Source of the DNA: Hydrogenimonas thermophila
Lineage (GTDB): Bacteria; Campylobacterota; Campylobacteria; Campylobacterales; Hydrogenimonadaceae
DNA length: 42,461 nucleotides
Direction: 5' to 3'
Assembly: GCF_900115615.1 (NCBI RefSeq)
Contig: NZ_FOXB01000019.1
Location: 1-42,461, forward strand
Made by a program: the position numbers and the translations under genes. Below, piece by piece: positions 1 to 42,461 of this stretch; positions within the stretch are counted from its first letter, which is position 1; every line of letters starts with the position of its first letter. The notes under the pieces were generated by a model, which saw nothing but the letters and a program-made list of their open reading frames with translations, searched no databases and was not told the DNA's origin.

Positions 1-1
1 C

Positions 2-61
2 ATCTTTAAAAACAATGAACCTTATAACCCCTCTCGTGTTTTTGCTATGGTTAGACAGTGA
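2..61 (+). CDS. C-terminal tail of a gene entering from the left, possibly a transposase
   Basis: An open frame enters from the window edge and ends at TGA 59-61, leaving 19 residues (IFKNNEPYNPSRVFAMVRQ). The short basic end with an N-rich, PY/NP-containing stretch resembles the C-termini of some IS110-type transposases, and another IS110-like element starts at the right edge of the window. This is only a resemblance; 19 residues cannot identify a family. No Shine-Dalgarno or start is visible. Confidence 0.3.
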   Translation: MFKNNEPYNPSRVFAMVRQ

Positions 62-135
62 TAAGTTAAAGAACTAAAGCTAATTTACTTCAAATTGATG
101 ATGGAATTGTAATAGTGCCATCACCTTTTAATTGT

Positions 136-334
136 CAATCAAACCAACTTAGTTTGATTGTAAAAGCACTCTAATCTAAAGTTATAATTTTAGATTAAAC
201 TCTTAAAAGTGCTTTCAAAATCAAACTCATTTCAAGAGAAAAATCTCTTGAAAATTGGTTGTTTTTAAAATAGCTTTAAAAAGCTATTGCTTTTTTATTT
301 TTTTGTCCTTTTTAAGTTATTTTTTATAAAAAGG
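136..334. repeat. Run of five perfect stem-loops in a gene-free stretch
   Basis: The gene-free stretch 62-499 holds consecutive perfect inverted repeats: 136-144/152-160 (9 bp), a nested pair 163-170/208-215 (8 bp) around 172-180/189-197 (9 bp), 230-239/244-253 (10 bp, AAAA loop), 269-277/280-288 (9 bp, followed by a T-rich run like a rho-independent terminator) and 307-314/327-334 (8 bp). No coding potential was seen. It could be a structured small RNA ending in a terminator, the 3' end region of the mobile element at the left edge, or stacked terminators. From 335 to 499 the DNA is AT-rich leader for the next gene. Confidence 0.6.
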
Positions 335-511
335 CTAACTTTAAATTGATACCTTTAAAATAGTACCACAAAAATATAAAAAAAATAAATAAATATAGAT
401 GTTTATACTTCTCTCTGATCAAAAATAAACAACTGATTAGTACACTTTTTATTTCACCCTATTTTAACAGGAGTTAAAATATAGTTACAAAAAACTTATA
501 TGGAGAAAAGA

Positions 512-1834
512 GTGAAAAAGTTTGTAAACTGGGCGCGTACAACGATTTGCAAACCCAAAGATATTGTTTACCCTGAAACAGAAGAGGAAATTATAGAACT
601 GGTCAAGCTCTGCAATGCAAGCAAAACACCAATCAAAGTAGTTGGTGCCGGTCACTCATATAACGATATTTTCTGCCCCGGTGAAAATGGTGTACTTGTC
701 TCTTTAAAAAAGTTCAATGCACTTGAAAAAGTCGATAAAGAGAGACATCAAGTCACCTTCCAAGCTGGAATGCGAATGCCAAGACTCATTAAACTGCTTA
801 AAGAAGAGGGACTTTCAATCTCTAACCTTGGTACCAATGTGTTTGATAATGTAGCAGGTAGTTGTGCTACAGGCTACCATGGAAGTGGTATTAACTATCG
901 TATATTTAGCAACTTTGTCACCAAATTTGAGATCATCACACCAACAGGTGAAAAAAAGGTGATTACTAAAGATGACCCTGAGTATGACATCTATGCAGTC
1001 AGTCTTGGAATGTTGGGAATTGTCATTCGAATTACACTTCAGTGTGAGCCATATTTCAAACTAAAAGTAGTAGAAAAAAAGATGTCATTTGAAGCTATTG
1101 AGGCAGAGTTTGAGACCCTTTTGAAAGAAAATGACCACTTTAAATTCATCTGGATTCCGCATACTCGTGACTTTATGGTTTGGACAGCAAATAGAACTGA
1201 GGAACCAGCCAATGGGTGGTGGAAGATGTTTAAAACATACTTTGTGTCCGGAGTAATCATTAACAACTTCCTCCATGAACTGCTTCTCTTTTTTGCCTCA
1301 TTCAACCGCCGTTTAATTCCAAAAGTCAACCAATTAATGAGCCGTCTGCTACTGCCTGAAAAAAATGTTAGTGTATATCCATCACACTGGGCATTTTTCT
1401 TGCCACATGTGCTTAAGCAAGATGTTGTTGAATACGCCTTTAACATCAAAGATACCTTTAAAGTTTTTAGAGAAATTATTGAGATGATTGAAGAGAAGAA
1501 GATATATGTCGATGCCCCGATTGAGGTGCGCTTTGTAAAAGGTGATACCTTTTGGATGAGTCCAACCCAAGGTGAAGACACTTGCTGGATTGGTACAAAG
1601 ATCCACTTCCCACTTGGTCGTGAACCAGAATATTTCCGTTATTTCAGTGAAGTTGACCGTATATTGCTCAAATATCGCGGTCGTCCGCACTGGGGCAAAC
1701 AGTTCCGTATCACAACAGAAGAGTTTAAACATAACTACCCAAAATGGGATGAATTTTGGTCATTTGTCGAAAAAAACGATCCAAATGGAATTTTTACCAA
1801 CCGATTTATAAAACGTCTGAAAGGCGAAGCTTAA
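512..1834 (+). CDS. FAD-dependent sugar-1,4-lactone oxidase, ALO / gulonolactone oxidase family
   Basis: Oxidises an aldonolactone (arabinono-, gulono- or galactono-1,4-lactone type), or a related sugar alcohol, using FAD. The N-terminal half is an FAD_binding_4 (PCMH) domain with GAGHSYND; the His of that motif is the residue that carries covalent FAD in vanillyl-alcohol-oxidase relatives. The C-terminal ALO domain ends with GRPHWGKQF about 40 residues from the end. No signal peptide is visible. A GTG at 512 is preferred because GGAG lies 6 nt upstream; an in-frame ATG at 500 gives a 444-residue form but lacks a close ribosome site. It converges on the next gene, the two TAA codons overlapping in TTAA (1831-1834). 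The substrate is unknown; a sugar-modification role with the facing operon is inferred. Confidence 0.85.
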   Translation: MKKFVNWARTTICKPKDIVYPETEEEIIELVKLCNASKTPIKVVGAGHSYNDIFCPGENGVLVSLKKFNALEKVDKERHQVTFQAGMRMPRLIKLLKEEGLSISNLGTNVFDNVAGSCATGYHGSGINYRIFSNFVTKFEIITPTGEKKVITKDDPEYDIYAVSLGMLGIVIRITLQCEPYFKLKVVEKKMSFEAIEAEFETLLKENDHFKFIWIPHTRDFMVWTANRTEEPANGWWKMFKTYFVSGVIINNFLHELLLFFASFNRRLIPKVNQLMSRLLLPEKNVSVYPSHWAFFLPHVLKQDVVEYAFNIKDTFKVFREIIEMIEEKKIYVDAPIEVRFVKGDTFWMSPTQGEDTCWIGTKIHFPLGREPEYFRYFSEVDRILLKYRGRPHWGKQFRITTEEFKHNYPKWDEFWSFVEKNDPNGIFTNRFIKRLKGEA

Positions 1835-3021
1835 AGCTCGATGATTCTCTTCTCATCGAGGCTCCTTCGCCCTGCTTCTAAAATACGTGTTGTTGTCAAT
1901 GTATTTTGAATCGTAGGAAGGATGCGGTTATACTCTGCAAGATTTGATGGATTGTCACGCAGTGCCGACGCCGATTCTACAAAGGTTGCAAGGCTTTTAT
2001 AACCATACCCTTCTTGCCCGGCAAACTTTCCATCTCTTGGTGTATATTTCATAAAGAGTGGATTGGCACTTTGAAAACCATTTGTATCAGTTGAAACTGT
2101 ATAGCCTCTATGAGCTTGATCTACACGCACCTCACCATTATGCCCCATATAGAAAAATCTCTGCTGTGAGTGAACATCTGAAGGGGGAGCTATCCAACTG
2201 GCAGTATGGACACTCGTTGCCAATGCACCACTTTTTATGTTTTCCCACTGCACTGTCAATGTAATAGTATCTTCAACCTTTCGACCAAGTTTTTTATCTG
2301 CCACACCCGTAGCTGACGTAGCATAAACACTAATAGGTTTGGCTTTCTCACCTATCGCCCAACAAAGAAGATCAACATGGTGGCTGTTAAGATAGTAACT
2401 AATATCACTGCTAATCCCTGCCCACGCAGCAAAGGTGTTTAGCTGACTTTTTGGTTGGCTCATATAGCTGACAAAATAGCTAAAATCCCCAAAGGTTTGA
2501 ATTCTATCAACAGCATCGGCATAAATTGGATCAAACCGTTTATGCACTTCAAGCATTAAAAGCAGTCCTTTTTTTGCAGCCAAATCCATCAATATCTGAT
2601 GTTCTTGAACTCTCTTTACAAGCGGTTTGGCTACAAGTACGTGCATCCCTGCTTCAAGGGCATCTCGTGCAATAGTAAAGTGGGTATCATCTGGGGTAAA
2701 GATCATAACTGCAGATCCAGGTTTCATATCACTAAGTGCCTCTTTGTAAGCCTCATCATTGCGACCACTTTTTGGGTAAGCTTCAAATGATGTGTCAAGA
2801 TCGGTATATGCACTTTTAAGATTGGTCTCAAAGTGGTGTCGTACCGATTCAAAACGTGAAGCATCACGTCCTGCTAATCGAATATTACCAACCAAGCCAC
2901 GTGATCGCATATCAAAAAGGCTCAATGCCACAACACCAAAACTCTTATCTGATTGCGCTGCTTTTTGCTGAGCAAGTCCAGTTACATACTCTCCAATTCC
3001 TACAACCAACACATCAATCAT
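1831..3021 (-). CDS. Gfo/Idh/MocA-family NAD(P)-dependent oxidoreductase
   Basis: Predicted sugar or cyclitol dehydrogenase of 396 residues. A Rossmann start (VLVVGIGEYVTG) is followed by the domain's VLVAKPLVKR segment (family consensus EKP, with Glu replaced by Ala here but the catalytic Lys kept) and a NSHHVDLLCW helix supplying the usual active-site His. The C-terminal half is the substrate-binding alpha/beta fold. The start follows the upstream gene's stop by 1 nt, so it is the last gene of a three-gene minus-strand operon with the glycosyltransferase-like and acyl-ligase genes. Some relatives act as galacturonate reductases, but the substrate cannot be read from the sequence. Confidence 0.85.
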   Translation of the reverse strand: MIDVLVVGIGEYVTGLAQQKAAQSDKSFGVVALSLFDMRSRGLVGNIRLAGRDASRFESVRHHFETNLKSAYTDLDTSFEAYPKSGRNDEAYKEALSDMKPGSAVMIFTPDDTHFTIARDALEAGMHVLVAKPLVKRVQEHQILMDLAAKKGLLLMLEVHKRFDPIYADAVDRIQTFGDFSYFVSYMSQPKSQLNTFAAWAGISSDISYYLNSHHVDLLCWAIGEKAKPISVYATSATGVADKKLGRKVEDTITLTVQWENIKSGALATSVHTASWIAPPSDVHSQQRFFYMGHNGEVRVDQAHRGYTVSTDTNGFQSANPLFMKYTPRDGKFAGQEGYGYKSLATFVESASALRDNPSNLAEYNRILPTIQNTLTTTRILEAGRRSLDEKRIIEL

Positions 3022-3022
3022 C

Positions 3023-3757
3023 TTAATCCTTTACAATCGTTACAAAACCAGGTGAAATTCCCAAGGCTCTCAACTGTTTCTCAGCCCGCTCATTCTTTGA
3101 AGCCATTTTAGTAGCGTGGTAAGCTTCACGTTCTTTACAGCTCCACTGTGTATTCCATACTACACTCTTTAACTCAACCATTTTGGCATTCATAGAGTAA
3201 GGGTGCAATGTTTGCAGTAGTGAGATAGTTGCAACCTCTTCAACACCACCCGGAATACCAGGCAAATTGCCACTAGATACTGTTAAAAATCCTGTCAATC
3301 CAAGTTTTTCCAGATTCCAAAGAGCAAGAGTATTCCAAGGAGTTGTCCATCCTGTCAGCTCTACTTTTTGATTTTGATGTCCATGCATTTCGTGTAGCTT
3401 AGCACCAACTACCAAAGTATTACTGTCCAAATGACGTTCAAGAGATTTGATATCTTCAGGTAAAGCAGTAACTTCTATACTTTGAAAAAGAAGTTTTGTA
3501 GCTCCAACTGAAAGAGCTTTTTCTATAATCATATTTAATGGCTGTGTATAACCAATCCAGGGATGTATATGAAAAAGTTTTACTCTGTTACCAAAACGCA
3601 TCAGCATCTTACCAACACGTTGAAAGTAGCGATTATCAACGACAACTATAAGCAAATCACTGTAGCTTAAAACATTTTGACACCAAGCCTTGATCTGCTC
3701 AGGGTCTATAGGAACAGCTTCATTACTTGTATGCAGTCTTGTAGCTACAACTCTCAT
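3023..3757 (-). CDS. Unknown protein, possibly a GT-A glycosyltransferase-like fold
   Basis: A 244-residue soluble protein with no signal peptide or membrane span. I do not recognise a named family. The alternation of hydrophobic strands and helices (DLLIVVVDN, VKLFHIHPW, ATKLLFQSIEV, NTLVVGAKL) and the later TPWNTLALWNLEKLGLTGF segment resemble GT-A nucleotide-sugar transferases, but the metal-binding DxD is absent at the expected strand end (SIEV is there instead). Its ATG overlaps the ligase stop codon (ATGA, 3754-3757) and its stop abuts the oxidoreductase, so translation is probably coupled. Context suggests transfer or modification of a sugar; this is inference. Confidence 0.6.
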   Translation of the reverse strand: MRVVATRLHTSNEAVPIDPEQIKAWCQNVLSYSDLLIVVVDNRYFQRVGKMLMRFGNRVKLFHIHPWIGYTQPLNMIIEKALSVGATKLLFQSIEVTALPEDIKSLERHLDSNTLVVGAKLHEMHGHQNQKVELTGWTTPWNTLALWNLEKLGLTGFLTVSSGNLPGIPGGVEEVATISLLQTLHPYSMNAKMVELKSVVWNTQWSCKEREAYHATKMASKNERAEKQLRALGISPGFVTIVKD

Positions 3758-5478
3758 TTTACCCTCTTAAGACTTGGCACCAATGTACCGTTATTTAACT
3801 TATTATAAATTTCATCATATATTGGAGTATATACTCCATCGATCAACACATAGCAACAACCCTCTTTAAATCCTTTAAGCCCCTCTTTTGAGAGTCTGCT
3901 CTTTTGAATCTTCAGAGTTGAAGTGGTTTGATGCTTTTCATTAACGATTTTAAGAAAGTAAGGCAGTGCATGGTCAGCAACTCTCTTTCTCATCTCAGTT
4001 AAAAAAGAAGGAAGTATATTGGGCGACCACTTTTTAGCAGGAACTAGTGATGCCACCCCAATCTTGCCATTAATCCCAGGTAGTTCGATCCCATAAACAA
4101 CCACCTCTTCAAACTCACCAATTTGGCGAATAGCCTCTTCTACATCACTGCAGGCAACATTCTCACCTTTGTAACGGTATGTATCTCCCAAACGATCAAC
4201 AAATATGTAAAATCCATCAGAATTACGTTTTAAAAGATCACCAGAACGCCACCACAAATCACCTTCTTTAAAAAGGCTGCGAACCAGTTTTGCCTCATCT
4301 AAAGATGGATCAAGATAACCTCGGTAATGACCGCTTTCAACCTTAAAGAGTGCTTCACCAGGCACCTCATCAGGAACTACATTGAAATCCTCATCAACAA
4401 GTACCATCATTTTGTTACGCTCATCTTGTGGAGGAATGTAACCGCAGAAGCCAGGAATATCAAACCAATTAGTCAAAGCACCTGCTGGCATCTCTGTTGC
4501 ACCAAAATGTTCAACTACATGTTCAATGCCAAAATGCTCTATAACATCTTCCCAAAGATTTTTTGTTAAACCATTGCCGAATATAACTTTAAGAGAGCTA
4601 TTTGGATTTTCTCCATCTTTATATCGATTAAGTAAATATCGCCACAACTCACCTATATAGACCATATGCGTACATTTATAGCTATTAACATCTTCCCAAA
4701 AAGATGATACTGAAAACTTCTGCCGCAATACAGCATTGGCTCCGGCAAAAACAACACTTGAAAAAGCAACAGCCAACCCATTACCGTGAAACAGTGGCAA
4801 AGAGATGTAACAGCTATCATTTTCATCCATGGCAGTGCGCAGTGACCAAGCAACTCCTGCTCCAATCATTCGCCTATGGCTAAAAAGTGCCGGTTTGCTT
4901 GGTCCACTGGTACCGCTTGTAAAGATTACAAATGCAGCATCTTCCAATGTTGTAGAATGAACATCAAACTTCTTTTCTAATCTGTATGCTAAAGTTATAG
5001 CCTCTTCAATATCCCACTTTACACAACCATCAATACTGTTTCCAAAAACCTCATCTACTCCACTTCGTTTGGCAAGTTCTACAAGACGTGCTGACGGCTC
5101 TCTATGGTTAAAAAGTACAGCTAACCGCCCTGCTTTGTTGATGCCTATTAAAGCTGCAAGAAATAGAAAACTATTTGGAAAGTTAATCCCTATGCTATCT
5201 GATTTACTCTTTGAAAGAATAAAATTACAAATCTGATCTGATGCCCTGTCTAACTCACCATATGTATAACACTTTTTGGTTTCTACCTCTTTAACTACTA
5301 TCCTATCTGCATACTCTTTAGCACGTTCTTGAAAAATCTCTACCCAGTTAGTTACATTTTTTGATTCAATTATTTGCCAAATCGACGCTTCATTGGCTTC
5401 CATCTCTTCATAGAGCTTGCATAGCCCTTCACTCTTTGCATTGTTACTTTTTATTTTTTCTATTAATCTACTATTCAT
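3754..5478 (-). CDS. AMP-forming acyl-CoA synthetase, FATP/FadD6-like
   Basis: Adenylates a carboxylic acid, probably a fatty acid, and normally transfers it to CoA or a carrier. The 574 residues carry the ANL-superfamily signatures in order: P-loop FTSGTSGPSKP at about 186-196, FGATEMP at about 327, WWRSGDLLKR at about 412, the hinge DRLGDTYRYKGENVA, and a TSTLKIQK segment near 530 matching the C-terminal motif of fatty-acid transport proteins. There is no clear membrane helix. It is the first gene of the minus-strand operon, with coupled downstream genes for a glycosyltransferase-like protein and an oxidoreductase. An acylated sugar product is plausible; the real acyl substrate is unknown. 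Confidence 0.85.
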   Translation of the reverse strand: MNSRLIEKIKSNNAKSEGLCKLYEEMEANEASIWQIIESKNVTNWVEIFQERAKEYADRIVVKEVETKKCYTYGELDRASDQICNFILSKSKSDSIGINFPNSFLFLAALIGINKAGRLAVLFNHREPSARLVELAKRSGVDEVFGNSIDGCVKWDIEEAITLAYRLEKKFDVHSTTLEDAAFVIFTSGTSGPSKPALFSHRRMIGAGVAWSLRTAMDENDSCYISLPLFHGNGLAVAFSSVVFAGANAVLRQKFSVSSFWEDVNSYKCTHMVYIGELWRYLLNRYKDGENPNSSLKVIFGNGLTKNLWEDVIEHFGIEHVVEHFGATEMPAGALTNWFDIPGFCGYIPPQDERNKMMVLVDEDFNVVPDEVPGEALFKVESGHYRGYLDPSLDEAKLVRSLFKEGDLWWRSGDLLKRNSDGFYIFVDRLGDTYRYKGENVACSDVEEAIRQIGEFEEVVVYGIELPGINGKIGVASLVPAKKWSPNILPSFLTEMRKRVADHALPYFLKIVNEKHQTTSTLKIQKSRLSKEGLKGFKEGCCYVLIDGVYTPIYDEIYNKLNNGTLVPSLKRVK

Positions 5479-5550
5479 AGGGCTAAGTATATCAGAGATA
5501 TTTGATCATTTATCAAACAAAAAATTGTTACTTTAAATATCTAAATTTGA

Positions 5551-7242
5551 TTAGAAACTAATCTCTATAAACTCTACTCCATCTTTTGAGCCAATAAGTA
5601 AAAAGCTTCTAAGTTTAGGTATTGCCTTAACCTTCTCAATCTCTAAATAACCTTTAACCTGTTCAATTCCATCTTGCTTTATACTTTCATAGTTATCTCT
5701 GCTTTTAACCCATTTAAGCTCAAATAGGTAGTTATTTGGTACCTTCTCATCTCGTCCAATTAGTAAAATATCTGGATATCTTCTTTCAATCTCTGGTTGA
5801 GAATCAATAAAATAGAAGCTTGCAAAGCTTAGAAGAGAAAGTGTTATGATATGAAAATACTTCTCATCAAACCCCATATGATCACGATTGGAAAGAGTCT
5901 TTATGACTTCATTTAGTTGCTCTTTGAATGGATCTATCTTACCCATTGCCAAATCTCTTAGAATATGGTTAATATTGGCATCTATTTTTAGGTTATTCCT
6001 GCGATCTATCTCGATTGCAAAATAGTTAAAGTATAGCTGTTTAATAACATAGTTTGGTATCTCAAAATCATAAACATCACCAAATGTCTCATCTTTTAAA
6101 GTAATAAATCCCATAGAATAGATAAGCGTAATAAAGTCATCCTCACTAAAAGTTTTATTTAGATCATAGCGGTCTTTGATCGTACCTGTAATGTACCCTT
6201 TTTCTATAATCTCTTTTAAAATATCAAAATTTCTCTCTTTATCTCCAATGTTAAATAGACGCATAAGTGCTTTGTAGTCACTCGCTACATTGCTATCTAG
6301 CATTTTTTTAGGCTTCTCACAATCACTATAATCAAATCTTGAAATAAAGTAGTTAATAAGAGTAGCATTATAGATTCGATCTTTTACTTTAATTTGAAAA
6401 AGGTATCCATTATACCAAGCTTTTATCTCTTCTAAGAGTTCATCTTTTTTTATACTTTGACAACGTTTAAAGATTGTCTCATTTAAAGCATATTCTACTT
6501 CATCTTGTGTAAAGCCTGCCATTGCATTAAATGATTTATGATAAGAGATATTAGAAATAATATTAAACCCACTGCTTAAGCTATCGAGTGTGATAGGTGT
6601 AACACCTGTAATAAAAATTTTTTGAACTGTCCCTGTAAATGTAGCTGTCTTTAGCACCTCATAAAAGCTTCTTACAAATCCACCCTTACCTACAATCTTT
6701 AAAAAATCATCCATACTGTATGAAAGAATCGCATTTGCAAAGTGATCGTACTCATCGATTAGTATATAGATCCTGTCATCTTTAACGATCTCAAAAAAGT
6801 ACTCCATAAGTGAAGTTGGATTATTAATCTCTTTTAAATCCTCATAACTTTGAGGATAATTATAGCTTTTAAAATAGCTACTAAGTGACATCTTAATTTT
6901 AAACGTAAACTGTTCATAAATTGACTGCATAGATTCATCGGTATTAATACCGCTAAATTCAAAAAAGAGTATTCTAAAACTATTTTTTAATGGTGTTGGA
7001 TGCTTGCCAATATAGGTATCGCCAAAAAGTTCATCAAACTCACTTTTTGCATTCTCATCATAGTAATATTGAAGCGTTGAGAGAAAAAGAGACTTTCCAA
7101 AGCGTCTAGGACGTAGGAAGATTAAAAAATTCTCATTGAGTGATTCAAGCTTTTCGATATAACTGGTCTTATCTATATAAAGATAATTACTATCTATCTT
7201 TACTTTTCTGAAATTACTCTCACCATATATAATTTTTTTCAT
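5551..7242 (-). CDS. AAA-ATPase-like protein with C-terminal PD-(D/E)XK nuclease domain
   Basis: A 563-residue two-domain protein. The N-terminal AAA-ATPase_like domain (PF09820 type) begins near residue 8 and has the diagnostic FLRPRRFGKSLFLSTL P-loop near residues 42-57 and a Walker B-like YILIDEYDHF near 158. The C-terminus matches the PD-(D/E)XK_9 type: RRYPDILLIGRD followed by FELKW (D...ExK). This family is widespread and multicopy in Campylobacterota and Bacteroidota; its function is not established, though phage defence or mobile-element roles have been proposed. It stands alone between the sugar/lipid operon and the CDF gene, at the left edge of an accessory zone. Confidence 0.85.
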   Translation of the reverse strand: MKKIIYGESNFRKVKIDSNYLYIDKTSYIEKLESLNENFLIFLRPRRFGKSLFLSTLQYYYDENAKSEFDELFGDTYIGKHPTPLKNSFRILFFEFSGINTDESMQSIYEQFTFKIKMSLSSYFKSYNYPQSYEDLKEINNPTSLMEYFFEIVKDDRIYILIDEYDHFANAILSYSMDDFLKIVGKGGFVRSFYEVLKTATFTGTVQKIFITGVTPITLDSLSSGFNIISNISYHKSFNAMAGFTQDEVEYALNETIFKRCQSIKKDELLEEIKAWYNGYLFQIKVKDRIYNATLINYFISRFDYSDCEKPKKMLDSNVASDYKALMRLFNIGDKERNFDILKEIIEKGYITGTIKDRYDLNKTFSEDDFITLIYSMGFITLKDETFGDVYDFEIPNYVIKQLYFNYFAIEIDRRNNLKIDANINHILRDLAMGKIDPFKEQLNEVIKTLSNRDHMGFDEKYFHIITLSLLSFASFYFIDSQPEIERRYPDILLIGRDEKVPNNYLFELKWVKSRDNYESIKQDGIEQVKGYLEIEKVKAIPKLRSFLLIGSKDGVEFIEISF

Positions 7243-7306
7243 CTATGCTCTCCTAGAATTTGGCTATTCTACCAAAAAACTCTATTATTAAACTTTTGCA
7301 AATCTC

Positions 7307-8230
7307 TCAACAACCACCAATCTCACATCTATCAGAATAACTAATCAACCCTTTATCATCACAACGTCTATATTCAGGTTGCAGGGTAATATGTGTAAAG
7401 TTAAACTGCTCTTTTAAAAGTGTTTCAACCTCTATAAGCTTCTTTGTTACATCAGACAACAAGAGATTATCTTTTAGATCAATATGTGCCTCAAAAAATA
7501 TATTTTTATCATTTAATCTCCATATATGGATATGGTGAATATTCTCAACATCTGAAATCTCCTTGACTGCTTCTGAAATCTCATTAAGATCTACACTTTT
7601 AGGAGCAAACTGCATTAATACCTCTATTGCCTCTTTAATAAGTGTAAATGATGCAAAAATAAGATAAAGAGCAATAGAAATAGATATAAGAGGATCAACC
7701 CATAAAACATCCCAAAACTGCATCATTAACCCACCTGCTACAACAGCAACAGAGGTAAGCACATCACCTAAAAGATGAAGGTAAGCCGCTTTTATATTCA
7801 TACTCTCTTTAGCATCCTGATGCAATAAAGCAATACTGCCACCATTGACTATGATGCCAAGTAACCCAAGAATAATAACCCACATAGAGTCTATTGGTTC
7901 AGGATGAAAAAATCGTATAATAGCTTCATAAATAATAAAAAAACCAATCCCCACAAGAACAGAAGCATTAAACAGTGCTGCAAGAATTTCAGCACGCTTA
8001 TACCCAAATGTTCGTCTCTCATCAGCCTCTTTATGTGACAACTTCTGGGCAAACCAACTAATGACAAGGCTCATAACATCACTAAAGTTATGCAAAGCAT
8101 CGCTTAGAAGTGCCAATGAGCCAGAGTAAAGACCTCCTGCAAGCTGTGCCAATGTGATAATCACATTTAAAATAATCGCTATTAAAAGGTTTCTACCCTT
8201 TACGTCGTGATGGTGATGATGGTGAGCCAT
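7307..8230 (-). CDS. Cation diffusion facilitator, zinc-type exporter (CzcD/ZitB-like)
   Basis: Proton-coupled efflux of Zn2+ or a similar divalent cation across the inner membrane. The 307 residues contain six predicted membrane segments; metal-site residues are seen in LLSDALHNFSD (D44, H47, D51) and LHLLGDVLTS of the fifth helix, and a cytoplasmic C-terminal domain (HHIHIWRL) follows. The N-terminus is MAHHHHHHDVKG, six consecutive histidines. The C-terminus ends with a Cys/His-rich tail (CDDKG...CEIGGC). It starts 1 nt after the vapC stop codon, with GAGG before the ATG, so it is probably cotranscribed with the toxin-antitoxin pair upstream. Confidence 0.93.
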   Translation of the reverse strand: MAHHHHHHDVKGRNLLIAIILNVIITLAQLAGGLYSGSLALLSDALHNFSDVMSLVISWFAQKLSHKEADERRTFGYKRAEILAALFNASVLVGIGFFIIYEAIIRFFHPEPIDSMWVIILGLLGIIVNGGSIALLHQDAKESMNIKAAYLHLLGDVLTSVAVVAGGLMMQFWDVLWVDPLISISIALYLIFASFTLIKEAIEVLMQFAPKSVDLNEISEAVKEISDVENIHHIHIWRLNDKNIFFEAHIDLKDNLLLSDVTKKLIEVETLLKEQFNFTHITLQPEYRRCDDKGLISYSDRCEIGGC

Positions 8231-8231
8231 A

Positions 8232-8648
8232 TTAAAACCTCAAAAGATTATTTAAAGGTTCTTTTTTTAGCGTTCTGTAAATATCATAATCACTATCGAT
8301 AGATAAAATATCCTTTATATTTTCTCTCTCTGCCAAAATTATCAAAGAGCAGTCGGCTAAATCCATTGGTACATCGCTATATTTTGTTGTTAAAAATATA
8401 ACTCTATCTATGTCATTTTTGTCTATTTGAAAAACATCTAAGCCACCTCTTTTTATCCACTCCAATAGATTAAGTTGAGCTTGAATACTTTGCCTTAACA
8501 GATGTGTAGCCTCTGTAATAACAGGCCAAGTCGTTATAAAACTTCCATCATACTCTCTAACAAACTCTAAAACTCTTTTGTGGTGTTTATCTCTCCTATT
8601 AAATAGTGCTACAATAGGTCCTGTATCAATTATGGTTGTGTTTTTCAT
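8232..8648 (-). CDS. vapC: PIN-domain ribonuclease toxin, VapC-like
   Basis: A 138-residue PIN domain; such toxins cleave tRNA or rRNA with Mg2+. The acidic active-site residues are visible: DTGP near residue 8, ITEATHLL near 44, and DLADCSLIILAE near 95-106 with SIDSDYDIYR after it. The ATG lies inside the antitoxin's 3' end (overlap 8626-8648), the standard coupling of vapBC operons. The CDF exporter gene follows after 1 nt. It lacks any sign of truncation, so the module should be functional. Confidence 0.85.
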   Translation of the reverse strand: MKNTTIIDTGPIVALFNRRDKHHKRVLEFVREYDGSFITTWPVITEATHLLRQSIQAQLNLLEWIKRGGLDVFQIDKNDIDRVIFLTTKYSDVPMDLADCSLIILAERENIKDILSIDSDYDIYRTLKKEPLNNLLRF

Positions 8649-8880
8649 TTAAAATCTCATCTAACTTTTGCTTATAGTTTGAAGACAAATCACTATCCCC
8701 ATCATAGACACCAAATAGATCTTTCCCTAAAGTGTAAGGAGTATTTTTTCTTTTTTCTTTTAAATTTTCCAAAAAAAAGAGTATAGCTTCTCTTACTATC
8801 TCTGTTTTTGTAGTCTGTTCCAATCTTGCAACATTGGCTAACTCTTGCTCAATATCTTTTGGCAATCTTACTGATAACAT
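8626..8880 (-). CDS. vapB: Ribbon-helix-helix antitoxin, VapB/CopG-like
   Basis: The start is placed at 8880 (MLSVRLPKDIEQELA), where AAGGAAA sits 4-6 nt upstream, not at the longer frame reaching 8916. The N-terminal ribbon (LSVRLPKDI) plus two helices (EQELANVARLEQTTKTEIVREAILFFLE) is the CopG/RHH DNA-binding fold. The C-terminal part (DLFGVYDGDSDLSSNYKQKL) is the usual toxin-neutralising tail. It binds and neutralises the downstream PIN toxin and likely represses its own promoter. Confidence 0.85.
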   Translation of the reverse strand: MLSVRLPKDIEQELANVARLEQTTKTEIVREAILFFLENLKEKRKNTPYTLGKDLFGVYDGDSDLSSNYKQKLDEILNEKHNHN

Positions 8881-9210
8881 CGTTTTCCTTTTCAGCCAAG
8901 GTTTGTATATCAACATTGTATTACACTCAAACTTTTATTCTACTTAGTGCCTTTACTAGACCAATTAAGAGATTGAAAATGAAGTTATAAAGTGGATGAA
9001 TGGGCGAATGTTGCTGTGAAATTTTGCACCCTATGACTTTAATAGTTGTAATCAGAGTCAAATAGAAGTGACATAATGTTCTCAGTTCAGAAAAAATAAT
9101 GAGATATATAAACAATTGATGAAGATAATAAATGCTTGAAATAATCTAATTTGTAAAACTTTTTTTATAAAATCACTAAAATACCGGTAAGGAAAAGTTT
9201 TTTATTTTAT
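8881..9210. other. Gene-free stretch between two toxin-antitoxin modules
   Basis: About 330 bases with no convincing gene. A 62-codon minus-strand frame (8927-9115) has no recognisable family or ribosome site and is probably chance. The right part runs into the 3' end of yoeB; the left part must hold the vapB promoter, but I could not define one with confidence. Confidence 0.5.
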
Positions 9211-9465
9211 CTAATAATGATATTTGCAAGATATAACAACTATTGAATATTCAGTTACTTCATAAACCAATCTATGCTCATTTGTAATTCTTCTCGACCA
9301 ACAACCAGATAATTCAAATTTCAAAGGCTCAGGTTTTCCTATTCCAGAAAAAGGTGTTCGCTTTATATCATTTAAAAGTTGATTAATCTTTTTAAGTATC
9401 TGCTTATCAGTTTTTTGCCAATAGAGATATTCATTCCAACTATCATTTGTAAATGTTATGTTCAT
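9211..9465 (-). CDS. yoeB: YoeB-family ribosome-dependent mRNA interferase toxin
   Basis: An 84-residue protein of the Txe/YoeB family, full length. Typical features are the start NITFTNDSWNEYLYWQKTDK, the LLNDIKRTPFSGIGKPEPLK block, LSGCWSRRITNEHRLVYEV with the catalytic Glu/Arg/His neighbourhood, and the C-terminal KYHY holding the general acid/base His-Tyr end. YoeB cleaves mRNA in the ribosomal A site. It starts 2 nt after the stop of yefM, as in the E. coli operon. Confidence 0.95.
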   Translation of the reverse strand: MNITFTNDSWNEYLYWQKTDKQILKKINQLLNDIKRTPFSGIGKPEPLKFELSGCWSRRITNEHRLVYEVTEYSIVVISCKYHY

Positions 9466-9467
9466 TC

Positions 9468-9722
9468 TTATATTTCTATTAAATCTTTTTGAAAAACTTT
9501 ACCACTTCTTGCATCTTTTAATGAACGAAGTAAAACTTCTCTGTTTTTTGGATTTCTTAACAAATAATCTGTCTCTTTTAAAGAGTTGTATTCATCTAAC
9601 GGTATCATTACAACATTTTCACGATCTTTTCTATGAATGATCACCTCTTCATTGTCATAATATACACTATCAAAAATGGATTTAAAGTTATTTCTTGCTT
9701 CAGTCATACTAACTACTTGCAT
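9468..9722 (-). CDS. yefM: YefM/Phd-family antitoxin
   Basis: Neutralises YoeB and represses the operon. The start is placed at 9722 (MQVVSMTEARNNFKSIFDSV) because AAAAGGA lies 6 nt upstream; the 89-residue form starting at 9737 would include that ribosome site in its coding sequence. The Phd/YefM DNA-binding core (EEVIIHRKDRENVVMIPLDEYNSL) and the C-terminal toxin-binding helix (LLRSLKDARSGK) are intact. A TGTACA palindrome lies 21 nt upstream of the start. Confidence 0.93.
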   Translation of the reverse strand: MQVVSMTEARNNFKSIFDSVYYDNEEVIIHRKDRENVVMIPLDEYNSLKETDYLLRNPKNREVLLRSLKDARSGKVFQKDLIEI

Positions 9723-9742
9723 AGATATCCTTTTCACATAGA

Positions 9743-9757
9743 ATGTACATAATTATA
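9743..9757 (-). promoter_or_regulatory. yefM-yoeB operator (TGTACA) and -10 element
   Basis: ATGTACAT at 9743-9750 is a perfect palindrome with the TGTACA core known to be bound by YefM in E. coli. Immediately upstream in the gene's direction lies TATAAT (9757-9752), a perfect -10 box. An operator just downstream of the -10 fits autorepression. The -35 is not clear. Confidence 0.65.
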
Positions 9758-9837
9758 GCATTAATTTTGTTATTTATTCGATTGTAATATCTATTTTAAC
9801 GTGAGTTCGGGATAAAAGGAGAATAAAAATTACTTGA

Positions 9838-9999
9838 GCCTTCCTCAGAAGAATACTAAGCGGTCTCTATCCTGAAGCAAAATTAGATGCAGTTACAAAT
9901 TTTTACTTTAATGACAATACTAAAAGTTTAGCAAAAAGTCATAATGTTGAACTAATAGAAAGGGAACAACTACTTCAATTAACTTTACCGATGAGCTGA
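9838..9999 (+). pseudogene. Remnant of a restriction-endonuclease-like (Mrr-type) gene cut by IS21
   Basis: An open frame preceded by an in-frame TGA (9835-9837) and no start reads ...LSGLYPEAKLDAVTN, FYFNDNTKSLAKSHN, VELIEREQLLQLT. The pattern VTN-YF...A-LA...VEL-R..L is what the C-terminal part of Mrr_cat nucleases looks like. Its terminal TGA falls exactly on the proposed left end of the IS21 element, so the native 3' end is lost, as is the 5' part. Family assignment rests on about 45 residues, so it is tentative; that it is a broken gene is more certain. Confidence 0.5.
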
Positions 10000-10025
10000 C
10001 CTATATTGTGTGTATTTTCACTTTT

Positions 10026-10814
10026 TTACAAAGATTTATCCAGTCCTAAAAGAACACCAGCTTCTCTTTTCTGTTTAAGCCTGTAACTTTCACCTTGAAT
10101 ATTTAGTATATGACTATGGTGAATAAGCCTATCAAGTATAGCTGTAGTTAAAGCTTCATCATTGTTTAACACCTCCTTGAACTTAGTAAAAGATAGATTA
10201 CTGGTTATGATAATTGAGCCTGTTTCATACCTTTTGTTAATAACTTGGAAAAAAAGATTAGCCTGATTAGCATCTAGTTTGATATATCCAAATTCATCAA
10301 TAATTAAAAGCTTTGTTGTATTTATAACTTTTTTGAAATAGTGTTGCAGTCTATTGGTTTGTTGTGCTATTTCAAGCTGTAAAAGCAAATCTTGTGCAGT
10401 GATAAATTTGGTCTTTATTCTTGCTTGAGTAGCTAAATATCCTAAGGCAATGGCTAAATGTGTCTTTCCAACACCACTTGGACCAATTAGTAAAACATTT
10501 TGGGCATTCTCTATGAATCTAAGGGTAGATAACTCATTAATAATATTTCTATCTACTGGAGAAGATGAAAAATCAAAATCTTGCAAAGTTTTTACCTTTG
10601 GAAAACCTGCCATTTTAAGAGTAATCTCTTTTGCTCTTTGTATTTTTGTTTCATACTCATACTCAAATAGTTTCAATAAAAACTGAGTATAAGATAGATT
10701 CTTTTTAGCTGCTTCATCTGCAAGTGAAGAGAAACTATTCTTTATTGCAGGAAGCTTAAAAAGCGTAGCGTATGCTTGAATCTGTTCATTGATGGAAGCT
10801 ATGTTATTAGACAT
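10026..10814 (-). CDS. istB: IS21-family transposition helper ATPase IstB
   Basis: A 262-residue AAA+ protein that regulates target selection and stimulates IstA. Walker A is LLIGPSGVGKTHLAIALG at about 105-122, Walker B is LLIIDEFGY near 169, with a sensor-like SIIITSNLSF near 200. Length is normal for the family and no frameshift is seen. Its start overlaps the end of istA by 8 nt, the usual coupling. Confidence 0.96.
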   Translation of the reverse strand: MSNNIASINEQIQAYATLFKLPAIKNSFSSLADEAAKKNLSYTQFLLKLFEYEYETKIQRAKEITLKMAGFPKVKTLQDFDFSSSPVDRNIINELSTLRFIENAQNVLLIGPSGVGKTHLAIALGYLATQARIKTKFITAQDLLLQLEIAQQTNRLQHYFKKVINTTKLLIIDEFGYIKLDANQANLFFQVINKRYETGSIIITSNLSFTKFKEVLNNDEALTTAILDRLIHHSHILNIQGESYRLKQKREAGVLLGLDKSL

Positions 10815-11865
10815 AACTAGCCTCCTTTAGTAATTTTTCATACTCTATAAGAGATGATTGATAGATAATAAACTCTTTATCTATTGATTCAATCCTATGT
10901 TTAGATGTATAATTACTTTTTGAAGTTGTTAACGAGTTTGTTGGTTCTACTGCCAATATAAGTGGCAGTAGAGCCTTTTTCTCTATTTCAAATAGATCTT
11001 TTGGTTTTTGTTTTAGTGTACCGTGTACTCTATCATTAATTATCTCTAACCAACTAAATATTTGGCTATTTAAAAGTTGACAATCTATTTTTAAAGGTGA
11101 ATTTTTCAGTTTTGATCTCAAAGGAATATAGAAATTCCTTTTTAAATACCCAATAAATCTCTCAACCTTACCTTTAGTTTGTGCTCTGTATGGTTTACAT
11201 AACATTGGTGTAAAACCATAGGTTTTTGAAAAATCCAAAAACTCTTTATTGAATTTATGCTTTGTAGCGCCATAAGCATTTCTTTGAATAACAACACTTT
11301 TTAGATTATCGTAAAGTATACTCTTTGGAACTCCTCCAAAAAACTCAAAAGCCTTTTTATGGCACTCTTCAAATGTCTCATATCTCATATTATCTGTAAA
11401 ATGTACATATGCATATCTACTGTATCCTAAAATCATTACAAAGGCATAGATTGGACTTTTACCTGTTTTTATTACTGTCCAATCAACTTGTGCCTGAACT
11501 CCTGGCATTGTCTCAAATCTAATAACTTTCTCTTCTTTTAGTGGCAAAAATTCTTTATAAATAGCACTCATAAAACTTTGCAATATTCTAATCTTCCCTT
11601 TATAACCCTTATTTAATATCTCACGATATATTACAGTTGAAGGAATCCCATGTGGCAATGCATCTGCAATACGCTCTTTTATATACTCTTTAAATGGATC
11701 TAGCTTTGATTTATACTCTACTCTTTTTCTTGGCATTAACTCTTTTTCTTTTAATCTTTTGGAAATTGTCCTTCTATCTAACCCTGTCATTCTTGCAATC
11801 GCTCTTATACTGTACCCTTGTTTGTGAAGCGTATGTATCATTACAAACTCCTCATATGTAATCAT
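10807..11865 (-). CDS. istA: IS21-family DDE transposase IstA
   Basis: A 352-residue transposase. An N-terminal helix-turn-helix (GYSIRAIARMTGLDRRTISKRL) is followed by an rve integrase core with the acidic triad seen in VQAQVDW, SILYDNLKSV and KGKVERFIGYLK. It is at the short end for IstA but has all catalytic blocks and no stop. A palindrome CTCCAAATATTTGGAG (11874-11889) sits just upstream of the start. The element is probably active or recently so. Confidence 0.96.
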   Translation of the reverse strand: MITYEEFVMIHTLHKQGYSIRAIARMTGLDRRTISKRLKEKELMPRKRVEYKSKLDPFKEYIKERIADALPHGIPSTVIYREILNKGYKGKIRILQSFMSAIYKEFLPLKEEKVIRFETMPGVQAQVDWTVIKTGKSPIYAFVMILGYSRYAYVHFTDNMRYETFEECHKKAFEFFGGVPKSILYDNLKSVVIQRNAYGATKHKFNKEFLDFSKTYGFTPMLCKPYRAQTKGKVERFIGYLKRNFYIPLRSKLKNSPLKIDCQLLNSQIFSWLEIINDRVHGTLKQKPKDLFEIEKKALLPLILAVEPTNSLTTSKSNYTSKHRIESIDKEFIIYQSSLIEYEKLLKEASYV

Positions 11866-11912
11866 TCATAGCTCCTCCAAATATTTGGAGGAAATCTATC
11901 ATATTTTTCACT

Positions 11913-12212
11913 CTATCTTTTACAAGTGGTACATTTTTCTTTTGCGTTTGTGGTGTATTTTAGCATTGCAGGTGACATTTGGTCACCATTTGATATAGTT
12001 TCACTCCAAAAATCACCTTTTTTATATAGTTCAAGTGATATAAAAAAAACATATAAAGAAATCAGCAATTCTTTACAAACCTCTGAGTTATGTGGATTGT
12101 AAATTTCACTTTCTATATTTTTAAAATCTTCTATTTTTAAATCAAAATTATACTCCCATAACAATGTGGCTTTTTGTTCCTTAATTTGTTTAATAAGTTT
12201 ATAGCAATTCAT
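11913..12212 (-). CDS. Unknown protein, 3' end replaced by the IS21 end
   Basis: A 99-residue frame with GAGG 6 nt before its ATG. The first about 75 residues (MNCYKLIKQIKEQK to FWSETISNG) are native; the rest (DQMSPAMLKYTT...) is translated from the terminal sequence of the IS21 element, so the gene is truncated. I recognise no family; the native part is helical and acidic, with a hydrophobic helix ELLISLYVFFISLELY. Its ATG overlaps the stop of the small upstream gene (ATGA, 12209-12212), so the two were a coupled pair. Confidence 0.6.
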   Translation of the reverse strand: MNCYKLIKQIKEQKATLLWEYNFDLKIEDFKNIESEIYNPHNSEVCKELLISLYVFFISLELYKKGDFWSETISNGDQMSPAMLKYTTNAKEKCTTCKR

Positions 12213-12385
12213 AAAATACCTCGTTTTGAATTTTTATAAAATTTAATATAACTCAACTTTGCAAACTTATTAATACTCTTAGAAACTGTCTTATACTCCC
12301 CATCAATGAAGATCTCACAATACTCTTCACCATCTTGTACAATTATGATATTTTGACTGGTTGGAAGATAGATTGCTTTTTTCAA
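12209..12385 (-). CDS. Small unknown protein (58 aa) with a TTG start
   Basis: An open frame read from TTG at 12385 with AGGA 6 nt upstream; it runs MKKAIYLPTSQNIIIVQDGE, EYCEIFIDGEYKTVSKSINK, then 18 residues to TGA. The TGA lies inside ATGA shared with the next gene's start, strong evidence that both are translated. The sequence suggests a small beta-rich fold. Two small coupled genes of this shape recall toxin-antitoxin or accessory pairs, but I do not recognise either partner. A GTT in the same frame further upstream is not a plausible start. Confidence 0.6.
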   Translation of the reverse strand: MKKAIYLPTSQNIIIVQDGEEYCEIFIDGEYKTVSKSINKFAKLSYIKFYKNSKRGIL

Positions 12386-12486
12386 TACATTTCCTAAATT
12401 TAATTTAACTGTAAATACTAATAATAATCAATATTTGATGAATTTAATATTAAATCTATACTTTTAACCACAACTCTATTTTCTAC

Positions 12487-12527
12487 ACTATACTTCCCAA
12501 AAAACTTTTATTTTTAGAAAGTATAGT
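12487..12527. repeat. 9-bp inverted repeat upstream of the AAA/TOPRIM genes
   Basis: ACTATACTT (12487-12495) and AAGTATAGT (12519-12527) are perfect complements separated by 23 nt. The repeat lies between the divergent small-gene pair and the AAA/TOPRIM unit, and may be a shared operator, a terminator-like hairpin, or chance in AT-rich DNA. Confidence 0.4.
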
Positions 12528-12575
12528 ATGTTTTTACAAACTTATACCTTCTTAAAGAGTTGAATACAACACTTG

Positions 12576-12604
12576 TTGACAACCAAAATTCAACTTGCTA
12601 AAAT
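12576..12604 (+). promoter_or_regulatory. Sigma-70 promoter of the AAA/TOPRIM operon
   Basis: TTGACA (12576-12581), a 17-nt spacer and TAAAAT (12599-12604) form a near-consensus promoter 54 nt before the GTG start. An 8-bp inverted repeat, AGTTGAAT (12558-12565) with ATTCAACT (12588-12595), straddles the -35 and encloses a smaller CAAC-ACTT-GTTG (12567-12578), so a repressor could occlude it. Confidence 0.8.
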
Positions 12605-12657
12605 CTTTAAAAGACTTTAAAATGTAATAAACAGACAAGTCAGATTGGAGATAATAA

Positions 12658-13677
12658 GTGAATAAAGCGCAAGGCAAAATAAACAATATTAAAATTTATA
12701 ATTTTAAAATATTTAGAAATTTAGAAGTAAAAGATTTAAAAAGAGTAAATTTAATAGGTGGGAAAAACAATATTGGTAAAACCGCTTTTTTAGAAGCAAT
12801 AGAGTTAGTTACACTGCCTAAAAGTATTATTGAAATAGTTTATTGCGTTAATAGAATTCTTACTAGAAGATATAACGATCTTAAAAATATTGAATTTGAT
12901 TTTTTTTATGATGAAAACAAAGAGTTAAAAATAGATATAAATAGTCATCAAAAACTCTCTATGGAGATTTTCCCACTAAAACAGCAAAACTTTAGATTGC
13001 TGATTGATGATCAAGAGATATTGCCAGAACCTTATATGAAAATATGGTTCAATCATCAAGATAGACAGTTGCCAGTTAGTATGTTGACAAAAAATCAAAA
13101 AAATATAAACAATTTTATGAGTAAAAATGTAAAGTTTATCCCAAGTAGCTCTTTAAATACACTCTTGATCTCAATTTTATATGGAAATTTGATTGAGTTT
13201 GATAAAGAGGAGTTTTTAAATAACTCATTACAACTTTTTGATCAAAATATCAAATCTCTAAAACAAATAGTAAAAGAAAATGAAGTTGTTTTAAAAGTAA
13301 AATTAACAGATAGATTGGTTCCACTCTCATCTCTTGGTGAAGGAATAAATCGCTTCATAGCAATACTTTGTGCTATATGGTCTAGTAAAGATGGCTATTT
13401 ACTGATCGATGAAATAGAAAATGGAATACACTATACTAACTATGAAAAGCTTTGGAAAATAATCTTTGAAGCTTCAAAAGAGGCAAATTGTCAAGTTTTT
13501 GCAACTACACACTCAAAAGAGTGTATAGAAGCTTTTAATAAAGTCAATAAAGAAAATGAAGGTGCTTATTTAGAGTTTTATATGAATAAAAAGACCAATA
13601 ATATTTTAGTTAAAAATAGAGACTATGAGCAGTTAAGTTATTCACTTTCTCATAAAGGAAGGTTTAGAGGTGAATAA
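12658..13677 (+). CDS. AAA/ABC-type ATPase, OLD/RecF-like, of a two-gene defence-like unit
   Basis: A 339-residue SMC/RecF-like ATPase of the AAA_15/AAA_21 type. It opens with the family's INNIKIYNFKIFRNLEVKDL, then Walker A GKNNIGKT (35-42), an ABC-signature-like SSLGEGINR (224-232), Walker B YLLIDEIEN (247-255) and the switch His in ATTHS (282-286). The coiled-coil insertion is short. It starts at GTG with GGAG 8 nt upstream and ends 8 nt inside the next gene, a TOPRIM protein. ATPase plus TOPRIM nuclease is the layout of OLD, Gabija GajA and PARIS (AriA/AriB) systems. Function as phage or plasmid defence is inferred. Confidence 0.88.
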   Translation: MNKAQGKINNIKIYNFKIFRNLEVKDLKRVNLIGGKNNIGKTAFLEAIELVTLPKSIIEIVYCVNRILTRRYNDLKNIEFDFFYDENKELKIDINSHQKLSMEIFPLKQQNFRLLIDDQEILPEPYMKIWFNHQDRQLPVSMLTKNQKNINNFMSKNVKFIPSSSLNTLLISILYGNLIEFDKEEFLNNSLQLFDQNIKSLKQIVKENEVVLKVKLTDRLVPLSSLGEGINRFIAILCAIWSSKDGYLLIDEIENGIHYTNYEKLWKIIFEASKEANCQVFATTHSKECIEAFNKVNKENEGAYLEFYMNKKTNNILVKNRDYEQLSYSLSHKGRFRGE

Positions 13678-14323
13678 ACTTATAGTAGAAAGTAAAAATG
13701 ATAAATTTTTTATAGAAAAATTGATAGAACATTTGAATATTAAAAATATTGAAATAGATGAACCTTTATGCAATATAGATGAATTTGTTTGTTTAGATGG
13801 AATATCAAATCTAAAATATAAACTTGAAGATCTGAAGCTTGATTCTGGAGAAATAGATAAATTAGGAATTATTTTAGATGCTGATAAAATAGGAATAGAT
13901 CAAAGATTAGAACAAGTAAATAATATTTTAGAAGAATTGAATATCAATATTAAGTTTACAAAAAATAATGAGATTAAGTACGATAAATCTAATGATATTG
14001 AAATAGCTTGTCACATTTTAAATATAGATGGTTTTGGAGAATTAGAAGATATCCTGTTTCAAATTAAAAACTCAGATTCTGTTTTTGCTGACTGCTTAGA
14101 GAGCTGGAAAGAATGCCTTGATAAAAATGACAAAAGTATATCTGAAAAAGATTTCATTAAGTTTTGGATAAGTAATTACATAAGATTTGATACTTGCACT
14201 AAAAAAGAGCAAAAACAAGCTAAAAAAAATTGCAATTTTGAAAAAGCTTTGCAAAAAGATATTTGGGATTTTGAACATAAAGTTTTAGATAGCTTAAAAG
14301 AATTTTTAAAGATATTTGAATAA
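13670..14323 (+). CDS. TOPRIM-domain protein, DUF3226-like, partner of the AAA ATPase
   Basis: A 217-residue protein. LIVESKNDKFFIEKL at the N-terminus holds the TOPRIM Glu (E7), and LGIILDADK supplies the DxD pair (D70, D72); the spacing fits DUF3226/TOPRIM proteins. The C-terminal 90 residues are helical and Lys/Asp-rich. The ATG is inside the ATPase gene (8-nt overlap), so expression is coupled. Known relatives associate with AAA ATPases in defence islands; it is not the DUF4435 AriB of PARIS as far as I can see. A nuclease or effector role, released or activated by the ATPase, is inferred. Confidence 0.75.
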   Translation: MNKLIVESKNDKFFIEKLIEHLNIKNIEIDEPLCNIDEFVCLDGISNLKYKLEDLKLDSGEIDKLGIILDADKIGIDQRLEQVNNILEELNINIKFTKNNEIKYDKSNDIEIACHILNIDGFGELEDILFQIKNSDSVFADCLESWKECLDKNDKSISEKDFIKFWISNYIRFDTCTKKEQKQAKKNCNFEKALQKDIWDFEHKVLDSLKEFLKIFE

Positions 14324-14329
14324 CTTTTT

Positions 14330-14350
14330 AACGGGACAAAAAGTCCCGTT
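14330..14350. terminator. Hairpin terminator between convergent genes
   Basis: AACGGGAC (14330-14337), loop AAAAA, GTCCCGTT (14343-14350): a perfect 8-bp GC-containing stem 6 nt after the TOPRIM gene's stop. It lies between the convergent TOPRIM and RND genes. The T-tract is short, so efficiency is uncertain. Confidence 0.7.
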
Positions 14351-14361
14351 TCTAAAATTGC

Positions 14362-17300
14362 TTAAAAATCCACACTCTCTTTCTTCTTATATATCCAGAC
14401 AAAAAGAATAGGAATAAATACAAGCGTAAGGAATGTTCCGACCATTAGTCCACCTATTGCTACAGCTCCAAGAGGTGCAAGACGCTCTAAGCCTATCGCC
14501 CATCCAAGGGCTACTGGTAGCATACCGGCAGTTGTAGCAAAAGCGGTCATTAAAACCGGTCTTGTTCTGATCTTAATACTTTCAAGCATCGCCTCTTTTG
14601 AGCTAAGTCCTCTTTTCATTCCCAACAGTGCAAACTCGATCAACAAGATTGCATTGTTTACAATAATACCGCTAAGAAGAATGAATCCCATCATAGCGGG
14701 CATTGATGTGTGGTAATCCATTAGCAGGAGTATCCAGCTTGCTCCAACCAAAGTAAGTGGAATTGAGAAGATAATAAGAAGCGGTGCTCTAAAAGAGTTA
14801 AACATAGGAATAAGAACAAAGAAGATTAGCCCTACTCCAAATGCAACTGCTTTTACCATACGCTTTGCAGAGTCTTGAAACTGTGCAATATCACCCGTCT
14901 GTGTCAACTCAACACCGTCAGGAAGCTCTATACCTGCATATGCTTTATCGAAATTTTGCATTATATGAGAGATCGAAGCTTTTTCTCTGAAACCATAAAC
15001 ATCAACCGTATATTTTAACCCCTCTCTTGTAATTTGACTAGGCTCTTTAACCTTTACTAAACTGCTGAAAGTTGAGAGTGGTATTTTACCTTTTGGCGTA
15101 TCTATGAGAATTGTATCTAAAGTCATTAGAGCTTTTTCTCTATCTGCTCCTCTTACTCTAATAAGAGTGTCAACAGCATTATTTACAGCTAAAGATGCGC
15201 TAGGTGAGCCTTTAAGATATAGTGCTGTCTGTTTAGCAATATCATCTGCGCTTACTCCATAATATGCACTCTTTTGCTCATCTATCTTAAGTTGATAAAC
15301 ATCTTTTGACAGATCCCAAGTTTTGGCAACATTAACAAGCCCTTGAGTATTTTGCAAAACTTCAAAGAGTCTCTCTGAAGCAGTCTGAAGCTTTTCAAAA
15401 CTGTCACTGCTAAGCATAACATCAACATTTCCGCGAATACTTGAGAGAGCCGTCGCTCCATAATCAAATACACTAAAATATTTAATATTAGGAATCTGCT
15501 GGATCTTCTCTCTTATTTTATGCTCAATATCCCAAATACTCTCTTCTCTTTCAAATCTATTTAGATACGTAGCAGTAATAGAAATAGAGTCTATTCCTCC
15601 GGCACTACCAATGCTAAGCACTCCCGCTTCACTTCCAATAGCTGATGATACTCTCTTTACAGCTCCACTATCATAAACAGCTTGGTTAACCTTTTGTAGT
15701 ACTTCGGCACTCTTTTCTATTGGAAGATTAGGATCCATTGTAATGTTAATCTTCACAATTCCAGTATCCATAGGTGGCATAAGCTCCTGCCCAACTGTTG
15801 GCATAACAACACGAGCACTAATAGCAAACAGAATTAATAAGCTGGCAAAATATAAAAATGCGATTCTTTTTCTCTCCATTGCTGCTTTTGCAAGCTGGGC
15901 AAAGAAATTTCTGGCACCATTGTTAAAATAGTCCGAAACTTTTGCAAAAACCTCTTCTGCTTTTAAAACCCAAGAACTTTGAATCGCTAAAAACTTCATA
16001 CTCAAAAGCGGAACAGTAGTGATGGAGATGATGTAAGATGCCGCAAGAGCTATTAAAAGTGTAGAGACCAGTGGTCTAAATACTGTCTGCGGATAATCCC
16101 CAACAAACATAATAGGAAAGAGTGCAACCATTGTTGTAATTGTTCCTGAAAGGTCAGCAAACATTATCTCTTTTGTTCCATCCAAAACAGCCTTACCTAT
16201 TGGTTTGCCAAGCTCTTTGTAGTGGCGTTCAATATTTTCCATTACAACAACAGCATCATCAAGCAGTAGTCCCAATGCCAAAATGATGGCAGTCAAAGTT
16301 ACAACACTAAACTCTATACCAAAAAGATACATCATTGCCACTGTTGATGCATAGACAAGCGGAATGGTAAAGAGTACCACCAAAACCTGTCTGAATGATG
16401 CAAGAAAGAAGAAAGCAACAATTGTTGACATTATGATCGCATCTCGAAGAGACTCAAACATATTTGTAATGCTTTGCTCTATTGTATCTTTTTGTGAATC
16501 TGTCACTTCAAAATCAAGCCCTGGGTAGTTTGCTTTTATCTCTTTAAGTTTTGCTTCTACATTTTCTATTGTCTTGATCACATCTGCATCTATTGAACGC
16601 TGAACTGAAAGTGCAATAGCAGGTTTTCCGTTACCGTAATACAAAGCACTGTTGTCATAATGACCATAAGAGATATGAGCTATATCTTCCAAACGCACCT
16701 TATCTGTAATAGGCAACTTTTTTATCTGCTCTAAACGATCTCTTTTTCCGTTTGATTTTAGTAAAAATCTTCCACGATCAATATCCATAAACCCTATGGC
16801 ATAATCTCTATCATTTTTAGAGAGCATCCCTAAAACCTGACCCATATTTAGACCAAGTTTGTCAACTGCCTTTTTATCAACCTCTACTAAAATCTCTTTT
16901 TTGAATCCTCCAAAAATATCTACATTAGAGACACCCTCTATCTTTAAAAGATCATTTTTGATCTCATTTTCACAAATCTCTCTAACATCAAGCAAAGATG
17001 CGACTTTGGAAGAGACCCCGATGGTAATGACTGGAGGCGTAGCAGCAGTAATTTTATGGATCTGCGGCTCTTTAATATCTGGTGGCAATGATGAGCGGAT
17101 TTTACTAATAGCATTTGCCACATCTGTTGCCGCACTCTCAATATCTTTTTCATAATGAAACTCTGCTCTTATAACACTTACCTCATCTATGGTAGATGAG
17201 TAGACTCGACGGATTTTATCTAGTGCATAAAGCTCTTTCTCTATTGGAACTGCAACATTGGAGGCAATATCTTTTGCACTAGCCCCCGGCCAAATGATAA

Positions 17301-17445
17301 CAGTTGCAATCTCTGGTCGATTTGAATCTGGAAAGAGTTTTCTATCAATTGAGTTATAGCCATAAAGACCCAAAAAGAGGAAAAGCCCCAAAAAAGAGAT
17401 GATGTAGTATGGTCTTTTTAGAAACTTATCTATTAAATTACTCAT
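14362..17445 (-). CDS. RND efflux pump inner-membrane transporter (AcrB/HAE1-like)
   Basis: Proton-driven exporter of 1027 residues, normal for the family. TM1 is at the N-terminus (YYIISFLGLFLFLGLYGY) followed by a large periplasmic porter loop, the helix-4 motif LLLDDAVVVMENIERH near residue 395 with the two proton-relay aspartates, a second periplasmic loop, and a terminal TM cluster. The paired aspartates and small first loop fit HAE1 or a broad amphiphile pump rather than CzcA. It is the last gene of a tetR-tolC-MFP-RND operon, overlapping the MFP gene by 8 nt. Substrate unknown. Confidence 0.93.
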   Translation of the reverse strand: MSNLIDKFLKRPYYIISFLGLFLFLGLYGYNSIDRKLFPDSNRPEIATVIIWPGASAKDIASNVAVPIEKELYALDKIRRVYSSTIDEVSVIRAEFHYEKDIESAATDVANAISKIRSSLPPDIKEPQIHKITAATPPVITIGVSSKVASLLDVREICENEIKNDLLKIEGVSNVDIFGGFKKEILVEVDKKAVDKLGLNMGQVLGMLSKNDRDYAIGFMDIDRGRFLLKSNGKRDRLEQIKKLPITDKVRLEDIAHISYGHYDNSALYYGNGKPAIALSVQRSIDADVIKTIENVEAKLKEIKANYPGLDFEVTDSQKDTIEQSITNMFESLRDAIIMSTIVAFFFLASFRQVLVVLFTIPLVYASTVAMMYLFGIEFSVVTLTAIILALGLLLDDAVVVMENIERHYKELGKPIGKAVLDGTKEIMFADLSGTITTMVALFPIMFVGDYPQTVFRPLVSTLLIALAASYIISITTVPLLSMKFLAIQSSWVLKAEEVFAKVSDYFNNGARNFFAQLAKAAMERKRIAFLYFASLLILFAISARVVMPTVGQELMPPMDTGIVKINITMDPNLPIEKSAEVLQKVNQAVYDSGAVKRVSSAIGSEAGVLSIGSAGGIDSISITATYLNRFEREESIWDIEHKIREKIQQIPNIKYFSVFDYGATALSSIRGNVDVMLSSDSFEKLQTASERLFEVLQNTQGLVNVAKTWDLSKDVYQLKIDEQKSAYYGVSADDIAKQTALYLKGSPSASLAVNNAVDTLIRVRGADREKALMTLDTILIDTPKGKIPLSTFSSLVKVKEPSQITREGLKYTVDVYGFREKASISHIMQNFDKAYAGIELPDGVELTQTGDIAQFQDSAKRMVKAVAFGVGLIFFVLIPMFNSFRAPLLIIFSIPLTLVGASWILLLMDYHTSMPAMMGFILLSGIIVNNAILLIEFALLGMKRGLSSKEAMLESIKIRTRPVLMTAFATTAGMLPVALGWAIGLERLAPLGAVAIGGLMVGTFLTLVFIPILFVWIYKKKESVDF

Positions 17446-18592
17446 TATTTACTACCTTAACACTCTTTAAAACAAATAGTCGTGAAAGTTTATCGTTACT
17501 TCCCACCGCTACCGGTTCTGTAATCTCACTATCGATTACAGCATAGCTTCCATCACTTGCCAAAACTTTCACCTTTTTAGGAACAAACTCACTTTGGTTA
17601 TAGACAAAAACATATCGCTCTTTCTCTTTACTACCCACCTTTTCAAGAAGTGCTGTAACAGGAACAGCAGTACCTTTGGCGCTTCTTGTCACTACTTCTA
17701 CTGAAATATTACTGTTTTCAGGCAGTGCTAATTTGCCTTTTAAATCGACTCTTGCTATACCAAGGGCTTTTTCACTCTCTGGTAAAATTTCGCTAATCTT
17801 ATCTTCAACTCCATTTACATAGACTTTCATCCCTCTTTTTATACTCTCTTTAACAAGTGGAAACTGAAACTCTACTCTCTTTTTATCTCCCAAAAGCTTC
17901 ACTATAGGTTTGCCTGGCATTGCCAAATCGCCTATTCTTAAAAAGATTTTTCCTACAGTTCCATCAGTTAAAGCTTTTATAGAGGCATAGCGTAACTGGT
18001 TTATTTTAGAATCAAGCTGTGCTTTTAGAGCCTTTAACTCCTCTTGCTTTGCTTCTATGCTATTTTTTGTAGTAATATACTTTGACTCTTTTAACTCCAT
18101 AGCAACTTTTGACAGATCCAACTTCTCTTTTGCCAAAGCATCAGCCTTGTAAAGTTTCAAATTTCTTTCATAAACAGACTTTGCCTGCAAGAAATCACTC
18201 TCAAGAGCTTTTAGAGAGAACTTTAAAGACTCTATTGCACTATTTAACGCTTTTATAGAAGCCTTTTGCGCCTTGACGGCTGACTTTAGCTCTTTGTCAT
18301 CTATTGAGATTAACAGATCACCCTTTTTTACGCGATCACCCTCCTCTACATATATCTTTTGAATGAAACCGCTTATTTTAGAGGCTATTACAGGATGATC
18401 TACCGAGTAGTAACGCCCTATAAAACTTCTTTTTTCTTCAATACTTTTGACTTTGGGCATCGCCGTCTCTACTGTAACAGACTTTGCCACCGGTGTTGGA
18501 AGATTTGCCAACTGCTCTTTTTTCTTCTTTAAAACTACAATACCGCCTGCAACCAGTAAAACAACAATTATAAGACCAATTACTTTTTTCAT
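17438..18592 (-). CDS. RND periplasmic adaptor (membrane fusion protein)
   Basis: A 384-residue adaptor linking the inner-membrane pump to TolC. It begins with a membrane anchor/signal (VIGLIIVVLLVAGGIVVL), then a lipoyl half (IQKIYVEEGDRVKKGDLLISID), a long coiled-coil hairpin at about 105-200 (KAQKASIKALNSAIESLK... SKINQL), the second lipoyl half (DGTVGKIFLRIGDLAMPG), and beta-barrel and membrane-proximal domains. Its start overlaps the TolC gene by 4 nt. Confidence 0.93.
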   Translation of the reverse strand: MKKVIGLIIVVLLVAGGIVVLKKKKEQLANLPTPVAKSVTVETAMPKVKSIEEKRSFIGRYYSVDHPVIASKISGFIQKIYVEEGDRVKKGDLLISIDDKELKSAVKAQKASIKALNSAIESLKFSLKALESDFLQAKSVYERNLKLYKADALAKEKLDLSKVAMELKESKYITTKNSIEAKQEELKALKAQLDSKINQLRYASIKALTDGTVGKIFLRIGDLAMPGKPIVKLLGDKKRVEFQFPLVKESIKRGMKVYVNGVEDKISEILPESEKALGIARVDLKGKLALPENSNISVEVVTRSAKGTAVPVTALLEKVGSKEKERYVFVYNQSEFVPKKVKVLASDGSYAVIDSEITEPVAVGSNDKLSRLFVLKSVKVVNNE

Positions 18593-19836
18593 TTTTCACC
18601 TACCGTTATATAGTTTAAATATGCTCTTTGCATTGTAAGATCATATGTTGCACCGATCAGATCACTCTCAGCTTTTCTCTTTTTTGAAATTGCTAAAAGC
18701 AGATCATACACATCAGATACACCGTTTTGATACTTGATCTTTTCAGTCTCTTCAATTTTAGTTAAAAACTCAAGCTGTTTTTTCAAAGCTTCTATCTTGG
18801 CAGTTGCCGTAGCAATACGCTCTTTTGCGTCAACAATGTCACTTTTAAGTTTAAGATAACTTTTTTTAAGTTTATGTTCAGAGATCATATGCGCTATTTT
18901 TGCCTTTTGAAACTGCGCATCTCTATTGCCAAAATCATACAGTGGAATGTTAATGCTAACTCCCGCCTGCCACAACTCCTCTTGCTCACCTGAAGCAAAG
19001 TTGTCTCCATAATATGCATTAAAAGCAACCTTCGGATAATAAAGTGCTTTTGCTTTTGCAATTCCCTTTTTACTCTTTTGTGTATCTAAAAGTGCTTTTT
19101 TATAGATTAAAGAATTTTTAGGATCAACACTGTCACTAACTCTCTCTTCATCATAAATATCTTCAACACTATCTATTTTTTCAATGCCTATGAGAGATGC
19201 AAGCTTTGCTTTAAGTATCTTTATAGAGTTATCAATATTTAAAGAGTTATATTTTGCAATCTCCAGTTCAGATGCAACCTTTAAAAGATCCAATTTAGCC
19301 TTTTTACCCAACTCATACTCTTGTTCAACTTTTGATTGAAGAGTCTCCAAAGCTTTTTGATATGAAAGTGCCGATACTCTCTCTTTTTTAAGTGTTAAAA
19401 TTTTAAAGTATATAGATTTGATGTTATAGATCAACTGCTCTTTACTCAAAGCAAAGTCAGTTTTTGAAATCTTTTTAGAAAGCTCTGCTATCTCAATAGA
19501 TCTAAGATCGGAAAATCCGTTAAAGAGCATAACATCATACTTTAAGCCTAAAGTGCCAATATCTTTGCTTGTTACAATATCAGGCGAAATGGGAGGAACT
19601 ATTGGAGCTAGTGTTCTTGGTATATTGTAAGTTGTGTAACTGCCAACTACATTAATTGATCCAAGATTTTTAGCCTTTTTAACTCTCTTCTCTTCAATCG
19701 ATTGGTTGATTTTCTCTTTCTCTATGAGAATCAAAGGACTCTTTTTAAGAGCAGTATCTATTGCTTCATTTAGTGTCATAGCCCAGCTGTTTTGAAAAGC
19801 AACAAGAAGAGCTACAGTAACAAGTTTTCTATTCAT
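18589..19836 (-). CDS. TolC-family outer-membrane efflux protein
   Basis: Outer-membrane channel of the tripartite pump. The start is set at 19836 (MNRKLVTVALLVAFQNSWAM), which gives a clean signal peptide and has GGGAG 7 nt upstream; the longer frame from 19857 adds seven residues including the ribosome site. Two OEP repeats of long helices are seen, with MTLNEAIDTALKKSP after the signal and KYQNGVSDVYDLLLAISKK near the C-terminus, the typical family motif. Its ATG overlaps the tetR stop (8 nt). Confidence 0.92.
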   Translation of the reverse strand: MNRKLVTVALLVAFQNSWAMTLNEAIDTALKKSPLILIEKEKINQSIEEKRVKKAKNLGSINVVGSYTTYNIPRTLAPIVPPISPDIVTSKDIGTLGLKYDVMLFNGFSDLRSIEIAELSKKISKTDFALSKEQLIYNIKSIYFKILTLKKERVSALSYQKALETLQSKVEQEYELGKKAKLDLLKVASELEIAKYNSLNIDNSIKILKAKLASLIGIEKIDSVEDIYDEERVSDSVDPKNSLIYKKALLDTQKSKKGIAKAKALYYPKVAFNAYYGDNFASGEQEELWQAGVSINIPLYDFGNRDAQFQKAKIAHMISEHKLKKSYLKLKSDIVDAKERIATATAKIEALKKQLEFLTKIEETEKIKYQNGVSDVYDLLLAISKKRKAESDLIGATYDLTMQRAYLNYITVGEK

Positions 19837-20452
19837 AAGTTGCTCCCTTAAGTGCAAAAATTATCTTTTTAGAGAGTATCTTTGCCATATCTTTTATGTC
19901 AGGTTCCGGCAATACTTTAAAATCTCCTGTTACGTGTTTAGCAACCTTTTGTCTCATTTTTTGCGTTGTTTGATGCATAATAAGAGGAGAGACTATCATC
20001 ATCTGTACAATCATAGGGTTTTCAGTCTTAAAAACTCTATTATCAACACCTTCATTAATGATAGATGTCAAAACCCCAAGCATTTTTGCCAATTGAACCG
20101 TTGCACTTTCTGGTAAATTTTCTCCATTATCTGCAAACTCATGAGTCAAAACAGCAGCAAAACAGCTTCTCTCATTTAAAAACTCTCCAAACGCTTCTAT
20201 GTATGCCACCAGTTTATCTTCTACATCAGTTTTTAAACTTACAGCTTCTTCAACCCTTTTTGCCAAAGGCTCTAAGTGCTTAAGAAGTACAGCCTCATAT
20301 AGTGCTGACTTATCTTTAAAATGGTAGTAAATTGCTGGTTTTGTTATTTCTGCTTCAGAAGCTATCTCTTCCAAAGAGGCAGAAGCAAATCCAGCTTTTG
20401 AAAAGTGTTTAGAGGCTATCTCTAAAATCACCTCTTTCTTATTGACTCTCAA
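19829..20452 (-). CDS. TetR-family repressor of the efflux operon
   Basis: A 207-residue regulator. The N-terminal HTH is canonical: EVILEIASKHFSKAGFASAS, LEEIASEAEITKPAIYYHFK. The C-terminal ligand domain is helical. The start codon is TTG at 20452 with a strong AAGGAG 5 nt upstream. As first gene of the operon, next to a palindromic operator, it very probably represses itself and the pump until a pump substrate binds. This is a common CmeR/AcrR-like design. Confidence 0.9.
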   Translation of the reverse strand: MRVNKKEVILEIASKHFSKAGFASASLEEIASEAEITKPAIYYHFKDKSALYEAVLLKHLEPLAKRVEEAVSLKTDVEDKLVAYIEAFGEFLNERSCFAAVLTHEFADNGENLPESATVQLAKMLGVLTSIINEGVDNRVFKTENPMIVQMMIVSPLIMHQTTQKMRQKVAKHVTGDFKVLPEPDIKDMAKILSKKIIFALKGATYE

Positions 20453-20460
20453 TGATTCTC

Positions 20461-20480
20461 CTTACTTATCGTTAAGTAAG
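20461..20480. promoter_or_regulatory. Palindromic operator upstream of tetR
   Basis: CTTACTTA-TCGT-TAAGTAAG is a perfect 8-4-8 inverted repeat, 9 nt before the tetR TTG start and overlapping the ribosome-binding region. Its length and symmetry fit a TetR dimer site. It stands out against the surrounding asymmetric AT-rich DNA. Confidence 0.75.
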
Positions 20481-20546
20481 TATAACGCACTAAGCTTAAA
20501 TATTTATCAATATAAGTTTTTAAACTAAAAGTAAATCTATATTTGA

Positions 20547-20563
20547 TATTATGATGTATAATA
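20547..20563 (+). promoter_or_regulatory. Likely vapB operator overlapping a -10 box
   Basis: TATTAT-GATGT-ATAATA is a perfect 6-5-6 inverted repeat; TATAAT (20557-20562) within it is a perfect -10 box. It lies 22 nt before the antitoxin start. Occlusion of the -10 by the RHH antitoxin would give autorepression. Confidence 0.55.
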
Positions 20564-20584
20564 CTAATGTATATGGAGCAAAAT

Positions 20585-20809
20585 ATGCACAGAACACAAA
20601 TCTATTTTGAAGAGACCCTTTTTGAAGAGTTGAAAAAACAGGCTAATTTAATGGGTATGTCACTATCAGCTTACATAAGAGAGACTTTAAAAAATGATTT
20701 AAAAAATAAAAAGTCAAAGCAAAACAGAGTTAATTTAAAAGAGTTTTCTGGAATGTGGGAAAATAGAGATATTTCACAAGAATCTTTAAGAAAAAAAGCT
20801 TGGAAATGA
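20585..20809 (+). CDS. vapB: Ribbon-helix-helix antitoxin, VapB-like (second module)
   Basis: Starts at ATG 20585 (MHRTQIYFEETLFEELKKQA) with GGAG 6 nt upstream; in-frame ATGs at 20567 and 20573 are less likely. The ribbon HRTQIYFEE and helices SLSAYIRETLKNDLKN are typical RHH_1 features. The C-terminal WENRDISQESLRKKAWK is the toxin-binding tail with the usual Trp. ATGA overlap with the toxin gene shows coupling. Confidence 0.85.
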   Translation: MHRTQIYFEETLFEELKKQANLMGMSLSAYIRETLKNDLKNKKSKQNRVNLKEFSGMWENRDISQESLRKKAWK

Positions 20810-21171
20810 TCATATTAGATACTAATGTTTTAATAGAAATATTAAAAGGAAATAACAAAACTGTTAAAAAAGTTGAATCATTTGATGAAATTTTAGCTAT
20901 ATCATCCATCAGTGCAATGGAGCTTTTCTATGGAGTACTAAATAAAAATGAAACTAAACAACTTGAAAAATTTATATCTTTATTTGAGATTATCCATTTA
21001 AATGAAACAATTTCTAAAAAAGCTTTAAAATTGATAAATAAGTATGCAAAAAGTCACTCTTTGGATATTCCAGATAGTTTAATAGCAGCCACTACGATAG
21101 AAACCAAAAGCAAATTATTTACTTATAATATAAAGGACTTCAGATATATTGATAACTGTAACTTGATTTAA
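20806..21171 (+). CDS. vapC: PIN-domain ribonuclease toxin, VapC-like (second module)
   Basis: A 121-residue PIN domain starting at the ATG of the ATGA overlap (a TTG two codons upstream is possible). Catalytic acids appear in LDTNVLIEIL, SAMELFYGV and LDIPDSLIAATT, with the final NIKDFRYI block. The sequence is intact. This module is unrelated in sequence to the vapBC near position 8.5 kb, so cross-neutralisation is unlikely. Confidence 0.88.
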   Translation: MIILDTNVLIEILKGNNKTVKKVESFDEILAISSISAMELFYGVLNKNETKQLEKFISLFEIIHLNETISKKALKLINKYAKSHSLDIPDSLIAATTIETKSKLFTYNIKDFRYIDNCNLI

Positions 21172-21212
21172 AATTAACTATCTATTAACCAAACTTGGAT
21201 AATATAACATTT

Positions 21213-21722
21213 ATGAAAAAAGTAGCAGTTGTTATTGGATTAATTACTCTTATTGTCGTCATATTTTTATCATTAGCTGATAAACCTCATCCAAAGATTG
21301 TCTTGCTTGGTAACAGTTCTCATCAGCCTGTTGATTTCTTGCCAAAAGCATACCAGTGTAGTGCCTGTAAAATGCCTATTGAAAGCAAAAAGTATTCGGC
21401 AGAAGTAGTAGCACCAGATGGTAAAACCTGGTTTTTTGATGATGTAGGATGTTTAGGTGAATGGATTGCAGAACAAAAGTTTAAAGATAAAGCCATCATA
21501 TGGGTATATACCATAGATACAAAATGCTGGATTGATGGAAGAAAAGCTTGGTACTCTGTCTTTGAAAATACACCTATGGGTTATGGATTTGGAGCTTATG
21601 AAAAAAGAGATAACAATATGATTGACTTTAAAACTATGGTTGAGAGAATGGTTAAAGGTGAAAATCTTACAAACCGAGAATATGCAAAAAAACTTTTGGA
21701 AATGAAAAATGGAAGCCGTTAA
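21213..21722 (+). CDS. NosL-like copper-binding membrane-anchored protein
   Basis: A 169-residue protein with an N-terminal membrane anchor/signal (VAVVIGLITLIVVIFLSLA) and the NosL motif CSACKMPI (C49, C52, M54), ligands for Cu(I) in that family. There is no lipobox, unlike typical NosL. The ATG at 21213 is preferred over the TTG at 21195 because it starts directly with the anchor. It overlaps the next gene by 14 nt, a DsbD_2-like membrane protein. No nosZ is visible, so its copper client may instead be a cytochrome oxidase or other cuproprotein. Confidence 0.8.
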   Translation: MKKVAVVIGLITLIVVIFLSLADKPHPKIVLLGNSSHQPVDFLPKAYQCSACKMPIESKKYSAEVVAPDGKTWFFDDVGCLGEWIAEQKFKDKAIIWVYTIDTKCWIDGRKAWYSVFENTPMGYGFGAYEKRDNNMIDFKTMVERMVKGENLTNREYAKKLLEMKNGSR

Positions 21723-22419
21723 TCTCATATCAATAGCAACAATAGCATTTTTGGGAGCATTTGGTCACTGCATCGGAATGTGTGGAGGAATAGTACTCGC
21801 TTATACAGGAGCAAAAGTAGATCCAAAATGGCACAGAAGCCACCAAGCTACTGCTCACCTGCTCTACTCTTTAGGACGCATAACAACTTATACAGTTATG
21901 GGTGCACTTTTTGGGTATCTTGGCAGTGTAGCTACTTTCAGTGGCTACACAGTAGGTGGACTTTTTCTTTTTGCAGGTTTTGTAATGATCCTAACCGGTC
22001 TCTCTATAATGGGTAAAGTAAAATTTTTAACTATCATAGAACACTCTATTATGAAAAGTGAATGGTATCAAAAAAGCTTTAGATCTATAATGGGTAACCA
22101 AACACTCTTTAGTTTCTATCTTCTAGGAATGATCAATGGTCTACTTCCTTGCGGTTTTGTCTACTTCTTTGCTGTTACTGCTGCAAGCACAATGAGTCCT
22201 TTATGGGGTGCAATAGTAATGCTGATTTTTGGTATCAGTACCATTCCTGCACTCTTTAGTCTTGGCTTTTTTACAGGCTTAATGCAAAAAGGTAAACTGC
22301 GTCAAACAATGATAACTATTGCTTCAATTGCTGTAATTATATATGGTCTTTTTATGATTTATGATGCATCTAAGTTTATTAGAAATCCTGAAAGAAGTTT
22401 ACTGCACTGTTGTGATTAA
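21709..22419 (+). CDS. DsbD_2/TauE-like integral membrane protein, probable copper or thiol transport
   Basis: A 236-residue protein with about six membrane segments in two halves. Each half has the family signature: FGHCIGMCGGIVLAY (C21, C25) and GLLPCGFVYFFAV. This PF13386 (sulfite exporter TauE/SafE-like, DsbD_2) group is commonly found with cytochrome oxidase and copper genes in Campylobacterota, where it is thought to handle copper or thiols. Coupling to the NosL-like gene (14-nt overlap) supports copper delivery. The biochemical role is inference. Confidence 0.85.
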   Translation: MEAVNLISIATIAFLGAFGHCIGMCGGIVLAYTGAKVDPKWHRSHQATAHLLYSLGRITTYTVMGALFGYLGSVATFSGYTVGGLFLFAGFVMILTGLSIMGKVKFLTIIEHSIMKSEWYQKSFRSIMGNQTLFSFYLLGMINGLLPCGFVYFFAVTAASTMSPLWGAIVMLIFGISTIPALFSLGFFTGLMQKGKLRQTMITIASIAVIIYGLFMIYDASKFIRNPERSLLHCCD

Positions 22420-22434
22420 AAAATATTCAAATAA

Positions 22435-22453
22435 AAGCCCCAAAAGGGGGCTT
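22435..22453 (-). terminator. Terminator of the cytochrome c peroxidase gene
   Basis: AAGCCCC (22435-22441) and GGGGCTT (22447-22453) form a 7-bp GC-rich stem; reading on the minus strand it is followed by a T-rich run (TTTTATTTGAATATTTTTT). It sits between convergent genes and may serve both. Confidence 0.8.
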
Positions 22454-22458
22454 GAAAA

Positions 22459-23490
22459 TTAGTGAAGATCAGGTTTTGGAGTTTTGTTAGTACTTGCAGG
22501 AAGTTCAGGGTAACGAATATATGGCTTTTTACCTGTTAAGCTCTTAAAGAATGCTTTAATTTTATCAGCCTCTTCATCTGTTATTTTTACACCAAGTTGA
22601 GTCTCACCCATTATCTTTATAGCCTCTTTAATATCCCATACTGCTCCATTATGAAAATATGGACGTGTTTGAAGAATATTTCGCAATGTTGGTGTTTTTA
22701 CCAATCCGTTTTTATCTCCTTTGAAATCGCCTATATTTGCATACTTATATTTACCTACAGCTGGGAATGGCTGCATAGTTCCGCCTAATCCAACTCCATT
22801 ATGACAACTTACGCACCCTTTGTCTATAAAGATTTTAAGTCCCTCTTTCTCTTTTTTACTTAATGCTTTATCACATCCATTAAGGAACTCATCAAAACGA
22901 GATGGTGTTACAAGTGTACGTTCAAAAACAGCTATAACATCTGCAACATCTTTAAATGTTGGTTTAAATTTAGGATCATTGTATGCGTGTTTAAATGCTT
23001 TTACATATGCAGGAATTGAGTTTACTACTTTTTCTACATGCTCTTTTGTTGCTGCCATTTCAGGAGCTGCTTGGATAGGTCCTTGTGCCTGATCTTCAAG
23101 ATCTGGACTTCTTCCATCCCAAAACTGCTTTTGCATAAATACTGCATTATATACTGTTGGAGAGTTCAAGTGGTGTGGATTTTGTGTCCATTTATGACCA
23201 GTTGCAGCATCAACTCCATCAACTCCACCTGTTGCCAAATTATGGCAAGAGTTACAACTTATAAGTCCACTTTTACTCAATCTTGGATCAAAAAATAACT
23301 TTTTACCCAATTCAACTTTTTCATCTGTTATTGGGTTTTTAGGATTATCTATTAGTTTATAAAGTTCTATCTTATTTTCTGGAATAGCTTTTAGTCCAGT
23401 ATTTTTTGCTTTTTCCAACAATCCTTCAGATGCAACTGCACTTAAACCAAATATAGTAGCAATACTATACACCGTTAATAATCGTTTCAT
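22459..23490 (-). CDS. Di-haem cytochrome c peroxidase (CcpA/MauG family)
   Basis: Periplasmic peroxidase reducing H2O2 with electrons from cytochrome c. A signal peptide (LLTVYSIATIFGLSAVAS) is followed by two haem-binding sites, CNSCH (C79, C82, H83) and CVSCH (C227, C230, H231). The 343 residues and the conserved VYNAVFMQKQFWDGRSPDLE and FKTPTLRN-like (VKTPTLRNILQTRPYFHNG) blocks identify the family. It stands next to a PerR-like regulator and a ferritin-like gene, consistent with peroxide defence. Confidence 0.95.
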   Translation of the reverse strand: MKRLLTVYSIATIFGLSAVASEGLLEKAKNTGLKAIPENKIELYKLIDNPKNPITDEKVELGKKLFFDPRLSKSGLISCNSCHNLATGGVDGVDAATGHKWTQNPHHLNSPTVYNAVFMQKQFWDGRSPDLEDQAQGPIQAAPEMAATKEHVEKVVNSIPAYVKAFKHAYNDPKFKPTFKDVADVIAVFERTLVTPSRFDEFLNGCDKALSKKEKEGLKIFIDKGCVSCHNGVGLGGTMQPFPAVGKYKYANIGDFKGDKNGLVKTPTLRNILQTRPYFHNGAVWDIKEAIKIMGETQLGVKITDEEADKIKAFFKSLTGKKPYIRYPELPASTNKTPKPDLH

Positions 23491-23577
23491 TCCTACAACT
23501 CCTACTCATTTTTTAGAATTATAGCACTAAAAGATAAATTTTTTCCTTAAATAATTTTAGTTATTAAGAAAAATCTT

Positions 23578-24093
23578 TTAGCTAATAGATCCTTTTATCT
23601 GATCAATAAATTCTGTTATATCATCATGCAGAGCTACTAAATCTTCTTCATGTTCTACTTCATCTGCTAATATTTGACTTACTATATCATAAGTAACAAT
23701 ATCTTTTCCCTGTGTCATATTTGCCAATTGACTATAAATACTTATTGCGCACTGTTCTCCTTGTATTGCATCTTCTAAAATTTTAAGAACATCTGGTTCT
23801 GTAGGTGCTTTATATCCACATACACTCTTATCAAACCACTCCTTTGGATCGAGAATTGGTGTACCTCCTAGTTGAATAATTCTATCAGCAATAAGTCCGG
23901 CATGTCTTAACTCATCTGCTGCATGCTGTGTTAACTCTACAATTGCAGCATCTTTCATTATTCCTTTAATTACTTTACTTTCAATATAGTATTGATAGTA
24001 AGCCAACCACTCATCTGCATATGCTTGATTTAATAAACTTATTACTTTATCAATATCTAAGTCTTTAATAATTGATTTGCCTCTTATTGCCAT
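23578..24093 (-). CDS. Ferritin-like di-iron protein
   Basis: A 171-residue four-helix-bundle protein with ferritin/Dps-like ligand spacing: ADEWLAYYQYYIES, HAADELRHAGLI, AIQGEQCAISIYS and ADEVEHEEDL supply Glu/His pairs for a di-iron centre. The relative is the bacterioferritin/thermostable Dps-like branch rather than classical Dps; no haem-binding Met is obvious. AAGGAT precedes the start. Divergent from a PerR-like gene across a palindrome, so iron or peroxide control is likely. Two Cys (in SVCGYK and GEQCAI) suggest DpsL-type members. Confidence 0.8.
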   Translation of the reverse strand: MAIRGKSIIKDLDIDKVISLLNQAYADEWLAYYQYYIESKVIKGIMKDAAIVELTQHAADELRHAGLIADRIIQLGGTPILDPKEWFDKSVCGYKAPTEPDVLKILEDAIQGEQCAISIYSQLANMTQGKDIVTYDIVSQILADEVEHEEDLVALHDDITEFIDQIKGSIS

Positions 24094-24151
24094 TTAATAT
24101 CCTTTTTTATTTATTATTCTTATCAGTCATTATTGGACATTCCTCCTTAAA

Positions 24152-24166
24152 AGAAAATTATTTTCT
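24152..24166. promoter_or_regulatory. Fur/PerR-like 7-1-7 box between divergent genes
   Basis: AGAAAAT-T-ATTTTCT is a perfect 7-1-7 inverted repeat, the architecture of Fur/PerR sites, in the 176-bp gap between the ferritin-like gene and the Fur-family gene. The sequence differs from the Bacillus PerR consensus; binding by the adjacent regulator is inference from position and shape. Confidence 0.55.
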
Positions 24167-24269
24167 ATAAAAAGCAAATATCTTAATCAAATTATTTGAA
24201 AAATAGGTGTATAAACTTTCAAAAATAAAGATTACGATAAAATAATGGAATCAACTATAGGGAGAATTT

Positions 24270-24680
24270 ATGAAGAGTTCAGCTGAATTGTTAAAAGAAC
24301 ATCAATTAAAAGTAACACCTCAAAGACTGAAAATTATTAAAATGCTTGAAGAGTATGGTCATCTAAACGTTGATGAACTATATAATGAAATGTTAAAAGA
24401 GTTTCCAAGCGTATCATTAGCTACTATATATAAAAATATAAATCAAATGATTGATAGTGGAATCATACAAGAAGTAAAGCTTCCCCAAACCAAATCGGTT
24501 TACGAGCTCATAAAAGAACCTCATTTACATATGATTTGCAATATATGCCTTAATGTAGAAGATATTATAATAGGAACGGACAAAATCATAGAGGAAGCTG
24601 AAAAACTGAGCGGATATAAAATAGAAGATAGTTTTATGACACTTAGAGGAATTTGCCCTAGTTGTCAAAACCAAAGTTAA
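24270..24680 (+). CDS. Fur-family repressor, PerR-like
   Basis: A 136-residue metalloregulator. The winged helix is VTPQRLKIIKMLEEYGHLNVDELY...SLATIYKNINQMIDSG; the C-terminal domain has two CxxC pairs (C90/C93 and C129/C132) for structural zinc. The HxHxxxC-like PHLHMICNIC site and absence of a His-rich tail favour PerR over Fur. It is divergently arranged with a ferritin-like gene and near a peroxidase gene, which fits peroxide sensing. Specific identity is inferred. Confidence 0.85.
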   Translation: MKSSAELLKEHQLKVTPQRLKIIKMLEEYGHLNVDELYNEMLKEFPSVSLATIYKNINQMIDSGIIQEVKLPQTKSVYELIKEPHLHMICNICLNVEDIIIGTDKIIEEAEKLSGYKIEDSFMTLRGICPSCQNQS

Positions 24681-24727
24681 TACTTTACCTCTATATAAGA
24701 CAAGAGTCAGTTTTAATTTAAATAGTT

Positions 24728-25390
24728 TTAGCAAATCTCAAATCTATACCCAACTCCAATATCTGTAAATATAAATTTTTGATCTTTTTCAAGCTTTTTT
24801 CTTAATTCATTGGCTAGTTGTCTTAGAGGGTATGACTCTTTTATCTCATTTTCCCAAACATATGAGCAGATTGATTCAGTTGGGACAGTATGATTAACAT
24901 TTTGCAGTAAAATAGTAAGGAGTCTTCTCTCTTTTTTTCTTAGTGGAACTATCTCATTATCTATTCTTAACTCTTCATACTCCATATTGTAAATTATATT
25001 TTCAGATATTTGAATTATCTCTTCTTTATCACTATTTTTATCTAATAAATTATTTATTCTTATCTCTAACTCTTTTAAATGAAAAGGTTTTTTTATATAT
25101 TCATTGCAACCGTTATCGAATGCATCTATAAAATTATTGATCTCCAGTGAAGCTGTTATCATAATTATTGATACATTAGTATCTTTTTGTCTTATATATT
25201 TTACGATGTCAAGTCCACTTATGTTTGGTATATTGATATCTATAAGATACAAATCAAAATGATTCTCATCAATCAATTCAATTGCATCACTACCATCAAA
25301 AGAAGAGATAACTTCATAATTTAAAGATTCAAGGAAGTTTTTGATAGTTGTATTTAACTGTATGTCATCTTCAATTAATAAAACTTTCAT
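24728..25390 (-). CDS. OmpR-family response regulator
   Basis: A 220-residue two-domain regulator. The receiver begins KVLLIEDDIQL (acidic pair D8, D9), with phospho-acceptor YLIDINIP at D51 and YIKKPF as the conserved Lys. The C-terminal winged helix ends TDIGVGYRFEI. The start at 25390 (MKVLLIEDD) has GGGA upstream and is preferred over a longer frame from 25423. It is the last gene of the kinase operon and overlaps the small ORF upstream by 20 nt. Confidence 0.9.
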   Translation of the reverse strand: MKVLLIEDDIQLNTTIKNFLESLNYEVISSFDGSDAIELIDENHFDLYLIDINIPNISGLDIVKYIRQKDTNVSIIMITASLEINNFIDAFDNGCNEYIKKPFHLKELEIRINNLLDKNSDKEEIIQISENIIYNMEYEELRIDNEIVPLRKKERRLLTILLQNVNHTVPTESICSYVWENEIKESYPLRQLANELRKKLEKDQKFIFTDIGVGYRFEIC

Positions 25391-25595
25391 ACATTTTCCC
25401 ATCAAGTAATTCATATATTTCATTAATAACTGTTCTATTAGACTCTAGCCACTCTTTAATTTTATCACTACTTATACCAAAATCAAGAATTGTATTAATT
25501 TGTGATAACAATATCTCAGTATAAGGATAGCTCTTTATTAAAACAGTTCTATTTTCTAAAATTCTCTCTTCTAGATCCATCAACTCAAGTAGCAT
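25371..25595 (-). CDS. Small acidic helical ORF between kinase and regulator
   Basis: A 74-residue frame (MLLELMDLEERILENRTVLI...) predicted to be all-helical, with LLSQINTILDFGISSDKIKEW and SNRTVINEIYELLDGKMYE. It starts between the kinase and the regulator and ends 20 nt inside the regulator's coding start, a coupling that is hard to explain by chance. No family is recognised. No strong ribosome site precedes ATG 25595; an in-frame ATG five codons in is an alternative. It may be a kinase or regulator modulator, or merely a leader. Confidence 0.5.
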   Translation of the reverse strand: MLLELMDLEERILENRTVLIKSYPYTEILLSQINTILDFGISSDKIKEWLESNRTVINEIYELLDGKMYESFIN

Positions 25596-25597
25596 AC

Positions 25598-25619
25598 GAC
25601 ATTATAATAATTAAATGTC
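25598..25619. promoter_or_regulatory. 6-bp inverted repeat before the small ORF and regulator
   Basis: GACATT (25598-25603) and AATGTC (25614-25619) are perfect complements separated by an A/T-only 10-nt spacer. It sits in the 40-nt gap after the kinase stop codon; it could be an internal control site or a weak attenuator hairpin. Confidence 0.35.
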
Positions 25620-25635
25620 ACATTAATGTAAGATC

Positions 25636-27444
25636 TTATAAAGAGTTAAAAATATAAATAAAAATATTTTGACCATCTTCATAGAAAACTTTGTAAGATA
25701 TTTTATATTTTTCACAAATTACTTTAACCATATTTAGCCCTAATCCCAAACCTCTTTTAGACTCATTCTCTCTATAATTTTTTTCAAAAAGTCTATCTTT
25801 ATTGGCTATAGGTTTTCCATAAGTTTTAAACTCCAACCTCACTTCATTATTTTTTTTAGTCAGGTTTATAGTTATTGGTTTATTAGTAAAGGCATATTTA
25901 ATGCCATTTGATATGTTATTATCTATTAACCTTTCTAACTCTATTTGATTTATAGTTATAAATATATCTTCTTCTATATTTGCTTCAATCTCTTTATAAT
26001 TAACCTTTGATATGGTAGAGAAAAATTTAATTCTCTCTTTTAGAATATTTGATATTGAAACTTTAGTAGGTTTGTACTCTATATGGTCATAAGAGATAAC
26101 ATATGCCAAATCTTCATATGAGTTTGTAAGCATATTTATAGATGCATTTATTTGATTGACAAAGTTAGATACTTTATCACTTTTAAGAGTTCTTTGTATC
26201 ATTTCAGAGTTCATCATTATGTTTGTTAGTGGTGTTCTTATTTGATGTACTGTATCTGCTATGAATCTTTTATTCTCATTTAGTAACTCTTTATTTATCT
26301 CTATCTCTTTGTTTAGAGAGTCAAAAAGAGTGTTATACTTTTTTGCAATAATTGATAGTTCATCATTCGATGAAGAGATACTTTTATCATCTATAAGTCT
26401 CTTTTTTTCTATATTTTTAGTTATGACATCTATCTTATCTGTAAAACTTCTCTTTATAAATAGAAATACAAAAAACAAAAAAGTTAATAAAATAGAGATA
26501 GATAATAAAAAGATATTTGAAAATCTATTTAATGCTTCTATTTGTTCACTTATATCTACATCAACCCTTAAAACCAAATCGATAAATCCTCCAATATTAC
26601 TCATATCTTCTTTAAAAATTGGAGTATAAACTATTACCTTATTCTCTTTTTGAAACTTAATTGTTCTCTTTTGCAAAATTGCATTTATCACAGGATCGTT
26701 AGAGTTACTCTCTATAGGAATTTTTTTTACTTCATTAATAAAATGTTGCTTATTTTCAATATTTTTGCTAAAAGCTGCTTCATGATAAAAGTATTCATTA
26801 CTATTCTTTGCAATAAAGTATAATCTTATTTTATTTTTTGAATTGCTTTCTGCTGAAATGATCTCAATTCCATTATAAAAAAGATTATTATCAATAAATC
26901 CCAACTCTAAATATGTTTTATCATTAAGTTTAGAGTAGGTATATAGCTTATATCTTTTATCTATAAAATCGTTTGATGCAAATTTAGATACATAGATCTC
27001 ACCATCTTGTGTAGTTTTATCTAAATAATATTTTGCATCAGGGGCGATAGATAAATTAAACCCTAAATCTCTTGGAAATGTAGTTTTAAAAATAGTATAG
27101 TTTTTGTCAATCAAATAAATTTGTATATTCAATCCATTTAAATTGAACATATCTTTGAGTTGTTGTTGTACTTTTAAGAGTGGAGTTTCCATATCTTTTT
27201 GAAAGATCTTCAATGCGGCTTTATGTATTTGGTAAAAGAGTTTTCTTTTTTGTTCAAACTTTTTATTTGCACTATTGATTGAGCTAAATACCTCTTTTTT
27301 ATACAGTTGAACTTCATTTTCAACATACTTATCAATATCTTTTTGATACTGATTTTTGTAACTTATATATGTAAATGACAAAAATCCTAACAAAAAAAGC
27401 ACTAAAATTATTTGTATAAGATATATCTTATGGGTTAGTTTCAA
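25636..27444 (-). CDS. Membrane sensor histidine kinase with periplasmic CACHE-like domain
   Basis: A 602-residue kinase. TM1 at 7-29 and TM2 at 309-331 bracket a roughly 280-residue periplasmic sensor with the alternating long-helix and beta pattern of double-CACHE domains. A HAMP-like linker follows (about 332-385), then the DHp box FIADTVHQIRTPLTNIMM with H400, and a HATPase_c domain with N-box NNISNGIKYAF (509-519) and GLGLGLNM (566-572). It is first in an operon with the small ORF and the OmpR-type regulator. The ligand cannot be read from the sequence; CACHE domains usually bind small organic acids or amino acids. Confidence 0.92.
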   Translation of the reverse strand: MKLTHKIYLIQIILVLFLLGFLSFTYISYKNQYQKDIDKYVENEVQLYKKEVFSSINSANKKFEQKRKLFYQIHKAALKIFQKDMETPLLKVQQQLKDMFNLNGLNIQIYLIDKNYTIFKTTFPRDLGFNLSIAPDAKYYLDKTTQDGEIYVSKFASNDFIDKRYKLYTYSKLNDKTYLELGFIDNNLFYNGIEIISAESNSKNKIRLYFIAKNSNEYFYHEAAFSKNIENKQHFINEVKKIPIESNSNDPVINAILQKRTIKFQKENKVIVYTPIFKEDMSNIGGFIDLVLRVDVDISEQIEALNRFSNIFLLSISILLTFLFFVFLFIKRSFTDKIDVITKNIEKKRLIDDKSISSSNDELSIIAKKYNTLFDSLNKEIEINKELLNENKRFIADTVHQIRTPLTNIMMNSEMIQRTLKSDKVSNFVNQINASINMLTNSYEDLAYVISYDHIEYKPTKVSISNILKERIKFFSTISKVNYKEIEANIEEDIFITINQIELERLIDNNISNGIKYAFTNKPITINLTKKNNEVRLEFKTYGKPIANKDRLFEKNYRENESKRGLGLGLNMVKVICEKYKISYKVFYEDGQNIFIYIFNSL

Positions 27445-27522
27445 ACTTATACCTTTTTTCTTATCAAAAATTATATTTTAAAGTATAAATCAAAGCCGAA
27501 CAAAAAAGTGATAAATAACTTC

Positions 27523-27547
27523 AGTAAAAAGTAAAATTTTAGTAAAA
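27523..27547 (-). promoter_or_regulatory. Three AGTAAAA repeats upstream of the sensor kinase
   Basis: AGTAAAA occurs at 27523-27529, 27530-27536 and 27541-27547, 79-103 nt upstream of the kinase start. Direct repeats of this size are typical of OmpR-type regulator sites, so they may be autoregulatory. The rest of the 27445-27712 gap is AT-rich with no gene. Confidence 0.4.
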
Positions 27548-27712
27548 ATAATTAAAGTTATAGATTTAATAATATATTATGGTAGCATAATTTATTAAAA
27601 ATTTACTGATTGATGTATTAGACAATTTAATGAAGATATAAGATAGTAAAATTAAGTAGAGATATCACAAACCCCACAGCTTGAAGTTTGTGAAAAGAAG
27701 TGGGGGGAATGA

Positions 27713-29356
<1,644 letters not shown>

Positions 29357-29367
29357 TCACCTCCTCC

Positions 29368-29637
29368 TTATTTCATAATTCCGAGAATGTCGTCGCTGTT
29401 AAGAATCAACAACTCTTTTCCGTCAACAGTTATTTCAGTTCCGCTATATTTTCCAAATACAACAGTGTCACCTACGCTAATTTGACCTTCCTCTTCAACT
29501 TCAGGTCCAATAGCTAGAACTTTTGCTTCTTGAGGCTTCTCTTTAGCATTGTCCGGAATGATAATTCCAGAAGCAGTTTTTTGGGGTTCATCAACACGTT
29601 CTACCAGTACTCTGTTCGCGAGTGGTTTGAAACTCAT
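29368..29637 (-). CDS. groS: 10-kDa co-chaperonin GroES
   Basis: The heptameric lid of GroEL. Start at 29637 ([17 protein letters not shown]) with AAAGGAG 5 nt upstream; the longer frame to 29652 contains that ribosome site. The mobile loop ([20 protein letters not shown]) and the PxVxxG-like KVLAIGPEV segment are present and the 89-residue length is normal. Confidence 0.98.
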
Positions 29638-29664
29638 TGACGCTCCTTTCATTTGGTTTTATAT

Positions 29665-29721
29665 TTAGCAATTACTTTTTATAAGTGCCGAAATTTTATC
29701 CCATTTTTTTTTCTTTGTCAA
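29665..29721 (-). promoter_or_regulatory. groES promoter with a degenerate CIRCE over the start site
   Basis: On the minus strand TTGACA (29721-29716), a 17-nt spacer and TAAAAT (29698-29693) make a near-perfect sigma-70 promoter. Downstream, TTAGCAATT (29665-29673), nine bases, AAGTGCCGA (29683-29691) has the 9-9-9 layout of the HrcA-bound CIRCE (TTAGCACTC-N9-GAGTGCTAA), matching 6 of 9 positions in each arm. It overlaps the expected transcription start, where a repressor would act. Confidence 0.75.
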
Positions 29722-29737
29722 GATATTTTTCAAAAAT

Positions 29738-29779
29738 TTTAGTCAAATTAGTTTAAATCCTTTAGTCAACTAGACTAAA
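29738..29779. promoter_or_regulatory. Two palindrome-like repeats between groESL and the AsmA-like gene
   Basis: TTTAGTC-AACTA-GACTAAA (29761-29779) is a perfect 7-5-7 palindrome. A degenerate copy, TTTAGTCAAATTAGTTTAAA, precedes it from about 29738. They lie upstream of the groES -35 and upstream of the divergent AsmA-like gene, so either promoter could be controlled. Confidence 0.5.
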
Positions 29780-29863
29780 TAATATAGCATACTATAGACT
29801 ATTATGTTAACTGCTATAATATTCTGATATAATTTAAATCAAAAATATAAATGAGGTGATTTT

Positions 29864-31363
29864 ATGAACTTTATAAAAACTTTAGTGATTCTTCTTCTTT
29901 TAATAATTGCAGCAATATATGGACTACTGTTTACTCCACAAGGAAATTCTTTATTAAAACCTATAATAGAAGATGAAATATCTAAGAAAGTTTCTATTCC
30001 GGTAAAACTAGATACTTTTATGCTTAATATAGAAAATTTTAAAATAGTTCTTACAATGAATGACAAATCATATATAGCAGCTAAAGGTTCTTTAAATATT
30101 TTGGCTCAAAGTTTGGAAGTTTTTTATGATATAAAGATTGATGAGCTCTCAAATCTAAAAAAACTGATAGGAAAAAAACTTAACGGTTCACTAAATACAA
30201 ATGGTACTATTAAAGGCGATAGATATATCATTCATATAGATGGAAAAACCAATTTTGCAAACAGCGATACACTTTATCATATAGAACTAAAAGATTACGA
30301 ACCTCAAAATATTAAAACTACAACAAAACATATGCAGATAGATAGACTGCTATATGCAATTAATCAACCGATTTACACAAATGGAACGGCTGATATTAAA
30401 GCTGAAATTAAAAGTCTTGAGCTTGAAAAACTTGATGGCTATGTTATTTCAAAAATAAGTGACAGCACTCTTAATCCAGAACCTTTTAAAAATGAATTCA
30501 ATATCTCTATACCATCTGATATTACAATAAATGCAGATATAAATACAAAACTAAAAAATACAAAAGCAATTTCAAGTATAAATATTGCATCTACTATAAA
30601 CAATCTTTCATCTAAAGTTTTCACATATGATCTAAAGAAAAACTCTATTAAAGCAGACTATAGTTTGGAAATACCTAACCTTGATAAACTATACTTCTTT
30701 ACCAATAAACATTTGCAAGGAGATATTACAATCACAGGCAATGTAAAAAGAGCTGAAGATTTAATGCAATTAACAGGTCACACAGATACACTTGGCGGAG
30801 CAGTTGATTTTACATTAAAAAATGAAACACTCAAGGTAAATATTAAAAATATTCAAACTGTAGCACTTACTGATATGCTACTTTACCCACATATTTTTGA
30901 TTCAAGAGCAAATGCAAAAATAGATTATGATGTAAATAGTAAAAAAGGAACTCTTCACGCTGAGCTATATGACGGACAAATTTTACCAAATGAACTGAGC
31001 TTCTTAATAAAACAGTTTACAAACTTTGATATTACAAAAGAAATTTATGAGCATACTGTTTTAGATACAAATATAGATAATAAACTTCTTCACTCAAATC
31101 TTCATATGAAAAGCAGATATACTGAAATAAGCACAAAAGATGCAATGATAGACTTAGAAAAAGAGACAATAGATACAAAACTTAATATAAATATCAAAAA
31201 GAGCATAATACCTGTATTATTGACTGGTTCATTAACCAAACCATCAATAAAAATAGAGAGCGATGAATTAATCAAAAAAAGAGCTATAAAAGAGATAGAA
31301 AAAAAACTACCAGAAGAGATTAAAAACTCTCCTCTAAAAAATTTGATAAAAAATCTCTTCTAA
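29864..31363 (+). CDS. AsmA-like / bridge-type envelope lipid-transport protein
   Basis: A 499-residue protein anchored by one N-terminal helix (TLVILLLLIIAAIYGLLF); the rest is a beta-rich periplasmic region without catalytic motifs, with the repeating amphipathic strands and LNGSLNTNGTIKGD, LTGSLTKPSIKIES elements seen in AsmA/TamB/YhdP relatives. It ends with a Lys-rich amphipathic helix. Those proteins carry lipids between the membranes. GAGG 8 nt before ATG supports the start. The exact subfamily is uncertain. Confidence 0.7.
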   Translation: MNFIKTLVILLLLIIAAIYGLLFTPQGNSLLKPIIEDEISKKVSIPVKLDTFMLNIENFKIVLTMNDKSYIAAKGSLNILAQSLEVFYDIKIDELSNLKKLIGKKLNGSLNTNGTIKGDRYIIHIDGKTNFANSDTLYHIELKDYEPQNIKTTTKHMQIDRLLYAINQPIYTNGTADIKAEIKSLELEKLDGYVISKISDSTLNPEPFKNEFNISIPSDITINADINTKLKNTKAISSINIASTINNLSSKVFTYDLKKNSIKADYSLEIPNLDKLYFFTNKHLQGDITITGNVKRAEDLMQLTGHTDTLGGAVDFTLKNETLKVNIKNIQTVALTDMLLYPHIFDSRANAKIDYDVNSKKGTLHAELYDGQILPNELSFLIKQFTNFDITKEIYEHTVLDTNIDNKLLHSNLHMKSRYTEISTKDAMIDLEKETIDTKLNINIKKSIIPVLLTGSLTKPSIKIESDELIKKRAIKEIEKKLPEEIKNSPLKNLIKNLF

Positions 31364-31366
31364 CCC

Positions 31367-31395
31367 TTGACATCATTTACATTTTTGGCTAAAAT
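31367..31395 (+). promoter_or_regulatory. tRNA promoter
   Basis: TTGACA (31367-31372), 17-nt spacer, TAAAAT (31390-31395), 23 nt before the tRNA. It has the same core hexamers and spacing as the groES and AAA/TOPRIM promoters. Confidence 0.85.
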
Positions 31396-31418
31396 ACCGC
31401 TCCAGAAAGACAAGGAAT

Positions 31419-31495
31419 GGCTGGGTAGCTCAGCTGGCTAGAGCGCTGGTCTCATAAGCCGGAGGTCGGGAGTTCAAGTCTCCCCCCCGCCACCA
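31419..31495 (+). tRNA. tRNA-Met (anticodon CAU), with CCA encoded
   Basis: A 77-nt cloverleaf: acceptor GGCTGGG, D-stem GCTC/GAGC, anticodon arm CTGGT-CTCATAA-GCCGG, T-arm GGGAG-TTCAAGT-CTCCC, acceptor 3' strand CCCCGCC, then A and encoded CCA. It lacks the GGG/CCC anticodon stem and the unpaired position 1 of the initiator, so it is elongator tRNA-Met; a tRNA-Ile2 (lysidine) identity cannot be excluded from the anticodon alone. Acceptor position T4-C69 is a mismatch, all other pairs form. Confidence 0.95.
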
Positions 31496-31612
31496 TTTAT
31501 TAACTCTTTACTCCCCCTAATCTACTTATATTCAGCAAGTATCTTAAAGTAAAACAAAATTTTTCAATAGCTTTTAAATTGGCATATTTTATTAGAAATT
31601 TCTCATTGAAAA

Positions 31613-31704
31613 GTTTCTCCTTTTCTTCTTTTTCCCACTGAGAAGAGTATCTAAAATTGAATTGGCGAAAGTAAAAATGCAGAAAAAAGAAGGAGGGAGA
31701 AAAG
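31613..31704. repeat. Imperfect pyrimidine/purine inverted repeat after proB
   Basis: A pyrimidine tract at about 31613-31637 (TTCTCCTTTTCTTC...) is nearly complementary to a purine tract at about 31679-31704 (...GAAGGAGGGAGAA). The latter lies just past the proB stop. It could form a long imperfect hairpin; otherwise the 31496-31716 gap contains no gene. Confidence 0.4.
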
Positions 31705-31716
31705 AGCTTCCAAGAC

Positions 31717-32484
31717 TTATTGTCTATTTAAAAAACGTGTTCCTCCATTGTGTATGCCGTATATGAGATATGAGTAGGCATCTGAAAGATTAAAACCACT
31801 TGCTAAAAACATCTCTTTATTGCGCTTAATTAAAAAATCTGCTGCTTTTAACTTTGTTACAATGCCACCAGTTGCAAAAGAGCCATTAGGTGTACATTCA
31901 GCCTGAAGATCCTCTTTTGGTATTTCATGGACTACTTTCAATGGTTTTGCATCTTTGTGTTTATGCGGATCTTTATCATAATAACTATCTATATCTGACA
32001 AGATCACAAGAAGTTCTGCATCAAAATAGTAAGCTACGTGTGCTGAAAGCTGATCGTTGTCACCAAAAACCAGCTCTTCTGTAGCTGTTACATCATTTTC
32101 ATTGATAATAGGCACAACACCTTGTTCAAGCAGCTTTTCTACAGCACACTTTGCATGGTAGGTTCGTTTTCTAGAATCAAAGTCATCTGCAGTTAAAAGT
32201 ATTTGAGCTACTATGGTATTATGTTTTTCAAACTTTTTTTGATACATTGCTACTAATTTAGGCTGACCTATAGAAGCAAGTGCCTGCTTATTTGAAACAA
32301 TTTTTTTATCAAGCTTGCACATAGTATACCCAGCGGCAACAGCCCCTGAACTTACAAGAATAACTTCAGTACCCTTCTCTTTAATCTTAGCTATAAGATC
32401 AACTAAAGCAGCCATTCTCTCTTTAGCTACACGGTTTTGCTCTGTTAAAACTGCACTACCGACTTTAATAACAATTCTGCGCAT
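31717..32484 (-). CDS. proB: Glutamate 5-kinase ProB, short form without PUA domain
   Basis: First step of proline synthesis: ATP-dependent phosphorylation of glutamate. The amino-acid kinase fold is complete: [47 protein letters not shown] and [12 protein letters not shown]. At 255 residues it lacks the C-terminal PUA domain of E. coli ProB, as in other Campylobacterota. The ATG at 32484 is preferred; a TTG one codon earlier also follows AGGA. It starts 3 nt after the obg stop, so they form an operon. Confidence 0.95.
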
Positions 32485-32487
32485 CAA

Positions 32488-33558
32488 CTATTTTCCTATT
32501 ATATCTGCTAATGCAAAAATAAGTGGTTGAATATTCACTTTTGAAACTGAAGATATCGGCATTACAAAAAGAGGATTTACCTTTTCGTCGCTCATATAGC
32601 CTAAATAGTTCTCATCTGCACTATACTTATTTAACCCATTATTTGGCTGTAATTTAAGTGCATCAAGAAGCTCTTTCATCTTCTCATTTGCTTCTTCAAC
32701 TGTTATAGCATCAATTCTGGTCAAGGCAATAGCATAAGGGCGTTTAGCTAACTCTTCACTATAACGTTCTAGTTCATTTTGTAATGCTTCAAACTGTTGA
32801 GATACTTCACGATAGTTTGCTGCATCTATCATAAATAGAAGTGTTTTAGTACGCTCTATATGCTTTAAAAATTCAATTCCTAACCCTCTCCCATCGCTTG
32901 CTCCTTCAATAATACCAGGAATATCTGCCATTACAAATGATCTGTAATCATCTATTGCAACAACACCAAGCTTAGGAGTTAATGTAGTAAACTCATAGTT
33001 CGCTACTTCAGGATGAGCATTTGAAATTGTTGAAATGAGTGTAGACTTACCTACATTTGGAAAACCTACAAGACCTACATCGGCTATAAGTTTTAGCTCA
33101 AGTCTTACTTCACGTTCTTGACCTGGTTTTCCAGGCTGAGCATATGTTGGACGCTGATTGGTAGATGATTTGAAGTGAACATTTCCCAAACCACCTTTGC
33201 CTCCTTCAAGAAACTTAACTTTCTGACCATCTTCTGTAAGGTCTAAAAGAAGTTCACCTGTCTCTTTATCAATTACTTGTGTTCCTGGTGGAACTTTAAC
33301 ATAAAGAGACTCTCCTGTTTTTCCTGCACACTTTCTTGGCATACCTGGACGACCATTTTTCGCTTTTAAGTGTGTTTTACCCTTAAAATGAGAAAGTGTG
33401 TCTGTATTTTTGTCTACAACGAACCACACATCACCGCCACGACCGCCATCTCCACCATCTGGACCGCCTTTATTTACAAACTTTTCACGTCGAAACGATG
33501 AACACCCTTGACCGCCTTTTCCAGAGCTGAGCTTCAGTTCTACACTGTCTACAAACAT
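32488..33558 (-). CDS. obg: GTPase Obg/CgtA, ribosome assembly factor
   Basis: A 356-residue GTPase that acts on the 50S subunit. The Gly-rich Obg fold ([32 protein letters not shown]) precedes the G-domain with G1 [13 protein letters not shown]3 DIPGIIEG and a TRID-like G4 (ALTRID). The obg fold and G domain are complete; a long C-terminal extension is absent, as usual here. It lies between rpmA and proB; the rpmA terminator suggests its own promoter. Confidence 0.98.
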
Positions 33559-33632
33559 ATTATTGTTGCCTTAAAATTTTTTGATATAAAATATCAGATT
33601 TTTGTTAATTTGTCAAAGAGAATTAGAAGAAA

Positions 33633-33655
33633 AACGGCACTCTGAAAGTGCCGTT
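33633..33655 (-). terminator. Terminator after rpmA
   Basis: AACGGCACT (33633-33641) and AGTGCCGTT (33647-33655) form a perfect 9-bp stem; on the minus strand it is followed by TTTCTTC. It lies 12 nt past the rpmA stop and separates the ribosomal protein genes from obg. Confidence 0.85.
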
Positions 33656-33667
33656 AAATTAAGTAGA

Positions 33668-33922
33668 TTATGCAGGATAGACAGAAACTTTTTTGCGATG
33701 TTTATCTTTTCGCTCATACTTTACAACACCATCAATAAGTGCGTAAAGAGTATGATCTTTTCCCATTCCTACGTTGTTACCAGGATGAATTTTTGTACCA
33801 CGTTGTCGGTAAATGATATTTCCTGCAACAACAGTTTGTCCGCCTATTTTTTTAACACCTAACCTACGACCCGCTGAATCACGGTTATTCTGGGTTGAGC
33901 CTTGACCTTTCTTGTGAGCCAT
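33668..33922 (-). CDS. rpmA: 50S ribosomal protein L27
   Basis: An 84-residue protein at the peptidyl-transferase centre. [20 protein letters not shown] and [20 protein letters not shown] are diagnostic. There is no N-terminal cleavable extension, so no Prp protease site. AAGGAGA precedes the ATG. A 12-base motif 23 nt upstream of the start also occurs before ridA. Confidence 0.99.
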
Positions 33923-33944
33923 AATTTTCTCCTTGCTTTATAAA

Positions 33945-33956
33945 TCGGTAACCTAA
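33945..33956 (-). promoter_or_regulatory. Leader motif TTAGGTTACCGA before rpmA
   Basis: On the minus strand TTAGGTTACCGA lies exactly 22 nt before the rpmA ATG, in the short rplU-rpmA gap. The identical 12-mer lies exactly 22 nt before the ridA ATG, with similar flanks (ATC-AAAA upstream). It contains the palindrome GGTTACC. Role unknown. Confidence 0.5.
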
Positions 33957-33970
33957 TCTTTTAGATCTGC

Positions 33971-34279
33971 TTACGCGATTTTTGTAATACGTACGCGAGT
34001 AAAATCTCGGCGGAAGCCGCGCTTAAGCTTGCTATCTTTACGACGTCGTTTTTTATAGATAATAATCTTTCTTTCACGACCTTCGTTTATAACTTCCGCT
34101 TCGACAACAGCGCCGTCAACATATGGAGTACCGATCTTAAGATCTCCATCATTGTCAACAGCCAATACTTCTTTAATCTCGATTTTGGCTTTTGGCTCAA
34201 GGCCCATGTAATCAAGGCAAAGAATATCGCCTTCACTGACCTTGTATTGCTTACCGCCATGCTTGATAATTGCTGTCAT
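33971..34279 (-). CDS. rplU: 50S ribosomal protein L21
   Basis: Start at 34279 ([18 protein letters not shown]) with AAAGGA 6 nt upstream; the longer frame to 34303 is not supported. The 102-residue length and the [23 protein letters not shown] end are typical of L21, which binds 23S rRNA. It heads the rplU-rpmA transcript. Confidence 0.98.
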
Positions 34280-34319
34280 GCCGTGTCCTTTTATATTCGT
34301 CAAACGATTTTAGTGGCGA

Positions 34320-34325
34320 ATTATA
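34320..34325 (-). promoter_or_regulatory. -10 box upstream of rplU
   Basis: TATAAT preceded by TAGG on the minus strand, 41 nt before the rplU start; no clear -35, which is common in Campylobacterota. Confidence 0.5.
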
Positions 34326-34366
34326 CCTAGAATATATTTAAGATTAGTTTAATAGGTTTGTTTTTT

Positions 34367-34756
34367 TCAACCTGGAATTGGTGCTTCTACTAAAGCGATA
34401 CACTCTATCTCTACCAATGCATTCTTTGGCAATGTTTTAACAGCTACTGTACTTCGTGCAGGTTTATGACCGTCAAACCACTTTTCATAAATAGCATTTA
34501 CTGTTGCAAAATCATCCATATTGGCTAAAAAGATAGTTGTTTTTACAACATTTTGCAAACAGCTTCCTGCTGCTTCAAGAACTGCTTGCAGATTCTTCAT
34601 AACCTGTTCAGTCTGTAACTCTATATTATCTTGAACCATTACACCACTTGGAGTAAGTGCAATTTGACCTGATGTAAATATAAAATCACCTACTTTCATT
34701 GCTTGTGAATATGGTCCAATTGCCTGAGGTGCATTATCTGTTTGAATTATTTTCAT
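34367..34756 (-). CDS. ridA: RidA-family imine/enamine deaminase
   Basis: A 129-residue homotrimeric enzyme that hydrolyses reactive 2-aminoacrylate and related imines. The signature FTSGQIALTP, MKNLQAVLEAAGS, and the substrate-binding Arg in GHKPARSTVAV with the Glu of VEIECIAL are seen. The ATG at 34756 has AAGGAG 8 nt upstream; a TTG one codon earlier is the longest frame. Confidence 0.96.
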   Translation of the reverse strand: MKIIQTDNAPQAIGPYSQAMKVGDFIFTSGQIALTPSGVMVQDNIELQTEQVMKNLQAVLEAAGSCLQNVVKTTIFLANMDDFATVNAIYEKWFDGHKPARSTVAVKTLPKNALVEIECIALVEAPIPG

Positions 34757-34778
34757 CAATTTATCTCCTTTTTTAATT

Positions 34779-34790
34779 TCGGTAACCTAA
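34779..34790 (-). promoter_or_regulatory. Leader motif TTAGGTTACCGA before ridA
   Basis: Second copy of the rpmA leader motif, again 22 nt before the ATG, directly after the 34789-34823 hairpin. The matching position relative to both start codons argues against chance. Confidence 0.5.
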
Positions 34791-34823
34791 GTTTTTGGAT
34801 GCGAGTATGCATACCAAAAACTT
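34789..34823. repeat. Hairpin in the ridA leader
   Basis: AAGTTTTTGG (34789-34798) pairs with CCAAAAACTT (34814-34823), and ATGC (34799-34802) with GCAT (34809-34812), leaving a GAGTAT loop and one bulged A. The 14-bp stem overlaps the first two bases of the leader motif. Confidence 0.6.
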
Positions 34824-34833
34824 GCAAAAATCT

Positions 34834-34859
34834 AAGAGAGTGAAGCAGTTCACTCTCTT
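34834..34859 (-). terminator. Terminator of the dapE/thioredoxin-like operon
   Basis: AAGAGAGTGAA (34834-34844), loop GCAG, TTCACTCTCTT (34849-34859): a perfect 11-bp stem just after the thioredoxin-like gene; on the minus strand AGATTTTTG follows. Confidence 0.75.
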
Positions 34860-34865
34860 TTAACG

Positions 34866-35270
34866 CTATTTGCCCTTTTTAAATTTTTTTATTGCCATTA
34901 CTAAATCACTCATATAGTCATTTGGTTCCCAATAGCCTACAGAAGGCTGCATTATCATCTTCTCATTTGGGGTTAAAAAAAATGTTGTAGGAACCATAGA
35001 GGATCTAATAAAATCAGGATAGTCTCCTTCTCCTCTATAAACTATCACAGGTACAAAAAATTTGTTGACATAATCAACAACTTTTGGATTTTGCAGTGTT
35101 CTATTCTCAAGTTTTCTACACCATCTGCAAGTATGAGAAACTAAAATTACAAGCATCGGTTTACCACTTTTTTTTGCTTCCTCTTTTGCCGCATTATAAT
35201 TTGGCTGCCAATTAACCTCTGCCATAAGAAATGAAACCAGTGCAAAAACTGTAAAAACTATTCTCTTCAT
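34866..35270 (-). CDS. Exported thioredoxin-like protein, CxxC
   Basis: A 134-residue thioredoxin fold with a signal peptide (IVFTVFALVSFLMAEV). The redox site is CRWC (C48, C51) in LVSHTCRWCRKLE, followed by the cis-Pro segment VPTTFFL. The WCxxC-like context and downstream LENRTLQNPKVVDYVNKFFV are typical of Thioredoxin_7/DUF255 relatives. It is the last gene of the operon that includes dapE; a periplasmic thiol role is likely. Confidence 0.85.
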   Translation of the reverse strand: MKRIVFTVFALVSFLMAEVNWQPNYNAAKEEAKKSGKPMLVILVSHTCRWCRKLENRTLQNPKVVDYVNKFFVPVIVYRGEGDYPDFIRSSMVPTTFFLTPNEKMIMQPSVGYWEPNDYMSDLVMAIKKFKKGK

Positions 35271-35288
35271 GTTTATCCTTCCATAAAA

Positions 35289-36392
35289 TTAAAAGTTTTT
35301 TATAACTTCATCAAAGACTACTTTGAGAGCTTCTACCTCTTTTGACGTTGTTCTCTCATTTGGTGCATGTATAGTATCGTTTATAACTCCAAACTCAACA
35401 ACATCAACACCAAATTCAGCTAAAAATCTAGCATCACTTGTACCACCAGCTGTAGAATACTTCGTATCTACACCTGTTATATTTTTTATTGCAGAGGTAA
35501 TATCTTTTACAATTTTAGAGTTTTTGTCTGTCATAAATGGCTTAGCAGACTGACTCAAAGTCAATGTATAATTCATATCTTTGAAATATTTATCAACAAA
35601 GCTTTCTATATCCTCTTTTGAAGTTTTTGTATTGTTACGTACATTGAACATCATTTTAAGTTTACCAGGAGTTACATTTGTTACTTCCATACCCGCACGT
35701 ATATCTGTTATGACAAATTTACTAGGAGCAAAAAACTCATCACCTGTATCAAGATTAACTCCTGCTATATGAGGCAATACTTGAGCTACTTTATGAATAG
35801 GATTCAAAGCTTTTTCAGGGTATGCAGCGTGTCCTTGTTTACCTATTTTTTCAATTACGCCGTTTATTGAACCTCTACGGCCTATTTTAATGGCATCTCC
35901 AAAAACCTCTTCACAGGTAGGTTCTGCAACTATTGCAAAATCAGGCAAGAAGTCTCTCTCTTTTAGGAACTTCAAAACCTCTATTGTCCCATATTTAGCA
36001 TCACCCTCTTCATCACTTGTTAAAAGCAAAGAGAGAGTACCATTAAATATTTTCGCATCTTTACAGGCCTGTACAAAAGCAGCTACACCGCTCTTCATAT
36101 CTTGAGCACCGCGAGCATAAATATAGCCATTTTCACACTTTGGAACAAATGGATTACTCTCCCACCCATCTCCAGGCGGAACAACATCTATATGACCGGC
36201 AAAACAGAGGTGCGGTCCATCTCCAAACTTTTTATATAAAAAAAGATTTTTTACATTTACTTTGTTAACCCACTCAGCTTCAAAGTCATCCAGATAATCT
36301 CTGATAAAAGTCAATGCACCTTCATCATTAGGTGTTACTGACGGGTAAGACAAAAGCTTTATAAAAAGTTCAATAGTATCTAGTCTTTGCAC
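35289..36392 (-). CDS. dapE: Succinyl-diaminopimelate desuccinylase DapE
   Basis: Removes succinate from N-succinyl-LL-2,6-diaminopimelate in lysine and peptidoglycan synthesis. The di-zinc M20 motifs are present: CFAGHIDVVPPGDGWESNPF, ARGAQDMKSGVAAF, LLLTSDEEGDAKYGT, and a C-terminal GGTSDARF with His in NDTIHAPNE. The 367-residue length is normal. Zinc binding and dimerisation domain are complete. It starts 11 nt after the lipoprotein gene's stop. Confidence 0.97.
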   Translation of the reverse strand: MQRLDTIELFIKLLSYPSVTPNDEGALTFIRDYLDDFEAEWVNKVNVKNLFLYKKFGDGPHLCFAGHIDVVPPGDGWESNPFVPKCENGYIYARGAQDMKSGVAAFVQACKDAKIFNGTLSLLLTSDEEGDAKYGTIEVLKFLKERDFLPDFAIVAEPTCEEVFGDAIKIGRRGSINGVIEKIGKQGHAAYPEKALNPIHKVAQVLPHIAGVNLDTGDEFFAPSKFVITDIRAGMEVTNVTPGKLKMMFNVRNNTKTSKEDIESFVDKYFKDMNYTLTLSQSAKPFMTDKNSKIVKDITSAIKNITGVDTKYSTAGGTSDARFLAEFGVDVVEFGVINDTIHAPNERTTSKEVEALKVVFDEVIKNF

Positions 36393-36403
36393 AAATAAAC
36401 CTC

Positions 36404-36745
36404 TTAATGTTCAGGATTTTCATAAAAAATGTAAGGTGTAAAATTGCTTATTTCAAAATAGAGCTTTTTTTCACCATCATCTACTTTATAGTTAAAGTTT
36501 TTATCTATATAGCCATAACCATAACGATATTGGCGTGGTGTACCATCATCTGTACCCTTTGCAGTAGAAAGCTTATCTATTTTTATAAAACGCATTACCA
36601 GCTTTTCACCTTCATAAATATCTAAAACTCCATTTGTTCCAGTCCAATTTTGCATAGCACGCCCGATCTTATTTTGTGTCTCTTGAGTACACCCACTTAA
36701 GAGTAACATAACAGCAAAAAAACCTATAATAAACTTGTGCTTCAT
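36404..36745 (-). CDS. Small lipoprotein of unknown function
   Basis: A 113-residue protein with a signal peptide and lipobox LLSGC (lipidated Cys 19). The mature part is charged with a tyrosine-rich segment (RQYRYGYGYIDKNFNYKVDDGEKK). I recognise no family. It follows the GGDEF/EAL gene by 8 nt and precedes dapE by 11 nt, so it is cotranscribed with both. Confidence 0.75.
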   Translation of the reverse strand: MKHKFIIGFFAVMLLLSGCTQETQNKIGRAMQNWTGTNGVLDIYEGEKLVMRFIKIDKLSTAKGTDDGTPRQYRYGYGYIDKNFNYKVDDGEKKLYFEISNFTPYIFYENPEH

Positions 36746-36753
36746 TCAGCACC

Positions 36754-39570
36754 TCATTTTTTATGTACATTATACCACGCTTCAAATTCATCTGTCGGTA
36801 ATGGTTTAGAATAGATGTATCCTTGAATAAAATCACAACCATTATCTTTTAACCAATCAATTTGCTCTTGCTTTTCTACTCCTTCAGCTACTGTTTGCGC
36901 TTGTAGTTGTGTAGCCATATGAATTATAAATCTAACTATTTCAGCATTTCTTTCATCAATAAGGATTCTATCTATAAAGCTTTTATCAATCTTTAAAATA
37001 TCAAAGTTAATCTGAGAAATTTCATGTAATGATGAATGAGCAACACCAAAATCATCAATCTCAATAGCAATACCAATTGATCTTGCATAATCAATAAAAT
37101 CACGTACAACATCTGTCTTTTCAACCGTTGTTCTTTCAGTTATTTCAAGTGCAATAATATCACTGTTCAATCCATTTTTTAAAAGCATCTCTTGAAGATT
37201 AGGAAAAAATTCCGGATCTTCTATATCTGCAGCTGATATATTAACAGCAACACGTACATTAACACCTTTACTACGCCAAATTTTCTGCTGTAATAGAACT
37301 TTTTTTATAATGATTCTTGTAATTTGAGTAATAAGACCCAAATCTTCTGCTACTGAAATCATTAAATCTGGTCGAATAGGTTTGCCATCTTGATCATTTA
37401 GACGAATAAGTGCTTCACACTGCGTTACTTTGCCACTTGAAGAGTTGACAATTGGCTGATAATAGAGTTCAAAACTCTCTTCATTGATTGCTTTATGAAT
37501 AGTTGATTCAAGCATTAAACGTGTACGTGACACTTCTTGCATCCAAGGTTCAAATTTAGTTATTGATCTACTGCTATTTCCAAAGTTCAATGCACTCATT
37601 CCAAGCTCATGTAGCGTTGTAGGGTCACTACAGTCTTCTGGTGTAGCAGCAATTCCTATGCGTAAAAAAATTGGAATTGAATGATTTTCATAAACTACAC
37701 CTTCAGCTAACCGTTTTTGTATACGTTTAGCTATACCTTCCATACATTTTTTGTCAGCATTAATAACAAGTAGTGCAAATTTATCACCACCTAAATGATA
37801 TAGTTTATCTTTTTTAGCTACACAAGACTTTATTACAGTAGCAGTTCTACATAATATTGAATTCCCTACGCTATACCCAAAATTAAGATTTACAGTAGAA
37901 AAATCTCGTATATTTATTACAGCTATTGCAGCTGGCTGTTTTAACGTTAATAATCTAGATTTTAAAGCATTTATATTAAGAATACCACATAAAGAGTCGT
38001 GATAACTAAGATATTTTAATCTTTCACGACTATTTAAATCACTAAGAGCAAAACCAATATTTCTACCAAGTGTTGTAAGCAATGGTATGAGTGTTTCATC
38101 AAACCAACCAGGTAAATCTGCATATATATTTAATGTCAGAATTTTATTCTTATCTGAATCTATATTAATTGCAGCTGAAGAGAAAAATTTTCTTTTAATC
38201 ATCTCTTCACGCCAAGGTTTAATATTTTCATTTGTTCTTGTATCAGTATTTAAACTTATATCTCTTTTTTTAGATGCTACTTCTCCTGTTGGTCCCAAAC
38301 TTGTTAATAATTCTTGATTAAGTGTAATAGTAATATCACTTGCATATGTCTCATCGTATGGATAAGAGTATAATGGAACTATTTTATCTTGCTCCAAATC
38401 TGCTTTTCCTATCCAAGCATAACAACAAAAACCGCTATCAACCAATACTTTACATATATATTTAAATAGTAAACTTTCACTTTTAGCTCTAAGCATACCC
38501 TCATTTGCTTTTGCCAAAGCATTATGTGCAAATTGCCAGATTTTTTCGCGAGTTGAGTCTCTCCAAAAACCAGCTAACTCTTTTACGCCATTATTATTTT
38601 CTAGTATTACTATTTGCTCATTTATCCAAATATATGTTCCATCTTTTCTGAGAATTCTATATTGACTTTGAAACTTTTCATTTTTTATAAACTTCTCTTT
38701 TCGTTTATTAATACACTCTTTATCATCTGGATGTACATGCTGATACCACCAATTTTGCTGTGATTTTACTTCTTCTGGTGTAAAACCTGTCAACTCTTCT
38801 ATAGCATTTGAAATATAATAAAACTTTTCTCCTTCTTTAGTAATAGTAACATGATAAGCAACTACAGGCAGGTACCTCTGTAACAATGTAAGCTCAAATT
38901 CAGCCCACCTCAACTCTGTCATATCAATAAATGTTATTATTCCAGCAGGTTTACCATTGTATTCAATTGTATCTGAAACAGCAAATACATGTAATGTCTG
39001 TCCATTTACATATAATTCAGTATTATATGACTTTCTACCTTCTATGCCTTTAATACGATTTTTCATTAAAAGATACAGCTGTTTTTTTGTCTTCTCATCT
39101 ATATGTTTTGCTAAAAAATCAACCGGCTTAACTTTATGCATACTTTTTATATCTAACGAAAGATGTTCCAATGCATACTGGTTTGCATAAACTATATTAG
39201 GCTGATAAATAACTACACCAGCAGGAATATGATCAAGAATCCAGTCAAGCATATTTTTTTGTTGACGAAGCTCATAAGCAGCAGAACTGACTGCATCTGC
39301 AAGATCTTGAAGTTCAGGTTCACTGAAATTTGGCAAATCAAGTTTATTATTTTCAGGTAAATTATAAACTTCTTGACTTAATTGTCTTAACTTATTACCA
39401 ATTGGTTTAATGATAATAAAATATATGACACTGAAAAAAAGAACAGTAAGTACAAATATATTTACTATATCAGGAAGTAATGTATAGTTTCCCTCCCATA
39501 TTTCAAAAAGCAAAGTTCCTAAAATCAGAAGAATTGAATAGATTAATATAAACTTCTTTGAAATACTCAT
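36754..39570 (-). CDS. Membrane PAS-PAS-GAF-GGDEF(degenerate)-EAL protein, probable c-di-GMP phosphodiesterase
   Basis: A 938-residue signalling protein. Two N-terminal TM segments (about 8-27, 33-55) are followed by PAS 1 (about 115-225), PAS 2 (about 230-350, with YYISNAIEELTGFTPEEV and DDKECINKR), a GAF-like domain (about 365-525), a GGDEF domain whose motif is LGGDKF, and a C-terminal EAL domain. The EAL catalytic residues are all visible: CEALIR, VNISA, ALEITE, EIDDFGVAHSSL, LKIDKSFID, VAEGVEKQEQ and QGYIYSKPLP. Diguanylate cyclase activity is doubtful; GTP sensing by GGDKF with EAL hydrolysis is likely. First gene of a four-gene operon. Confidence 0.9.
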   Translation of the reverse strand: MSISKKFILIYSILLILGTLLFEIWEGNYTLLPDIVNIFVLTVLFFSVIYFIIIKPIGNKLRQLSQEVYNLPENNKLDLPNFSEPELQDLADAVSSAAYELRQQKNMLDWILDHIPAGVVIYQPNIVYANQYALEHLSLDIKSMHKVKPVDFLAKHIDEKTKKQLYLLMKNRIKGIEGRKSYNTELYVNGQTLHVFAVSDTIEYNGKPAGIITFIDMTELRWAEFELTLLQRYLPVVAYHVTITKEGEKFYYISNAIEELTGFTPEEVKSQQNWWYQHVHPDDKECINKRKEKFIKNEKFQSQYRILRKDGTYIWINEQIVILENNNGVKELAGFWRDSTREKIWQFAHNALAKANEGMLRAKSESLLFKYICKVLVDSGFCCYAWIGKADLEQDKIVPLYSYPYDETYASDITITLNQELLTSLGPTGEVASKKRDISLNTDTRTNENIKPWREEMIKRKFFSSAAINIDSDKNKILTLNIYADLPGWFDETLIPLLTTLGRNIGFALSDLNSRERLKYLSYHDSLCGILNINALKSRLLTLKQPAAIAVINIRDFSTVNLNFGYSVGNSILCRTATVIKSCVAKKDKLYHLGGDKFALLVINADKKCMEGIAKRIQKRLAEGVVYENHSIPIFLRIGIAATPEDCSDPTTLHELGMSALNFGNSSRSITKFEPWMQEVSRTRLMLESTIHKAINEESFELYYQPIVNSSSGKVTQCEALIRLNDQDGKPIRPDLMISVAEDLGLITQITRIIIKKVLLQQKIWRSKGVNVRVAVNISAADIEDPEFFPNLQEMLLKNGLNSDIIALEITERTTVEKTDVVRDFIDYARSIGIAIEIDDFGVAHSSLHEISQINFDILKIDKSFIDRILIDERNAEIVRFIIHMATQLQAQTVAEGVEKQEQIDWLKDNGCDFIQGYIYSKPLPTDEFEAWYNVHKK

Positions 39571-39719
39571 ACATACTGCCTTAACTCGTTTACTAAAAGA
39601 ACGTTTATAGAGTTATTATAAAGTTTATAGTATTAAATAAAGATTACATAAAAAATAAATATACTGTTTTACTTCGCTATAAATTTTGATAAAATAAATT
39701 TTTAAATAAAAGGACGGTA

Positions 39720-40910
39720 ATGCATAGCTTTCTTTCAATAAAATCAAACTTTAATTATTTTATTTCACAACCGCATCAGCCATTTTTTCTTATGGGTATT
39801 TTTTGGGCTGTTGTAAATATGTTAATTTTTTTTCTTGGTTATAAAGGTATAATTTCTCTTCAATATAACATAACTTCTTTTCATGTATATTCAATAATTT
39901 TTATAGTATTCAGTCACTTTTTCCTTGGCTTTTTACTAACAACTTTTCCAAGATTTTGTATGACTCAACCAATACCACAAGCCGTTTATACAAAAATATT
40001 TATACTTTATGAGGTTGGTTCACTGCTATTTGTAAGTGGTTCACTAATATCTTTACTGCTAACTATATTTGGTATATTCATAATAATTTTAGGTCATATA
40101 TTATCTATTATAAAATTTAGAAACATCTATTTAGTTGGTAACTCACCAGATAAAACTGATTCATTTTGGCTGCTAGTAGCCAATACCGCAGGAGTTATTT
40201 CTCATATACTATTTTTTCTAGGGATGATCCTTTATAACATTAATTCTGTAATTCAAAATTTAACTATTGGAATTGGGGTTTATCTGTACTTAATATTTTT
40301 AACATTTGTTGTTGCCCAAAGGATGATTCCATTTTTTAGTCATGTCACTGTAAATAAAACTAAAAACTTTATTCTTATAGTATTTTTGCTTCTTATAGTT
40401 AAAACTTTTACATTTTCATTTGAACTCAAACTTCTTGATATTATAATTACACTAATACTTGCAATATTTTTAACAAGAGAATTTTTACGATGGAAGCTTC
40501 CAATCTTTACTTCACCTGCAATCTTATGGGTTTTACATTTAGGACTTTTTTGGCTTCCAGCAGGTCTGTTTATAGATGCCATAAGCACCTTAGCAGAATT
40601 TTGGTTAGAAACATCATTTATGTTTGCAGGAATGCATTTAATTACTATAGGTTTTATAACTACTATTCTCATAGGATTTGGAACACGTGTAACATTAGGT
40701 CATTCAGGGCAAGTTCCACATGCAGATAAAATATCTATAACTCTATTTTGGCTAACAGAAGTAGTTGTTTTAGTACGTTTTTTTTACTCTTTAGGAATGG
40801 GTTTAGGATTAAATCTATTCTGGCTTTTTGATATAGCAGCAGTATTGTGGATAATTCTATTTACTTCTTGGGGAATAAAATTTGGACCAACACTATATAA
40901 AGGAAAATAG
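39720..40910 (+). CDS. NnrS-family haem-copper membrane protein
   Basis: A 396-residue polytopic protein with about 12 TM segments and the NnrS motifs: QPHQPFFLMGIFWAV, the FSHFFLGFLLTTFPRF segment, AQRMIPFFSHV and FATRV-like GTRVTLGHSGQ. NnrS binds haem and copper and protects cells against nitric oxide stress. AAGGA precedes the ATG by 5 nt. The gene stands alone. Conserved His in helix motifs support haem binding. Confidence 0.92.
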   Translation: MHSFLSIKSNFNYFISQPHQPFFLMGIFWAVVNMLIFFLGYKGIISLQYNITSFHVYSIIFIVFSHFFLGFLLTTFPRFCMTQPIPQAVYTKIFILYEVGSLLFVSGSLISLLLTIFGIFIIILGHILSIIKFRNIYLVGNSPDKTDSFWLLVANTAGVISHILFFLGMILYNINSVIQNLTIGIGVYLYLIFLTFVVAQRMIPFFSHVTVNKTKNFILIVFLLLIVKTFTFSFELKLLDIIITLILAIFLTREFLRWKLPIFTSPAILWVLHLGLFWLPAGLFIDAISTLAEFWLETSFMFAGMHLITIGFITTILIGFGTRVTLGHSGQVPHADKISITLFWLTEVVVLVRFFYSLGMGLGLNLFWLFDIAAVLWIILFTSWGIKFGPTLYKGK

Positions 40911-41080
40911 ATTTTTCTGCACTCAAATTCAATATTATCTAGAAACTTTTTTGTAAATTATTATTCACCCTAAAATAAATAATTGTAATGTTAAAAATGA
41001 CATGCACAATTAAAACACAAAAAAATTATATATTATAAATCAGATTATCTAAAAGAGGAAAGGTTTATTAGGGAATTATA

Positions 41081-41851
41081 ATGAATAAAGAGAACTTTTA
41101 TAAAGTATCATATGAATCACAAATAGAAAAAACATCATTAACAATATGGGCTAATCAAAAGCCAAATCCTCTAAAATTATCACAGACAATTCCTAAAAAT
41201 CTATCTTGTGTAGAGATTAATAATGTACCTGGTGCTTTTCATATACATAATCTCTTTTCTCTTGAAGAGTGCCAAAACTTTATAGATTTAGCTGAAAATT
41301 TGGGATACCAACGAGAGTCAGAAGTTTCTGAATCAAAAGAAATTTGTAAAAGTGATAATCTTACATGGATCATTGACAATGATACTGAACGTATAATATG
41401 GAATCGATGTAAAGACCTTATAGAAAATATGAAATACCTATTTGAAAATCGTAAACCATTAGGATTAAATGCAAAATTTCGCTTTTGTCGTTACAATAAA
41501 GGTGATTATTTAAAGTTTCATACAGATAGTGCTTGCCCTGGAAGACGTGTAATAAATAAATATTTAATTGCTAATGCGTATCCTGATAGATATAGTGAAA
41601 TGACATTTTTAATCTTTTTGAATGAAGATTATGAAGGTGGTGCAACACGTTTTCTTGTTGATAAAACAACATTAACTCAGAAAGAAAGTGATGTATGTTC
41701 TATAATAGAAGTAGATATTCATACACCAGCTGGTTCTGTACTCTGTTTTCCACATGGATTTCATCCCCTCCACTGGATCTATAGTTTTGAACCGGTTTTG
41801 AGAGGAAGAAAATATATTATTCGCACGGATGTTTTATTTAAACTTGATTAG
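41081..41851 (+). CDS. 2-oxoglutarate/Fe(II)-dependent oxygenase, prolyl-hydroxylase type
   Basis: A 256-residue protein with the P4Hc fold. The iron facial triad is seen in FHTDSAC (H147, D149) and the distal His of LCFPHGFHPLHW (H225 or H228), with the 2-oxoglutarate-binding basic residue in GRKYIIRTDVLF. FRFCRYNKGDYLKFHTD and EDYEGGATRFL are classic double-stranded beta-helix blocks. There is no signal peptide. Substrate unknown: a protein proline or arginine, or a small molecule, is possible. AGGGA precedes the ATG. Confidence 0.88.
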   Translation: MNKENFYKVSYESQIEKTSLTIWANQKPNPLKLSQTIPKNLSCVEINNVPGAFHIHNLFSLEECQNFIDLAENLGYQRESEVSESKEICKSDNLTWIIDNDTERIIWNRCKDLIENMKYLFENRKPLGLNAKFRFCRYNKGDYLKFHTDSACPGRRVINKYLIANAYPDRYSEMTFLIFLNEDYEGGATRFLVDKTTLTQKESDVCSIIEVDIHTPAGSVLCFPHGFHPLHWIYSFEPVLRGRKYIIRTDVLFKLD

Positions 41852-41861
41852 AATAAATATA

Positions 41862-41889
41862 ATCAGAGGATATATTTTATCCCTCTGAT
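41862..41889. terminator. Hairpin at the convergent end of the oxygenase and small unknown genes
   Basis: ATCAGA-GGATA (41862-41872) pairs with TATCC-(C)-TCTGAT (41878-41889, one bulged C) around a TATTT loop. It overlaps the stop of the downstream minus-strand gene, so it could end both transcripts. Confidence 0.5.
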
Positions 41890-42134
41890 AATCCAGCCTC
41901 TTCTTGATACTTTTGCATCAATCCTCTAATTTCATTTATATATGCAGGTATAACACCTTCTCCTTGACTCCAATTGACTTGAACATCTGGTCCGTAAGGT
42001 GCACCCATTTCCTCTATTTTTTCCATATATTCATCAATTGAATCACACACTACACTCATACCTGTATCAGTATTAGTTAACTCTATATACCAACCTCCAA
42101 GAGGTTTTGCCTTTATTACAGATTCAAATACCAT
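41877..42134 (-). CDS. Small soluble unknown protein (85 aa)
   Basis: Starts at 42134 (MVFESVIKAKPLGGWYIEL) after a strong AGGAGGAG; the longer frame to 42173 includes that ribosome site. The protein is acidic and compact, with SIDEYMEKIEEMGAPYGPDV and VIPAYINEIRGLMQKYQEE; Trp and Gly-rich segments suggest a small alpha/beta fold. I recognise no family. Together with the neighbouring oxygenase it is convergent, not an operon. Confidence 0.7.
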   Translation of the reverse strand: MVFESVIKAKPLGGWYIELTNTDTGMSVVCDSIDEYMEKIEEMGAPYGPDVQVNWSQGEGVIPAYINEIRGLMQKYQEEAGLSEG

Positions 42135-42232
42135 TTTTTCTCCTCCTATAATACATTTATAACTTCTCATCACTCAAAAGAGGATGAAAAAGTTATAAAA
42201 GTTGTGTTAGCATAAAGACAGTTGTGTTAGCT

Positions 42233-42434
42233 GCTTTTTGCAATTCACAGTCAATGGCACAAATTAAAGATCTGTTTGTCCTTGTCAGAAGATGACCCAA
42301 CAAAGCCTATCTAATTTGGGCTAGCTAACTCACCTATGAAACGCTATTGGAGAGCTTATGTTCTACCGTTCTATAGAGTTAGGAGGCTGTGAGCACAACC
42401 CAAATATCAAGCAATCAAGAAGGAGTTATGTTTT
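42233..42434 (+). ncRNA. Possible IS110 bridge RNA region
   Basis: The non-coding end of IS110 elements is known to be transcribed as a bridge RNA with target- and donor-binding loops. This stretch has candidate stems, for example GTCA-GAAGA-TGAC (42276-42288), and no open frame. Position and lack of coding support it; the fold and loop sequences were not determined. Confidence 0.4.
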
Positions 42435-42461
42435 ATGTACTATGTTGGCATAGATATTGCA
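42435..42461 (+). CDS. IS110-family transposase, first 9 codons
   Basis: ATG TAC TAT GTT GGC reads MYYVGIDIA and runs off the window. xxVGIDIA with the first catalytic Asp is the invariant start of the DEDD (RuvC-like) domain in IS110/IS1111 transposases. AGGAG lies 9 nt upstream. With only nine residues the subgroup cannot be assigned. Confidence 0.7.

Follow-up and report, generated by a model that had tools for sequence, protein, structure and literature searches.

A four-gene set encoding a sugar-lactone/alditol-type oxidase, a Gfo/Idh/MocA oxidoreductase, an orphan protein and a FATP-like ligase tends to be inherited together in two related bacterial genera

In a small number of bacteria from two related genera, the genes for an ALO-type FAD oxidase, a Gfo/Idh/MocA oxidoreductase, a 244-residue orphan protein and a FATP-like AMP-forming ligase tend to be inherited together. 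We propose, with confidence that falls a little short of even, that these four co-inherited genes constitute a horizontally mobile accessory biosynthetic module, whose product would be a sugar or lactone that is oxidised and probably also acylated. The window, namely the whole 42,461-nucleotide stretch of Hydrogenimonas thermophila DNA that was analysed, has the following features at this locus:

454 to 486, plus strand: element 5' of the oxidase, with a perfect 7-bp inverted repeat (TTTTAAC-AGGA-GTTAAAA) at 462-479
500 to 1834, plus strand: 444-aa FAD oxidase of the ALO (sugar-lactone/alditol) type; its GHS motif contains His52, putatively FAD-linking; Gly111 at the gatekeeper position, with Glu342, Arg344 and Lys400
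1831 to 1834, no strand assigned: TTAA stop-codon overlap of the oxidase (plus strand) and Gfo (minus strand) genes
1831 to 3021, minus strand: Gfo/Idh/MocA oxidoreductase (Gfo), 396 aa; AKP for EKP, His214 conserved, Tyr210 at the position expected for the catalytic Asp
3023 to 3757, minus strand: 244-aa orphan protein with a weakly GT-A/GT2-like alpha/beta pattern; SIE for DxD
3754 to 5478, minus strand: AMP-forming ligase of 574 aa, similar to FATP/very-long-chain acyl-CoA synthetases, with intact motifs; opens the operon

The ligase, the 244-aa gene and Gfo form a three-gene operon running from 5478 to 1831 on the minus strand, in which the first two ORFs share 4 bp and 1 bp separates the last two. 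The oxidase and Gfo genes are convergent and share the 4-bp TTAA, an overlap also present in both oxidase loci of genome G201. All four ORFs of this tightly spaced group lie where the initial annotation had placed them, except that its oxidase start, position 512, is an internal in-frame GTG of the ORF 500-1834. The oxidase was also said to face the operon, which holds in the sense of a tail-to-tail neighbour but not of a co-transcribed partner, since this orientation excludes co-transcription. The element upstream of the oxidase is a possible operator or promoter; the copy at locus L003 is identical, and that at L039 is degenerate by eye and sits further upstream. The arrangement of the four genes is more than chance, because a second Hydrogenimonas genome repeats it with different flanks and the operon occurs in five genomes of another genus.

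Homology searches found the operon, with identical gene order, in seven genomes: two of 18 Hydrogenimonas genomes, where the ligase served as a proxy for the operon across all 18, and five of 175 genomes of a second family (g49), found with the 244-aa protein. Searches with the latter covered 200 class genomes, including four of Hydrogenimonas, and the 175 second-family genomes; genome contigs were scanned for this protein only, using short exact peptide patterns. A full-length oxidase is present in six of the seven operon genomes and in no other genome within the sets searched. In Hydrogenimonas, it is confined to two of the 18 genomes, the same two that have the ligase ortholog, and nine others have matches to the FAD domain only (~41-45 bits). 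In the second family, four of 175 genomes have the oxidase at an E-value of 1e-40, all within the five carrying the 244-aa protein; the remaining one, G511 (87% complete), has the operon, and the oxidase was not found in it. Class-wide, oxidase and Gfo were each found in the same two of 397 genomes at an E-value of 1e-20. The initial annotation had proposed the absence of co-conservation as the finding that would refute it; instead, the four genes co-occur in two genera of different families. All operon genomes of g49 belong to a single genus, and the number of independent cases is therefore about two. Within g49, the oxidase lies ~7 kb from the operon in G410 and ~26 kb in G510, and on a separate contig in G465 and G470. 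Therefore, the link between oxidase and operon is one of co-inheritance and not only of position.

The neighborhood of the oxidase brings in a rather unlikely alternative, in which two functions travel on the same mobile island: the ligase/244-aa/Gfo operon on the one hand, and a stand-alone ALO oxidase on the other, serving for example alditol or lactone detoxification tied to metal or metalloid resistance genes. Consistent with this, the oxidase is convergent to the operon and is preceded by an element of its own. The g49 copies are not next to the operon but beside two half-size permeases in a different putative operon; the permeases of G410, the one genome scored, gave 39.2 bits (over the cut-off) and 24.3 bits (under it) against PF03773 (ArsP_1). 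In G201, an ArsR lies upstream of the oxidase at both loci, with a CI-like repressor in between at one of them, and an ArsC-type protein is found at one oxidase locus. Moreover, when the two Hydrogenimonas cassettes are compared, nucleotide identity drops from 94.9% in the oxidase to 74.2% in the ligase, and the two cassette ends therefore have different histories. However, within the sets searched the full-length oxidase occurs only where the operon does, even when unlinked, which weakens the two-function explanation because a shared island would not hold unlinked genes together so strictly. The same ArsR, ArsC-type and ArsP-like neighbors, seen in both genera, could also point to arsenosugar or arsenolipid biosynthesis. 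We consider this extremely improbable, as ArsR and ArsP_1-like proteins occur commonly and are not arsenic-specific; the candidate was dropped after the radical SAM enzyme ArsS (TIGR04167) scored over the cut-off in none of 18 genomes, all seven with the operon included.

Searches of mobile elements gave no relative of the orphan protein: tblastn of plasmids and phages with the 244-aa protein yielded no match, and neither did scans of viral contigs with this protein, its alignment or the Gfo alignment. Plasmid records were matched by the ligase (442), Gfo (229) and the oxidase (113), every match below 60% identity; among the matches listed, the highest identities were 37.1% for the ligase (25 of 442), 29.0% for Gfo (25 of 229) and 30.7% for the oxidase (15 of 113). 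Against PHROGs, no family was found for the oxidase or the 244-aa protein; the ligase had two matches (E-values of 1.1e-11 and 1.7e-9) and Gfo a weak one (0.024), all to families of unknown function.

The enzyme families named in the initial annotation were confirmed by Pfam, with PF04030, PF01408 and PF00501 all over cut-off. The oxidase scored 210.5 bits against PF04030 (cut-off 23.1) and 89.9 bits against PF01565 (cut-off 26.4), two domains that it shares with the aldonolactone oxidoreductases and alditol oxidase of the VAO family (GULO, ALO, GalDH and AldO/xylitol oxidase, 2vfr), together with the Glu-x-Arg and HW-x-K active-site motifs. It differs from both NCBIfam groups of this kind, scoring 282.1 bits against TIGR01678 (sugar 1,4-lactone oxidase; cut-off 396.8) and 250.9 bits against TIGR01679 (cut-off 292.25). 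In many, but not all, members of PF04030/PF01565, FAD is covalently bound via the histidine of the GHS motif. This putative FAD-linking residue (His52) is His in the three Hydrogenimonas copies, which have the GHS motif of the aldonolactone oxidoreductases and alditol oxidase, whereas it is Asp in the four g49 copies. PMC11099136 gives Glu386, Arg388, Gly413 and Lys456 (GalDH numbering) as active-site residues of aldonolactone oxidoreductases, and Gly in ALO and GULO at the position of GalDH Ala113. Profile alignment placed the four residues at Glu342, Arg344, Gly365 and Lys400 of the oxidase and Ala113 at Gly111, all invariant in the seven copies from six genomes; at Gly111 the oxidase resembles ALO and GULO. 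This gatekeeper is not decisive, since AldO, itself an oxidase, has Ala there in the alignment.

The ligase scored 146.4 bits against PF00501 (cut-off 29.9), and its AMP signature and C-terminal Lys motif are invariant in 7/7 copies; the predicted catalytic residues are thus retained in both the oxidase and the ligase. It resembles the FATP/very-long-chain acyl-CoA synthetases (SLC27, PRK08279) in its adenylate-forming motifs, in its best NCBIfam model (NF006134, a long-chain acyl-CoA synthetase equivalog) and in its nearest solved relative, FATP2. Compared to these enzymes, it falls below the equivalog cut-off (390.8 against 625 bits) and has sugar-enzyme partners. Gfo likewise shares both domains of the Gfo/Idh/MocA dehydrogenases (inositol dehydrogenase, YvaA/YhhX), the N-terminal PF01408 at 53.4 bits (cut-off 24) and the C-terminal PF22725 at 30.5 bits (cut-off 27). 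The catalytic triad of this family consists of a Lys (in EKP), an Asp and a His. Lys132 and His214 are kept in Gfo, whereas AKP replaces EKP and Tyr210 occupies the Asp position in 7/7 copies, in an alignment that rests here on 3fhl, itself Asn at this position, the inositol dehydrogenase row being gapped.

The 244-aa protein matched no Pfam family at E-values up to 1, PF00535 included, no PDB profile and no PADLOC entry; glycosyltransferase family profiles gave no match to three members of its family at E-values up to 10, within HMMER's filters. A structure model from two sequences (pLDDT 39.8) showed an order of strands and helices similar to that of GT2, and Foldseek gave no match for it at an E-value of 0.001. 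The Foldseek and VIA-align matches listed are mixed alpha/beta folds, those of VIA-align with Z below 8, and include some glycosyltransferases and nucleotidyltransferases among many dehydrogenases. In a profile comparison, 30 GT2 loci, of which L056, L061 and L067 were left out, gave 27 entries (L063 and L076 being one protein), set against 168 control ORFs after removal of two candidates for GT2 similarity. The pooled GT2 profile aligned to the 244-aa profile with an hhalign probability of 3.6, and the score difference between GT2 and controls was not significant (p = 0.16), with the best control (25.7) above the best GT2 (23.1). An alignment in the same register was found for 11 of the 27 GT2 sequences (8 of 19 clusters, a cluster being counted if any of its members aligned so) and 8 of the 168 controls, in a test chosen after the score result. 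SIE takes the place of DxD at residues 93-95 in 7/7 copies, a position derived from weak alignments. Altogether, the protein resembles GT2 (GT-A fold) glycosyltransferases in the order of its modeled elements and in alignment register, and differs from them in lacking PF00535 and DxD and in the score test. Of the earlier description as GT-A-like without DxD, the missing DxD stands and the register test agrees, whereas neither the scores nor the low-confidence model establish the GT-A fold; GT-A likeness is weakly supported.

In the initial annotation, these enzymes were suggested to act in the synthesis or the breakdown of an oxidised sugar carrying an acyl group, and both directions may be considered. 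In the biosynthetic module that we favor, Gfo would act on a sugar or a derivative of one, oxidising (or reducing) it with NAD(P), as in the conversion of an aldose to its aldonolactone, and the ALO-type flavoenzyme would take the lactone or a polyol further to an ascorbate-like or keto-sugar product, probably passing electrons to O2. The ligase would convert a carboxylic acid, which may be a fatty acid or else the sugar acid, to an acyl-AMP/CoA, and the 244-aa protein, if a degenerate GT-A, might bind a nucleotide-sugar or join the sugar and acyl parts. Only a few lineages of the class would thereby make an oxidised sugar bearing an acyl group. In the opposite direction, an imported acylated sugar or sugar acid would be oxidised by Gfo and the oxidase, and the freed acid activated by the ligase for beta-oxidation. 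All three recognised enzyme families are found in catabolism, and the relation to FATP2 also fits. However, by-eye reading of the loci found neither a sugar transporter nor genes for glycoside hydrolases or beta-oxidation beside the operon, and a GT-A-like partner would be unexpected in catabolism, which makes this distinctly unlikely. Against the favored biosynthetic module, the enzyme families are broad, and the g49 oxidase, being in a different putative operon, could serve another pathway. The operon of G511 with no oxidase found, the small number of independent cases, the Asp at the putative FAD-linking position in g49, the Tyr of Gfo at the expected Asp position and the score test of the 244-aa protein also count against it.

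In a more specific and highly improbable form of the biosynthetic module, the product would be an acylated 2-keto-aldonolactone that resembles ascorbate, is lipid-anchored and serves the membrane as an antioxidant or redox carrier. Gfo would form the lactone and the oxidase the enediol, and the acyl chain would be added by the ligase together with the degenerate GT-A protein; if so, bacteria would have a route of their own to an analogue of acyl-ascorbate. In agreement with the earlier statement that no pathway with this combination is described, literature searches, mostly of non-subscription texts and without Gfo/Idh/MocA as an exact name, found no description of one. If the proposed module is real, it would represent a small, rare Campylobacterota-type pathway that combines vitamin-C-type oxidase chemistry with acyl activation, accompanied by an orphan 244-aa family in every genome where the set was found. 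The set of four genes is small enough for transfer to a laboratory host, with direct readout of the product.

All four genes of the initial annotation were located by ORF and family searches in the window, which is contig C19 of the 2.44 Mb genome:

500-1834, + strand: D-arabinono-1,4-lactone oxidase (ALO)-type oxidase
1831-3021, - strand: Gfo/Idh/MocA enzyme (Gfo)
3023-3757, - strand: 244-residue protein, no family
3754-5478, - strand: AMP-binding/FATP-like ligase

The last three genes form an operon in which neighboring ORFs share 4 bp or are separated by 1 bp, making translational coupling likely. The oxidase and Gfo genes are convergent with both stop codons within TTAA, an overlap also seen at both oxidase loci of G201, a metagenome-assembled genome (MAG) of a second Hydrogenimonas.

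Genome comparison, proposed in the initial annotation as a check, revealed that the four genes are conserved together in two genera. In G201 the same cassette has different flanks: to one side lie an RND pump (by eye) and a protein of the VIT1 family, and to the other ArsR. Among 18 Hydrogenimonas genomes, a ligase ortholog and a full-length oxidase are each confined to H. thermophila and G201; the ligase orthologs share 77% identity, compared to <30% for the next full or long matches, and nine other genomes give oxidase matches of ~41-45 bits to the FAD domain only (within residues 12-208). In 397 genomes of the class (E 1e-20), Gfo and the oxidase were each found in H. thermophila and G410 alone. 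The 244-residue profile detected five of the 175 genomes in the family of G410, all from one genus (g49), and the oxidase profile (E 1e-40) retrieved four of these five and none besides. The fifth genome, G511, is 87% complete, carries the operon on a contig of 7.5 kb and yielded no oxidase. The order ligase, 244-residue protein, Gfo is kept in 7/7 genomes, with between-genus identities of 58-60% for the ligase, 63-64% for the 244-residue protein, 75-78% for Gfo and 67-68% for the oxidase. Fisher tests of oxidase against operon gave p = 1.3e-7 (175 genomes) and p = 0.0065 (18 genomes), both inflated because of shared ancestry; the honest count of independent co-occurrences is two genera.

DNA identity between the cassettes of H. 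thermophila and G201 is 97-99% in the first 500 oxidase bases, compared to 61-66% in the first 300 ligase bases, and codons at identical residues differ in 12% and 46% of cases, respectively. This gradient indicates that recent history differs between the two cassette ends, a pattern that exchange of the oxidase end between lineages would produce. Moreover, third-position G+C is 0.28 to 0.37 in the cassette, whereas 21 other genes of the window give 0.224 (sd 0.043), two of them reaching 0.29 and 0.30. The cassette was likely, though not provably, acquired horizontally. G201 also has a second oxidase on another contig (L039, G201:C74, 2646-6288), convergent with a Gfo 3′ end and sharing 89-90% DNA identity with each of the two remaining Hydrogenimonas copies. 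Upstream of it lie a CI-like repressor and then ArsR, in addition to an ArsC-type protein; this locus may be a duplicate cassette or reflect strain mixture in the MAG.

Further elements of the window are as follows:

1-340: multi-copy repeat of ~340 bp, with its end ~155 bp short of the oxidase
462-479: TTTTAAC-AGGA-GTTAAAA, a perfect inverted repeat 5′ of the oxidase and the sole exact match in the window
10026-11865: IS21-type istA/istB pair, by family search

Seven other long copies of the ~340-bp repeat are present in the genome, and one of them lies at the beginning of contig C8. The element around the inverted repeat, a possible operator, is common to the window and locus L003, and is partly present in L039 (by eye). 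Directly adjoining the operon, 5551-7242 encodes an AAA-ATPase_like and PDDEXK_9 protein, a neighbor that was not seen by eye next to the operon of any other genome inspected. An AAA_15 ATPase and a DUF3226 protein (12658-14323), matching AbiLi/PDC-M38A and PDC-M38B in PADLOC, form a candidate two-gene phage-defence system. Two PIN-domain proteins are found at 8232-8916 and 20800-21171, the former adjoined by a short ORF that is antitoxin-like by eye.

The 244-residue protein has no Pfam family over threshold and no relative in PHROGs, PADLOC or PDB; an NCBIfam match to a rhamnosyltransferase model is not significant (E 0.13). The H. thermophila and G201 proteins match at 86% of residues, yet different codons encode 44% of these matching residues, and 146/244 alignment columns are invariant in seven sequences, patterns which indicate that the protein is under selection. 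The N-terminal half of a low-confidence model shows alternating strands and helices in a GT-A-like manner. Its profile score against 27 GT2 proteins was not above 168 controls; the register test, chosen after the score test, found same-register alignment for 11/27 GT2 proteins (8/19 clusters) versus 8/168 controls. The protein has SIE at the GT2 DxD position. On balance, we lean towards a GT-A-like protein.

The AMP signature and C-terminal TSTLKIQK motif of the ligase are kept in 7/7 copies, and its residues 176-565 align with FATP2. In Gfo, Lys132 and His214 are kept, but four residues before His214, at the usual place of the family's catalytic Asp, all 7/7 copies have Tyr210. This position is Asn in 3fhl, and the inositol dehydrogenase row is gapped there, making the equivalence uncertain. 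Ordinary chemistry should thus not be assumed for Gfo.

Profile alignment to ancestral L-galactonolactone dehydrogenase (GalDH) structures mapped GalDH Glu386, Arg388, Gly413, Lys456 and Ala113 to Glu342, Arg344, Gly365, Lys400 and Gly111 of the oxidase, all invariant in 7/7 copies from six genomes. According to PMC11099136, the O2 atom of the substrate is in contact with Arg388 and Lys456, Gly413 is relevant to substrate preference and has Asn as its counterpart in GULO, and the Ala113 position is occupied by glycine in fungal ALO as well as in animal GULO. These invariant residues and their published roles suggest that the protein likely uses O2 and acts on a lactone or polyol. However, in the same alignment the gatekeeper residue of AldO (alditol oxidase), itself an oxidase, is Ala, so this position provides no simple rule. 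A polyol may still be the substrate, because the top single PDB match is a xylitol/alditol oxidase. In AldO, FAD is bound by the GHS histidine, which is His52 in the three Hydrogenimonas copies and Asp in the four g49 copies.

The strongest inference is that the four co-inherited genes serve one product. Aldonolactone-making Gfo enzymes and lactone-oxidising ALO enzymes form a natural pair: Gfo would make an aldonolactone, the oxidase would oxidise it, and the ligase and the putative sugar-binding protein would attach an acyl group. The acylated, oxidised-sugar pathway of the initial annotation is partly supported: its co-inheritance stands, and we infer its enzyme steps. In the main rival reading, the oxidase works outside the operon pathway. 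This is suggested by a pair of half-size permeases (ArsP_1-like in G410) that lie 3′ of the oxidase, in the same direction, in 4/4 oxidase-bearing g49 genomes:

L026, 2516-3453: permease pair
L040, 7478-8424: permease pair
L041, 556-1502: permease pair
L042, 205-1169: permease pair

The ArsP_1 profile was run on the G410 permeases alone, giving 39.2 bits (over the cut-off) and 24.3 bits (below), and the others were judged by eye. The pair is possibly an export system for the oxidase product. An arsenosugar reading fails because ArsS was over the cut-off in 0/18 genomes, a set that contains all seven operon carriers. A literature search, with most subscription journals beyond its reach, found no published account of the four-gene set. 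Altogether, we consider the set to be a rare, uncharacterised accessory pathway that combines known kinds of enzyme with one orphan family.
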